A stretch of DNA of 48,712 bases, from NCBI RefSeq assembly GCF_030732865.1, contig NZ_JASHKB010000028.1, positions 1 through 48,712 of the forward strand, in the 5' to 3' direction. Shown here in pieces: positions 1 through 48,712 of the stretch (positions within the stretch are counted from its first letter, which is position 1; every line of letters begins with the position of its first letter). The position numbers were made by a program, and so were the translations under genes. Under the pieces are notes generated by a model. It saw only the letters and a program-made list of their open reading frames with translations. It did not search any database and had not been told where the DNA came from. This DNA is from Roseitalea sp. MMSF_3546 (GTDB taxonomy: Bacteria; Pseudomonadota; Alphaproteobacteria; Rhizobiales; Rhizobiaceae).

Positions 1-48
1 CCCTGTGGATCGGGCAAAAAATACAAGAAGTGCTGTGGTCTGAACTGA
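1..48 (+). CDS. 3' end of a SEC-C motif protein (partial)
   Basis: The first 48 bases read in frame as a cysteine-rich C-terminus containing CGSGKKYKKCCG, followed by a stop. This is the zinc-binding SEC-C motif found at the C-terminus of SecA and of many small or accessory proteins. The rest of the gene lies left of the window. Such a gene is not part of the usual trb operon. It ends inside the region where the TrbL N-terminus should be, which suggests an insertion or rearrangement at this point. The family of the full protein cannot be told from the tail alone. Confidence 0.7.
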   Translation, partial: PCGSGKKYKKCCGLN

Positions 49-1223
49 CCACCACAACGCCTGACCGGACGCTTACGTTCTGGGCCTTGATGGGCGAACA
101 GAACGTCATCGCCCAGTTCCTGCGCAAGGTGCTCTACGTCGGCTTCTTCGCGCTGCTTCTGAACAATTTCCAGGCGCTGGCCGATATCGTCTTTCGCAGC
201 TTCGCTGGCCTTGGTCTGAGGGCCGGTGCCGCCCCGTTCGGCCCCGACCAGCTGATGCGTCCCGGTTTTGTGGCCGAGACCGGTTTTGCCGCCTCATGGC
301 CGCTTCTGGAAGCCGCCGGCGAGTTGATCGGCTTTACGACCTTTTTCGAGAACTTCGTCACCATCATCGTGCTGCTGATGGCCTGGGCGATCGTGCTGCT
401 CGCCTTCTTCGTTCTTTCCGTCCAGCTCTTCATCACCATCATCGAGTTCAAGTTGACGACGCTCGCCGGCTTCGTGCTGGTGCCTTTTGCCCTCTTCGGC
501 AAGACGGCCTTCCTCGCCGAACGCGTCCTCGGCAATGTCATCACCGCCGGCATCGAGCTGATGGTGCTGGCGATCGTCGTCGGCATTGGCTCGACCTTGT
601 TCGGCGACATCGCCGTTCCGCCCACCGGCGACATCGATCTGCGTCATGCCGCCTCGGTCATCCTCGCCGCCATCGCCGTCTTCGGTCTCGCCATCTTCGT
701 GCCCGGCATCGCCGCCGGGCTTGTCTCCGGTGCGCCGCAACTGGGCGCCGGCGCCGCTGCGGGAACCGCGATCGGAGTCGCTGGCGCAGGTCTTGCAAGC
801 GGCATGGCCGTCCGCGGCGCTGCGGGTATGGCGACTGGGACGGCGGGCGGCGCCGTGCGCGCTGGGGCCTCACTCGCCGGAAGGACAACGGCCGGCTTTG
901 AAAGCGGCGGCATGGCGGGTGTGTCCAGGGCCACCATAGGAGCTGCCGCCAACACTGCGGCCTCCCGCATGACCGCACCGGCCCGCGACGCCTTCCGGTC
1001 GGGGCAGGCCGAAGGCTTCCGCGCGAACAAGTCCGGCGGTCACAACGGCTTCGGCCGCGGCGCGGGAGCCGTGTCCGCCAACCCGTCCGAACCGCCCGCC
1101 TGGGCCCGCCAGATGCACCGCCGCCAGCAAATGCGCGAGGCCGGCCAGGTCGCCGTGCACAGCCTGCGCGACGGCGATCGCGGCGGGCATGGCGAGGGCC
1201 CGCGCCTCGATCCCGACCGATGA
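30..1223 (+). CDS. trbL: Conjugal transfer protein TrbL, N-terminally truncated
   Basis: TrbL (VirB6-like) is the polytopic inner-membrane component of the conjugative type IV secretion channel. From about residue 17 (FWALMGEQN) the protein follows the family: a first membrane stretch with LYVGFFALLL, a block with TTFFENFVTI and FKLTTLAGFVL, further membrane helices to about residue 240, then the usual Ala/Gly-rich low-complexity tail. Family members carry roughly 50 further N-terminal residues with another membrane segment, which are absent here. The GTG used as start lies inside the tail of the preceding SEC-C reading frame, so it is probably not a natural start. The gene is likely non-functional or expressed only as a fragment. 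Identity is clear from the core and from trbF-trbG-trbI downstream. Confidence 0.88.
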   Translation: MLWSELTTTTPDRTLTFWALMGEQNVIAQFLRKVLYVGFFALLLNNFQALADIVFRSFAGLGLRAGAAPFGPDQLMRPGFVAETGFAASWPLLEAAGELIGFTTFFENFVTIIVLLMAWAIVLLAFFVLSVQLFITIIEFKLTTLAGFVLVPFALFGKTAFLAERVLGNVITAGIELMVLAIVVGIGSTLFGDIAVPPTGDIDLRHAASVILAAIAVFGLAIFVPGIAAGLVSGAPQLGAGAAAGTAIGVAGAGLASGMAVRGAAGMATGTAGGAVRAGASLAGRTTAGFESGGMAGVSRATIGAAANTAASRMTAPARDAFRSGQAEGFRANKSGGHNGFGRGAGAVSANPSEPPAWARQMHRRQQMREAGQVAVHSLRDGDRGGHGEGPRLDPDR

Positions 1224-1244
1224 TCCCAAAGGAGAACCGACACG

Positions 1245-2021
1245 ATGCGTTTCCGACGCCCACGCAACCGCTATGGCGAGACACCCGAACCGGTCACGCC
1301 CTATCAGAAAGCCGCCCAGGTCTGGGACACGCGCATGGGCGACGCGCTCGCCCGCGCCAAAAACTGGCGCATGATGGCGTTCGGCTCGCTCGGCCTGTCC
1401 CTGCTGCTCGCCGGCAGCGTCATCTGGCAGGCCGGCCAGTCCCGGATCACACCCTATGTCGTCGAACTGGAAGCCGAAGGCAGCGCCCGCGCGGTCCGTC
1501 CGGCCATTCAGGACTATCGGCCGAACGATGCCCAGGTCGCCTTCCATCCGGCGCTGATGATCGAGCGCGTCCGATCGCTCGCCATCGATCCTGTGGTCGT
1601 GCGCAAGAACTGGCTGTCGGCCTATGATTATGTCACGGCGCGCGCAGCCAACACGCTGAACGCTTTCGCCCGCGACAACGATCCGTTCGAACGGATCGGC
1701 CGTGAGACCGTCGCCGTCGAGGTGACCAGCGTGGTGCGTGCCTCCGACACCAGTTTCCAGGTCCGCTGGCTCGAACGGCGCTATTTGAACGGCGCACTTG
1801 GCGGCACCGAACGCTGGACAGCTCTGGCGACGGTCGCGATCGAACCGCCACGCGATGCCGAGACGCTCAGAAAGAATCCACTCGGCATCTACGTCACTGA
1901 CCTCAACTGGTCGCGCGACCTCGACACCGCGCCCGGCCGACTATCCGGTCCTCCGCGTTCCGATCCAGCATCGGGCCCCGACCGCACAATCCCCACCCCG
2001 CCTTCCGGAGACACGCCATGA
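1245..2021 (+). CDS. trbF: Conjugal transfer protein TrbF (VirB8-like)
   Basis: TrbF is a bitopic inner-membrane protein that helps assemble the type IV secretion channel. The N-terminus carries the family signature PYQKAAQVWD at about residues 19-28. A single membrane helix follows at about 43-61, then a periplasmic VirB8/NTF2-like domain containing RKNWLSAYDYV and ending near LGIYVTDLNWSRDL. At 258 aa it is slightly longer than usual because of a Pro/Ser-rich tail. An AAAGGAGAA ribosome binding site lies just upstream of the ATG. The stop overlaps the trbG start, indicating translational coupling within the trb operon. Confidence 0.93.
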   Translation: MRFRRPRNRYGETPEPVTPYQKAAQVWDTRMGDALARAKNWRMMAFGSLGLSLLLAGSVIWQAGQSRITPYVVELEAEGSARAVRPAIQDYRPNDAQVAFHPALMIERVRSLAIDPVVVRKNWLSAYDYVTARAANTLNAFARDNDPFERIGRETVAVEVTSVVRASDTSFQVRWLERRYLNGALGGTERWTALATVAIEPPRDAETLRKNPLGIYVTDLNWSRDLDTAPGRLSGPPRSDPASGPDRTIPTPPSGDTP

Positions 2022-3079
2022 TGTTTGATCGATCCCGCCCGCGTGGCGGACCCAGCCTTCTTGTTCTGACCGTGGCGCTGTCGCTGTCGGCCTGCGCGAC
2101 CAAGCCAAAGGTACCCGAGATCACCTATGATGATCTCGAGTTCGACACGGCCGTCTATCAGCCTGAGGCCGAACCGCCGGTGAAGCTGGTCACCGTCCCC
2201 GAACCATTGCCGTTGCCCGGCCAGCTCAAACCGATGCCGGCAAAGAGCGAGAAAGCCGCAAGGGACACGCGTCCGCCCGAGCGTCGCGTCACCGATGCCA
2301 ATGAAGCCGCCAAGATCCAGCCGACCAAGGACGGCTATGTGAACGCGATCCAGAACTACCCCTATGTCCAGGGCGCACTCTACCAGCTCTATACGGCCGT
2401 CAATCAGGTCTCGGACATCGCGCTGGAGCCGGGCGAGAAGCTGGTTTCGGTTTCGGCCGGCGACACGGTCCGTTGGGTGGTCGGCGATACGATCAGCGGC
2501 GACGGTGCCCAGGCGCGCGTCCATATCCTGGTCAAGCCGATCGCGCCGGACCTCATGACCAATCTCGTCATCGCCACGGACCGGCGCACCTATCATCTAG
2601 AGATGCGTTCAACGGAGGAGACCTATATGGCTTCGGTCTCCTGGATCTACCCGCATTCCGACCTGATCGCGCTGCGCAAGCGCAACCAGGCCGCTACGGA
2701 GCAGGCCAGGCTGACGATCGATACCGGCCTGCAGCTTGACCGGCTGCGCTTCCGCTACCGGATCGAGGGCGACGCGCCCTGGAAGCCTGTCCGCGCCTTT
2801 GATGACGGCGCCAAGGTCTATATCCAGTTCCCGTCCGGCCTGCGCCAGGGCGAGGCGCCGCCGCTCTTCGTCATCGGTGACCGGGGCGAACCGGCGCTCG
2901 TCAACTATCGCGTCCAGGGCAACTATTACGTGGTCGACCGGCTCTTCGCTGCCGCCGAGCTGCGGCTTGGCACAGATCCGCAGCGGATTGTCCGCATCAT
3001 CCGCACCGATGCCACTTGGCGATCCCCGCGCACGCTGCGCACGGCATGGCATGGCCTGAGGCAATCCGATGACCGGTGA
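2018..3079 (+). CDS. trbG: Conjugal transfer protein TrbG (VirB9-like)
   Basis: TrbG is the outer-membrane-associated VirB9/CagX protein of the conjugation core complex. The N-terminus is a lipoprotein-like signal with lipobox LSAC (Cys about residue 26), followed by a Pro-rich linker. The CagX domain starts near residue 120 and includes the GDTVRWVVGDT stretch and a C-terminal half with YRIEGDAPWKPVRAFDDG. The ATG overlaps the trbF stop, and a GGAG lies about 8 bases upstream. The 3' end overlaps trbI by 11 bases. The ORF looks intact, unlike trbL. Confidence 0.93.
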   Translation: MMFDRSRPRGGPSLLVLTVALSLSACATKPKVPEITYDDLEFDTAVYQPEAEPPVKLVTVPEPLPLPGQLKPMPAKSEKAARDTRPPERRVTDANEAAKIQPTKDGYVNAIQNYPYVQGALYQLYTAVNQVSDIALEPGEKLVSVSAGDTVRWVVGDTISGDGAQARVHILVKPIAPDLMTNLVIATDRRTYHLEMRSTEETYMASVSWIYPHSDLIALRKRNQAATEQARLTIDTGLQLDRLRFRYRIEGDAPWKPVRAFDDGAKVYIQFPSGLRQGEAPPLFVIGDRGEPALVNYRVQGNYYVVDRLFAAAELRLGTDPQRIVRIIRTDATWRSPRTLRTAWHGLRQSDDR

Positions 3080-4385
3080 GCCCAAAGACAAGATCGATCC
3101 CGAACGGCTGGCGCTGCGAGCCCGGCCGCGGCCCGTTACCCGCATCAACCGCAAGGTGCTCTATGCCGGTAGCGCGCTAGCGCTCGCCCTGATCGCCGGC
3201 GCCGTCCTGTTCGCGCTTGATCCACCGCAATGGAACGCTTCGCAACCGACCGAACTTCTGCAGACCGGACGATCCCCGATGCCGGATGGGTTGGCGCGCC
3301 TGCCCTCCACCTATGACGGCATTCCACATTTGGGTCCGCCCAATCGCGGCGATCTCGGCCGTGCCATCACCCAAGTCGAACGCGATCTCGGCATCGCGCC
3401 GGAACGGCGCCGGCCTTTGCCCTCCTATCGGCCCGATCCGGAAGAAGAGTTTCAGCGGTCCGAAAGGATCCGCCTCGCCCGCATGGCCGCGCAGGCGCAG
3501 GAATCCGATCTGTTCTTTGCGATCCGCACCCGGCAGGCCAATGCACTGGCAACGGAGCAACCGGGAACGGCAGATGCGCGGACCACGCCGTCAGACGGAT
3601 CGTCAGAAACAGCGTCGGCGCCGGACGCTACCATGTTGGCCGCGCTCGATGCACTGACGCCGTCGGGACAGAGCTTGAGTCCGTCCGCGCCCGATCCGGG
3701 CGGGCAACGGAGCAAGCAGGCCTTCCTCGATGCTGGTCCGGACGACGCGATTTACAATCCTCATGCGGAACAAACGCCCGTCTCGCCCTACCAGCTCATG
3801 GCCGGCACGATCATTCCCGCCAGCCTCGTCACCGGGCTCAATTCCGATCTGCCGGGCGTGGTCATCGCGCAGGTCACGGAGAACGTGTTCGATACCGTCA
3901 GCGGCCAATATCTGCTGGTCCCGCAAGGCACGCGGCTGATCGGGCGCTATGACAGCGTCGTCGCCTTCGGCCAGGAACGCGCGCTCGTCGTCTGGCAGCG
4001 GCTCATTCGCCCCGACGGTTCATCCATCCTCATCGCCAATCTGCCGGCTACCGACACCGAAGGCTATACCGGACTTGCCGACAGGGTCGACATACATACC
4101 TGGCAGCTGCTGCGCGGCATCGCACTCTCCACCCTGCTCGGTGTCGGCACGGAACTGTCGCTCGGAAACAGTGAAAGCGATACCCGATCGGGGTCGGGCA
4201 CAAGCCTCGTCGCGGCCATTCGGGAGAGCACCCAGGAAAATGTCGATCGCGCCGGTCAGCGCATCGTTGAACGCAACCTCGACATCCCGCCCGCCATCAC
4301 CGTGCGGCCCGGCTGGCCGCTGCGCGTCATCGTCAACCGCGACATTGTCCTGTCGCCTTACCGGTCGGCAGGTGATCGGTCATGA
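3069..4385 (+). CDS. trbI: Conjugal transfer protein TrbI (VirB10-like)
   Basis: TrbI is the VirB10-type protein that spans the envelope and links the inner and outer membrane parts of the conjugation channel. A cytoplasmic N-terminus with basic residues precedes one membrane helix at about residues 30-50, then a long Pro/Ala-rich periplasmic linker. The C-terminal VirB10 domain begins near residue 236 with SPYQLMAGTIIPASLVTG and continues through LLVPQGTRLIGRYDS and the helical segment after RVDIHTWQLLRG. At 438 aa it has typical family length. It overlaps trbG upstream and the DUF2274 gene downstream (ATGA). Confidence 0.94.
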   Translation: MTGEPKDKIDPERLALRARPRPVTRINRKVLYAGSALALALIAGAVLFALDPPQWNASQPTELLQTGRSPMPDGLARLPSTYDGIPHLGPPNRGDLGRAITQVERDLGIAPERRRPLPSYRPDPEEEFQRSERIRLARMAAQAQESDLFFAIRTRQANALATEQPGTADARTTPSDGSSETASAPDATMLAALDALTPSGQSLSPSAPDPGGQRSKQAFLDAGPDDAIYNPHAEQTPVSPYQLMAGTIIPASLVTGLNSDLPGVVIAQVTENVFDTVSGQYLLVPQGTRLIGRYDSVVAFGQERALVVWQRLIRPDGSSILIANLPATDTEGYTGLADRVDIHTWQLLRGIALSTLLGVGTELSLGNSESDTRSGSGTSLVAAIRESTQENVDRAGQRIVERNLDIPPAITVRPGWPLRVIVNRDIVLSPYRSAGDRS

Positions 4386-4645
4386 GCCCGCTCAAACTGC
4401 CGAAGCTGCCCGATCGGGAGACCACCAAACTGAGCTTTGTGGCCAGTGCCGACTTGAAAAGGCAATTGGACGCCTACGCCGCGTTGTATGCGAAGGAATA
4501 CGGCAAGAAGGAAGCGCTGGCCGATCTGATCCCGTACATGCTGGAGGCGTTTCTGGCATCGGATCGGGAGTTCCAGAAATTGTTGCGCGAAGACGACCGC
4601 GCCAAATCCCCTTCCCGCAAAGCTGACGATGTTAGAAGTCTTTGA
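4382..4645 (+). CDS. DUF2274 family protein, last gene of the trb operon
   Basis: This 87-aa soluble protein begins with KLPKLPDRETTKLSF, the opening typical of DUF2274 proteins, which are almost always found directly after trbI. A central helix holds LKRQLDAYAALYA and a later segment LIPYMLEAFLASDREF. No enzymatic motif is visible and its role in conjugation is unknown. The start codon overlaps the trbI stop (ATGA), so it is translationally coupled. Its 3' end overlaps the convergent XRE gene by 14 bases. Confidence 0.88.
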   Translation: MSPLKLPKLPDRETTKLSFVASADLKRQLDAYAALYAKEYGKKEALADLIPYMLEAFLASDREFQKLLREDDRAKSPSRKADDVRSL

Positions 4646-4859
4646 CGACGTGGCTAGGTGCGATGCCCAGCACCTTGCAGATATCTACGAACTCGACCAC
4701 GTCGAGTCGACGCTCGCCGCCCTCGTACTTGGCAACGAATGACTGCGGCTTGCCCAACCGGTCTGCGACCTGTGCCTGGGTCATGCCGGCATCGGTCCGC
4801 GCCGCGATAAGCCGCTCCGTCATTTCCTGATATCGCGCACTGCCGAGAGAGCCGGGCAT
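4632..4859 (-). CDS. XRE-family HTH regulator, QseC-like
   Basis: This is a short DNA-binding protein made almost entirely of a lambda-repressor-like helix-turn-helix (LIAARTDAGMTQAQVADRLG, then SFVAKYEGGERRLD). The pattern PQSFVAKYE.GERRLDVVEF is characteristic of the small XRE regulators of alphaproteobacterial ICEs. The ATG encoding MPGSLGS is chosen because relatives start this way; an upstream TTG at 4874 would add five residues. It is divergent from a DUF2285-like small gene, with dyad symmetries in between, the layout of qseC/qseM of ICEMlSym(R7A). By analogy it would bind those dyads and set the level of the antiactivator; this is inferred. Confidence 0.85.
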   Translation of the reverse strand: MPGSLGSARYQEMTERLIAARTDAGMTQAQVADRLGKPQSFVAKYEGGERRLDVVEFVDICKVLGIAPSHVVKDF

Positions 4860-4896
4860 CGAAAAGCCGATCAATTCTTGAAATCGGCTCTTTCGG

Positions 4897-4927
4897 TAAT
4901 CCTAGATTCGGATTATCCCAGTTTGGG
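4897..4927. promoter_or_regulatory. Dyad operators between the divergent regulator pair
   Basis: Two adjacent inverted repeats lie in the divergent intergenic space: TAATCC-7 nt-GGATTA (4897-4902/4910-4915) and CCCA-3 nt-TGGG (4917-4927). Placement between an XRE gene and its divergent partner makes them the likely binding sites of the XRE protein. Promoter hexamers were not assigned. Confidence 0.5.
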
Positions 4928-4958
4928 TTTAGAGCATCCTCACACGCGTCATTGCCCA

Positions 4959-5201
4959 ATGCCCATTTTTCGCGATCTGGCTCCCACCGGCGAAACGCTG
5001 ACCGACTACGATCGGCGGTGTTTCAAACTGTACATTATGCTGATCGACGCCGACGACGCCGGCGTCCTTTGGGATGACAGCTACCCACACCTGTTCAAGG
5101 AACACGTCGGCGCAGATCGGCAATGGGCGGAGCGTCGTCATAAATCACATCTCGATCGCGCGCGCTGGATGATTGCAGCTGGCTACCGCCAACTTCTCTG
5201 A
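4959..5201 (+). CDS. DUF2285-like small protein, candidate QseM-type antiactivator
   Basis: This 80-aa acidic protein has the pattern LTDYDRRCFKLYIMLIDAD near its start and HLDRARWMIAAGYRQLL at its end, matching small DUF2285-type proteins that sit next to XRE genes in alphaproteobacterial ICEs. In Mesorhizobium, QseM of this type binds the quorum-sensing activator and FseA to block transfer. That function is inferred here from family and position. The ATG at 4959 gives the family N-terminus MPIFRDL; an upstream ATG at 4878 would run through the operator dyads and add unrelated sequence. No strong ribosome binding site is visible. Confidence 0.7.
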   Translation: MPIFRDLAPTGETLTDYDRRCFKLYIMLIDADDAGVLWDDSYPHLFKEHVGADRQWAERRHKSHLDRARWMIAAGYRQLL

Positions 5202-5345
5202 GACAGCGTGCAAATCGCTTCCGTCGCGATGTTCGGACGAGATCCACGGCGTTTCACGCCTGACGCGGGCACATAGATCTGTGGACAAAAATTGCTCGGA
5301 ATTGGAATCACCGTGGCGACTTAGTGGCGACTTTCCTCATAAACG

Positions 5346-5370
5346 CAAAAAGCCCGCCTAGATGGCGGGC
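5346..5370 (-). terminator. Rho-independent terminator of the truncated tRNA
   Basis: On the minus strand GCCCGCC-5 nt-GGCGGGC is followed by a run of five T. The 7-bp all-GC stem and T-tract form a canonical intrinsic terminator. It lies about 30 bases downstream of the 3' end of the initiator-tRNA fragment, so it is probably the tRNA gene's own terminator retained at the original locus. Confidence 0.8.
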
Positions 5371-5399
5371 TGAAATATCGTTCAATATCAATGACTTGT

Positions 5400-5445
<46 letters not shown>

Positions 5446-5630
5446 TCGTGCCGAACGAACCATGAACAATCACTCGGAACCGCGAGTTCTTGCGAAATTT
5501 CCGACACTTGTCGATCCCGAAGCCGAGGCCCCGCTGCGCACAATCTGTCGAGATTGCGCAGTGTTTTTCGGCCGCGTGCTTCCATAATGCTTCCAACGGG
5601 CCGAGAGCTGATTTTCCGGTAGCACGACCA

Positions 5631-7070
5631 TCAGGCGGCGGTGAGCGACCAGAAGCCGAACTTCCTGCAGTGCTCCTCCTTCAACCTGGCGACGTAGGCG
5701 TCGTGCGTCTCCAACGCGCCGAAGTCCGGGATGTCGCCCGCGAGCCGGGCGCAGGCAACCATGTGCTCGGCCGCATAGCGATACCGCTTCGCCCGCGACC
5801 TGGTGAGCGTGAAGTCGATCATCGCGCGGAGCACCATCGTCGCGGCCAGCGGATGACGCTCTGACAGGGCTTCCGCTGCGGGGGCGAGATACTCGTAGTG
5901 GTCGCCGTCGATCTCGTCGTGTCGGGCCACCAGGAGGTCGGCGGCGCAATCCAGCGCCGGCCAGTCGAGGAAGAACTGCAGGGCGTGGAGAAGGCTCGGA
6001 TAGGCCATGGCGTGCGCCATCGCGCGCTCCTCGGCTTCGATGTCGTCGAAGTCGGGAAGCCGCTTGAGATAGGCCCGCAGGTAGCTGTCGGAGAGCGTGC
6101 GCTCGAAGCAGTCCCACCGGAACGTCTGCGCCTCCTCGCCGCGACCCAGCGCCTCCAGCGTCTGCAGGCGAATGTCCTGCCAGGCCAGAGGAACCCGCAG
6201 CCCGTCGCCGAGCTCCGCGCGCTCGAGGAACCCCAGCGCCTCGCCCGCCCTGCCGGCCGCCAGCAGACGCTGCGCGATCTCGGCTGCGATCTGCGGCACC
6301 TTGCGGGTCTTCGGATCGTACTGGGCGATGAAGCCGTCGACGTCGCCCTGCGCGTCCGCAATGTCCTTGAGCGCCATGGCGACCGTGCTGGTGCGCTCAC
6401 GCGCCCGCATCTCGTGCTCGTAGGTGGTGCCGCCCGTGCCCCAGCCCACCGCTTTCCATTGGTCTTTCGGCGGAACTGGCACAGGCGAACGACCGAGTTC
6501 TTGGATCATCGATTTCAGGGCCGCCAACCCCTCGTCGCCGAGCGCCGGCGCCATGATGCCGACCAGACCATCATACTGGCCGTAGCCGTTGTCCTGCAGC
6601 GCATCGAGAACAGCGCCGGCGAGCGCCTGCGGATCCGGCCGGACCCTCTCGGCGAGCTGACCCAGATCTGCACAGGCCTGGTGGAAGATGCTGATGACCG
6701 TGCCGCTGGAGTCGTCGCAGCGCTCGAAGACGGGCGTGGCGAGCGCCATGAACCGCCACATGAGCGTCAGCGCCTCGTCCGGATCGGCGGGTGCGATCTG
6801 CTCAACGATGGCGCGTCGCTGGGTTTCAAGATCGGTGACCAGCGCCTTGCGGTTCTTCCAGGTGATGAAGCTGCGGGCGCGGGCGATGCTAGTAAGCCGC
6901 TTGGTGATCTCCCGCGCCGCCTCCCTCGGGCTCTGGGCCCCGGCCAGCGCGAGCCGCAGCTTGCGTTTGGCGGCTGCGTTGCCGGTGCTGACCTCGATCA
7001 GCAATTGTGCCAGGCGCTCTGCGCCCAGCGCTTCGAGGTTCGTCGCATTGAGGGTGGTCTTGGACGCCAT
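5631..7070 (-). CDS. DUF6880 family protein
   Basis: This 479-aa soluble protein has no signal peptide or membrane helix. It starts with KTTLNATNLEALGAERLAQL and contains ERCDDSSGTVISIFHQAC, features of DUF6880 proteins. The helical composition with many short repeats of the form AGRAGEALGFLERA suggests a TPR/HEAT-like alpha-solenoid. The function of the family is not known. It is the first gene inside the att scar and is divergent from the integrase, so it is probably accessory cargo of the integrated element. GC content and codon use match the integrase and the neighbouring prophage genes. Confidence 0.8.
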   Translation of the reverse strand: MASKTTLNATNLEALGAERLAQLLIEVSTGNAAAKRKLRLALAGAQSPREAAREITKRLTSIARARSFITWKNRKALVTDLETQRRAIVEQIAPADPDEALTLMWRFMALATPVFERCDDSSGTVISIFHQACADLGQLAERVRPDPQALAGAVLDALQDNGYGQYDGLVGIMAPALGDEGLAALKSMIQELGRSPVPVPPKDQWKAVGWGTGGTTYEHEMRARERTSTVAMALKDIADAQGDVDGFIAQYDPKTRKVPQIAAEIAQRLLAAGRAGEALGFLERAELGDGLRVPLAWQDIRLQTLEALGRGEEAQTFRWDCFERTLSDSYLRAYLKRLPDFDDIEAEERAMAHAMAYPSLLHALQFFLDWPALDCAADLLVARHDEIDGDHYEYLAPAAEALSERHPLAATMVLRAMIDFTLTRSRAKRYRYAAEHMVACARLAGDIPDFGALETHDAYVARLKEEHCRKFGFWSLTAA

Positions 7071-7289
7071 CGGATCGCCAGTTTCTTTTCCCCGAGCCTA
7101 ACAGCAGCCCGCGGGCACCGGAACCTGCGTTCTGATTCGCGCGGCTCGTCGATTTCCCGCACCATCGCGTCGAAACGCCTTGCGCGGAAACGCGAGAAAC
7201 TTCCTTTTTCTTCGAGATTTCAATGTGTTCGTTGACTGTCGCCCGCCCTTCAGCACTGTGGAACGGCGAAAGAATTACCGAAGAGCGCC

Positions 7290-8444
7290 ATGCCCAAGAT
7301 CACCAAACGCCTCGTCGACGCCGCAGAAGCCCGCTCCGCCGAATACTTCGTCTGGGACAGCGAGGTCCCCGGCTTCGGGCTGCGCGTGCTGCCGAGCGGG
7401 CGCAAGGGCTACGTGGTCCAGTACCGCGCCGGACGCCGGTCCCGGCGGATCAGCCTCGGGCCCAGCACGGTCCTGACCTGCGAGCAGGCGCGCAACCGCG
7501 CCATCTCCATTGTCGCTGCCGCGCGCAATGGCGCGGACCCCGCCGCCGAGCGGGACGCGGGGCGCAAGGCGATCACGGTGAAGGAGCTGGCCGAGCGGTT
7601 CGACAAGGAGCACATCGCGATCCGCGTGAAGGCGAGCACGGCCAAGGAGTATCGCCGGAACCTCGAACGTTTCATCCTGCCCGCGCTCGGGCAGCTGACG
7701 GTCACGGGCATCACCCGGGCGGACGTAGCGAAGTTCCACCACAACCTCCGCCACATCCCATATCAGGCGAACCGCTGCCTCGAAGTGGTCTCGAAGATGT
7801 TCAGCCTCGCCGAGATGTGGGGGCTGCGTCCGGACGGCACCAACCCGCGAAAGCATATCCGGAAATACCCCGAGGAGAAGCGCGAGCGCTTTCTCAGCGC
7901 TGCCGAACTCCGCCGGATCGGTGAGGTGCTGCGCGAGATGGAGGCGGAGGGGATCGAACTGCCGTCGGCCATCCTCGCCGCGCGTCTGCTGATCCTGACC
8001 GGATGTCGGCTGAACGAGATCATGACGTTGAAGTGGGCATACGTCGATCTAGCCGAGCGCGTTCTGCGCCTTCCGGATTCCAAGTCCGGCGCCAAGGTCG
8101 TCCATCTCGGCCAGCCCGCCGTCGACCTGCTCCGCGACGCCCAGCGCATCGAAGGCAACCCTTGGGTCATCGCCGGCACCCTGCCAGGCAAGCGTCTGAG
8201 CGATCTCCAACCCTTTTGGCAGCGCGTCCGCGCCCGCGCCGGCGTGAAGGACGTCCGCATCCACGACCTGCGCCACACCTTCGCGTCGACCGCCGTCGCC
8301 TCGGGTCAGGGCCTGCCGATGATCGGGAAGCTCCTTGGTCACACGCAGGTCCAGACCACGGCGCGCTACGCTCACCTCGCGGCCGAGCCGGTGCGGATGG
8401 CTGCCGATGCGGTGGCACAGAACCTCAGGCAATCCCTGGGATAA
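7290..8444 (+). CDS. Tyrosine recombinase / phage-type integrase
   Basis: This enzyme catalyses site-specific integration and excision. The N-terminal ~90 residues are the arm-binding DUF4102-type domain (YFVWDSEVPGFGLRVLPSG). A SAM-like core-binding domain follows at about 90-185. The catalytic domain has Arg240 (TGCRLNEI), His325-x-x-Arg328 (HDLRHTFA), His351 (LLGHTQVQTT) and nucleophile Tyr360 (ARYAHL), so the full active-site set is present. It lies 1.8 kb from the tRNA-Met scar, the usual proximity for an integrase and its att site. The 384-aa length is normal. It probably mobilises the whole element to its right. Confidence 0.93.
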   Translation: MPKITKRLVDAAEARSAEYFVWDSEVPGFGLRVLPSGRKGYVVQYRAGRRSRRISLGPSTVLTCEQARNRAISIVAAARNGADPAAERDAGRKAITVKELAERFDKEHIAIRVKASTAKEYRRNLERFILPALGQLTVTGITRADVAKFHHNLRHIPYQANRCLEVVSKMFSLAEMWGLRPDGTNPRKHIRKYPEEKRERFLSAAELRRIGEVLREMEAEGIELPSAILAARLLILTGCRLNEIMTLKWAYVDLAERVLRLPDSKSGAKVVHLGQPAVDLLRDAQRIEGNPWVIAGTLPGKRLSDLQPFWQRVRARAGVKDVRIHDLRHTFASTAVASGQGLPMIGKLLGHTQVQTTARYAHLAAEPVRMAADAVAQNLRQSLG

Positions 8445-8537
8445 TCGCGCCCCGACGCGCCCCTATCGGTGACTGATCTGCCGGCGACCCGCCGACTTCG
8501 GAGCAGGAAGGGCAGGAACAAGCCTCGGCTACGCATA

Positions 8538-8564
8538 TCCGTGCCCGCGATCATGCGGGACGGA
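8538..8564. terminator. Stem-loop after the integrase gene
   Basis: TCCGT-G-CCCGC, a 6-nt loop, then GCGGG-ACGGA form a 10-bp stem with one bulged G. It lies about 100 bases after the integrase stop and just before the operator cluster of the next operon. There is no T-tract, so it could act as a Rho-type or insulating hairpin rather than a strong intrinsic terminator. Confidence 0.35.
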
Positions 8565-8579
8565 CACGAATTCATAGGC

Positions 8580-8604
8580 CCAGTCTGGACTGGTTTAACC
8601 CAGT
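8580..8604. promoter_or_regulatory. Operator with three CCAGT/ACTGG half-sites
   Basis: Two overlapping dyads share one half-site: CCAGT (8580-8584) - ACTGG (8589-8593) - CCAGT (8600-8604). The first dyad is a 14-bp hyphenated palindrome; the second has ACTGG and CCAGT around TTTAAC. They lie 40 bases upstream of the HTH gene that heads the restriction-modification operon. They are probably the binding sites for that HTH protein or for another regulator of the operon. Confidence 0.55.
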
Positions 8605-8643
8605 TTGCCCTGTTATGGTCTTGAAAACCTAGAGGTCGTGAAC

Positions 8644-8838
8644 ATGCCCAACGTCCCCGACCAAGCCATGACCGTGCGGGACGTGGCTGGCTATCTGAAC
8701 GTAGACGAGAAGACTGTCTATCGGCTTGCCAAGCGAGGAGACCTTCCAGGCTTCAAGGTTGCCGGCGCGTGGCGTTTCAAACGGTCGGATCTCGATACCT
8801 GGATTGATCAGCAGAAACGAGCTGCACGGAATGAGTAA
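8644..8838 (+). CDS. Excisionase-fold HTH protein heading the RM operon
   Basis: This 64-aa protein is a single winged-helix/MerR-like excisionase-family HTH domain (MTVRDVAGYLNVDEKTVYRL, then GFKVAGAWRFKRSDLDTWI). The ATG at 8644 is chosen because AGAGG sits at a good distance upstream; an in-frame TTG further upstream lacks this. It overlaps hsdM by 8 bases and follows three operator half-sites, which favours a role as regulator of the RM operon. Its fold and its position after an integrase also allow a role as recombination directionality factor. Confidence 0.8.
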   Translation: MPNVPDQAMTVRDVAGYLNVDEKTVYRLAKRGDLPGFKVAGAWRFKRSDLDTWIDQQKRAARNE

Positions 8839-10984
8839 TGAGGGGCGGTCGGTGAGCAATCTTAATATCAGCAATTTCATCTGGAACATCGCAGACGACG
8901 TCCTGCGAGATGTCTACGTCCGCGGAAAGTATCGCGACGTCATTCTCCCAATGACAGTTATTCGTCGACTTGATGCTGTACTGGAGCCGACCAAGGATGC
9001 GGTTCTTGCGATGAAGGCGCAACTCGACAAGGCAGGTGTGGCGAACCAGCATGCGGCGCTATGCCAAGCATCAGGCGAAGCGTTCTACAACACCTCCCCG
9101 TTCAGGCTGCGTGATCTCGCATCCCGAGCGCGCCGTCAGCAGCTCAAGGTGGACTTCGAAGCATACCTCGACGGGTTTTCGCCTAATGTCCAAGAGGTTC
9201 TGGACAAGTTCAAGTTCCGCAATCAGATTCCGACGCTGATCGAAGCCGATGCGCTCGGGTTCCTAATCGAAAAGTTCCTCGACCCTTCGGTCAATCTCAG
9301 TCCCAAGCCCGTGCTGCACACGGATGGCACTGTCAGGCTTCCGGGCCTCGACAATCACTCGATGGGCACGATTTTCGAGGAGCTCATCCGGAGGTTCAAC
9401 GAAGAGAACAATGAGGAAGCCGGTGAACATTTCACCCCGCGCGACGTGGTGGAACTCATGGCGTACCTCATCTTCATGCCGGTCGCCGACGACATCCAGT
9501 CAGGGACCTATCTCGTCTATGATGGCGCCTGCGGTACGGGGGGCATGTTGACCGTCGCGGAAGAGACGCTGGTCAAACTGGCTACCGATCACGGAAAGGA
9601 AGTTTCGGTCCACCTCTATGGTCAGGAGTCGCAGCCAGAGACCTTCGCGATCAGCAAAGCCGACCTGATCCTTAAGGGCGAAGGCATCGAGGCCGAGAAC
9701 ATGAGGTTCGGCTCCACGCTTTCCTCCGATGCTTTCCCGTCTCGCGAATTCGACTTCATGCTCTCCAACCCGCCCTATGGCAAGTCGTGGAAGACCGACT
9801 TGGAGCGGATGGGAGGGAAGAAGGAGATCCGCGACCCGCGCTTTGTGATCGAGCATGGCGGCGACTCGGAGTACAGCCTGATCACCCGCTCCAGCGATGG
9901 CCAGATGGTGTTCCTGGCCAACATGCTCAGCAAGATGAAGACGGCATCGCCGCTGGGGAGCCGGATCGCGGAGGTCCACAACGGTTCCTCGCTATTCACT
10001 GGAGATGCGGGCTCCGGCGAAAGCAACGTCCGCCGCTGGATAATCGAGAACGACTGGCTGGAAGCCATCATCGCCCTGCCTCTGAACATTTTCTACAATA
10101 CAGGGATCGCGACCTACATCTGGGTACTGAGCAATCGCAAGCCGGCGAGCCGCAAGGGCAAGGTGCAGCTCATCGACGCAACGTCGTGGTTCAAGCCGCT
10201 TCGAAAGAACCTCGGAAAGAAGAACTGCGAACTCGCGCCTGAGGACATCAAGCGCATCTCCGACGCGTTTCTCCAGCTCAAGGAGGACGAGACATCGAAG
10301 ATCTTCCCGAACGACGCGTTCGGCTATTGGAAGATCACGGTCGAGCGTCCCTTGCGCCTGAAGGCGGAGCTGACAGACGGCCGTCTTCGGACCTTCCGCA
10401 AGGCGTGCGCTGAAGCAGGGGACCGAGATCTGCTAGACGCTGTCGAAGCGGTGGCGGAAGCTCGCGGCCCCGGCCCGCACATGGACTTCAATGTATTCTT
10501 GGCCGAGGTGGAGGAAGCCGCCAGCGCGCTTGGCCTTCGCATGACGGCGAAGCGCCAGAAGCTGCTCATGTCGGCACTCGGGGAGAAGGACCCCTCGGCA
10601 GAACCTGTGATCCGCAAGACCTCGAAACTCAAAGTCGGCGCGGATGCGACGAATGATGCGCTGTATGGCAGTTACCACACGACCATCGACGGCAGGGCCG
10701 CGGCCGTCGAGTACGAGCCGGACACCGAGCTCCGCGATACCGAACAGGTGCCGTTCCTAGAAGATGGCGGCATCGAAGCTTTCTTCCGCCGCGAAGTCCT
10801 ACCACACGCCCCGGATGCCTGGATCGATGCCTCGAAGACGGTGATCGGATACGAGATCTCGTTCACGCGGCATTTCTACAAGCCGCAGCCCCTGCGCACT
10901 CTTGATGAGATCGAAGCGGATATTCGCGCGCTGGAGAAGGAGACCGAGGGCCTGCTCGAGGACGTCCTTGTGGGGGGGCACTGA
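8831..10984 (+). CDS. hsdM: Type I restriction-modification methyltransferase HsdM
   Basis: HsdM is the N6-adenine methyltransferase subunit of the type I complex and acts with HsdS on a bipartite DNA target. The N-terminal helical domain begins SNLNISNFIWNIADDVLRDVYV in two overlapping blocks typical of the family. The S-adenosylmethionine motif is DGACGTGG from residue 231 and the catalytic motif is NPPYG at 313-317. At 717 aa it is longer than the ~500-aa E. coli type, with a C-terminal extension seen in one HsdM subgroup. The ATG at 8831 overlaps the HTH gene; a GTG at 8852 would give the common MSNLNIS start. It is followed within 4 bases by the DUF262 gene. Confidence 0.93.
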   Translation: MSNEGRSVSNLNISNFIWNIADDVLRDVYVRGKYRDVILPMTVIRRLDAVLEPTKDAVLAMKAQLDKAGVANQHAALCQASGEAFYNTSPFRLRDLASRARRQQLKVDFEAYLDGFSPNVQEVLDKFKFRNQIPTLIEADALGFLIEKFLDPSVNLSPKPVLHTDGTVRLPGLDNHSMGTIFEELIRRFNEENNEEAGEHFTPRDVVELMAYLIFMPVADDIQSGTYLVYDGACGTGGMLTVAEETLVKLATDHGKEVSVHLYGQESQPETFAISKADLILKGEGIEAENMRFGSTLSSDAFPSREFDFMLSNPPYGKSWKTDLERMGGKKEIRDPRFVIEHGGDSEYSLITRSSDGQMVFLANMLSKMKTASPLGSRIAEVHNGSSLFTGDAGSGESNVRRWIIENDWLEAIIALPLNIFYNTGIATYIWVLSNRKPASRKGKVQLIDATSWFKPLRKNLGKKNCELAPEDIKRISDAFLQLKEDETSKIFPNDAFGYWKITVERPLRLKAELTDGRLRTFRKACAEAGDRDLLDAVEAVAEARGPGPHMDFNVFLAEVEEAASALGLRMTAKRQKLLMSALGEKDPSAEPVIRKTSKLKVGADATNDALYGSYHTTIDGRAAAVEYEPDTELRDTEQVPFLEDGGIEAFFRREVLPHAPDAWIDASKTVIGYEISFTRHFYKPQPLRTLDEIEADIRALEKETEGLLEDVLVGGH

Positions 10985-10987
10985 TTC

Positions 10988-12784
10988 ATGGCCACTCAAC
11001 GCTATTCCGTTACGCCGCACCCGATCGAAACGCTTCTCACATGGGTGAAGTCCGGCGAGATCGCGATCCCCGAGATCCAGCGGCCGTTCGTGTGGGACGC
11101 GACCAAGGTCCGCAACCTGCTGGACTCGCTCTATCAGGGGTATCCGGTCGGCTACCTCATCGCCTGGCGCAATCCCTCTGTCCGACTGAAGGATGGCTCG
11201 ACGTCGTCGGGCAAGCGCATCCTGATCGACGGGCAGCAGCGGGTCACGGCGCTGATGGCGGCCCTGCTGGGCCAGGAGGTACTGACCAAGGACTACGAGA
11301 CCGTCCGCATCAGGATCGCCTTTCATCCGGTCGAGGAGCGGTTCGAGGTTTCGAACCCGGCGATCAGGAAGGACTCTGCGTGGATCCCCGATCTGTCCGC
11401 GGTCTTCTCGCCAGACGCCAGCCTCACTGAGCTGACCGATGACTATTCCGAGCGAAACCCCGATGCCGACCGAAAGAAGGTCTCGCGCATCCTCGAGCGC
11501 GTGCGGAAGATCATCAACAACCACGTCGGCATCATCGAGCTGGCCGAAGACCTCGACATCGAAACCGTGACCGAGATCTTCATCCGTGTGAACTCGGCCG
11601 GTGCGTCGCTCAGCCAGGCGGACTTTGCCATGTCGAAGATCGCCGCGAACGACACCTACGGCGGCAACATGCTTCGCAAGGCCATTGACTACTTCTGCCA
11701 TCTGGCCGTTGCGCCCGAGTTCCTCTCCCGCATCGAGAAGGGTGACAAGGCGTTCGCCTCATCCGAGTTCCTGCCCAAGATGCGGTGGCTGAAGGACGTC
11801 AACGACGACCTCTACGACCCCTCCTACACCGACATGCTGCGCGTGGCGTTCACGTCCGAGTTCCGGCGCGGCAAGCTGCAGGACCTCGTCGCGCTGCTGT
11901 CCGGGCGGAACTTCGAGACGAAGCAGTACGAGGAAGCCGTCGCCGAGGAAGCGTTCGCCAGGCTCAAGACCGGCGTCCTCAACTTCATGAACAAGACGCA
12001 TTTCGACCGCCTCACTATGATCCTGCGGTCGGCCGGCTTCATCACGTCGAACCTGATCCGAAGCCAGAACGCGATCAACTTCGCCTACATACTCTATCTG
12101 CGCGGGCGGGCTGAGGGCATGCCGGCCGCCGACATCGAGCGGCTGGTGCGGCGCTGGTATGTCATGTCCCTGCTCAGGGGGCGCTACTCGGGCAGCCCCG
12201 AGACGGCCTTCGACTTCGACATCCGCCAGATCGAGGCGCGTGGGCTCTTGACCTACAGCGACGCGGTGATCGACGCCGAGCTGCCCGAGAGCTTCTGGAC
12301 CACGCTGCTGCCGCAGGAGATGGAGACCTCATCAGCCTCCAGCCCCTATTTCCTGGTCTATCAGGCGGCGCAGGCGAAGCTGGGGGATCTCGGCTTCCTG
12401 TCGCGGGACATCACGGTGCGCGACCTGCTGTTGAACCGCAGCGACGTGCACCACGTCTATCCGCGCAACCACCTCAAGAACCAGGGGCTCACGCGTGGGC
12501 GCTACAATCAGATCGCCAACTTCGTGCTGGCCCAGAGCGAGATCAACATCGCCATCGGCGACAAGGCGCCCGCAGTGTACTTCGCCGAGCTGGCCGAGCA
12601 GTGCAACGGCGGGCCCAAGAAATACGGCGGCATCACCGAGATGGAGGAGCTGCGCGCGAACCTCGCCATGAGCTGCGTGCCCGACACAATGCTCGATGGC
12701 GACATCCCCGACTTCGGCGACTTCCTCGAAATGCGCCGCCATCTGATGGCGACGAGGATCAAGACCTACTTCGAGGGTCTTTAA
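10988..12784 (+). CDS. DUF262/HNH protein, GmrSD-like nuclease
   Basis: The N-terminal DUF262 domain carries the family motifs [11 protein letters not shown] (about 27-37) and [10 protein letters not shown] (DGQQR at 81-85), which is the NTP-binding/hydrolysing part of GmrS-type proteins. A helical middle part leads to a C-terminal HNH-like region with [13 protein letters not shown] (His488-His489) and downstream Asn residues, as in DUF1524/GmrD-type nucleases. Single-chain GmrSD proteins restrict DNA with modified cytosines. Here the gene is inserted in-line between hsdM and hsdS, so it could be an added type IV-like layer or an accessory of the type I complex; the latter is speculation. Confidence 0.85.
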
Positions 12785-12785
12785 G

Positions 12786-14177
12786 ATGGAGGCGTTGAAG
12801 GGCTATCCCTCCTATCGCAACAGCGGACTGCCGTGGCTAGGGGCTATCCCCGAGCACTGGGACGTGCGCCGCAACGGCCGCCTGTTCGCCGAGAGGGTCG
12901 AGACCGGGTTCGAGGATTTGCCGATCCTCGAGGTTTCGTTGCGGACCGGCGTTCGGGTGCGCGACATGGAGAATGGCGCCCGAAAGCAGCAGATGGCGGA
13001 CCGCAGCAAGTACAAGCGTGCCGCCAAGGGCGACGTTGCGTACAACATGATGCGCATGTGGCAGGGCGCAGTGGGCGTCGCGCCGGTGGACGGCCTCATC
13101 AGCCCCGCCTACGTGGTCGCTCGGCCGTTCCCCGAGGTCGATCCGCGCTTCTACACCTATCTGTTCCGCACCTCCGCCTACATGCGCGAGGTGAACAAGT
13201 TCTCGCGCGGGATCGTCTCTGTCCGCAACCGGCTGTATTGGGACGAGTTCAAGCAAATGCCGTCGGCTTTTCCTCCCACGGACGAGCAGACCCACATCGC
13301 CGACTTCCTCGACGATCACGGCCGACGAACAACTCGCCTGATCCGCAACAAGCGGCGGCTGATCGGGCTGTTGAACGAGCAGAAGCAGGCGATCATCAAC
13401 CGGGCCGTCACGCGCGGCCTGAACCCCAATACAAAGCTGGAGCCCACGGGCCTTTATTGGATGCCCAACGTCCCATCAGGCTGGCGGCTGAAGCGCTTCA
13501 AGTTCCTAGCCAGAATTCGGCAGGGTCAGGTCGATCCGCGTTTGAGTGAGCACAAGGACAAAATTCTCATTGCGCCAAACCACATCGCCTCAGCTAGCGG
13601 TGAAATTCATTCATTCGAGAGCGCCCAATCTCAAGGCGCAGACAGCGGGAAGTATGAGGTTTCCGCCGGCGAGATTGTCTACAGCAAGATCCGGCCTCAC
13701 TTGAGAAAGGCTGCAATATCGCCTGTCGATGGGCTCTGCAGCGCCGATATGTACCCCATCAAGCCAAACAATAGCGAGGTCCTATCGGAGTTCTTTCTAA
13801 AGCTCCTACTCTCTTACGAATTCACAACCTACGCCGTCGATTGCTCGATGCGCGTTGCGATGCCCAAGATCAACCGCGAGGCGCTAGGGGATTGCTGGCT
13901 TGCGTATCCAGGAATTGACGAACAGAGAGAAATCCTTGCCTGGATTCATGATCAGACCCGGCCGTTGCAGGAAGCAAAGAAGCGCGCCGATCAGGAAATT
14001 CGTCTCATCCAAGAGTACCGTGAGCGTCTGATCGCCGACGTTATCACTGGCAAGTTGGACGTGCGCCACATCGAGATCGTCGCTTCCGCGGACGAGCCCA
14101 TCGCCGACGAGGACGATGCGCTGGACGAGGATCTGGAGGCCGAGGACACGGACGAACTGGCAGAGGCCCTTGACTGA
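12786..14177 (+). CDS. hsdS: Type I specificity subunit HsdS
   Basis: HsdS determines the DNA target of the type I complex. It has the standard two-repeat design. TRD1 begins after SGLPWLGAIPEHW; a conserved helix follows (DEQTHIADFLDDHGRRTTRLI); TRD2 begins after TGLYWMPNVPSGW; and a second conserved helix follows (DEQREILAWIHDQTRPL). An acidic tail ends the protein. Bases about 13,500-13,930, encoding TRD2, are visibly AT-richer than the flanking conserved parts, which suggests TRD exchange. The start is 2 bases after the DUF262 stop. Confidence 0.93.
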   Translation: MEALKGYPSYRNSGLPWLGAIPEHWDVRRNGRLFAERVETGFEDLPILEVSLRTGVRVRDMENGARKQQMADRSKYKRAAKGDVAYNMMRMWQGAVGVAPVDGLISPAYVVARPFPEVDPRFYTYLFRTSAYMREVNKFSRGIVSVRNRLYWDEFKQMPSAFPPTDEQTHIADFLDDHGRRTTRLIRNKRRLIGLLNEQKQAIINRAVTRGLNPNTKLEPTGLYWMPNVPSGWRLKRFKFLARIRQGQVDPRLSEHKDKILIAPNHIASASGEIHSFESAQSQGADSGKYEVSAGEIVYSKIRPHLRKAAISPVDGLCSADMYPIKPNNSEVLSEFFLKLLLSYEFTTYAVDCSMRVAMPKINREALGDCWLAYPGIDEQREILAWIHDQTRPLQEAKKRADQEIRLIQEYRERLIADVITGKLDVRHIEIVASADEPIADEDDALDEDLEAEDTDELAEALD

Positions 14178-14179
14178 CC

Positions 14180-14839
14180 ATGCCGCCCCCCGCCGCCCCG
14201 AAGATCTATCACATCGTGCACGTGGACCGGCTGCCCTCGATAATCGCCGAGGGCGGCCTCCTGTGCGATGCCGAGATCATCCGGCGCCAGGCGGCCAATC
14301 CAGCAAATGGTATGGGCACCACGATCGGGATGGGCAGCATCAAGCAGCGTAGGCTGACACGCCTGACGCTGACGAGCCATCCGGGCCTCTTCGTCGGCCA
14401 GTGCGTTCCGTTCTACTTCTGCCCGCGCTCGATCATGCTCTACCTGATCCACTGCGCGAACCACGAGGAGCTGACCTATCGCGGTGGTCAGGGCCCCATC
14501 GTGCATCTTGAGGCCGATCTGGCGGGCACGGTGGCATGGGCGAACGGCAACGCCCGCCGGTGGGCCTTCACCTTGTCGAACGCAGGCGCCTTCTACTTCG
14601 AGGATCGCGCGGACCTCGCCCAGCTTGGAGAGATCGACTGGGACGCCGTTCAGGCCCGGGATTGGCGCGGCAAGAAGGAAGGTAAGCAGGCAGAATTCCT
14701 TGTAGAACAGTCGTTTCCTTGGGAATTGGTCAGCCGAATTGGTGTAGGATCGCAGCAGGTTTACGGGCAAGTCAGGGCCGCGCTTCAGGCGGCAGCACAC
14801 AAACCCCATGTCGAAATCAAACCTGACTGGTATTACTAG
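14180..14839 (+). CDS. darT: DarT-family DNA ADP-ribosyltransferase toxin
   Basis: DarT (DUF4433) transfers ADP-ribose from NAD to a thymidine or other base in single-stranded DNA and so blocks replication. The protein shows the family start IYHIVHVDRLPSIIAEGGL, the GMGSIKQRRL element with Arg57/58, and the catalytic block KQAEFLVEQSFPW with Glu172 in the place of the conserved catalytic Glu. Length (219 aa) is normal. It starts 2 bases after hsdS and is followed 16 bases later by the cognate antitoxin. It therefore forms a complete toxin-antitoxin pair within the RM operon. Confidence 0.92.
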   Translation: MPPPAAPKIYHIVHVDRLPSIIAEGGLLCDAEIIRRQAANPANGMGTTIGMGSIKQRRLTRLTLTSHPGLFVGQCVPFYFCPRSIMLYLIHCANHEELTYRGGQGPIVHLEADLAGTVAWANGNARRWAFTLSNAGAFYFEDRADLAQLGEIDWDAVQARDWRGKKEGKQAEFLVEQSFPWELVSRIGVGSQQVYGQVRAALQAAAHKPHVEIKPDWYY

Positions 14840-14855
14840 AGGGAGGGAGGCACCG

Positions 14856-15920
14856 ATGTTCGAATACAAGACGGGCGACATATTGGCCGAAGATGCCGAC
14901 GCCCTCGTCAATACGGTCAATTGCGTTGGCGTAATGGGGCGCGGTATTGCGCTGCAATTCAAGAACGCCTTCCCCGCGAATTTCGAGGAATACGCCCGCG
15001 CCTGCAAGCGTGACGAGGTGCAGCCGGGGCGCATGTTCGTGACCGAGACCAATCAGCTCACCAGCCCGCGCTACATCATCAACTTCCCAACCAAGCGGCA
15101 CTGGCGCGGCAAGAGCCGGATGGAGGATATCGACGCCGGGCTGGTCGACCTCGAGCGCGTGATCCGTGAGAAGGGCATTCGCTCCATCGCCATCCCACCT
15201 CTCGGCAGCGGGCTCGGTGGCCTCGACTGGAAGAAGGTCCGCCCGCGGATCGAGGAGGCCCTACGCGGCTTCAACGACGTGCGTGTGGTGATCTTCGAGC
15301 CCGGCGGCGCCCCCGCCCCGCAGCAGATCGCGAAGCGTCAGACGGCGCCGAACATGACCCCAGGCAGGGCGGCACTGGTGGGCCTGATGCATCGCTACCT
15401 CGGCGGCTTGCTCGACCCGTTCGTCACCCTGCTCGAGGTGCACAAGCTCATGTACTTCATGAAGGCCAGCGGCGAGGACTCTCTGGACCGGCTCCGGGTG
15501 GTCAAAGGCCACTACGGCCCCTACGCCGAGAATCTCTCGCATGTGCTCCGGGAAATCGAAGGGTACTTCGTGTCGGGCTATCGGGACGGCGGTGATGCGC
15601 CCGACAAGCAGCTCGAACTGGTGCCCGGCGCCGTTCAGGATGCCGACGAGTTCCTGCGTATCCATCCGGAGACGCACGCCCGGTTCGATCGTGTCGCCGA
15701 TCTTGTCTCCGGGTTCGAGACGCCGTTCGGGCTCGAACTCCTCTCGACTGTGCATTGGGTCATCACGACCGAACAGGCCGAGACGATGGACGATGTCGTC
15801 GAGCGCATCTACGGGTGGAACGACCGCAAACGCCATTTCACGCGCCGACAGATCGCGCTGGCAGCGGACGTCTTGAGGAGCAAGGGCTGGATCGGCCCCG
15901 ACGCGCTGGTCGCACACTGA
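14856..15920 (+). CDS. darG: DarG macrodomain antitoxin
   Basis: DarG removes ADP-ribose from DNA and also binds DarT. Residues 1-150 form a macrodomain: GDIL near 7-10, NTVNCVGVMGRGIALQFK at 19-36, FPTKRHW with Lys80 in the position of the catalytic lysine described for DarG, and PPLGSGLGGLDW at 114-125. The C-terminal half (about 175-354) is the helical DarT-neutralising region, with LLEVHKLMYFMKASGE. The ATG at 14856 is preceded by an excellent GGGAGGGAGG; an earlier in-frame ATG overlaps darT and is less likely. The stop overlaps the hsdR start (TGATG). Confidence 0.92.
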   Translation: MFEYKTGDILAEDADALVNTVNCVGVMGRGIALQFKNAFPANFEEYARACKRDEVQPGRMFVTETNQLTSPRYIINFPTKRHWRGKSRMEDIDAGLVDLERVIREKGIRSIAIPPLGSGLGGLDWKKVRPRIEEALRGFNDVRVVIFEPGGAPAPQQIAKRQTAPNMTPGRAALVGLMHRYLGGLLDPFVTLLEVHKLMYFMKASGEDSLDRLRVVKGHYGPYAENLSHVLREIEGYFVSGYRDGGDAPDKQLELVPGAVQDADEFLRIHPETHARFDRVADLVSGFETPFGLELLSTVHWVITTEQAETMDDVVERIYGWNDRKRHFTRRQIALAADVLRSKGWIGPDALVAH

Positions 15921-18892
15921 TGGCCGTTACGGATACCAGCGAGAAGGGCCTCGAGGCGCTCATCGTCCGGTCTCTGATCGACGAGGCCGGCTACGTCGCG
16001 GGGGAATCGAAGGACTTCGACCGCGATCACGCCGTAGACCTGGCGAAGCTGTTCGACTTCCTGCATGCGACGCAGCCGGAAGTGGTCGAGGCGCTGGGCA
16101 TTGGTGATGACGGGCCGAAGCGGCTGCAGTTCCTTCATCGGCTGCAGGGCGAGATCGCCAAACGCGGGGTGATCGATGTTCTGCGCAATGGCGTGAAGCA
16201 CGGCCCCGGGTCGGTGGAGCTGTTCTTCGGCACGCCCACGCCGGGCAACGCCAAGGCTGAAGCGCTGTTCGCCGCCAACATCTTCAGCGTCACCCGACAG
16301 CTGCATTATTCCAAGGACGCGACCAAGCTGTCGCTGGACGTGGGGCTGTTCATCAACGGCCTGCCCGTCGCCACCTTCGAGCTGAAGAACAGCCTGACCA
16401 AACAGACTGTCGAGGACGCGATCGAGCAGTACAAACGGGATCGTGATCCAAAGGAGCTTCTGTTCCAGTTCGGCCGCTGCGTTGTCCATTTCGCCGTGGA
16501 CGATCATGAGGTGCGGATGTGTACCCACCTGAAGGGCAAGGCGTCTTGGTTCTTGCCGTTCAACAAGGGCTGGAACGACGGGGCGGGAAACCCGCCGAAT
16601 CCGTACGGGCTGAAGACCGACTATCTCTGGAAGGAATACCTGACGAAGCGGAACCTCACCGACATCCTGGAAAACTACGCCCAGGTGGTCGAGGAGGTCG
16701 ACGAGCGCGGCAAGAAAAAGCCGCCGAAGCAGGTATTCCCGCGCTTCCATCAGCTAGACGTGGTGCGAAAGCTGCTGGCCGACGCCGAAGCAAGAGGGGC
16801 CGGCAAGCGCTACCTGATCCAGCACTCGGCCGGATCGGGCAAGAGCAACTCGATTGCCTGGCTCGCCCACCAGATGATTGGGTTAGAAACAGGCGGCAAA
16901 ACGACCTTCGACTCGGTCATCGTGGTCACAGACCGGCGTGTGCTGGACAAGCAGATCCGGGATACGATTAAACAGTTCGCTCAGGTATCGTCTGTCGTAG
17001 GCCATGCCGAAAAGTCGGGCGACCTGCGAGCCTTTCTGAAGGCCGGCAAGAAGATCATCATCACCACAGTTCAGAAATTCCCCTTTATCCTCGACGAGAT
17101 CGGCGACGAGCATCGCGGGCGAACCTTCGCCATCATCATCGACGAAGCCCATTCCAGCCAGGGCGGCCGGACCGCGGCGAAGATGAACATCGCGCTCGCC
17201 GCGAACGGCGCCGAGCACGAAGAGGAGACGGTCGAGGATGCCATTAACCGTCTCATGGAAGCACGGAAGGTGCTGCCGAACGCCAGCTATTTCGCGTTCA
17301 CAGCCACGCCCAAGAACAAGACGCTGGAGGTGTTCGGCGCGCCGGTTCCGCAGGGAGACAAGATCAAGCACATACCCTTCCACAGCTACTCGATGAAGCA
17401 GGCGATACAGGAGGGCTTCATCCTCGACGTGCTGAAACACTACACGCCGGTCGACAGCTACTACCGGCTCATGAAGACCGTGGAGGACGACCCCAAGTTC
17501 GACACCAAGCGCGCCCAGAAGAAGCTGCGCAAGTATGTGGAATCCCATGACCATGCGATCCGAAAGAAGGCCGAGATCATGGTCGATCACTTCCACGAAC
17601 AAGTCATATCGCATCGCAAAATCGGCAGCGCAGCCCGTGCGATGGTCATCACCAACGGGATTCAGCGTGCAATCCAGTACTTCCACGCCTTCCAAGGATA
17701 TCTGAAGGAGCGCAAAAGCCCCTATCAGGCCATCGTCGCCTTTTCGGGCGAGCATGAATACGTCGGCCAAAAGGTCACCGAAGCGACGTTGAACGGCTTT
17801 CCAAGCAGCCAGATCGAGGAGCTGATCCAGAAGGACCCGTACCGGTTTCTGATTGTCGCGGACAAGTTCCAGACCGGCTACGACGAGCCGCTCCTGCACA
17901 CAATGTATGTGGACAAGACGCTGTCCGGCGTGAAGGCGGTTCAAACGCTGTCGCGCTTGAACCGGGCGCATCCGCAGAAGCACGATACTTTCGTGCTGGA
18001 TTTCATGAACGATTTTGAGGCCATCAAGACGTCCTTCGAGCCCTACTACCGGACCACGATCCTCAGCGAGGAAACCGACCCCAACAAGCTTCACGACCTG
18101 AAGGCCGCGCTGGATGGCTATCAGGTCTATTCATGGGACCAGGTGGAGGACTTGGTGGCGCTCTACCTAGGCGGAGCGGATCGGGACAAGCTCGATCCGA
18201 TACTCGACGCCTGTGTCTCCGTCTACAAGAGCGACCTCGATGAGGATGGGCAGGTCGATTTCAAGGGCAAGGCGAAGGCGTTCACGAGGACATACGGCTT
18301 CCTGGCCGCGATCCTCCCCTATAGCAATGCGGATTGGGAGAAGCTGTCTATCTTCCTCAACTTCCTGACACCCAAGCTACCGGCGCCTGAAGAGCAGGAC
18401 CTGTCCAAGGGGATCCTCGAAGCGATCGACATGGACAGCTACCGCGTCGAAGCCCAAGCAACCATGGCCATCGTGCTGCCGGACGCGGACGCCGAAATCG
18501 GACCGGTTCCTGCTGCTGGCGGCGGTCGTAAACCCGAGCCTGAGCTCGATCTGTTGAGCAACATCCTGAAAACCTTCAATGAGATGTTCGGCAACATCGA
18601 ATGGAAGGACAAAGACAAGATCGGCAAGGTCATTGCGGAGGAGCTTCCGGCGAAGGTCTCCGCAGACAAGGCCTACCAGAACGCCATGAAAAACTCGGAC
18701 AAACAAAACGCGCGCATCGAGCACGATAAGGCGCTTGAACGTGCCGTCATCGAACTACTCTCCGACCATACGGAGCTCTTCAAGCAATTCAGTGACAACC
18801 CATCCTTCAAGAAGTGGCTTTCGGAGACGATATTTTCGGCGACATATGCGGACGCAGCGTCAACGAACAGTTCAGTTTCTATTCGCAGTTGA
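15920..18892 (+). CDS. hsdR: Type I restriction endonuclease subunit HsdR
   Basis: HsdR is the translocating and cutting subunit of the type I complex. The N-terminal nuclease domain has the Asp...Glu-x-Lys core ending in FELKNS (Glu154, Lys156). The superfamily 2 motor follows, with Walker A HSAGSGKSNS (Lys308), the DEAH box at 408-411 (IIIDEAHSSQGG) and motif VI-like QTLSRLNRAHP. A C-terminal helical domain binds the methylase core. At 990 aa it is full length. The ATG is chosen by its overlap with the darG stop; earlier in-frame starts lie inside darG. All motifs are intact, so the enzyme should be active. Confidence 0.95.
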   Translation: MAVTDTSEKGLEALIVRSLIDEAGYVAGESKDFDRDHAVDLAKLFDFLHATQPEVVEALGIGDDGPKRLQFLHRLQGEIAKRGVIDVLRNGVKHGPGSVELFFGTPTPGNAKAEALFAANIFSVTRQLHYSKDATKLSLDVGLFINGLPVATFELKNSLTKQTVEDAIEQYKRDRDPKELLFQFGRCVVHFAVDDHEVRMCTHLKGKASWFLPFNKGWNDGAGNPPNPYGLKTDYLWKEYLTKRNLTDILENYAQVVEEVDERGKKKPPKQVFPRFHQLDVVRKLLADAEARGAGKRYLIQHSAGSGKSNSIAWLAHQMIGLETGGKTTFDSVIVVTDRRVLDKQIRDTIKQFAQVSSVVGHAEKSGDLRAFLKAGKKIIITTVQKFPFILDEIGDEHRGRTFAIIIDEAHSSQGGRTAAKMNIALAANGAEHEEETVEDAINRLMEARKVLPNASYFAFTATPKNKTLEVFGAPVPQGDKIKHIPFHSYSMKQAIQEGFILDVLKHYTPVDSYYRLMKTVEDDPKFDTKRAQKKLRKYVESHDHAIRKKAEIMVDHFHEQVISHRKIGSAARAMVITNGIQRAIQYFHAFQGYLKERKSPYQAIVAFSGEHEYVGQKVTEATLNGFPSSQIEELIQKDPYRFLIVADKFQTGYDEPLLHTMYVDKTLSGVKAVQTLSRLNRAHPQKHDTFVLDFMNDFEAIKTSFEPYYRTTILSEETDPNKLHDLKAALDGYQVYSWDQVEDLVALYLGGADRDKLDPILDACVSVYKSDLDEDGQVDFKGKAKAFTRTYGFLAAILPYSNADWEKLSIFLNFLTPKLPAPEEQDLSKGILEAIDMDSYRVEAQATMAIVLPDADAEIGPVPAAGGGRKPEPELDLLSNILKTFNEMFGNIEWKDKDKIGKVIAEELPAKVSADKAYQNAMKNSDKQNARIEHDKALERAVIELLSDHTELFKQFSDNPSFKKWLSETIFSATYADAASTNSSVSIRS

Positions 18893-19079
18893 ACCAGCGC
18901 ATGGCGGTTCGTAGGAGATGCTCGTGATCCCCGCTTGTCGCTTCCCGAAAGAAATCACTGATCTGCTCTTCGGAAAGGCCGGCCTCTTTTGCGGCTCGCT
19001 GGCATTGGCCAAGAACCATGAAGGCGTTCCCGTCCTGACCAGTGAGCTGAACGGTAACAAGTGGGTGTTTAGGCGTCAC
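18879..19079 (-). CDS. Conserved small protein, phage-associated
   Basis: This 66-aa protein has LVTVQLTGQDGNAFMVLG in its first half and FFREATSGDHEHLLRTAMRW near the end. The pattern (QDGNAF ... EATSGD ... HLL..AMRW) belongs to a widespread family of small uncharacterised proteins of phages and mobile elements. The GTG at 19079 is chosen because GGAGAG lies 6 bases upstream; longer in-frame starts exist to 19109. It is convergent with hsdR and overlaps its last 14 bases. It may be the outermost gene of the prophage. Confidence 0.75.
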   Translation of the reverse strand: MTPKHPLVTVQLTGQDGNAFMVLGQCQRAAKEAGLSEEQISDFFREATSGDHEHLLRTAMRWFNCE

Positions 19080-19153
19080 TTCAGTCTCTCCAGCAATTCT
19101 GCGCATCACTCAGAACGCTCTTTTTTCATTTAATATCAACGCTCTAAATTGGC

Positions 19154-20230
19154 TTAGCCAACCTTGCAGCCCCAGAACGATGTCTGGTCGGCGGCGAAGT
19201 AGCCGTCCGCGGCGCGGAAGTTGCCCTGCAGCTCGACCGTGTCACCGGCGGTGAGGACAACCATTGTCTGCAGCCAGAGCGCGGTGGCCTCGGAAACATG
19301 CGCGCCGCTGATCTCGCCGAACGAGCCGCGGATCTCCGTCGTGCCGTTCAGGGCGAGCCGCCCCCTCATCCGCGCCGACGTGCTGGCGTTCACTTTGTAG
19401 AGGAGCGTGGCACCGAAGAGGTAGGTGCCGTCGACGGGCGCCACGAAGTGGTTGTTCGCGGCGTCGAAAGCGCCCTGATCGTTATAGTCGGTGTTATTCA
19501 GGCCGATCTTCGTCCAGGTTCCCACGCCGACGTAGTTGTCGTAGTTCGTGTACGCCTTGAACCGGGGCTGCCGCGGCTGGTCGACGATGCCGGTGGCGTT
19601 GTCGACGCTCAGCCCGTCGAAGAAGGTGCTGCCATCGGCCGAGACTGCCAGCCGGAAGCGGTCCGAGCCGAACAGCCCCACCAGCGCCTTGGTTACGAAT
19701 CCGGTCTGGAGCGTCAGGCCGAGATCGTCGCCCGCGGCCTCCTTGTTCATGGTGTAGAACAGATCGCCGGTGCCACCCTCGGCGACGGTTTTCGCCGTCC
19801 AGAGCGCGGCGTTGAGCTTGGCCGAGAACGGGTTTGCGGCATCGGCCGTGGTGCCGAGGCCCAGCAGCGCGAGGCTCTGCAGCGATGCCGGGGTTGTCCC
19901 GACCCATCCGGACCCGTCGTAGACCAGCAGCAGTCCCTCGTCCTCGACCCATGCGCGCCAGCCGGTCCGGGGCGGCAGGCGCAGCCAGGCGCCATCGGTC
20001 CAGAGGGCGACGTTCAGGTCCCAGCCCAACCAGTCGCCCGTCGCGCCGGAGGCGACGATGTAGCGGTCGCCATCGGTGGGGCTGGCGGGCGGCGCAGTCA
20101 GGTCTCTGTCGAGCACCGAGAGCTGGACGAGTCCGTCGAGGATCCGCAGCGCCTCGTTGTGGGTGACGTGCTTCTGGGCCTGCGCCGCGAGGATGTAGGG
20201 CAGCAGGAGTTGGGTCGTCGTGTCGGACAT
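19154..20230 (-). CDS. DUF2793 phage tail-associated protein
   Basis: The first ~120 residues match DUF2793: LLLPYILAAQAQKHVTHNEA, then LDRDLTAPPASPTDGDRYIV and a tryptophan-rich stretch. This domain is common in alphaproteobacterial prophages and near GTA tail genes. The C-terminal half (about 230-358) contains a beta-rich C1q/TNF-like segment (YDNYVGVGTWTKIGLNNTDY), suggesting a trimeric receptor-binding or tail-fibre tip. It is the last gene of the late operon, the usual place of the most variable host-recognition protein. The binding role is inferred. Confidence 0.8.
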   Translation of the reverse strand: MSDTTTQLLLPYILAAQAQKHVTHNEALRILDGLVQLSVLDRDLTAPPASPTDGDRYIVASGATGDWLGWDLNVALWTDGAWLRLPPRTGWRAWVEDEGLLLVYDGSGWVGTTPASLQSLALLGLGTTADAANPFSAKLNAALWTAKTVAEGGTGDLFYTMNKEAAGDDLGLTLQTGFVTKALVGLFGSDRFRLAVSADGSTFFDGLSVDNATGIVDQPRQPRFKAYTNYDNYVGVGTWTKIGLNNTDYNDQGAFDAANNHFVAPVDGTYLFGATLLYKVNASTSARMRGRLALNGTTEIRGSFGEISGAHVSEATALWLQTMVVLTAGDTVELQGNFRAADGYFAADQTSFWGCKVG

Positions 20231-20252
20231 GGGCGGTCTCCAGAACGAAGAA

Positions 20253-20275
20253 CGCCGCCTGCATGGCAGGCGGCG
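20253..20275. terminator. Perfect 10-bp hairpin upstream of the DUF2793 gene
   Basis: CGCCGCCTGC, a 3-nt loop, then GCAGGCGGCG give a perfect 10-bp GC-rich stem. On the minus strand it is followed by TTCTTCGTT, a weak T-rich tract. It lies between the small hypothetical gene and the tail-fibre-like gene and could lower expression of the latter by partial termination. Confidence 0.45.
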
Positions 20276-20305
20276 GATGAAGGCGCGGCGATGGGAGGTG
20301 GCGGT

Positions 20306-20686
20306 CTACCCGCGGTCGGGCGTCTCCGCAGGGATGGCCGAGAGAGCCGGATCGGGCTTCGGCGCATCCCACTTCGCGGTCATTGCAGCCCAGCGTTCGA
20401 TCTCGGCTCGGAATGCGGGATCGTCGATCCTCAGATGGAAGGTGTAGAGCCGGTCCACGATCTCGCGCATCAGTGCGCGCATCTCGTCGTCATTGATCCG
20501 CGAGACCTCGGACCACGGAATGCGGTTTCCGTCCGCGTCCACGACGACAACGTCGCTGCCATCGCCGGTGTGCGAGACGGGCGTCAGGCCGGCATGCAGG
20601 GTCTCGAGCTGCGTGTTGCGCACGCAGGCCACGGCCATCACTCTGGCAAGCTGGGCGGCAATCCGGTCGTCGTCTTCGGGGCGCAT
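20306..20686 (-). CDS. Hypothetical phage protein near the baseplate gene
   Basis: This 126-aa soluble protein has an N-terminal helix (DDRIAAQLARVMAVACVRNTQL), a short beta segment (GDGSDVVVVDADGNRIPW) and a C-terminal helical part with LMREIVDRLYTFHLRIDD. I do not recognise a domain. It lies between the baseplate and DUF2793 genes in the same direction and has the same high GC content, so it is likely an accessory tail-tip or fibre assembly protein. A possible chaperone role is only a guess from position. Confidence 0.65.
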   Translation of the reverse strand: MRPEDDDRIAAQLARVMAVACVRNTQLETLHAGLTPVSHTGDGSDVVVVDADGNRIPWSEVSRINDDEMRALMREIVDRLYTFHLRIDDPAFRAEIERWAAMTAKWDAPKPDPALSAIPAETPDRG

Positions 20687-20739
20687 GTCCCGAGCCTACG
20701 CCGGAGAGCGCGCGGCCGGCCAGAACTCATTGCGCCGCC

Positions 20740-23700
20740 TCAGAAGCTCAGCGTCACGGTCTTTGACGCACGCCGCCCGACGAGGGCGGAGAGCTGGAAG
20801 ATGCGGATGTCGAGCGTGTCGCCTGGTCCAAGCGGCGCGCCCCAGTCGGCGGTCTGCTGGGCTGAGGTGTAGACCACTCTGGTAGTCGCGGTGCTCAGCA
20901 CCCGCTTCACGGTCGCCCCATCGAGGATCTCGACCTCGTAGGCCTCCAGTTCCTCGGCCATCGGCACCTCGACCGCGCCCCAGCTGTCGGCGGCGAGTGC
21001 ACGGGACCGGCGTGTCCAGCGGATCGTCAGGTCCCCGGGCGTGCGTGGCTTGCGCCATGGCTGCTCGACATGGGCGACGGAGAACGGCCGCAGCCCGACG
21101 CCTGCGGGCGTGAAGGCCTGCGCCACATAGGTCTCGTCGCTGACCGGGCGGCTGGCCGGGCCGATGCGCCAGTTCCAAGGTATGCCGAGATCGGCCTCGG
21201 CGATCGGCAGCGAGGAAAGGCTGTCGTCGAGCACCACCACCCGCGCGCCAGCGGGCGTCGGATTGCCGATGGCACCTTCCGTGCCGCGCTGCCCCCGCAG
21301 CAAGCGGGTCAGCCGATACCGGCCAGGCGCCAGCAGCTCGGCCGCGCCCGCCTGCACGATCTCCCAGACGCCGGGCGCGCTTTCGATGGCCAGCGCGTTC
21401 GCTCCGCCGAACAGGGTAAGGTCAGTGACGCTCTCCAGCGTGCCGGTGAGCAGATCGACAACAAGCACGTTGCCGAGGTCGAAGCGCGAGATGGGGCCAG
21501 CATAGAAATCCGAGACCAGCGCGCCGATCCGGGCCCGCGTCCCGAAGCTCGTGAGCAGCTCGAACCCGTCCGTCGAGGGGCTGCGGAACACCGCGATCTC
21601 GCCCGGCCAGGGAACGGCATGGGCTGCCAAGAACGGCCGATGAGCAGGCTGGTCCTCGGTCAGCTGCGGCAGGTCGAGGAGCACCACCTCGGGAGCGCCG
21701 AAGACGATCGCCTGCGACAGTGCCGAGGGCCGCGGCGCGCCGGGCGGCAGATCGTAGGCCTCCCGGTCCTGGCGCACCGCCTCGACGCCGCGGGCATCCC
21801 CATCGGCGATGGAAATGAGCCGCAGCGGGACGGCGCGGTCGTCATGGGCAAAGGTGACGACATCGGCCGGGTCGAGCGCGAGGCGCGACGGCGGCAGGCG
21901 GAAGACCGCACTCTCGCGGCCGGTCCAGGCCTCCATCAGCGCCCGGCGGCAGCGGCGCTCCGCTTCCTCGGGCGGCACCGCCATGGGGAAGGACTCGGAC
22001 GCGATCCGCGTCGTGTCGACGGTGATGCGCCGGGCCTCGACCTGCGCGGCCTCATAGTCCTCATCTGCACGGGCGACCTGCCGTTTCAGGGCCTGCGGCA
22101 GCTCCGTCTCCTGGCCGCGTGTGAGTTCGAGCATGTCGCCCTCGCGCGCGGCGACGAGATCGTCCTGCGCGACGCTCGCCACCGGCGCCCGGCCGCGCAT
22201 GACGAAGCGAATCACGCCCTCGGTCTCGACGGCGTCGAAGCCGAAATGGCGCGACAGCGTGGTGATCGAGGCCCGCGGGCTCTCCAGCGCGCCGATGGCG
22301 TAACCCTCGACCGCGCCCCAGAGTCCGGTGACGTCGATCAGGGACTCGGGCAGGCCCGCGCGCAGGCAGAGGTGCCGGACCAGCGCGGCGAGCGACACTG
22401 CGCCGAGCCGGCCGGTCAGCCAGTGGCCGAGCCGCCAGTTCGCGCCGTCCGTCCAGACGTCGGTCAGCGCCGGAAAGAAGGGATAGGGCCGCGCGTCCCA
22501 GGTCCACGCTGCGCATTCCGGCACATGCACCATCCGGCCGCCGTAGACCGACGAGATCGGGTTGTTCGCGGCCTCGCCCCACCAGAGATAGGTCGCCTCG
22601 AGATAGGCCCGCTGGATCGCGTCATCGCGCCAGCCGCGCGAGAAATGCGGTGTGAAGCTTTCCGAGGACTTCGGGTCGAAGAAGACGTTCGGCTGGTTCG
22701 TACCGCGGTCGATGGCCGGACATCCGAGCTCGGTGAACCAGATCGGCTTGGACTCGGGCGTCCACGCTGTCGGCGCGCCGCTCTCGACCCCGCCCGGACG
22801 GTCGTAATGCGCGTTCGACCACCAGGCACGCAGATCCTTGTAGCGGAAGACCCACGGCTTGCCCGAGGCGCCGTCCGTGATCGAGGAGCGGACCTGCCCT
22901 GAGCGGTCGGCCGCGCTGGCATAGAACCAGTCGAAGCCTTCTCCGCCTGCGATGTTCGCCTGCAGATAGGCGCGGTCGTAGATCGCGGGCCAGCCCTCGG
23001 CCGCGTCCGCATGCTCGAACCCGTCGCGCCAGTCGGAGAGCGGCATGTAGTTGTCGATGCCTACGAAATCGATCTCCGGATCGGCCCAGAGCGGGTCGAG
23101 GTGGAAGAACACGTCGCCCGAACCGTCGCCGGGCTGGTGGCCGAAATACTCCGACCAGTCGGCGGCATAGCTGATCGCCGTGCCCGGTCCGACGATGCTC
23201 CGCACGTCGGCCGTCAAGTCCTTGAACGCCTGCACCGCCGGATAGGCGCTGGCGCCCGAGCGGATCGTGGTGAGCCCGCGCATCTCCGTGCCGATCAGGA
23301 AGGCGTCGACGCCGCCCGCCGCTGCGCAGAGATGAGCGTAGTGCAGTACCATGCGGCGCAGACCCCAGTCGTCTGCCGCGCCAGTCCACGTCACGGTTTC
23401 GCCCGAGACAGCAAAGTCCGACGAGCTGGCGCTGCCGAAGAAGGCGGAGACCTGCGATGCCGCCGCGGCCGTCTTGTCCACGCTGCCGACATAGCCCGCC
23501 GCCGGTGAACAGGTGATCCGGCCGCGCCAAGGGAAGACCGGCTGGCCCGTCTCGGCGGCGTTGTCGGAGTACGGGTTCGGGAGGGTGTTTTCGGGCGGAA
23601 CGTCCATCAGGATGAAGGGATAGAAGGTCACCCGCAGCCCGCGGGCCTTCATCTCCTTGATCGCCTGCACCACCGCGAAGTCAGCCGGCGTGCCGCCATA

Positions 23701-24708
23701 GACCGGCCGGTCCTGGTCATCGCGGCTCACGAGATGGGCGGCGGACCGGCTCACGCCGTTCACGCTCCATGTCTGCGGGCTCGTGGACTTTTCCGAGACC
23801 TCGACGCCCGGCCGGATGGTGCACTCGCCAACGCGCAGGTCGCTCCCGAACCAGGCCACCACAAGGCTGACGCTCTCCACCTTCGGCGCCATGGCCTGCA
23901 AGCGGTCCAGCGCCACCACCATGTCGGCGGTGTCCGAGAGCGCGTTCAGGTTCTCGGGGATCTGTGCGCCGCCGCTGCCCTTCCGGATGCCCGTCGTGGC
24001 GTAGGTGAACTCGCCCGAGGCGGGGATCATGGTAACGGCCTGCGTCAGCCCCTCAGCGGTGTCCGGATCGGCGAGCGGACGGAACACCTCGAAGGAGAGC
24101 TGCGGCAGGCGGTTGCCGTAATTGCCGAGAGGCAGCTCCTCGAAGACGACATAGGCCGTCCCGCGATAGGCCGGGGTGTTCGCGGCGCCCATCTTCGCCG
24201 CGATGAACGGATCGGCCGTCTGGCTCTCGTCACCCGGATACCAGCGCCAGGTGATCCCGGCAGTGTCGAGGAGCTTGCCGTCCGCCCAGATGCGCCCGAT
24301 GCCGGTGATCGGGCCCTCGCAGAGCGCGACCGCGAAGCTGGCGTAGTAGAGGTATTCGGTGGTCTTGACCTTTCCGCCACCCCCGCCGCCCTTGCCGCCG
24401 CCCTGCGTGGTGGTCTTCGTTTCCTCGCGGAAGTCGGTCGCCCAGATCACGTTCCCGCCCATGCGCATCCGGCCGTAGACGCGCGGGATGACGGCCCCCT
24501 CGGTCGAGGACGTGATCCGGAAGCTGTCGAGCCGCGGCCCCTCAATCCGCTGGGTCGGCGCGAGCGAGGAGACGATCCAGCTGTCGACGACCGAGCCGAT
24601 GGTGGAGCCCACGAAGCCGCCGATGGTCGCCGCGCTGACACCGAGGATCGCGCCGCCGATGCTGCCGCCAATGGCGGCGCCAGCGGCACCGAGGACGAGA
24701 GTCGCCAT
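20740..24708 (-). CDS. GTA-type baseplate / tail-tip multidomain protein
   Basis: This 1322-aa protein corresponds to the last large protein of the GTA tail cluster (gp15-like, TIM-barrel-containing host specificity protein). The N-terminal Gly/Ala-rich hydrophobic segment (1-45) precedes an RVYGRMRMGGNVIWAT block shared with phage tail-tip attachment proteins. A glycoside-hydrolase-like TIM barrel follows (about 350-700; DFVGIDNYMPLSDW, IWFTELGCPAIDRG). The tail-hub-like C-terminus contains LTRLLRGQRGTEGA and a fibronectin-like end (about 1220-1322). It forms the distal tip of the tail and probably contacts the cell envelope. It directly follows the NlpC/P60 gene. Confidence 0.9.
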   Translation of the reverse strand: MATLVLGAAGAAIGGSIGGAILGVSAATIGGFVGSTIGSVVDSWIVSSLAPTQRIEGPRLDSFRITSSTEGAVIPRVYGRMRMGGNVIWATDFREETKTTTQGGGKGGGGGGKVKTTEYLYYASFAVALCEGPITGIGRIWADGKLLDTAGITWRWYPGDESQTADPFIAAKMGAANTPAYRGTAYVVFEELPLGNYGNRLPQLSFEVFRPLADPDTAEGLTQAVTMIPASGEFTYATTGIRKGSGGAQIPENLNALSDTADMVVALDRLQAMAPKVESVSLVVAWFGSDLRVGECTIRPGVEVSEKSTSPQTWSVNGVSRSAAHLVSRDDQDRPVYGGTPADFAVVQAIKEMKARGLRVTFYPFILMDVPPENTLPNPYSDNAAETGQPVFPWRGRITCSPAAGYVGSVDKTAAAASQVSAFFGSASSSDFAVSGETVTWTGAADDWGLRRMVLHYAHLCAAAGGVDAFLIGTEMRGLTTIRSGASAYPAVQAFKDLTADVRSIVGPGTAISYAADWSEYFGHQPGDGSGDVFFHLDPLWADPEIDFVGIDNYMPLSDWRDGFEHADAAEGWPAIYDRAYLQANIAGGEGFDWFYASAADRSGQVRSSITDGASGKPWVFRYKDLRAWWSNAHYDRPGGVESGAPTAWTPESKPIWFTELGCPAIDRGTNQPNVFFDPKSSESFTPHFSRGWRDDAIQRAYLEATYLWWGEAANNPISSVYGGRMVHVPECAAWTWDARPYPFFPALTDVWTDGANWRLGHWLTGRLGAVSLAALVRHLCLRAGLPESLIDVTGLWGAVEGYAIGALESPRASITTLSRHFGFDAVETEGVIRFVMRGRAPVASVAQDDLVAAREGDMLELTRGQETELPQALKRQVARADEDYEAAQVEARRITVDTTRIASESFPMAVPPEEAERRCRRALMEAWTGRESAVFRLPPSRLALDPADVVTFAHDDRAVPLRLISIADGDARGVEAVRQDREAYDLPPGAPRPSALSQAIVFGAPEVVLLDLPQLTEDQPAHRPFLAAHAVPWPGEIAVFRSPSTDGFELLTSFGTRARIGALVSDFYAGPISRFDLGNVLVVDLLTGTLESVTDLTLFGGANALAIESAPGVWEIVQAGAAELLAPGRYRLTRLLRGQRGTEGAIGNPTPAGARVVVLDDSLSSLPIAEADLGIPWNWRIGPASRPVSDETYVAQAFTPAGVGLRPFSVAHVEQPWRKPRTPGDLTIRWTRRSRALAADSWGAVEVPMAEELEAYEVEILDGATVKRVLSTATTRVVYTSAQQTADWGAPLGPGDTLDIRIFQLSALVGRRASKTVTLSF

Positions 24709-24717
24709 GTCGAGGTC

Positions 24718-25164
24718 TCAGCGTTGCGGGAACAGGAAGGCGAAGGCGATGCGCCGCCGCCAGGATTGCGTGAGCGGTTCCTCGATCACGCCGAGCCGCT
24801 CGTAGGCGTGGAGGAAGCTGTCGGGGCCAGTCAGGATCCCGACATGCTTGGCGATGGCGCGGGGCTTCATGCGAAAGAGGACCAGCGCGCCGGGACTGGC
24901 CATTGCCGGTTCCACCTCGATCATCATGCGCCGCGCGCCGTCCGCCAGAACCTCGCGCGGGCCGGTCTCGCCCCAGTCGCGGCTGTAGGGCGGGATCGGG
25001 AATGGCTCGGGGCCGACGACCTCGCGCCAGACGCCCCGCGCGAGGCCGAGGCAGTCGCAGCCGACGCCGCGCAGGCTCGCCTGGTCGTGATAAGGCGTGC
25101 CGAGCCAGGAGCGCGCGATGGCGATGACGCGCGCCGGGTCGGCCAATGCGAGGGGTTGCGTCAT
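24718..25164 (-). CDS. NlpC/P60 peptidase of the tail tip (GTA gp14-like)
   Basis: This 148-aa cysteine peptidase domain has SWLGTPYHDQAS, the nucleophile in GCDCLGLARG (Cys38) and His107 in AKHVGILTG. In GTA and siphophage tails this enzyme cuts peptidoglycan cross-links during DNA entry. It sits between the DUF2163 and baseplate genes, the exact order of the GTA cluster, and overlaps the DUF2163 gene by 4 bases. No signal peptide is present, as expected for a virion protein. Confidence 0.92.
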   Translation of the reverse strand: MTQPLALADPARVIAIARSWLGTPYHDQASLRGVGCDCLGLARGVWREVVGPEPFPIPPYSRDWGETGPREVLADGARRMMIEVEPAMASPGALVLFRMKPRAIAKHVGILTGPDSFLHAYERLGVIEEPLTQSWRRRIAFAFLFPQR

Positions 25165-26045
25165 AAGACGCCTCCCTCGTGGCCACCGTCCTTGGTGGCG
25201 TAACGCAGCACGGCATCCTGGCCGGGGATATGCGGGAAGCCCCTGAAGTTGGCGGTGTTGGCGAACTTCGCCCCGCAGGTCTCCATGCGCTTGTCGCAGC
25301 CCGCGCGGATGGTGAAACCGTCGCCCTCGGCGATCGCGCGCACCGGCGCTTCGAGCAGCGTCAGCACCGCGATGCCGTCCGTCACGTTATGGCCCAAGAC
25401 CTCGGTGCGTCGTCCGGCGTTCGCTCCGCTGGTCCATTCCAGCGTGCCGAAGGTGAACCAGCCGGAGGCGAAGCCGCCGAGGCCCGAGGCGGTGAAGGAC
25501 CGGTCGCGCAGCAGATCGATCACTGCGCCCGTGCCCTTGTAGGCCGGGCCCTCCAGATCGACGCCGCAGCGCGCGTCCCCGAGCGCGGCGTCGCAGGTCG
25601 CCTGGAACGTCCGCCCGACCGTCTGGCCCAACACATGCGCGAGTGAGCGGACCTCGGCGACGAAGGCCAGACGCCCGCGCCGGATCTGGCCGATGGCCCC
25701 GCGCCGCATCAGCACGCGCTGCGCGGTGTCGGTCCAGTTCACGCGCCAGACCTCGACCTCGGCGTTGTCCCAGCGGCCGTCGAGGATGTCGGTCTCGGTG
25801 ATCCGGTCGGAGGTCAGCACGCCTTCCGCGTCCTGCGCGTCGACGGACAGGTCCGAGCCGGAGCGCACCTCGGACGCGGTCAGGCCGCTCTCGCGCTCGA
25901 AGTCCGTACCGTCGAAACTGAGCGTTCGGTCATGGTCGGTGAAGCCGAAAGTGACGCCGTCGGCACGGGTGATCCGCCAGCACCAGGCGAGCGTGGTCGT
26001 GCCCTCGTCGAGATGGGCTTGCAGGGAGGCCGAGAGGGATTTCAT
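25161..26045 (-). CDS. DUF2163 tail hub protein (GTA gp13-like)
   Basis: This 294-aa protein matches the phage BR0599/DUF2163 family: GVTFGFTDHDRTLSFDGTDF near the N-terminus and IRAGCDKRMETCGAKFANT near the C-terminus. Four cysteines (151, 160, 250, 257) are spaced as in lambda gpL-type hub proteins that bind an iron-sulfur cluster, which suggests such a cluster here. It forms the ring between the distal tail protein and the tip. It overlaps the peptidase gene downstream and the outer spanin gene upstream. Confidence 0.9.
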   Translation of the reverse strand: MKSLSASLQAHLDEGTTTLAWCWRITRADGVTFGFTDHDRTLSFDGTDFERESGLTASEVRSGSDLSVDAQDAEGVLTSDRITETDILDGRWDNAEVEVWRVNWTDTAQRVLMRRGAIGQIRRGRLAFVAEVRSLAHVLGQTVGRTFQATCDAALGDARCGVDLEGPAYKGTGAVIDLLRDRSFTASGLGGFASGWFTFGTLEWTSGANAGRRTEVLGHNVTDGIAVLTLLEAPVRAIAEGDGFTIRAGCDKRMETCGAKFANTANFRGFPHIPGQDAVLRYATKDGGHEGGVL

Positions 26046-26284
26046 CGGCAGGTTCCCGTCATGCGGTCATCGAGATCGGCGATCCAGTCGGCCCAGTCCG
26101 GCGGCACGGGGCCGACCGTCTTGGCGGGTGGTCGGGCCAGCCGCGCCTCGGCGTAGGAGGCGCAGCCGGCGTCACCACCGCCCATCGTTGCGGCGCAGCC
26201 GGTCAGCGGGATCGCCAGAACCGCGGCCATCGCGGACCGCAGCCCGCCCACGCTCGACGCGCTCGTTCTTGTCTTCCATCGCAT
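26042..26284 (-). CDS. Rz1-like outer-membrane spanin lipoprotein
   Basis: This 80-aa protein starts with a basic N-terminus and a hydrophobic signal (AMAAVLAIPLTGCAA) with lipobox LTGC. A short mature part rich in proline (ARPPAKTVGPVPPDW) follows. Those are the hallmarks of an Rz1 outer spanin. Its first 113 bases lie in another frame within the inner-spanin gene, the classic nested Rz/Rz1 arrangement. The ATG at 26284 gives the best lipoprotein signal; the reading frame is open further upstream. It would complete lysis by fusing inner and outer membranes. Confidence 0.7.
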   Translation of the reverse strand: MRWKTRTSASSVGGLRSAMAAVLAIPLTGCAATMGGGDAGCASYAEARLARPPAKTVGPVPPDWADWIADLDDRMTGTCR

Positions 26285-26402
26285 CGCGTTCCGCCTCCCG
26301 TTTGCCCACGCGCTCCCCTTCCGCGCGCCCCCAGACCCGGCCAAGGACGACACCTCCGACCGCGCCGAGAGCCGCGACCAGCCAGATGAGGAGTTCAGCC
26401 AT
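26172..26402 (-). CDS. Rz-like inner-membrane spanin
   Basis: This 76-aa protein has one N-terminal membrane helix (LLIWLVAALGAVGGVVLG) and a long charged, probably coiled-coil tail (RAEGERVGKREAERDAMEDK). It lies in a lysis cassette and contains the start of the Rz1-like gene in a second frame. The ATG at 26402 lies inside the end of the 33-aa membrane peptide gene. Length is short for Rz but similar to other compact i-spanins. Function is inferred from architecture and nesting. Confidence 0.7.
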   Translation of the reverse strand: MAELLIWLVAALGAVGGVVLGRVWGRAEGERVGKREAERDAMEDKNERVERGRAAVRDGRGSGDPADRLRRNDGRW

Positions 26403-26496
26403 CGTCCCGCTCCCCGCGTGCGGCGGCCATGCAGAGGGCGACGACGAAAACGCAGAGAAAGCCACCCACGAACAGACCTGCGAGGAACTCAGGCAT
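26395..26496 (-). CDS. 33-aa membrane peptide in the lysis cassette
   Basis: A 33-residue ORF starts with MPEFLAGLFVGGF, continues with a hydrophobic stretch through VFVVALCMAAA and ends with a charged RGERDDG tail. Its ATG overlaps the stop of the upstream two-helix protein and its stop overlaps the Rz-like start, so it is tightly embedded in a translationally coupled series. It could be a pinholin-like or regulatory peptide of lysis; no family is recognised. Confidence 0.6.
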   Translation of the reverse strand: MPEFLAGLFVGGFLCVFVVALCMAAARGERDDG

Positions 26497-26719
26497 TGCC
26501 GCGGAACCCGCGCTCGATCCGGTCGCGCAGGCCGATGAGGCCGAGCCCGAGGAACATCAGCCCTGCGGGCGAGGCATCACCCGAGCCGGCGAGCAGCGCG
26601 ACGAGCCGGGACAGTTCCCCGAGCGGCCCGGTGGCGGGCAGCGCGAAGGAGGCGGTGCCGGTGAGCATGGCGAGAAGTCCCGCCCACCAGGTGAGCGAGT
26701 TGGGTCGGACGTAGCGCAT
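26489..26719 (-). CDS. Small two-helix membrane protein, holin-like
   Basis: This 76-aa protein begins MRYVRPNSLTWW and carries two hydrophobic helices (AGLLAMLTGTASFAL and AGLMFLGLGLIGL) joined by a polar loop with GSGDAS. The end is basic (RDRIERGFR). Similar proteins occur between endolysin and spanin genes of Rhodobacteraceae phages. Position and topology suggest a holin accessory or antiholin. It overlaps the following membrane peptide gene. Confidence 0.72.
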   Translation of the reverse strand: MRYVRPNSLTWWAGLLAMLTGTASFALPATGPLGELSRLVALLAGSGDASPAGLMFLGLGLIGLRDRIERGFRGNA

Positions 26720-26723
26720 GGGA

Positions 26724-27380
26724 TCAGGCCCTCCGGATCAGGGTGGAGAAGAAGGCGACCAGCCGGGCGAGCCAGCCGGTCGGCGTGTCGGGTACAGGCT
26801 TGAGGACTGGAGGCGTCGGCGACGGCCCTCGAGCCAATGCCAGAGCCTCGTCTTGGGTCAGACGGCGGATCGGCCGGGAGAAGTCCACGCGGCCCGTGCG
26901 GTCCACAGACCAGACCGGGATCGTGCCGCCCGGATAGCGGCCATGGCGGAACAGGTCGCGCTCGGCTTTCCGCCGCGGGATGATCGAGGCCGGTCGCCGC
27001 CAGTTCAGAAACGCGTCGGCCGCTGCAACGCGATTGCCGGCATTGAGATGTCGGGTCAGCGCGGCCTTTGCGATGCCGCCGGTATTGTAGTGGAACGAGA
27101 CCAGTGCATCGAACTCGTGCGGCGCCAGCGGCACCTTCACGGCCCGCTGGACGGCGGTCTCGTAGCGCGCGAGGTCGGCCCGGAAGACCCTGAACGCCTC
27201 GCGGATCCCGGCGTCCAAATCGGCGGGCATGCCGCGTGGCATGGTGGCGGGATCGGGCGAGCCGGCCGCGGCCGTGTGGCCGATGCCGAAGGTCCAGACC
27301 TGTTTCACATCGAGATAGGGTCCGGGCACGAGTCCTTCGTGCCGGACGAGGGCCAGCAGGCCAAGGTCGGTCATTTGCAT
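26724..27380 (-). CDS. Phage endolysin, GH24 lysozyme
   Basis: The N-terminal ~150 residues are a T4-lysozyme-like muramidase. The catalytic triad Glu15 (VRHEGLVPGPYLD), Asp24 and Thr30 (VWTFGIGHT) is spaced as in T4 lysozyme (Glu-8-Asp-5-Thr). A later conserved block is FDALVSFHYNTGGIAKAAL. A C-terminal extension of about 60 residues ends in a hydrophobic/basic helix (LARLVAFFSTLIRRA) that could tether it to the membrane. It lacks a signal peptide, so it needs the neighbouring holin for release. It is transcribed with the holin and spanin genes. Confidence 0.9.
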   Translation of the reverse strand: MQMTDLGLLALVRHEGLVPGPYLDVKQVWTFGIGHTAAAGSPDPATMPRGMPADLDAGIREAFRVFRADLARYETAVQRAVKVPLAPHEFDALVSFHYNTGGIAKAALTRHLNAGNRVAAADAFLNWRRPASIIPRRKAERDLFRHGRYPGGTIPVWSVDRTGRVDFSRPIRRLTQDEALALARGPSPTPPVLKPVPDTPTGWLARLVAFFSTLIRRA

Positions 27381-27384
27381 GGGA

Positions 27385-27516
27385 TTACCGGAAAAGCGAG
27401 AGGATCAGGATCAGTGCGGCCACGGCAAGACCGATGCGCAGACGATGGGTAAAGGCCTGTCGGGCATCCGCGGGGTCGCAGCGGAGGGAGCGCGCGAGGC
27501 GAATGAGTTCATTCAT
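27385..27516 (-). CDS. 43-aa single-helix membrane protein
   Basis: A 43-residue ORF carries a basic, soluble N-terminal half (NELIRLARSLRC) and a C-terminal membrane helix (IGLAVAALILILSLF). It overlaps the end of the holin gene by 8 bases and ends 5 bases before the lysozyme start. The topology and position suggest an antiholin or lysis-timing peptide. No family is recognised. Confidence 0.6.
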   Translation of the reverse strand: MNELIRLARSLRCDPADARQAFTHRLRIGLAVAALILILSLFR

Positions 27517-27859
27517 CGCCGTCGCCCTGCTTGGCGCGGCGCAGGCGGGCGAGCAGCACTTCGATGAAGGCAGGCCCTAAGACGCCCACGAGATAGGCGG
27601 CGGACCCTGCCGCGCCGCCTGCCGGGATCGCCTCCGGTGGCAGGCCCATCCAGCTTGTGATGACGGCCATCGACAGGCTGCCCATCCCGGCCGCGATCAG
27701 ACCGCCGAGGAGGATGTGCCGTAGCGCATCGCGCAGCCGCATCTTCGTGGTCAGCGCGTTCGTGGCGCCGCCGAGCGCGCCCCAGGCGGCGAGGATCACG
27801 GCCGTTGAGGCCGCGAGCTCGCGCAGCACGGCCGCGACGAAGTTACCGGTGTCGTTCAT
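27509..27859 (-). CDS. Phage holin, three predicted membrane helices
   Basis: This 116-aa protein has hydrophobic segments around ASTAVILAAWGALGG, HILLGGLIAAGMGSLSMAVI and AAYLVGVLGPAFIEVLL, a short polar N-terminus (MNDTGNF) and a basic C-terminal tail (ARLRRAKQGD). The pattern resembles LydA-type phage holins. The frame is open far upstream, but the ATG at 27859 overlaps the DUF2460 stop (ATGA) and yields the holin alone. It would form the membrane lesion that releases the lysozyme. Confidence 0.78.
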   Translation of the reverse strand: MNDTGNFVAAVLRELAASTAVILAAWGALGGATNALTTKMRLRDALRHILLGGLIAAGMGSLSMAVITSWMGLPPEAIPAGGAAGSAAYLVGVLGPAFIEVLLARLRRAKQGDGDE

Positions 27860-28485
27860 CGCCGGATCTCCAGAAGCGGAATGGACGTGATCGAGCCGAG
27901 CCGCTCGAGGTCGAGCGTCACGTCGAGCGCATCGGTGTCGAAGCGGACAGGCACGTCGAACTCGAAGCCCGCGGTGATGGCGACGCTCGCCTCGGGCGCA
28001 GTGGCGAGAGTGACCACACCGGTGGTCGTGTCGACGGTCCAGCCGCCGACTTCCTCCGCACCGTCGAAGGCGATGCGCACCGTCCCCGCCACCGGCTTGG
28101 TGATCGTGCGCACCCATGTCTGACTGCCAGACGCGTAGCGCTTCACCAGCTGGAAGGCTGTCGTCGTGCCGTCGCCGGTGCCGATCACCTGGTCGGTGGG
28201 CAATGGCGTCTGGGACGGCAGGCACGATTTGAAATCGCCCCAGTCCCTGAAGCGGAAGCCATGCAGGCGGCCGTTTCGCGCCTCGAAGAAGGCGACGGCT
28301 GCCGCCAGATCGTCGGCGCGACGGATGCCATAGGCGACGTCGTAGCGCCGACGGGAGTTCGCCCAGCTTGCATTGCGCTCCTCGTCGCCGGAGGCAAGCT
28401 CGACGATTTGTGTGCGCCGCTCGGGCCCGCCCCGCGCGCCGCGACTGATGTTGTCCGGGAAGCGGACCTCGTGGAACGCCATCAC
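27856..28485 (-). CDS. DUF2460 distal tail protein (GTA gp12-like)
   Basis: This 209-aa protein matches DUF2460: AFHEVRFPDNISRGARGGPE at the N-terminus, RRYDVAYGIRRADDLAAAVAFFEARNG and GFRFRDWGDFKSC in the middle. In GTA particles this protein forms the distal tail ring next to the tape measure. It overlaps the tape measure stop by 4 bases. In GTA clusters the next gene is the DUF2163 hub; here a complete lysis cassette sits between the two. Confidence 0.92.
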   Translation of the reverse strand: MMAFHEVRFPDNISRGARGGPERRTQIVELASGDEERNASWANSRRRYDVAYGIRRADDLAAAVAFFEARNGRLHGFRFRDWGDFKSCLPSQTPLPTDQVIGTGDGTTTAFQLVKRYASGSQTWVRTITKPVAGTVRIAFDGAEEVGGWTVDTTTGVVTLATAPEASVAITAGFEFDVPVRFDTDALDVTLDLERLGSITSIPLLEIRR

Positions 28486-30896
28486 ATGCCCCTCCGCCCG
28501 AGCGAGACAGCGCGGGCGATGTCGGCGGCGACTTGGGTGCGGGACTGCCGGAAGCTCTCGGCGTCACGCGCCATGATGGTGACGTTGACCCCGCCCGCGC
28601 CGTAGCTTTGCGCCTCGCGCCGCGACAGCACCCGCTCGCCCCGCTGCAGGATCGCTGGCACCTCGTCGTGGCGAAGGCCGACCGCACCGCCTGAATGCAT
28701 CCGGGGCGCGGCGGCGAAGGCCATGGCCGGGACCATGCGCGAGGGGCCGGACGATCCGACGATGCCGCCCGCGTGCAGGATATTGGCGAAGATCCCGCCC
28801 GCTCCAGAAAACACGCCCGAGAGTGCATTGGCGATTGGCCCCAGGATGAACCGTCGCGCCGCGAGTTGGGCGAGATCGGCGAGCAGCGAGGTCACCAGAT
28901 CGCGGAAGTTCAGCTTGCCGGTCTTCACGAACTGGCCGACGGCATTCTCGGCCGACTGGAAGGCGCCGACGAGGCTTTGGCCGATATCGCCGCCGATCGC
29001 GCGGGCCTTGCTGGCGTAGTCCGAGAGCGCAGCCGTGACCGCCTGCCAGCCATTGACCGCCGTTTCGACGTTGGGCCCGGCCGCAGCCGCCGCTGCACCC
29101 GCGGCAGCGCCGGCGTCGGTTGCTGCGCTTCCGGCGCCATCGAGTGCGGTCTGGAACCGCTCGGCCGCAGCCGTGGCCTCGGTCAGCGCATCTGCACTCG
29201 CATCGTCGGTGCCGCGCACCGCATCGCGCAGCGCCTGCCAGCTCTCCAGCGGGGCACGAGCCCCTTCGGCCAGATCGCGCGCGGCGCCGCGGTAGACATT
29301 CGCCGACTCGAGTGCCCGGTTCGCCGCCTCCGTGAGTCCGAGATTGGGCGCGGTGAGCGGATTGTCCTCGAAGGCCCGGTCGAACGCCGACTGCGCTGCG
29401 GTGGTCGCGGCCGTGGCTGCACCCTCAAAACGGTTCTCGATCTCGCCGAGGTCGAGGTCCGGCACCAGCGAGATGCGCCGCTCGGACCCGAGGGCTTCCA
29501 GCCCCTGGTTGATGCCGCCGATGAAGCCGTTGATCCGCGAGACCACGCCGTTCAGCATCGCCTCGACGCCATCGACCAGGCTGTTGGCGGCCTGGAACGC
29601 CAGATCGCCGATGGCGGCAGGCAGCAGACCCCAGATGGCCTTGATCGCCTCAAAAGCGCCTTCAAACGTGTTCGCCGCCGTGTTGCCGAAGCCCACCACG
29701 CTCTCGATGGCGCTCTGCATGCCCGAGGCGGCGTCGGCCTTCAGGTCGAAGAACATTGCCGTGGCGGCCGCGCCCGCCGCCGCCGCCCCGATTCGGATCC
29801 GCTCCCAGACTTCGACCGCGAGGTCCTTCAGGAACGACATGGCCTCGCCGAACCCGCCCGCGCCGGACACAAGGCGCGTGAACTGGTAGACCAGCTCGCC
29901 CGCTCCTACGATCAGGGCGCCGATCCCGGTCCGGATCAGCGCGCCGCGCAGGACGACGAGCGCCGTGGCGAGACCACGGACGGAGAGTGCCGCGGCGGCC
30001 ATACCGGCGACCCAACGTCCCGCGAGGAAGGCCGCGAAAGTTGCGGCATAGGTCGTCAGGCGGCCGACGTTGTCGAAGAGGCCGCGGATCGCGATGCCGA
30101 GCGGGCCGGTGCGGCTGGCGACCATCGCCATGGCGTTGGCGACGGCCTCCAGCGCGGGGGCTGCGGCGACAGCGAGCTGGTTCGAAAGCCCGCGCCAGAT
30201 CAGACCGAGCCTTGAGATGGCGTCGTTCGTCCGCTCGATCTGGTCGGCGTCCTGCTCCGAGACGACGACACCGAAGGCGAGGACATCCTCCGTCGCGTGG
30301 CGCAGCGTCGCCGTGTCGATCCGCGACATGGCGATGGAGCCTTCCTCGCCGAAGAGCTGGCCTGCCACGGCAGCGCGCTCGGCGGCGGGCACGAAGCTCA
30401 CGATGGCGGCGTTGATCGCGCCGACGCGTTCGTCGAGCGGCAGGGTCAACAGATCGGACGCCGAGAGCCCCAGCTGCTCGAGCGCCTGCACCGCGGGACC
30501 GCTGCCGGCGGCCGCCTGGCTGAGCCGACGGGTGAGATCCTTGGTCGCCTGTTCGATGCCGGACATCGACACGCCCGCCAGCTCGCCCGCGCGCTCCAGC
30601 GTCTGGATCGAGGCGACGGTGGTGCCGAGCGACTGCGCCAGCTTCGCCTGCGCATCCACCGTCTGCAGGCCGGAGCGGACCATGGCAACGCCGGCAGCCG
30701 TGGCGGCAGCGACCGCAGCTGCAGTCGCCACGCGGACTCGGCGCGCAAAGCCGGCGAGCCGGGCGTTGGCCGCCTCCATCTCGCGGCTGAGCCGGCCGAA
30801 GCCGCGGACGCCAGCCTCGCCCACGCCTTCCAGTTCGGCGCGCACCTGTCGCCCGCCGACCGCGGCGAGGCGGACGGACACACGCTTTTCAGCCAT
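28482..30896 (-). CDS. Phage tail tape measure protein
   Basis: This 804-aa protein sets tail length and is expelled on infection. The N-terminus is helical (VSVRLAAVGGRQVRAELEGV) with a tape-measure core up to about residue 330. Hydrophobic Ala/Gly-rich segments follow, and the C-terminus has FRDLVTSLLADLAQLAARR and the tape-measure tail motif HSGGAVGLRHDEVPAILQ near 750. Its position directly after the frameshifted tail chaperone is universal in siphophages. The length implies a tail of roughly 120 nm by the usual rule of thumb. The start overlaps the end of the frameshift extension. Confidence 0.93.
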   Translation of the reverse strand: MAEKRVSVRLAAVGGRQVRAELEGVGEAGVRGFGRLSREMEAANARLAGFARRVRVATAAAVAAATAAGVAMVRSGLQTVDAQAKLAQSLGTTVASIQTLERAGELAGVSMSGIEQATKDLTRRLSQAAAGSGPAVQALEQLGLSASDLLTLPLDERVGAINAAIVSFVPAAERAAVAGQLFGEEGSIAMSRIDTATLRHATEDVLAFGVVVSEQDADQIERTNDAISRLGLIWRGLSNQLAVAAAPALEAVANAMAMVASRTGPLGIAIRGLFDNVGRLTTYAATFAAFLAGRWVAGMAAAALSVRGLATALVVLRGALIRTGIGALIVGAGELVYQFTRLVSGAGGFGEAMSFLKDLAVEVWERIRIGAAAAGAAATAMFFDLKADAASGMQSAIESVVGFGNTAANTFEGAFEAIKAIWGLLPAAIGDLAFQAANSLVDGVEAMLNGVVSRINGFIGGINQGLEALGSERRISLVPDLDLGEIENRFEGAATAATTAAQSAFDRAFEDNPLTAPNLGLTEAANRALESANVYRGAARDLAEGARAPLESWQALRDAVRGTDDASADALTEATAAAERFQTALDGAGSAATDAGAAAGAAAAAAGPNVETAVNGWQAVTAALSDYASKARAIGGDIGQSLVGAFQSAENAVGQFVKTGKLNFRDLVTSLLADLAQLAARRFILGPIANALSGVFSGAGGIFANILHAGGIVGSSGPSRMVPAMAFAAAPRMHSGGAVGLRHDEVPAILQRGERVLSRREAQSYGAGGVNVTIMARDAESFRQSRTQVAADIARAVSLGRRGM

Positions 30897-31553
30897 CGGG
30901 GCGTTCCATCTGTTCGTTGAGCTTGGCCACCATCACCGCCTCGATGACGGGCAGCAGTTCGGCCATGGCGAGCGGCGGCACGCCGAGAGCGTCACCGAGC
31001 GCCAGCGCCGCAGAGAAGTCCCAGCCAATCACCGCTCCGGGCAACACGCGCAGCTGGCCACTCAGACGGCCAGCGAGATCCCAGACCTGCCAACCCTCCG
31101 GAGTTTCCGGACGGTTCAGCCGCGCCGGGCAGTCCGGGCAGGCTTGCGCGCAGGCTTGGCAGTATCGCTCGCCCCCGCCGAAGGACCAGTCGGCGAGAGC
31201 GCGGAGGCGTTTTTTTCCTGCTCCAGCAGCAGACCCTTGGAGACGTAGGTCAGCTGGAACGCTTCGAAGATTGGCCAGACGTCGAGCAGTGCATCGATGG
31301 CCTCCGGGCTCGGGCCGATGGGTTTGCCGTCGGCATCGCCCACGCCCTCCCAGGCGAGCACGGCCCGCCGCGCCAGCGCCTTGGCGAAGGCGACCGCGCG
31401 TTCCTCGTCGGACGCCTCCTCGGGCACTGCCTCGACGGCCGGGTCGCTCCGCGTCGCCACCATCAGCGCGGTGGTCAGCGGGCGGAGCTGCACGCGGACG
31501 CCGGTAGCGAGATCGTGCCAGCGCGGGGCGTTGGTCAGGTCGAGCGTGAGCAT
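30889..31553 (-). CDS. Tail assembly chaperone GT, made by -1 frameshift
   Basis: The reading frame one base back from the chaperone gene G stays open from the slippery site to 30889 and adds 106 residues, giving a 221-aa GT product. The extension contains a cysteine cluster (CQACAQACPDCPARL) and a conserved-looking WDLAGRLSGQLRVLPG block, and ends where the tape measure gene starts. In lambda and most siphophages the G and GT forms load the tape measure and recruit tail tube subunits. The extension has no good start codon of its own, which supports expression by frameshifting. Confidence 0.8.
31116..31553 (-). CDS. Tail assembly chaperone G (GTA gp10-like)
   Basis: This 145-aa protein begins MLTLDLTNAPRWHDLATGVR and has a helical core with EAFQLTYVSKGLLLEQEKN. 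It then ends in a low-complexity Ala/Pro/Arg tail (TAKPARKPARTARRG), typical when a frame is read past its real programmed end. The ATG at 31553 lies 3 bases from the tail tube stop; an upstream in-frame start at 31595 would overlap that gene. A shift at codon 115 yields the longer GT product. Confidence 0.88.
   Translation of the reverse strand: MLTLDLTNAPRWHDLATGVRVQLRPLTTALMVATRSDPAVEAVPEEASDEERAVAFAKALARRAVLAWEGVGDADGKPIGPSPEAIDALLDVWPIFEAFQLTYVSKGLLLEQEKNASALSPTGPSAGASDTAKPARKPARTARRG
31209..31215 (-). promoter_or_regulatory. A-AAA-AAC slippery heptamer for -1 frameshifting
   Basis: In the frame of gene G the codons are GAA AAA AAC, so A AAA AAC is a perfect X-XXY-YYZ slippery heptamer. 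A slip of one base back continues as AAA AAA CGC into the open downstream frame. It sits about 90 bases before the G stop, at the usual place in G/GT tail chaperone genes. GC-rich sequence after it could form a stimulatory structure. Confidence 0.82.
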
Positions 31554-31555
31554 CG

Positions 31556-32494
31556 TCAGTACACCTCGATGTCGTTGATCAGGGTCGCCGTGCACATACG
31601 GCCGACGACGCTGTCGCGGGCGGCCTGCCAGTCGAAGGTGGCCTGCACCCCCTGCGGCCCGGAAATTTCGATGCGGGGGCGCGGCAGGTAGACAGCGTGC
31701 ACGGTGAAGGTGAAGCTCTCGCCGGACGGCAGGATGTAGGCGAACTCCATCTCGCAGGCCTCGCCGTTGATCGCCTGCGTCACCAGCGTCTGGTCGGCGA
31801 AGCGCACCTCGATCCGGCCGGTCAGCGCGGCGATGGACGGGTCCGCTCCGTCGATGCGCCCGTCCGAGCGGATGGTTTCGATCCGGTCGAGGTTGTTGGC
31901 ATAGGTGATCTCGGCCGAGACCACGTTGCCGAGCGCGGACCCGTTACGGGTGATCGCGCCGTTGAAGTGCCCGAAGCGCTTCAGCTCGAGCGCGGCGGAT
32001 GTCCCTGCGCTGGTCGTCGTGCCGACCGTCTCGCCCTGCGCCACCAGCCGCGCGGTGGCCGTCAGCAGCCCCGAGCGCTGCATCTGCCAGGTCAGCTGGT
32101 CGAGGACGCAGCCAGAATAAATCGCATAGCGCGGCACCTCCGGCATGCCGGTCTCGATGGACATGCTCGGCAGCGTCCAGGACCCCGACTGGAACTCGTG
32201 CGTCCAGGGGCCGGTGCCTGTCGTCGTCGGTGACCCGAAGGCCGCCTTCAGCCAGAAGCCGAGGGCTTCGGCGTCGAGCGGCACGACGACATCGCCATCC
32301 GCCGTCACCGCGTCCTTGATCGGCGCCAGCGGATCGCGGCCGTAGCCGAGAAGCTCGGAGTTCAGCAGCGGCTGCTCGGCGCCGAGCGAGGTGCTGGCGA
32401 ACGGCATCTTCGTGAAGCCGCCCACGGGCGGCGTGCCATAGACGGTCTCGAACGCAAGCGCCATCAGCGCCCGCGCCCCCTGGGCTCGTGCCAT
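31556..32494 (-). CDS. Major tail tube protein (Phage_tube_2-like)
   Basis: This 312-aa beta-rich protein begins ARAQGARALMALAFETVYGTPP, followed by DAVTADGDVVVPLDAEALGFWL, the pattern of siphophage tail tube proteins of the Phage_tube_2 type. The C-terminal half holds FTFTVHAVYLPRPRIEISGPQG in two parts. It lies between the tail terminator and the tail chaperone genes as expected. Hexamers of it form the tail tube. Confidence 0.87.
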   Translation of the reverse strand: MARAQGARALMALAFETVYGTPPVGGFTKMPFASTSLGAEQPLLNSELLGYGRDPLAPIKDAVTADGDVVVPLDAEALGFWLKAAFGSPTTTGTGPWTHEFQSGSWTLPSMSIETGMPEVPRYAIYSGCVLDQLTWQMQRSGLLTATARLVAQGETVGTTTSAGTSAALELKRFGHFNGAITRNGSALGNVVSAEITYANNLDRIETIRSDGRIDGADPSIAALTGRIEVRFADQTLVTQAINGEACEMEFAYILPSGESFTFTVHAVYLPRPRIEISGPQGVQATFDWQAARDSVVGRMCTATLINDIEVY

Positions 32495-32518
32495 GGTGTT
32501 CTCCTCGGGTTGTCGGGG

Positions 32519-32938
32519 TCAGGCCAGTTGGTCGGCCGTGGAATAGTGCAGCACCACCGGGATCACGGCGGCCTTCAGGCTCGCCGCGCCCTCGACCGGC
32601 AGGTCCACGGGGCGCGGGGCTTCGGCCTCGACCCAGTCGCAGAGCCCGCCCAGCGTCCGGTCCGCGGCGAGCACCGCGCCGATGCTGGCGGTCAGCGCGT
32701 CGAAGGCGGTGTCACGTGCAGCGCCTTGAACGACCGCCTCGATCTCGGCCCGGTGCTGGTAGTGGTAGCGTAGCGGCGAGAGCGTGACTTCCGGTTCTCC
32801 GGGCTCACCGTCGCGCAGGATCAGCAACCCCTCGGTCGGGACACGCTCGGGCAGCACCTCACCTCGCAGGGCGGTGGCGGGCAGCGCCGAGAGCCGCGCG
32901 TGCAGCGCGGCGAGGATGGTTTCGCGAGGGTTAGGCAT
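32519..32938 (-). CDS. Tail terminator / completion protein
   Basis: This 139-aa protein begins MPNPRETILAALHARLSALP and has LRYHYQHRAEIEAVVQGAA in the middle, a pattern of small tail completion (gpU-like) proteins that cap the tube at the head side. The ATG at 32938 is chosen over one 18 bases upstream because it gives the usual short N-terminus. It precedes the tube gene with a 24-base gap. Upstream, where a head-tail completion gene should be adjacent, a cargo insertion intervenes. Confidence 0.72.
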   Translation of the reverse strand: MPNPRETILAALHARLSALPATALRGEVLPERVPTEGLLILRDGEPGEPEVTLSPLRYHYQHRAEIEAVVQGAARDTAFDALTASIGAVLAADRTLGGLCDWVEAEAPRPVDLPVEGAASLKAAVIPVVLHYSTADQLA

Positions 32939-33081
32939 CGGTCGTTGCTTCGGCATGACTGCCCATGGGGACAGCTTTTATTCCAATTCTCTGGCAGATG
33001 GTTTGGAACTTTGAGTGCGGCGATGAAAGCCTTCGAGAATATTGCACCTAGCTCAAGAGCCGAATGCACTTCGCCACGAAT

Positions 33082-33843
33082 TCAAGTGCTTTCAGATCGG
33101 CCAAAATCGAAAAGTACAGAAGGCAATTCAGCAAAGCTAATATAATCTAGTCCACGCAACGCTGTCTCCAGCTGCTCACCATATATACTCGCCTTTTTTC
33201 CACCAACCTTGCTCTCGATTGCATTTCTCATAGCGAAAGTTGGATAATTCAAATTTGCTAGAAACACGCCGTACTTATACTTAACATATGGAATCAAGAG
33301 ATCACAAGCTTGAGGGGCACGTTTCTTCAAAGTCTGAAATACAGAGTCTAAGTGAGAGAAAGTCGCGATTTCGAATGTTAGGTCGAGATCTCTGGGATCA
33401 TTAATTTGTTCGATAGCCCTTGCACGATCCATCATGATGGAAAGACCATCCACCAAGTGAATATCGAAACTACCCAGGACGTTTGCTATCAACTCCGCTT
33501 GAAGGGGTTCGATATTCCTCCAGATCGACTCAAGCAATCTAAACTCTGCATCTCTGTCAAACCCGAATGAATTATACTGCGCCTCGAGAGTCACCCTAAG
33601 TATTTCTCTGTTACTCAGAGGAACTCTTAGCCTGTGGTTCAAGGTTCGCATTGGCTCGGATTGAACCACACAGAGTAACAGAAACCACTTTTGGCGAAAC
33701 ATTAGGAAAACGCGATGCTTGAAGTGCGAGTCTCGATGTAAAAGGTAGCGTGCCCCAGCTCTGCCCAAGATTGGCAGCTTTAGAGCCATGTACTCATAAT
33801 CGAGTATATAGTTTCGTGATATATACTCAAATACGACGCTCAT
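33082..33843 (-). CDS. Unknown 253-aa protein of the hydrolase cassette
   Basis: I do not recognise a family. The protein is soluble apart from one hydrophobic patch (about 42-62, HRVFLMFRQKWFLLLCVV) that could touch a membrane, followed by mixed helical segments (FRLLESIWRNIEPLQAELIA; LDSVFQTLKKRAPQACDLL). No signal peptide is seen. It starts within the last 4 bases of the hydrolase gene (ATGA), so the two are coupled. Base composition is clearly AT-richer than the flanking tail genes and codon use is different, which marks it as acquired. A partner, effector or sensor of the hydrolase is the simplest guess. Confidence 0.7.
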   Translation of the reverse strand: MSVVFEYISRNYILDYEYMALKLPILGRAGARYLLHRDSHFKHRVFLMFRQKWFLLLCVVQSEPMRTLNHRLRVPLSNREILRVTLEAQYNSFGFDRDAEFRLLESIWRNIEPLQAELIANVLGSFDIHLVDGLSIMMDRARAIEQINDPRDLDLTFEIATFSHLDSVFQTLKKRAPQACDLLIPYVKYKYGVFLANLNYPTFAMRNAIESKVGGKKASIYGEQLETALRGLDYISFAELPSVLFDFGRSEST

Positions 33844-34688
33844 GAGACAAATTCCTGACAGACCTGCAGCACATGACGCCTTTGATTTGACGTTTTCACA
33901 AGCGTTGTGTGGTCTTCATTCTCAAGCGTTTCAAAAATTGGATCTTGCGCAAAATCTGCTACTTCGACAACATTCTCATAGACACCAAAGAATGTTGACT
34001 TGGCCACCAAAAGACTCAGTCTCCCCCGTCGGGCAATCTCAGTATTCGTGTCGGCTTCCAGCGCGGCGACGAACTCGCTACCTGGACTCAAGTCTAGAAG
34101 CACTTGCTTCCTGAAATTAAAAAGATTGCGAAACCATGCCAATAGACTTCCACCGAACCCGCGTGAGATTATATCTTCAGACAGCGTGTGAAGCGAAGCG
34201 CCTTTGTGGGCAGGTGCGAAGAGCACAATCTCAATATCGTCAAACTCCTGAGACTGTCGTTGTGCGAGATCGACGGCGATCCGTCGCATTAGTGCCGCAC
34301 CAAGCGAATGGCAGACAATTAATACACGTTTGTATCTGAAATCTGGCCTTCTCTTTATGAAGTAAAGGTGCTTATTTGCTTGATCCCCAGGTGATGTGAT
34401 GAATTCCCTAAGTATTCCCCCGATAAGTCGCGCAGAAATAAGCGCACGAGACTTTGTGCTGTCATATCCGATAAACAATACGTCGGTATGCTTGAATGCC
34501 ACATCATCGCGTAGCTCCGAAGCAACGTCAAACCAAGTTCCCTCGGCCGTACCAGTGAAGCCGTGAATGAAAACGATCAAATGGTCTGGCAGAGCCTTGG
34601 ACCAGTGCGCCGTTGTCCCCAAACCGCGACCAATCCGGCGGCCTATGAAGTGGTTAGATTCGGTATAGTACTCCATGATGGTGAGCAT
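33840..34688 (-). CDS. Alpha/beta-hydrolase (lipase/esterase fold) cargo protein
   Basis: This 282-aa cytoplasmic alpha/beta-hydrolase has the oxyanion strand-turn LIVFIHGFTGT (about 37-47), the nucleophile elbow VCHSLGAA with Ser128, and a candidate catalytic His260 in ENEDHTTLVK, as in many lipase/esterase proteins. An acid residue between about 200 and 250 is expected but not assigned. Substrate is unknown; phospholipids or thioesters are possible. It is followed by an overlapping unknown gene. Both are AT-rich insertions between two normally adjacent tail-completion genes and are read in the late direction. It is not a virion gene by family; a defence or superinfection role is inferred from position only. 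Confidence 0.8.
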   Translation of the reverse strand: MLTIMEYYTESNHFIGRRIGRGLGTTAHWSKALPDHLIVFIHGFTGTAEGTWFDVASELRDDVAFKHTDVLFIGYDSTKSRALISARLIGGILREFITSPGDQANKHLYFIKRRPDFRYKRVLIVCHSLGAALMRRIAVDLAQRQSQEFDDIEIVLFAPAHKGASLHTLSEDIISRGFGGSLLAWFRNLFNFRKQVLLDLSPGSEFVAALEADTNTEIARRGRLSLLVAKSTFFGVYENVVEVADFAQDPIFETLENEDHTTLVKTSNQRRHVLQVCQEFVS

Positions 34689-34739
34689 GCATCCGTGCGA
34701 TTAAGACATCAATGTCTGGCTCCCCTCGCGACGAGCACT

Positions 34740-35372
34740 TCACGATTTGCATTCCAACCAGTTCGCGACGATCAACCCCGGCACGCTGTCGTGCGCCCGC
34801 GCGGCATCCCGATCCAGATCCAGCCGCTTCGGCAACTTCACCTGGGGCACCAGCAGGAAGATCGGTGCGGTGACCTGGTTGCGGCCGGTCTTCGCGCGCG
34901 ACGCCACCGCCTGACCGCGGGTGTTGATGCGGGCCCGGTCGGCGACGAGCAGGCTCGGGCCGCGGCGCCGATAAACGAAGCGGAGGCGCAGCCCGCGGCG
35001 CCGTTCCCACTCGCCGGGGGTGAGCTTGGCGCCTCGGAGGCCTCGGCCAGCGGCTTCTGTCGGGATCGCGAGCCAGAAGCCGTCCTTCGAGCGGATCAGC
35101 GGGCCGGTGTCGTGGGCGCCGACGATCACCGGGGCCTTGGCCCAGACGAGCGCCGCGGCGTTCAGGCTCTCGCCGGCCTTCGGATAGGTCTGGCTCCGGA
35201 TCGAGTTGACGAGCCGCCGGCCAAGGCCCGCGCCGGTGATCTGGCCACGCCAGGCGGTCTTGAGACCGGTGCCGGCCTCGCGCATGGCGGCGGTGACGGC
35301 CTTCTCCCCGGCCCTCACCTCGGCGGCCATGGCGGCGACGAGGTCGGGCGTGATGTCGATCTTCAGCTTCAT
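34740..35372 (-). CDS. Tail completion protein, DUF6441-like
   Basis: This 210-aa protein begins KLKIDITPDLVAAMAAEVRAG in two overlapping blocks and has SKDGFWLAIPTEAAGRG and VTAPIFLLVPQVKLPKRL, a pattern I associate with DUF6441/HK97-gp10-like minor tail proteins. These act at the head-tail interface. It follows the small connector gene with a 5-base gap. Its C-terminus (NWLECKS) ends close to the start of the inserted hydrolase cassette, so the last residues may have been altered by the insertion. Confidence 0.75.
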   Translation of the reverse strand: MKLKIDITPDLVAAMAAEVRAGEKAVTAAMREAGTGLKTAWRGQITGAGLGRRLVNSIRSQTYPKAGESLNAAALVWAKAPVIVGAHDTGPLIRSKDGFWLAIPTEAAGRGLRGAKLTPGEWERRRGLRLRFVYRRRGPSLLVADRARINTRGQAVASRAKTGRNQVTAPIFLLVPQVKLPKRLDLDRDAARAHDSVPGLIVANWLECKS

Positions 35373-35377
35373 CGCGG

Positions 35378-35689
35378 TCAGGCCGGGCGCAGGTCCACGG
35401 TCCAGACGAGCCGCTCGCGGTCGCGGACGGGCTCGCCCTGGATGAGGAAGGCCTCGCCGTCGATCTCGATGCGGTCGCCGGGACGCGGGTTGGCCACTTC
35501 GGCGAGGCGCAGGTCCAGCCGGGTGGTCTCTGACCAGATGCGCGCCTCGCCGAAGTTCGTGACGTCATCGGGACGGCGAAGGATCGCGCGCACCAATGCC
35601 GGCGCACCGCCCTCGGCGGTGTAGACGACGTCACGCGCCAGATGCGCGTCCGCAAAGAGCGCGTCGAGGGCGGCGGCGAAGGCGGTCAT
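35378..35689 (-). CDS. Head-tail connector protein, small
   Basis: This 103-aa protein runs from TAFAAALDALFADAHLA to LVWTVDLRPA and has the beta-rich PGDRIEIDGEAFLIQGEPV core of gpFII-like head-tail joining proteins. The frame is open far upstream, but the ATG at 35689 overlaps the stop of the DUF2190 gene, which decides the start. It lies between capsid decoration and tail completion genes as expected for a connector. Confidence 0.75.
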   Translation of the reverse strand: MTAFAAALDALFADAHLARDVVYTAEGGAPALVRAILRRPDDVTNFGEARIWSETTRLDLRLAEVANPRPGDRIEIDGEAFLIQGEPVRDRERLVWTVDLRPA

Positions 35690-36024
35690 CAGAAGCTGCC
35701 GTTCAGGCGCACCCGGCCAATGGTGTCGCCGGCCCCGCCCGCCACCGCCTCGACGGCAACGCCTACAGGCGTGTTGTCGGTCGCGACCGTCGTGCAGCGC
35801 TTGTTGGTGTCGTCCCAGTACACCTTGGCGCCGACGGTCCAGGCCTGCGAGCCGATCTTGGTGAGATCGAAGACGCCTGTGAGCGCGGCCTCGACGGTCG
35901 CGCCGCTGGCGGCGTCCCCAGCGGCCACGCCGAAGATCGAGCCAACGAGCATGCCTTCGCCGGAGGTCACGGCATAGGGCGCGGTCAGGGTGAGGGTGTT
36001 GCCCGGTTGGACGTAGTTCTTCAT
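35689..36024 (-). CDS. DUF2190 capsid decoration protein
   Basis: This 111-aa protein begins MKNYVQPGNTLTLTAPYAV and shows VYWDDTNKRCTTVATDNTP, the DUF2190 pattern. Members are capsid cement/decoration proteins encoded next to major capsid genes. Its neighbour upstream is the protease-capsid fusion, separated by a hairpin, and it overlaps the connector gene downstream. Family and place agree well. Confidence 0.87.
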   Translation of the reverse strand: MKNYVQPGNTLTLTAPYAVTSGEGMLVGSIFGVAAGDAASGATVEAALTGVFDLTKIGSQAWTVGAKVYWDDTNKRCTTVATDNTPVGVAVEAVAGGAGDTIGRVRLNGSF

Positions 36025-36048
36025 CGCGCATTCCTTTCGCGGAACGAC

Positions 36049-36074
36049 GACGGGCGGCGAGCGGGCCGCCCGTC
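36049..36074. promoter_or_regulatory. 10-bp hairpin between capsid and decoration genes
   Basis: GACGGGCGGC, a 6-nt loop, then GCCGCCCGTC form a perfect 10-bp GC stem in the 83-base space after the capsid gene. There is no T-tract. It may partially terminate transcription or protect the abundant capsid mRNA from 3' decay. Confidence 0.5.
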
Positions 36075-36107
36075 CGTCAGGGATCAGTGTTCAGGGGATG
36101 GCCCGGC

Positions 36108-38174
36108 TCACGCGCCGGGGTTCTTGTAGAGACCGCGCCAGTCGATGGCCTTGGCGCCGAAGTCGAGGCGGCACTTGATCTCGACGCCGTCGACGTCGAA
36201 GCCGTTGCGCGTCTCGATGTAGGCGCCCTGCTGGCCCTCGAGATAGGCGTACTCGATGGTGTCGATCTGGTTCGGGCTCGCCGCCAGGTACCAGGCCGTC
36301 TCGCTCGCGGCATCGAGCCGCGGCTCGGCGATGGGCGAGAGCGTCCGGATCGACTGCGGCACGACATTGCCGCTCTGCGCGGGCACGAGGTTCTGGGCGA
36401 CCAGCTGTTCTGCCTTCAGCTCCAGCGCGGCCGGCACGATCAGGAAGGCGGGCCGGATGTTCAGCACCGTCTTCTTGTCGAGCCCGGTCTGCTTGCGCAT
36501 CGCCGCCCGCGCGAGGCCCACACTGTCGACCCCGAGCGCCGCGCCCGAGCCGGCGAGGTTCTTGTGGGTCGCGTGGAACAGCGCCGTGCCGTCGGCCATG
36601 GCCGGGTTCGACGTCACGATGTCCCAAACCACGTCCGATTCCAGCTGCGCGATGGAGTTGCCGTACATCGCCGGGATGCGGGTGAATGCGTCGAGATCGT
36701 CGTTGATCAGCACCTGCCGGGTGATGGCGACGACGCGGCCGTAGGTCTCGATGCGGTAGCTCTCCTTGCTCTCGCCGAGCGTGCCGCGCTTGAACTCGCC
36801 GCTCTCGCCGACCTTGAGGAGCTGCGGCGCCTCGCCCAGCTGGACCCGGTGCATCGCCTTGAAGTCGGTGGCCAGCACCTGCCGGCAGAAGAGAGGGAAG
36901 GTGCGCGGATAGGCCTCGTAGGCCTGGCGCAGCGTCTTGTTGGTGACGGCGGCGAGGATCTCGGGGAAGTCCGAGGTCGAGTGCAGCGCGCGCGTCGCCA
37001 CCTCGTCGCGCGACAGGCCGCGGGTGCTGGCGCCCGCCGTCTCGAGGCTTTCGCGGGCGAGCTCCATCAGCGTCATGCCGCGGTACTCGCGGGCGGCGTC
37101 CTCCAGCGGGAAGAGCGTCGGGCTGTAGCGGTGCAGGAGCGCGTTCGAGATCGCCTCGCGCCGGGTGACCGTGGCGTCGCGCCCGCCGAGCGGGATCGAG
37201 ACATTGGGGAAGGTCCGGGTCTCGTCGGCCTTGGCCGCCACCTGGTCGAGGATCAGCCGGCGGGCTTCGTCGATGGAGACGCCGCGCTTGATCAGGTCGT
37301 CGGCAAAGCCGCGCTCGAGCTGCAGCTTGTCGGCGAGACCATGGATCGTGGAGACGCGCTCCCGCTCCTGCGCGCGGGCCTCGCTGACCAGCGCGTCGGT
37401 GTCGACGCTGCGGCTGCGATCCTCGGGCGCCGGGTCCGGCGCGGACTTCGTTGCCTTGGCCCTGGTGTCGGCGGCGCGGGTCTGGGTGTCGGCTGCGCCG
37501 GTCTTGTCGTCGGTCATGCTCGTCTCCTCGGGCGCTGCCGTGGTGTTGCTCTTCTGCTCGGCTGTCTCAGCCTTGCTCTCGGTCTTGTCCGTCATCGGGG
37601 ATGCTCCTTCGCTGGTGGGGGCGTCCCGGCGGTGGAGGACGCAGTCGTGATGTTCGCTGTTCGAGCGGAAACCGGCGGCTGGGTCGGCGCCGACCGGCAC
37701 GGCGGAGATCTCGAACGGGGTCCAGTCGACCGCCCGCCAGAGCTCGCGCTGCCCATCGGGCTTGCTGATCTCGAAGCGATGGACCTGGTAGCCGATGGAG
37801 ACCGCGCGGATGTGCCCGGCCTCGATGTCGCGCCAGATATCGCCGACCGCGTCGCGCTCGGAGAGCCGGATGCGGGCGATGCCCTGACCGTTCTCGATCC
37901 GCGCCGAGCCCGGCACGACCGAGCCGATCACCGCGTCGAGATCGTGCGCCTCGTGAACCTTCAGGAACGGGGCGCCCGCGTTCAGCCGCTCGAGCCGCAC
38001 ATGCTCGGGCGCCATGCTGAGTTCCTCGTCATGCGGCTCGCCGAAGAGCGCGGCGCGCCGCACCCGGGCGCCGGTCGACCAGATCACCTCGACGCTGCGC
38101 GTCTCTGGGTCGATGCTGTTCGGCGCAAGCTCCGCCGACCGGCGGAATGCCGGCAGTTCGATGGTCTGCTCCAT
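36108..38174 (-). CDS. Prohead protease - major capsid protein fusion
   Basis: This 688-aa protein joins two normally separate morphogenesis proteins. Residues 1-170 are an HK97-type prohead protease with His74 (FLKVHEAHD) and Ser126 (IRAVSIGYQ). A low-complexity charged linker (about 190-290) is likely a scaffold-like delta region. From about 390 on lies a Mu gpT-like major capsid domain (RVVAITRQVLINDDLDAF, TALFHATHKNL, ending DWRGLYKNPGA). The protease would act on its own linker in the prohead. The length and order match known fusion proteins. It follows the portal gene with a 13-base gap. Confidence 0.93.
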   Translation of the reverse strand: MEQTIELPAFRRSAELAPNSIDPETRSVEVIWSTGARVRRAALFGEPHDEELSMAPEHVRLERLNAGAPFLKVHEAHDLDAVIGSVVPGSARIENGQGIARIRLSERDAVGDIWRDIEAGHIRAVSIGYQVHRFEISKPDGQRELWRAVDWTPFEISAVPVGADPAAGFRSNSEHHDCVLHRRDAPTSEGASPMTDKTESKAETAEQKSNTTAAPEETSMTDDKTGAADTQTRAADTRAKATKSAPDPAPEDRSRSVDTDALVSEARAQERERVSTIHGLADKLQLERGFADDLIKRGVSIDEARRLILDQVAAKADETRTFPNVSIPLGGRDATVTRREAISNALLHRYSPTLFPLEDAAREYRGMTLMELARESLETAGASTRGLSRDEVATRALHSTSDFPEILAAVTNKTLRQAYEAYPRTFPLFCRQVLATDFKAMHRVQLGEAPQLLKVGESGEFKRGTLGESKESYRIETYGRVVAITRQVLINDDLDAFTRIPAMYGNSIAQLESDVVWDIVTSNPAMADGTALFHATHKNLAGSGAALGVDSVGLARAAMRKQTGLDKKTVLNIRPAFLIVPAALELKAEQLVAQNLVPAQSGNVVPQSIRTLSPIAEPRLDAASETAWYLAASPNQIDTIEYAYLEGQQGAYIETRNGFDVDGVEIKCRLDFGAKAIDWRGLYKNPGA

Positions 38175-38187
38175 GAGTGGATCCTCG

Positions 38188-39732
38188 TCAGGCCCCGTCG
38201 CCGGGTGTTTCGTCGTCTACCGCTTCGCTGCTTGAGGCGGTGTCATCCGGCTCGGTCGCGGGGTCGGCCGGCGCACTGGCCTGCGCGCTGCCGGTCTTGG
38301 TGACCCGGCGCGGGTCGCTGTCGAGCACGAGGCCCAGCTCGTCGAGCTTGGCGTTCGTGGCCGCGATCTCGGCCAGCACAGCGTCGGGGTTGCGGCCCTG
38401 CCGGGCGATGGCCTCGGCCAGCGTCATGGTGCCGGAGCGGATGGCGAGCAGGTCGGCCATCGCGTCCTTCTGCGGGTCGACCGCCTCGAACTTCGGCGGC
38501 GACCATTCCACCGGCACGTCCGGCGTCGGGATGCGCCCTGCCGCCCACGCCGCTTCCGTGAACCAGCGCCAGACGGGCGCGCAGAACATCGGGATGAACA
38601 GCTGCCACTGCACCGCGTCGATCATCCGGCGGAACTCCACGAGCCCCGCGCGGATCGACGAGTAATTCACCTGGCTGAGATCCCCGGTCAGCAGCTCGTA
38701 GGGCACGCGGAAGCCGGCAGAGATCGTTTGCAGGCTCGCCCGCTTGTATTCGCCATAGCCCCCGGTGGCCGCCGGCTGGTTGAACCGGATGTCCTTGCCC
38801 CCGCGGGCATAAGCGATGAGCCCCGGCTCGAACCGCTCGACCCGGTTGCCGTCGGCGTCGACCACGGCGGGCGCGATGCCCTGCTGCGCTTCCTCGTCAC
38901 CAAAGACGATGGCGGTGACGCAGGCTTCCGTTTTCTTGCGCACGATCTCTGCCACCTCGTAATCGTCGAGATCGCGCAAGGCGCGGATGACCGGCGCGCC
39001 CCAGGGCACGCCGCGCGCCTGCGTGCGCTGCTTCTCGTAGACATGGGCGATCTCGCTGGCCGGCACCGCCCGGCTGGTAAGCCCGCCCGTCAGGCTGAGT
39101 GTGGCGTCGCCCGGATGCGCGCCGAAGAGCCAGTAGGCCCGCCGCCGGCCGAGCGCGTCGAACTCGATCCCCTGCACCGCCTGGCCCGCGCCGAGCGCGC
39201 CGTTGCGGGTGGCGTCGAGGAAGTCGGCCTCGAGCAGCTGAAGCTGGACCGGCGGCATGATGCCGTCGCCGGGGCGGCGCGGACGGCGGCGGACCAGCAC
39301 CTCGCCGGCCTCGACCATCTCGCGGCAGGCGAGCGTCTGGAGCCCGTAGAAGTCGAGCTGGCTGTCGGCGTCGCAGCCCCGCGCCCAGATCTCGAAGAGC
39401 CGGTCGACCTCGCGGTCGAGCGCGGCGTCGCCGCTGGCGGCGCGCGGCATGATCCCAGCACCCACGATGTTGTTCACGAGCACCGAGACCGCCTTGGCCG
39501 CGTGCGGGTTGTTCCGCACGAGATCCCGCATCCTGTCGCGCAGCAGCGCGCCGGCCCGGCCGATCTCGGAATCGGCCGAGGATCCCGGCGCGTGCCAGCC
39601 ATCCGTGCGTCGGCCGCGGGCTGCGCCCTCGTAGGAGCGGGCGAGCCCCTCGAAAGCCTGCCGCGCCAGCACGCGGCGCGTGGCCGTGCGCGGGGCGACC
39701 GAGGCGATGGCCCTGTCGAGCCAAGAGACCAT
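38188..39732 (-). CDS. Phage portal protein (lambda gpB family)
   Basis: This 514-aa protein has the lambda-family portal opening (LDRAIASVAPRTATRRV, then SYEGAARGRRTDGW) and conserved HAAKAVSVLVNNIVGAGI and QVNYSSIRAGLVEFRRM. The portal forms the dodecameric ring for DNA passage at one capsid vertex. It lies between the gpW-like and capsid genes and overlaps the gpW-like stop by one base. A Pro/Ser/Glu-rich C-terminal tail is not conserved-looking. Confidence 0.94.
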   Translation of the reverse strand: MVSWLDRAIASVAPRTATRRVLARQAFEGLARSYEGAARGRRTDGWHAPGSSADSEIGRAGALLRDRMRDLVRNNPHAAKAVSVLVNNIVGAGIMPRAASGDAALDREVDRLFEIWARGCDADSQLDFYGLQTLACREMVEAGEVLVRRRPRRPGDGIMPPVQLQLLEADFLDATRNGALGAGQAVQGIEFDALGRRRAYWLFGAHPGDATLSLTGGLTSRAVPASEIAHVYEKQRTQARGVPWGAPVIRALRDLDDYEVAEIVRKKTEACVTAIVFGDEEAQQGIAPAVVDADGNRVERFEPGLIAYARGGKDIRFNQPAATGGYGEYKRASLQTISAGFRVPYELLTGDLSQVNYSSIRAGLVEFRRMIDAVQWQLFIPMFCAPVWRWFTEAAWAAGRIPTPDVPVEWSPPKFEAVDPQKDAMADLLAIRSGTMTLAEAIARQGRNPDAVLAEIAATNAKLDELGLVLDSDPRRVTKTGSAQASAPADPATEPDDTASSSEAVDDETPGDGA

Positions 39733-39938
39733 CAGCGATCCCCGCGCGAGAAGCCGGCGAAGCCCGCGATGGGCCGCGCCGTGGCGCCGGCGATCTGGCG
39801 CTCGATGGTGCGGATGCGCCCCAGCAGGTCGTCGGCCGAGCCATAGTCCACGGTTTTGCCGTCATAGCTCACCCGCGTCGTCCCGCTCGCATAGGCGCGC
39901 CGGAGTGCCGCGAGCTCCGCTTCCGTCCAGTCCGCCAT
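39732..39938 (-). CDS. gpW-like head-tail joining protein
   Basis: This 68-aa protein has the gpW pattern: WTEAELAALRRAYASGTT, a beta hairpin RVSYDGKTVDYGS and helix LLGRIRTIERQI. gpW closes the portal channel after packaging. The ATG at 39938 is used because it begins the gpW homology and follows the terminase stop by 2 bases; the frame is open further upstream within the terminase gene. The order terminase-gpW-portal is that of lambda. Confidence 0.88.
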   Translation of the reverse strand: MADWTEAELAALRRAYASGTTRVSYDGKTVDYGSADDLLGRIRTIERQIAGATARPIAGFAGFSRGDR

Positions 39939-39940
39939 TG

Positions 39941-41935
39941 TCAGAACCATCCTTCCCGTCGCCCGAGCCAGTCGGAGCGGCGCTTGCCTTGGGGGCCGGT
40001 ATCGGGCCGCCCGATCAGACCGGCCGGGCTGTCCATGCCGCTCGGCACGCCGAGCTGCGCTTCCAGATCGGCCCATGTCGCCTCGGGCCAGCGATCCGCG
40101 CCCGCGATCCAGGCTGCGGCGCGGGCGTAGACCCGGCAGTCCAGCGCCTCGTTGCGCTCACGGAGCTTCTGCCATTCGAGCTTCGCGAAGCCGCGCCGGT
40201 TGCGGACCGTCACCAACTGCTCGGCTGTCAGTTGCCGGATCCACTCGGTGTCGGCCCAGCCAGGCAGATGCACCGTGCCGGGCGCGAACGCCGCGCCATC
40301 CTCCAGTTCCTCGGCCGTCGGCCGGGCCAACCGCAGAAAGCGGTAGGTCTCGGCCTTGAAGGTCGAAGTCGCCACGGTCCAGAGCCGCGCGCCCCGGCGC
40401 AGGCGCTTCCCGCCCGCGGTCGCGTCGACGTAAGTCGGCCCCGAGACCGGGCTCGCCCGGTTGAACCCCTCGAGCCCCTTCACGGGCGCTACCTGCGCAA
40501 AGCCGACCGAGCGCGCCCAGCCATAGACCGCGGCCGTCTCGTAGCCCGTGTCGATGGCCAGCCGCGCGAGGCCGAGGTCCGCACCGCCGGCATGCCGCCA
40601 GCTGCGGCCCAGCAGATCCGTCAACGCGTCCCATGCCTCGGGTCGTGCTGGCCCACCCTCGATCACGACATGATCGACGAGCCAGCTTTCCAGCCCGCGG
40701 CCCCAGGCCCAGACATCGACCTCGATCCGGTCCTTCTGCACGTCGGCGCCGGCGGTCAGGAACAGACCACCCGCAGGGACCGTGCCCGCCGGCCAGTCCT
40801 CGCGCCGCTCGGCGATCCGCTGCCAGTCGGGCGCGCCGCCGGTCTCGATCCAGGTCTCGCCAAGCACCGTGTTGCGGAACACCCGCTCGGTCTCGTCCGA
40901 GCCCACCGCCGTCTCCTTGTCCCGCGCGATGTCGGCCCAGCTCTTCCACCCCGGCGGCGAATAGAGCGCCGAGAGATGAAACCCCACCGTGCGCGCGTCC
41001 CGGGCCTCTGCGGTCGCTCGCCATTCGCCCGCAGCCAGCATCGCCGGCTTGTGGTGCTCCTCGATGGGCTCGTCGCAGGCATCGCAGTGATACGCCGCCG
41101 TCTCCGGTTTGCCCTTCTCCCAGCGCAGCCGCTCGAAGCGCAGCCACTGCATCGCGCCGCAATGCGGGCACGGCACGAAGAACCGGCGCTGGTCGCTCGC
41201 CTCGTACTCCCGCTCGATCCGGCTGACGCCGCGGATCGTCGGCGTCGAGACCAGGAAGACCTTGCGCCGGTGCGCAAAGGTCAGCGAGCGCGCCTCGGCG
41301 AGCCCGACCGGGTCGCCTTCCTCGTCAGCCGAGGCCGGATAGGCGTCGACCTCGTCGAGGAAGACGTAGCGCGCCGGCATCGAGCGCAGCCCCACCGCCG
41401 AGTTGGCGCCGGTCATCACCAGCACGCCGCCGGGGAAATCCTTCGACAGCTGCGTGTTGCCGCTGTCGCGCGCCCGCGCGGGGCGGACGCGTTCCTTCAG
41501 CGCCGGACTCTCCTCGATCAGCGGGTCGATCCGCTGGCGAGAGTTCCGCTTGGCCAGCTCCACAGTCGGCTGGACGGCGAGCATCGGCCCGGGCGCGTGG
41601 TGGATCACGAAGCCGATCCAGTTGTTGCCGGCCTCCGTCGCGCCGACCTGCGCGGCCTTCATGAACACGACCCGCTGGGTTGGATCGCCGGGCGAGAGCG
41701 CGTCCATGATCGCGCGCATGTAGGGCGTGCGCTCGGTGCGGTAGCGGCCGGGTTCGGCGCTCGCACGCGAGCTCAGCCAGCGGTGCCTGTCCGACCATTC
41801 CGAGACGGTCAGCCAGGGATCGGGCGTGAGCCCGCGGCCCCAGGCCCGGAGCAGCGCCTCCGCGCCGTCGAACTGGGCGATATCCTCAGAGAGCGATCCG
41901 GGGCTGGGCGAGTTCCTCGAGATGGGCGCGGACAT
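39941..41935 (-). CDS. Terminase large subunit (gpA family)
   Basis: This 664-aa packaging motor has an N-terminal ATPase with a variant Walker A (KAAQVGATE, Lys93) and Walker B YVFLDEVDAYP (Asp194-Glu195). A zinc-ribbon-like pair of CxxC motifs at 256-259 and 284-287 follows, and the C-terminal RNase H-like nuclease includes TAGADVQKDRIEVDVWAWG. Length and motifs match lambda gpA-type enzymes that cut at cos or pac sites. It overlaps the small subunit gene by 50 bases. The gene is intact. Confidence 0.95.
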   Translation of the reverse strand: MSAPISRNSPSPGSLSEDIAQFDGAEALLRAWGRGLTPDPWLTVSEWSDRHRWLSSRASAEPGRYRTERTPYMRAIMDALSPGDPTQRVVFMKAAQVGATEAGNNWIGFVIHHAPGPMLAVQPTVELAKRNSRQRIDPLIEESPALKERVRPARARDSGNTQLSKDFPGGVLVMTGANSAVGLRSMPARYVFLDEVDAYPASADEEGDPVGLAEARSLTFAHRRKVFLVSTPTIRGVSRIEREYEASDQRRFFVPCPHCGAMQWLRFERLRWEKGKPETAAYHCDACDEPIEEHHKPAMLAAGEWRATAEARDARTVGFHLSALYSPPGWKSWADIARDKETAVGSDETERVFRNTVLGETWIETGGAPDWQRIAERREDWPAGTVPAGGLFLTAGADVQKDRIEVDVWAWGRGLESWLVDHVVIEGGPARPEAWDALTDLLGRSWRHAGGADLGLARLAIDTGYETAAVYGWARSVGFAQVAPVKGLEGFNRASPVSGPTYVDATAGGKRLRRGARLWTVATSTFKAETYRFLRLARPTAEELEDGAAFAPGTVHLPGWADTEWIRQLTAEQLVTVRNRRGFAKLEWQKLRERNEALDCRVYARAAAWIAGADRWPEATWADLEAQLGVPSGMDSPAGLIGRPDTGPQGKRRSDWLGRREGWF

Positions 41936-42461
41936 GGGCCTCCAGAACCTTCTGCATGGCCGCCGTCTCCGTTCCCAACTCCGCCGCCATCAGCGCAGCC
42001 ACCCGCGCCGGCCAGTTCACCCACGCGTCGCGTTCCTCGCGCGCGAGCCGGAAGACCAGCGCCGTGGCGCGGTCGCGGTCGACGAGCTCGCCCTTCAGCT
42101 TCGCGAGCCGGATGCGCCGCTCCTGCGCCTTCAACACCTCGTGCGCCGTCTTCGCCTGCAGGAACGTCGTGCCGCCGCCCGTGACCGGCGCAGCCATGCC
42201 CTGTTCCCGCAGTGTGTCGCCGACAGCCGAGACCGCCGCCTCGGGCACGGGCTTCAGCTTCGGCGCCGGCGTCTTCCTGGTCTTGGACGGGTCAGTCGTC
42301 TCGGTCCGAAGCCGGTCCGAGGCCGCGGCGTCGATGCTGCCATCCTCGTGCAGGACGAGCCGGCCGGCGGCCTTCGCCTTCTGGATCGCGCCGCGCGACA
42401 GCCCGACATGGGCGGCGTACTGGCGCTCGCTCATGCCCCGCATCGCAAGCCCGATTATCAT
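41886..42461 (-). CDS. Terminase small subunit / DNA-packaging protein
   Basis: This 191-aa protein begins with a winged HTH (MRGMSERQYAAHVGLSRGAI and KAKAAGRLVLHEDGSID) as in Nu1-type packaging proteins. After a Pro/Lys linker a C-terminal helical region contains AKLKGELVDRDRATALVFRL. It would recognise the packaging site and load the large subunit. It is the first gene of the minus-strand packaging operon and is divergent from the DUF3489 cluster. Confidence 0.85.
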   Translation of the reverse strand: MIIGLAMRGMSERQYAAHVGLSRGAIQKAKAAGRLVLHEDGSIDAAASDRLRTETTDPSKTRKTPAPKLKPVPEAAVSAVGDTLREQGMAAPVTGGGTTFLQAKTAHEVLKAQERRIRLAKLKGELVDRDRATALVFRLAREERDAWVNWPARVAALMAAELGTETAAMQKVLEAHVRAHLEELAQPRIAL

Positions 42462-42473
42462 TCCAAGTCAGGC

Positions 42474-42492
42474 GCTTATCGAGTTGATAAGC
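42474..42492. promoter_or_regulatory. GCTTATC-GATAAGC dyad in a divergent promoter region
   Basis: GCTTATC and GATAAGC form perfect 7-bp arms around a 5-nt spacer (GAGTT). The dyad lies between the divergent terminase small subunit gene and the small + strand gene. It is a likely operator for a phage regulator that is not seen in the window. Confidence 0.5.
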
Positions 42493-42552
42493 CAGGCGCG
42501 TGGAGCGAACGTCCGATCACAAGGACGATGCAACTCACCCGGAGCCACCACG

Positions 42553-42825
42553 ATGACCACGCGCCTGAACCCGATCACCACCCCGCGCCACGAACTCCGC
42601 GCCGAGAAGGCCCGGCGCAATCGCGAGGCAGTCCTGAGCGCCTTCATCGGCAAGAAAGCAGAGATCGACGAGATGCTCGCTCGCCTGCAGGCGCTCAGCG
42701 ACGACCATTTCAACTGCCATCCCGACGAGGCGGGCTGGGCCATGGTCGGCACCCTCGAACACTACGCGAGCCTCCTGAAGCGCATCACCGACAGCGCCTT
42801 TGGTGAGGGCGAGCACGCCCGCTGA
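42553..42825 (+). CDS. Conserved small hypothetical protein
   Basis: This 90-aa protein begins TTRLNPITTPRHELRAEKAR and ends with DDHFNCHPDEAGWAMVG and LEHYASLLKRITD. Similar small proteins occur next to DUF3489 genes in Rhodobacteraceae. It is helical with no membrane part. The ATG follows a GGAG at about 9 bases; the frame is open upstream within the terminase genes but those starts are not credible. Its function is unknown. Confidence 0.7.
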   Translation: MTTRLNPITTPRHELRAEKARRNREAVLSAFIGKKAEIDEMLARLQALSDDHFNCHPDEAGWAMVGTLEHYASLLKRITDSAFGEGEHAR

Positions 42826-42869
42826 TCTCCGGCGCTGCCGGAACTCCCGCCGCGCGCCCTGCGCGGCTT

Positions 42870-42920
42870 GGGGTCGTAGAAGGCGCCGCATGTCGCGGGC
42901 CCGAATACGGAGACGACCCC
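42870..42920 (+). promoter_or_regulatory. Inverted repeat enclosing the leader of the DUF3489 gene
   Basis: GGGGTCGT (42870-42877) and ACGACCCC (42913-42920) are perfectly complementary 8-mers; the second ends at the base before the ATG. The presumed ribosome binding site (GGAG) lies just inside the loop. In mRNA this could form a stem that controls access to the start. Confidence 0.4.
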
Positions 42921-43442
42921 ATGACCCAGATCCAGCTTTCAGACGCCCAAGCCGTCATCCTGTCCACCGCCTGCGCGCGCGAGGACGGGGCGGTCTTTCC
43001 CGTCACCGCCAGCCTCAAGGGCGGCGCCGTCGGCAACGTCTGCAAGAGCCTTCTCAAGCAGGGCCTGATCGAGGAAATCGCCGCCACGGACCTCAACACG
43101 GTCTGGCGCCACGACGAGGAGCGCGGCCCGATCACGCTGCGCGCCACCCCGCTCGCCTACAGCACCCTCGGGATCACGGACGAGCAGGATGAGACACCGC
43201 CGGCGGAAACGCCGCCCGCCCCGGTCCAGCGCCGCAAGGGCACCAAGCAGGAGACGCTGATCGAGATGCTCCGCGCCGACGGCGGTGCGACGATCGACGA
43301 GATCGTCGAAGCCACCGGATGGCAGCCACATACCGTTCGGGGCGCCATGTCCGGCGCGCTGAAAAAGAAACTCGGGCTAAGCATCACCTCGGAGAAGGTC
43401 GAGGGGCGCGGGCGGGTCTACAGCCTGCCGCAAACACCCTGA
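42921..43442 (+). CDS. DUF3489 family protein
   Basis: This 173-aa protein has an N-terminal part with QLSDAQAVILSTACAREDG and a C-terminal winged-helix DUF3489 domain (RKGTKQETLIEMLRADGG, ATGWQPHTVRGAMSGALKK). The C-terminal domain is probably DNA-binding and is common in alphaproteobacterial chromosomes and phages. The middle Pro-rich linker (about 90-105) separates the parts. Transcription is opposite to the late genes. Its target is unknown. Confidence 0.85.
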   Translation: MTQIQLSDAQAVILSTACAREDGAVFPVTASLKGGAVGNVCKSLLKQGLIEEIAATDLNTVWRHDEERGPITLRATPLAYSTLGITDEQDETPPAETPPAPVQRRKGTKQETLIEMLRADGGATIDEIVEATGWQPHTVRGAMSGALKKKLGLSITSEKVEGRGRVYSLPQTP

Positions 43443-43495
43443 GCTGAGCCACTGCTCGCAGTTGCGGAGATGTGGAAACCATTGGAGGAGCTTCT

Positions 43496-43582
43496 ATGAA
43501 CGAGGTGCGTGTTCAGGTAGAGTCGTGTCACGCACCCCTTGGGATAAGTGAGTATGTCCTCGGATGGACGAGCGCTTTTTAA
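43496..43582 (+). CDS. 28-aa leader ORF with strong ribosome binding site
   Basis: GGAGGAG lies 5 bases before this ATG, the best ribosome binding site in the neighbourhood. The ORF encodes 28 residues (start MNEVRVQVESC, end WTSAF) and overlaps the next gene by 19 bases. Within it, GGTGCGTG (43504-43511) and CACGCACC (43529-43536) form a perfect 8-bp stem with a 17-nt loop. It could couple translation of the membrane protein gene to a leader peptide, or be an attenuator. It may also be a chance ORF. Confidence 0.4.
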   Translation: MNEVRVQVESCHAPLGISEYVLGWTSAF

Positions 43583-44253
43583 GGTATATTGGGCTACCGG
43601 CCGCTGTTGCGGCGTCAGTTGGCCTAACATGGGACACTTTCACGGGGCTCGATCTGATCCCGCGTCTCATCGCGACGTTGGCCCTTGCCGTGCTTGCTCA
43701 AGAAATTTTGGCTCGCTCTCTGGCACCTGATCCCCCGGCGCCAGAAGTTGGGTTCACGCCAAAGCAGCAGGGCGAAGCGACAAGTTACTGGAGGTTTGCG
43801 GTTTCCGCTGTAGCAATTCTGGTTTGCTCTTCCATTTTTGCCGGGCTTGCATGGCTACAGACCGAGCGTTTAGTGATAACAGCGTCGCGTGATGCACTAA
43901 ACGGATCGCAATCCCTGCACTTGTCAGCCTCTTGGGAAGAAGCTGACCACATCACTCTGTCTCTGCCTCCACCACCTGTAGAATGCAATATCCGAGAGGT
44001 TGGCGCATCTCTGACAGAAATCGATTGGGATCAGCCAGATCGGACGCTCCGCATAGACAATTTCGTTTCGCCGCAGTCAGTGACGGTTATCTGCAATACG
44101 CCAACATTGATCTCTGAACGCGATATTCAGGTCGTGGGATCATCAGATGGCCCCTACTTCGAGAGCGATCTAATCCCGATAAAATTCGCCATCTTTGCCA
44201 TAGGAGTAGCACTATGCCTGTACGGTCTCTTTCGGCTAAGGAAACTGTCCTAG
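43564..44253 (+). CDS. Unknown membrane protein, moron-like
   Basis: This 229-aa protein has hydrophobic helices at about 8-24, 31-50, 76-98 and 203-223, with a polar region of about 100 residues between the last two (SASWEEADHITLSLPPPPVE and later ESDLIPIKF). I do not recognise a family. Base composition is AT-richer than the phage genes on either side. It lies on the opposite strand from the late genes and overlaps the following secreted-protein gene by 40 bases. This suggests a lysogenic-conversion cargo pair acting at the envelope; the function is unknown. Confidence 0.7.
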   Translation: MDERFLRYIGLPAAVAASVGLTWDTFTGLDLIPRLIATLALAVLAQEILARSLAPDPPAPEVGFTPKQQGEATSYWRFAVSAVAILVCSSIFAGLAWLQTERLVITASRDALNGSQSLHLSASWEEADHITLSLPPPPVECNIREVGASLTEIDWDQPDRTLRIDNFVSPQSVTVICNTPTLISERDIQVVGSSDGPYFESDLIPIKFAIFAIGVALCLYGLFRLRKLS

Positions 44254-44810
44254 TCGCTCTTCTTACAAGCGCTCACTTGCCTTCGATAGCGTTTGCCGAC
44301 AACTTTCATCCGGGCCGAGTTATCGAGCGTGGAAGTAGTGCTCCGGTCTCTTCAGATGTTAAAGCTTGGGAACCGAACCAACGAACTGATCAAGGCAGCT
44401 GCCCTGAATATGGCAGTTCACCCGTCGATGCTCAAATATCGGACGGTTCAACTGGTGAATTTGGGCTTAAAGTTCCGACCGACGTAAGAAGCTATCACGT
44501 AGTATACTGCGCGAATGGTTACCACAATCGAGTTGATCGACACATCCCCAATGGTAGTGACGGGTCCCCTGTCATTCCGATACCCGCACAACTGCGAGCA
44601 CAGTCTGAGACGGCGGCAGTTGAAGACGACACTGTTCGGCTTGCCGTCTTCGCCTTGAACGAGTTGGCATACTTGTTTGAGGTCAATCCGGAAGGATTCA
44701 ACGCGGCCTTGTCGGAGTATAGTGGAGTCGTCGCCGAAAGGGACGGCGGCGCTGGCGAAGTCTTGGGGATCCTTCCAGACCTGATAGCGCAATGGGCGTC
44801 TTCTCCATAG
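44214..44810 (+). CDS. Unknown secreted/periplasmic protein, moron-like
   Basis: This 198-aa protein has an N-terminal signal peptide (ETVLVALLTSAHLPSIAFA, cleavage about residue 28-29). A domain at about 70-125 with DGSTGEFGLKVPTDVRSYHV and CANGYHNRVDRHI resembles transthyretin-like/carboxypeptidase-regulatory folds. Cysteines at two places could form a disulfide in the periplasm. The overlap with the membrane protein gene indicates co-translation. Its last 113 bases overlap the convergent DUF7220 frame. No known family is claimed. Confidence 0.7.
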   Translation: MPVRSLSAKETVLVALLTSAHLPSIAFADNFHPGRVIERGSSAPVSSDVKAWEPNQRTDQGSCPEYGSSPVDAQISDGSTGEFGLKVPTDVRSYHVVYCANGYHNRVDRHIPNGSDGSPVIPIPAQLRAQSETAAVEDDTVRLAVFALNELAYLFEVNPEGFNAALSEYSGVVAERDGGAGEVLGILPDLIAQWASSP

Positions 44811-45063
44811 TAGGAGTTGCATGAAACGCGGAGCTCTTCGGCCTATTTGAGTATAGTCTAATTGCCTCGAACAGTCGCCGCAGGGCGAAGGACCGTGCGA
44901 TGCTCACCACCGTGAACACCGCGCCCATCTTCAGGTTCTGCGCCAGCGTCGTGTGCAGCCCGAATACCGGGAAGATCAGGATCTGCGTCACGACCGCGAC
45001 GCCGTAGCCGACCGCCACGTTGGCGACGGCCTCGACCAGCGACATGGCCCGGCTCTGTTTCAT
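44698..45063 (-). CDS. DUF7220 family membrane protein with run-on C-terminus
   Basis: Residues 1-70 match DUF7220, a small phage protein with two membrane helices (ANVAVGYGVAVVTQILIF and MGAVFTVVSIARSFALRR). Relatives end soon after RRLFEAIR. Here the frame continues for about 50 basic residues (from LYSNRP on) into the 3' end of the convergent secreted-protein gene. This run-on suggests that the insertion of the + strand cassette removed the original stop. It starts within the last bases of the methyltransferase gene (ATGA-type overlap). Confidence 0.8.
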   Translation of the reverse strand: MKQSRAMSLVEAVANVAVGYGVAVVTQILIFPVFGLHTTLAQNLKMGAVFTVVSIARSFALRRLFEAIRLYSNRPKSSAFHATPTMEKTPIALSGLEGSPRLRQRRRPFRRRLHYTPTRPR

Positions 45064-46391
45064 GCGGCTGCATCCTGCTCCTTCGCGGATAGGTCCAGCC
45101 GCTCGGCCTTTAACCCCGCGAAGGTCCGACCATCGCCGTCGAGTATCGCATCGCGGCCTGTCTCGGCCTGCCAGCGCTCCACGGCGACGTCGACGTAAGC
45201 CGGGCTGATTTCCATCGCGAAGACGCGGCGGCCGTTGGCCTCGCCCGCCATGATCTGCGAGCCCGAGCCCGAGAAGGGCTCGTAGCAGAGCCCGCCACGG
45301 GCGACGTGCTGGCGCATCGGGATGCCGAAGGCGTCGAGCGGCTTCGGCGTGGGGTGGTCGGGGCGCTCGTCCTTGGCGAAGCTGGGCATCTCCCAGGTCG
45401 ACGGCAGCGTCTGCTCGGCCACCTTCGGCGGGCGGTTCGGGCGGCGCCAGCCCATGAAACAGGGCTCGTGCTTCCAGAGGTAGTGCGACCGGGTCAGAAC
45501 CCCGCGGTCCTTCACCCAGATGATCTGCTGGTGGACGAAGGCGCCGGCCTTCTCCCAGCAAGCTTCGAGCATCGCCTGGCGGCGCGAGGCATGCCAGCAA
45601 TACCAAGCCGCATCCTCCGTGATCGCCTCTGCCACGGCGGCGGCGATGAACCCGTCGTAGAGATCGGCCCCCTGGCTCGAGTCGTCCCAGGTGACGCCGT
45701 AGGACTGGCTCCAGTCCTTGTTCCGCGTCGGGTGGTTCGAGCCGTCGTAGTCCACGAGATACGGCGGGTCCGTCGCGAACAGGACCGCGCGTTCGCCATT
45801 CATCAGGCGGCGGACATCGTCGTGGCTGGTCGAGTCCCCGCACAGCAGTCGATGATCCCCGAGGATCCACAGATCGCCCGCGCGCGACGCCGGGTTACGC
45901 GGCGGTTCGGGGATGGTCACCGGCGGCACGGAGCCCCCGGCGCCACCTTCTTCTTCACCGCCCCCGTCCGGATCGAAGGCCAGCAGCTTGTCGAGTTCGC
46001 CATCGGAAAAACCGACCAGCGACAGGTCATAATCGTCTGCGAGCAGGTCCTGCAACTCGGCCGACAGAAGCGCCTCGTCCCAGCTGCCGAGTTCCGTCAG
46101 CTTATTGTCCGCGATGCGATAGGCGCGGCGCTGCGCCTCGGTCAGATGCCCGAGCACGATCACCGGCGCCTCGCTCAGCCCCAGCTGCGTGGCGGCCAGG
46201 ACGCGCCCGTGGCCGGCGATCAGCTCGCCGTCCTCGCCGACGAGGCACGGCACGGTCCAGCCGAACTCCGCCATGCTGGCGGCGATCTTCGCGACTTGGT
46301 CGGCGCCATGCACCTTCGCGTTCTTCGCGTAGGGCTGGAGCTTGGCCAGCGGCCAAGTCTCGATCCGCTCGGGGGCGAAGCTCAACGTCAT
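45060..46391 (-). CDS. ParB-like/DNA methyltransferase fusion protein
   Basis: This 442-aa protein combines an N-terminal ParB/Srx-like domain (IETWPLAKLQPYAKNAKVHG; ELIAGHGRVLAA near 57-68) with a C-terminal SAM-dependent methyltransferase. The catalytic motif TDPPYLVDYDG (Asp208-Tyr211) precedes the SAM-binding FSGSG (373-377), the order of beta-class N4-cytosine/N6-adenine enzymes. No restriction partner adjoins it, so it is an orphan phage methylase, likely protecting phage DNA or timing packaging. The ATG at 46391 is chosen at the start of homology; an upstream start at 46463 adds 24 unrelated residues. Confidence 0.92.
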   Translation of the reverse strand: MTLSFAPERIETWPLAKLQPYAKNAKVHGADQVAKIAASMAEFGWTVPCLVGEDGELIAGHGRVLAATQLGLSEAPVIVLGHLTEAQRRAYRIADNKLTELGSWDEALLSAELQDLLADDYDLSLVGFSDGELDKLLAFDPDGGGEEEGGAGGSVPPVTIPEPPRNPASRAGDLWILGDHRLLCGDSTSHDDVRRLMNGERAVLFATDPPYLVDYDGSNHPTRNKDWSQSYGVTWDDSSQGADLYDGFIAAAVAEAITEDAAWYCWHASRRQAMLEACWEKAGAFVHQQIIWVKDRGVLTRSHYLWKHEPCFMGWRRPNRPPKVAEQTLPSTWEMPSFAKDERPDHPTPKPLDAFGIPMRQHVARGGLCYEPFSGSGSQIMAGEANGRRVFAMEISPAYVDVAVERWQAETGRDAILDGDGRTFAGLKAERLDLSAKEQDAAA

Positions 46392-46695
46392 GGGCGGGTG
46401 GTTTCCGTCGATCAGGTGGATGCCGGCCGGACTCCGGACTCCGGATGCCTCGCCGGACTCCACGCGGGGTCCAGCGGCATTCGGGGTATCCGGCCCAAAG
46501 GCCAGCGTTCATTGGGGTTCGTGCGGGTGGCGGGTGGCTCCGGCTTCCGGGTGGCTTCCCAAAAATCCGGCCCTGACGCTGGCGAAATGCCGAGCCAAGC
46601 CCGCCAGCATACGCAAGTCGCCCGGAAGGAACCGCTTTTAGCTAGAAGCGGGTCTACCGTAGCTCAGTTAACTTTGGTCAGCTGAAGAGAGGAAA
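46392..46695. other. Intergenic stretch with tandem CCGGACT and a stem-loop
   Basis: No convincing gene is seen in these 304 bases. The part next to the methyltransferase holds three close copies of CCGGACT. A CCGCTT-8 nt-AAGCGG hairpin (46632-46651) lies near the end of the repeat-protein gene and might terminate its minus-strand transcript, although no T-tract follows. Confidence 0.4.
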
Positions 46696-47346
46696 TCACC
46701 GCCGCTGTGGGGCCCAGCCACCCCAACATATGCTGCTACCATCAGAACTCTCACGAATACCTTGGTAGAGCCCGCCACAGGCTACATGACCTCCGTCAGA
46801 GCTCTCCAGATAGTGGTCGTAGAGGCCCCCTGCGCAAACGTACGTCCCGTCCGAGCTTTCGGCCCGGTAATCGTATAGCCCGCCGCACGCAACATGACTT
46901 CCATCCGAGCTTTCCACTCGGTAGTCGTAGCGACCTCCAGCACAAACATGCGTCCCGTCAGAACTCTCCGCACGGTAATCATACAGTCCGCCGCAGGCGA
47001 CGTAGCTACCATCGGAGCTTTCGACCCGGTAGTCATAAAGCCCTCCGGCGCATACGTGCGAACCGTCGGAACTCTCAGCCCGGTAATCATACAGTCCGCC
47101 GCAGGCAACATAGCTGCCGTCCGAGCTTTCCACCCGGTAGTCATAGAGCCCTCCAGCGCAGACGTGCGTGCCATCAGAGCTTTCTGCATGGTAGTTGTAG
47201 CCACAGCCACAGATCACCAAAGATGTGCCCACCCGCTCATAGTAGTCGAAGCCCGGCAGACAACGGAAATCCCGGTCCTGTGCCTGAACGAGATTTGTGC
47301 AAAGACCGAGGCAAAAGGAGATCGCCGCTACATTTTGCGCTTTCAT
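46696..47346 (-). CDS. Secreted protein of nine 18-residue cysteine repeats
   Basis: A signal peptide (about 1-22, ending LVQA) precedes a short cysteine-containing region (about 23-43). Nine tandem 18-residue repeats at 44-205 follow, and a short ICWGGW cap. The repeat consensus is YDYRxESSDGSxVxxGGL with exactly one Cys in the repeats of the regular array; the Cys alternates between two adjacent positions (VCAGG / VACGG), so the real period is 36 residues. ESSDG is identical in all nine. The period fits a beta-solenoid with a ladder of paired cysteines. No known family is recognised. It lies between the methyltransferase and DUF6362 genes and could act in the periplasm or outside the cell. 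Confidence 0.8.
   Translation of the reverse strand: MKAQNVAAISFCLGLCTNLVQAQDRDFRCLPGFDYYERVGTSLVICGCGYNYHAESSDGTHVCAGGLYDYRVESSDGSYVACGGLYDYRAESSDGSHVCAGGLYDYRVESSDGSYVACGGLYDYRAESSDGTHVCAGGRYDYRVESSDGSHVACGGLYDYRAESSDGTYVCAGGLYDHYLESSDGGHVACGGLYQGIRESSDGSSICWGGWAPQRR
46732..47217 (-). repeat. Nine in-frame 54-bp coding repeats
   Basis: The DNA behind the repeat protein is nine tandem 54-bp units that differ mostly at third positions and at the alternating Cys codon. Paired as 108-bp units they are more alike, which suggests growth by duplication of a two-repeat unit. Such arrays change copy number easily. Confidence 0.85.
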
Positions 47347-47392
47347 TACAGTCCGTAGGCTAGAGAACTCATCCGACAGCGCAAGCGATGAA

Positions 47393-47422
47393 CGGCAGGC
47401 GGACCGATGTCAACGCCTGCCG
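47393..47422. promoter_or_regulatory. 9-bp inverted repeat upstream of the repeat-protein gene
   Basis: CGGCAGGCG and CGCCTGCCG are perfect 9-bp arms around 12 nt. On the minus strand a TTGACA hexamer lies at the loop edge, but no good -10 element is seen at the right distance. It may be an operator or a terminator hairpin of the upstream DUF6362 transcript. Confidence 0.4.
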
Positions 47423-47533
47423 AATTTTGCTTGCGCGCGCCTCTCCCGAGCTTATCCCGAACCTAGCCTCTGAGCCGCTTTTCTGTCCCGTCGAAAACTG
47501 TCCGCCGCACACCTTCCCCTGTGGCGCGCAGGG

Positions 47534-47962
47534 TTACGCGCCACCGGCCAGTTCGATCACGCGCCGCTTCGACAGGTTGCGGTTGAACCGCCGGCGGTTG
47601 AGCTTCAGCGAGATGACGCAAAGCCCGTAGAGCCAGTGCTGGTGGGCGGCCGAGCGCTGCAGCCCGACCGTCCAGCAGATGGTCTTCCACCGCTCACCAT
47701 GGGCGCGCATCCAGACGATCTTGCCGTCGACGGGGTCGAGGCAGGCGGTCCAGGTCAGCGTCTCCTCCATCCGGCTGATCGCCTGCGGCGAGGGCAGCAC
47801 CCGCATGGGCTTCGGCTCCTGGCCAACCTTGTCGGCGAAGGAATGGATGATCTCGGGCCACGTGCTGAAGTAGCCCTGCCGTCGCGGCTCGGGCAGGCGC
47901 TTGAGCACGAAGGCCGCTTCGGCGAGACGGGCCTCGACGAGGGACGGGGTCCACTTATCCAT
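47534..47962 (-). CDS. DUF6362 family protein
   Basis: This 142-aa protein has KWTPSLVEARLAEAAFVLKR, PEPRRQGYFSTWPEIIHSF and a later part with WMRAHGERWKTICWTVGLQR, typical of DUF6362. The C-terminal section looks like a helix-turn-helix (GERWKTICWTVGLQRSAAHQ), so it may bind DNA. It lies in the early/middle phage gene cluster just upstream of the packaging region and overlaps the next gene by 8 bases. No function is established. Confidence 0.82.
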   Translation of the reverse strand: MDKWTPSLVEARLAEAAFVLKRLPEPRRQGYFSTWPEIIHSFADKVGQEPKPMRVLPSPQAISRMEETLTWTACLDPVDGKIVWMRAHGERWKTICWTVGLQRSAAHQHWLYGLCVISLKLNRRRFNRNLSKRRVIELAGGA

Positions 47963-48155
47963 GGCGCCCTCCCTCGTCGGAGGGGCGCGGTCCGTAGAGC
48001 TTTTCGCCGATCTGGCGGACGAGTTCGCGTTCCGGCCAGGTCAGCCGCGCGTCCTCGAGCGATACGGCAAGCACACCCTGCTCGCGCCAGCCGTCGCGCT
48101 TCACCTGTTCCGGATCTCGGCGCTGGCCGCCGTAGCCCTTGGGATGCCACCTCAT
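47955..48155 (-). CDS. Small conserved phage protein, unknown
   Basis: This 66-aa basic protein begins MRWHPKGYGGQRRDPEQVKR and has ARLTWPERELVRQIGEKLYG near the end. It overlaps its neighbours on both sides (4 and 8 bases), which supports a real, coupled gene. No domain is recognised. It is likely a small phage DNA-metabolism accessory by position. Confidence 0.65.
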   Translation of the reverse strand: MRWHPKGYGGQRRDPEQVKRDGWREQGVLAVSLEDARLTWPERELVRQIGEKLYGPRPSDEGGRHG

Positions 48156-48673
48156 GCGACACCCCCGTTGGTCTCGATCGCCCAGAGCAGAAGCGCGATG
48201 GCGTCAGCCTCGTTGTCGTCCACGGGGCTGAAACCCCGGGCCCGCGCAGCGGCGATCATCGCCGCCTTCGGCGCATTGCCCTTGCCGGTGGCGTGACGCT
48301 TGATCGTGCCGACAGGAACGCCGGCATAGGGTACGCCCCGCAGTTCCGCCCATGCCGTGAGCGTGGCCATGAGGCCGCCATAGACATGGGCCGCATCGGT
48401 TCCGGCGTGGCGGCGCACTTCCTCGAACCAGATCGCGGCGATCGGCCCCGACAGCCGGTCGATCTCGGTGAGCCAGTTCGTGAAGCGCAGGTAGCGCATG
48501 CCGCCGCCGTCGTAGCGGCCGGGGCGGAAGCAGGCGGTCCCGCTGGTGATCAGCCCTTCGGCCGAGCGCAATGCCCAGCCGGTGCTGGTGCCGAGATCGA
48601 GCGCGAGAATGCAGCGGTCGAGAGTGCCGGCAGCCGTGAGAGGCGCCGGGGCGATGTGTGGGGAGCGGTCCAT
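48152..48673 (-). CDS. RuvC-like Holliday junction resolvase of the phage
   Basis: This 173-aa protein has an RNase H-like RuvC fold: first acidic strand CILALDLGTSTGWAL, the Glu strand AIWFEEV and the C-terminal acidic helix DDNEADAIALLLWA. Phage enzymes of this type resolve branched DNA before packaging. The ATG is decided by an AGGAGG placed 5 bases upstream. It overlaps the next gene by 4 bases. The 39 bases before it are the end of an upstream gene or spacer cut by the window edge. Confidence 0.87.
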   Translation of the reverse strand: MDRSPHIAPAPLTAAGTLDRCILALDLGTSTGWALRSAEGLITSGTACFRPGRYDGGGMRYLRFTNWLTEIDRLSGPIAAIWFEEVRRHAGTDAAHVYGGLMATLTAWAELRGVPYAGVPVGTIKRHATGKGNAPKAAMIAAARARGFSPVDDNEADAIALLLWAIETNGGVA

Positions 48674-48712
48674 GACGACCTCCTCTTCGATTGGGAGGCC
48701 GGGGCGGCACGG

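Follow-up and report, generated by a model that had tools for sequence, protein, structure and literature searches.

What function is served by two overlapping, low-GC genes that lie inside the tail operon of an alphaproteobacterial prophage, and do they belong to the phage or travel as its cargo? The locus is found in Roseitalea sp. MMSF_3546 (assembly GCF_030732865.1), where positions 1 to 48,712 of contig NZ_JASHKB010000028.1 were analyzed; this 48,712-nucleotide stretch is referred to here as the window. Its structural block is of prophage type, lies on the minus strand and comprises terminase, portal, a fused major head-protease gene and tail genes. A sequence-only reading of the window had placed the two genes between a DUF6441-like gene and the tail terminator gene and had noted that such a coupled enzyme and partner, as cargo, have the pattern of phage-borne defense or superinfection-exclusion systems. 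The placement was confirmed: the two genes occupy the whole 1,801-bp gap and are co-directional with the tail operon.

32519..32938, minus strand: tail terminator gene, the downstream border (phrog_4204, E 9.7e-43; ORF readable from 32956)
32939..34739, no strand assigned: entire cargo, 1,801 bp, 47.0% GC, from the DUF6441 stop to the tail terminator start
33082..33843, minus strand: partner protein, 253 aa, no family; its start lies inside the hydrolase stop (4-nt overlap)
33840..34688, minus strand: hydrolase, 282 aa, DUF676/PlaB-like serine hydrolase (ORF call and Pfam)
34740..35372, minus strand: DUF6441 tail-completion gene, the upstream border (PF20039, E 3.9e-51; phrog_6367)

The two proteins of the cassette

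The terminator start at 32938 is the methionine used by the relatives of this gene, as determined by comparison, and with this start the gap is exactly 32939-34739. GC content is 48.7% in the hydrolase gene and 43.6% in the partner gene, versus 68.9-72.2% in five further phage genes that were measured, and GC at third codon positions is 0.50 and 0.45, respectively, versus 0.86-0.93 in the same five genes. A search of the stretch between DUF6441 and the hydrolase gene revealed no sigma-70-like site; promoter-like matches on the cassette strand occur only within genes and near the end of the cargo. This result and the shared orientation with the late tail operon count against a defense role, and expression of the pair in the lysogen is hypothetical. 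Outside the structural block, on its terminase side, the window also encodes a ParB-like domain fused to a DNA methyltransferase (45060-46463, minus strand; phrog_498, E 5e-127).

The hydrolase matches the Pfam families DUF676 (PF05057; E 4.9e-7, 29.9 bits against a curated cut-off of 20.3) and Abhydrolase_6 (E 3.9e-6, 28.1 bits, cut-off 26.3), and belongs to a serine esterase/phospholipase-like family. Its genome holds a single copy, which is also the only PF05057 match there. The lipase/esterase-type active site noticed in the sequence-only reading is indeed present, with an intact VCHSLG elbow (Ser128) and the histidine of DHTTLVK (His260), and it is conserved: Ser128, His260 and Asp249 are invariant in an alignment of ten rows that includes the relatives, and position 238 (Glu238) reads as E or D in all ten. 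Glu238 and Asp249 are both candidates for the catalytic acid. The profile of the enzyme found a sole PDB match, the phospholipase PlaB (6zth; E 6.2e-6, profile positions 28-165 of 274), and phmmer with the single sequence against the PDB returned chance-level matches only (best E 0.032). Peak 19-residue hydropathy is 1.36 in the hydrolase and 1.35 in the partner, so a membrane segment is not suggested in either by hydropathy; the enzyme is probably cytosolic.

The partner has no Pfam match at E<=1, the lipase chaperone family included, which bears out the earlier description of a second gene without recognizable family. AlphaFold predicts an all-helical protein at low confidence (pLDDT about 45), and the two models generated (pLDDT 45.5 and 50.8) are too poor for a fold search. 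Partner homologues on their own were found neither in IMG/VR, plasmids and INPHARED nor in 150 related genomes besides its own, and a pattern scan of the genome collection, which reaches close relatives only, found none standing alone. Net charge lies between -9 and -28 in eight of the 11 partners measured, a set that includes the window partner, itself at +1.

A cargo hotspot in the tail operon

The site was surveyed in the best 80 of at least 565 DUF6441 relatives in IMG/VR, ranked by likeness to the DUF6441 protein of the window (L058-L137). A tail terminator was also found in 71 of these 80 loci. Among the nine others, four terminate with the DUF6441 stop, another three extend 69-847 bp beyond it, and two (L082 and L086) continue for 1.2 and 2.6 kb past DUF6441 without a terminator. 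In all 71 loci with both genes, drawn from the best 80 of at least 565, the gap measures 372-3,227 bp (median 1,017, or 1,022 when the borders are drawn slightly differently) and its GC content is below that of the flanks (median difference -0.149). The same 71 gaps fall into 55 DNA clusters, 47 of them singletons, and the biggest cargo ORF runs with the tail genes in 33 loci and against them in 38. Gaps longer than 300 bp occur at this junction in 71/71 of these loci, versus 0/15, 2/32, 2/32, 4/78, 10/66, 1/46 and 10/43 at seven other junctions of the operon that served as controls. Two of the latter, terminator-to-tube (10/66) and chaperone-to-tape-measure (10/43), are possible secondary cargo sites in L058-L137. 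Cargo spans from right behind the DUF6441 stop region to right before the terminator start, and no border motif common to the loci was seen by eye.

The DUF6441/terminator site is a cargo hotspot, a conclusion about which we have practically no doubt, and the check proposed earlier, whether related prophages carry different cargo there, came out positive in all 71 loci, with about 55 kinds among the best 80 of at least 565 relatives. The earlier statement that the flanking genes are normally adjacent stands only in part. They overlap by 4 nt in the isolated phages RcKemmy, RcMeacham and Sc-Yong805-1, the three read of 15 INPHARED records with DUF6441, in each of which the second gene matches the window terminator (E 1e-40 to 1e-43), and they are nearly adjacent in one prophage (L056, 94-bp gap). 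In the closest relatives of the window, however, something always lies between them where both genes are seen.

Within the family to which the window belongs, DUF6441 is present in seven of 199 genomes, its own included. In three of these (G923, G053 and G039) the site spans 1,437-1,499 bp and contains an ArsR-like regulator, a fourth (G031) holds 388 bp of low GC, and a fifth (G896) holds 94 bp. By reading, the ArsR-like regulator is near-identical in L052, L053 and L055 (the loci of the first three genomes) and in the IMG/VR locus L134, where it stands beside an apparent heavy-metal/cation-efflux gene. The remaining genome (G936) has a prophage remnant without a terminator match, in which a low-GC ORF of 306 aa adjoins a DUF6441 stub (L057:3093-4013) and apparent IS transposase genes were read, as if cargo outlives the phage genes.

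From the 71 gaps, 90 cargo ORFs of at least 100 aa were scanned; ORF calling was greedy, and a number of these frames must be antisense or spurious. At E<=1e-3, 27 PADLOC models matched among these 90 ORFs, one ORF each, with several models probably sharing an ORF. Single-ORF PADLOC scans covered 20 of the 90, which leaves several of the 27 models, including PDC-M09A (E 8.6e-17), without an assigned locus. Matches to Csa3, CasR and CARF are, in our judgement, probably cross-matches of helix-turn-helix (HTH) domains. Defense models were traced to six of the 71 loci, and thus to a minority: Aga_Nuclease in L061 (E 4.9e-89), PDC-S31 in L120, a DrmC-like PLD in L125, an mREase_IV-like HNH in L081, QueC (E 1.6e-26) and OGG in L090, and DarT in L112. 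The L112 cargo (L112:3314-4488) consists of a DarT-like toxin gene followed by a NADAR-DarT1 antitoxin (E 9e-83). The L090 cargo (L090:6784-9790) has four genes. One product is small and has the N terminus MGST; another, of 443 aa, resembles nucleoside 2-deoxyribosyltransferases in its C-terminal part (E 5e-4), and the remaining two are QueC-like and weakly OGG-like. PMC13279940 describes an N-terminal glycine start, of the sort found in the MGST protein, for QatB and for substrates of type IV CBASS, and the L090 cargo is possibly a further deazaguanylation-type defense operon. Pfam identified among further cargo three RiboL-PSP HEPN ORFs, GNAT acetyltransferases and one TacA1-type antitoxin, and as non-defense cargo a cation efflux protein, ArsR, two SulP permeases, TauE, a glyoxalase, an L,D-transpeptidase and a PLP decarboxylase. 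The majority of the hotspot cargo has no assigned function.

Recurrence of the enzyme-partner pair

A search for the hydrolase in 385 genomes of the class matched one, its own. With a loose profile, 29 of 398 genomes in a phylum sample matched, its own included; the other 28 matches (frames of 342-912 aa) stand outside the count of pairs given below. Hydrolase relatives were found on plasmids of S. meliloti (pSymA), Rhodococcus and Pseudarthrobacter, and at nine loci of the genome collection, one of which is the same Pseudarthrobacter plasmid. Eleven distinct relatives were read (L003, L004 and L036-L044, L042 being the same record as L005). Plasmid matches with E above 1e-3 (Streptomyces, Priestia, Vibrio, Sphingobium, Sulfitobacter and Halocatena) were left out of the count, as was a second Rhodococcus plasmid (H44). 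The 11 relatives come from Rhizobiales, Actinomycetota and Acidobacteriota, and three of them are on plasmid records, some beside conjugation genes. No relative of either window protein was found in IMG/VR or among INPHARED phages.

A same-strand partner frame lies directly 3' of the enzyme in all 11 relatives; the check proposed in the sequence-only reading, whether the two genes co-occur in unrelated contexts, thus came out positive. This frame encodes 262-325 aa in ten of them and 727 aa in L044, where it continues into a permease; by chance, so long a downstream frame would be expected at 0.013-0.030 per locus (six loci measured). Enzyme and partner overlap by 4 nt in nine of the 11, although in L036 and L039 this depends on an internal GTG start rather than the first start of the frame, and the other two have gaps of 1 and 3 nt. 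We conclude that this is very probably a real two-gene module. The enzymes are alike among themselves (window versus L036, 42%, 2e-73), and the partners form groups: the actinobacterial members are mutually similar, and those of L037, L038 and L040 are chained by similarity. Between the window and L036 partners the likeness is marginal (5/300 in global shuffles), and BLAST, shuffles and hhalign (E 0.19-0.7) gave no significant homology across groups; it is therefore the arrangement that is conserved and not the partner sequence.

In the S. meliloti copy that was read, an in-frame stop interrupts the enzyme early. All 34 Sinorhizobium records examined for it match the enzyme only piecewise or partly, which is consistent with interruption as seen in the one read, and in 22 of 35 records the partner is present in a single piece, 318 residues or longer. 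When the S. meliloti copy is compared with that of S. kostiense, the partner has a dN/dS of 0.035/0.118 = 0.30 and the C-terminal part of the enzyme one of 0.019/0.146 = 0.13. The L040 enzyme has a shortened start. Among the relatives, 19-residue hydropathy reaches 1.62-1.77 in the L037, L040 and L043 enzymes and in the L040 partner.

Several of these loci have features of their own. The L041 partner gene (L041:6771-7559) encodes a C-terminal LuxR/GerE HTH domain (E 1.6e-12). In L037 (L037:3293-7598) the pair forms the end of a three-gene lipase operon with overlapping ends, in which the upstream gene encodes a patatin-like protein of 881 aa (Pfam E 1.1e-5, just under the cut-off). A ResIII-type helicase is encoded upstream of the pair in L038. 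In L044 (L044:1916-5963), a Pseudonocardiales MAG, the pair lies by reading within an apparent sugar-type ABC transporter operon. The weak Sulfitobacter match, which is located in an ABC-three-component operon, had suggested such a system; this candidate was dropped because no ABC ATPase gene adjoins the window pair.

Possible functions and comparison with known systems

Neither window protein matched a family of PADLOC-DB 2.0.0 at E<=1. Seven of eight enzyme and partner proteins tried from the relatives likewise gave no PADLOC match, and the eighth, the L041 partner, matched only through its HTH domain; the scan of neighbors for defense genes covered L037 and L038. The earlier view that the locus has the pattern of phage-borne defense or superinfection exclusion is supported in part, by the site, some of whose cargo matches defense or toxin-antitoxin models, but not by any database match of the pair itself. 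The view that neither gene looks like a virion protein was borne out, the pair behaving as cargo by its recurrence and by the variable site: its homologues are not always found as conserved virion or lysis genes of this site, and the pair does co-occur elsewhere. Taken broadly, an anti-phage or closely related conflict function, toxin-antitoxin activity included, is fairly probable; defense by the pair would be one form of it.

The best explanation, which we advance tentatively, is that the pair encodes a partner-controlled, lipid-directed effector of abortive type. The cassette would be one accessory unit in the cargo hotspot of a temperate siphophage-like lineage, and recombination within the conserved flanking genes may exchange such cassettes among prophages. 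The partner would be translated from the mRNA that it shares with the enzyme, its translation coupled to that of the enzyme, and probably binds the enzyme, keeping it off or folded. An invading phage might then disturb the partner, freeing the enzyme to attack membrane lipids, so that the infected cell would stop. A conserved enzyme beside a partner that has diverged beyond recognition is what one would predict for a partner exposed to a trigger that changes.

The pair could instead be a toxin-antitoxin (addiction) module, with the hydrolase as toxin and the mostly acidic partner as antitoxin or immunity protein, that stabilizes plasmids or prophages rather than responding to infection. The adjacent genes with their 4-nt overlap, in the window and nine of 11 relatives, are coupled as in such modules; plasmid records account for three of the 11, some beside conjugation genes; of the 11 partners measured, that of the window among them, eight have a net charge of -9 to -28; one partner (L041) carries a DNA-binding domain; and S. 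meliloti has apparently lost the enzyme and kept the partner. The window partner is near neutral, however, and typical antitoxins are smaller than this protein, and we regard this alternative as unlikely, although a serious one, with the qualification that toxin-antitoxin and defense functions overlap in practice.

Unlikely too is a lysogenic-conversion (moron) pair, in which an esterase, with a chaperone dedicated to it, modifies host lipids or detoxifies esters and plays no part in defense. The gene order, with a helical and fast-evolving helper behind a lipase, is reminiscent of lipase-foldase pairs, the hotspot also holds metabolic and metal-resistance cargo, and the L044 pair was read inside a sugar ABC operon; against this, no TM-like segment was seen in the window pair by hydropathy, and the partner lacks a Pfam family, the lipase chaperone included, at E<=1. 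A decaying random insertion without function, to which the low GC and the uniqueness of the cassette among the sampled prophages might point, is improbable: both frames are open, the active-site pattern is intact, and the dN/dS values of both proteins in S. meliloti/S. kostiense and the arrangement conserved across phyla contradict it, although these last two points concern the relatives, and decay of the window copy itself keeps a small probability. That the genes are a virion assembly, tail or lysis pair of the window phage, as their co-directional position in the tail operon might suggest, was rejected as extremely unlikely, given the absence of relatives from IMG/VR and therefore from the site in the 71 loci, the empty site with overlapping flanking genes in three isolated phages, the three relatives on plasmids and the deviant GC.

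The partner-controlled effector remains our preferred reading, although the missing PADLOC match, the lack of a promoter-like site ahead of the hydrolase gene, the mixed and largely unassigned cargo of the site, the poor structure models and the absence of significant homology among partner groups speak against it. In its fullest form, the pair would be an undescribed two-gene anti-phage system, in which a partner evolving past recognition holds a conserved lipid-attacking effector, and plasmids and prophages would have carried it into three phyla. Its hotspot would likewise be undescribed and would belong to a widespread prophage lineage of Alphaproteobacteria, with the remaining, mostly uncharacterized cargo as a source of further systems; this we consider possible but doubtful as a whole. 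The module recurs and is small enough for a one-plasmid test. Protection by the pair would add a lipase effector under a fast-evolving controller; without such protection, the site would still supply many uncharacterized cargo genes to test. Because the hotspot borders are defined to the codon, its cargo can be collected through a search for the two flanking tail genes, and since the site holds many different borrowed genes, some of them weapon-like against other viruses, it looks promising for new ones.

In the 5.39 million papers searched, which mostly excluded subscription papers and preprints, the word DUF6441 was not found, and among the matches listed neither the DUF6441/terminator hotspot nor the hydrolase-partner pair was recognized; the accessible part of one prophage paper (PMC12429752) has no bearing on the site. 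Several described systems share features with the locus. DUF676 (PF05057) proteins and PlaB (6zth) have in common with the window enzyme the alpha/beta-hydrolase profile, the GxSxG elbow and a C-terminal histidine, whereas the window enzyme is about 280 aa long, aligns to PlaB only over profile positions 28-165 of 274, and is of a kind followed by a coupled partner frame at every locus read. CBASS phospholipase effectors (CapV) are lipid-directed, as is proposed for the effector of the window pair; the pair differs in having no adjacent CD-NTase, its immediate neighbors being tail genes, and no patatin match by Pfam. Lipase-foldase systems (Lif, Pfam Lipase_chap) likewise place a helical helper after the lipase gene, whereas the window partner has no Pfam match at E<=1 and no membrane anchor was seen in it.

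Tha, according to PMC11087260, is a prophage HEPN defense gene of S. aureus triggered by tail proteins; it too is a defense gene carried as prophage cargo, but the protein is unrelated to the window pair. The closest parallels to the site are the fixed hotspots of antiviral cargo in P2- and P4-like phages, as described in PMC9122126 and PMC9519451. Those hotspots share with the present one a fixed spot between conserved phage genes and different small cargo, partly anti-phage, in each relative; they differ in that the present site belongs to another phage lineage with other hosts and lies inside a tail operon, between DUF6441 and the terminator. The structural genes of the window match phrog_4523 (major head and protease protein) and phrog_4271 (tail protein), which are probably not P2 families, and the window prophage would appear not to be P2-like. 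Fixed cargo sites in P2 and P4 have already yielded defense systems, and the present site is one for an alphaproteobacterial prophage lineage. Phage cargo hotspots are of a known kind; the DUF6441/terminator site and its hydrolase-partner module are, provisionally, new.
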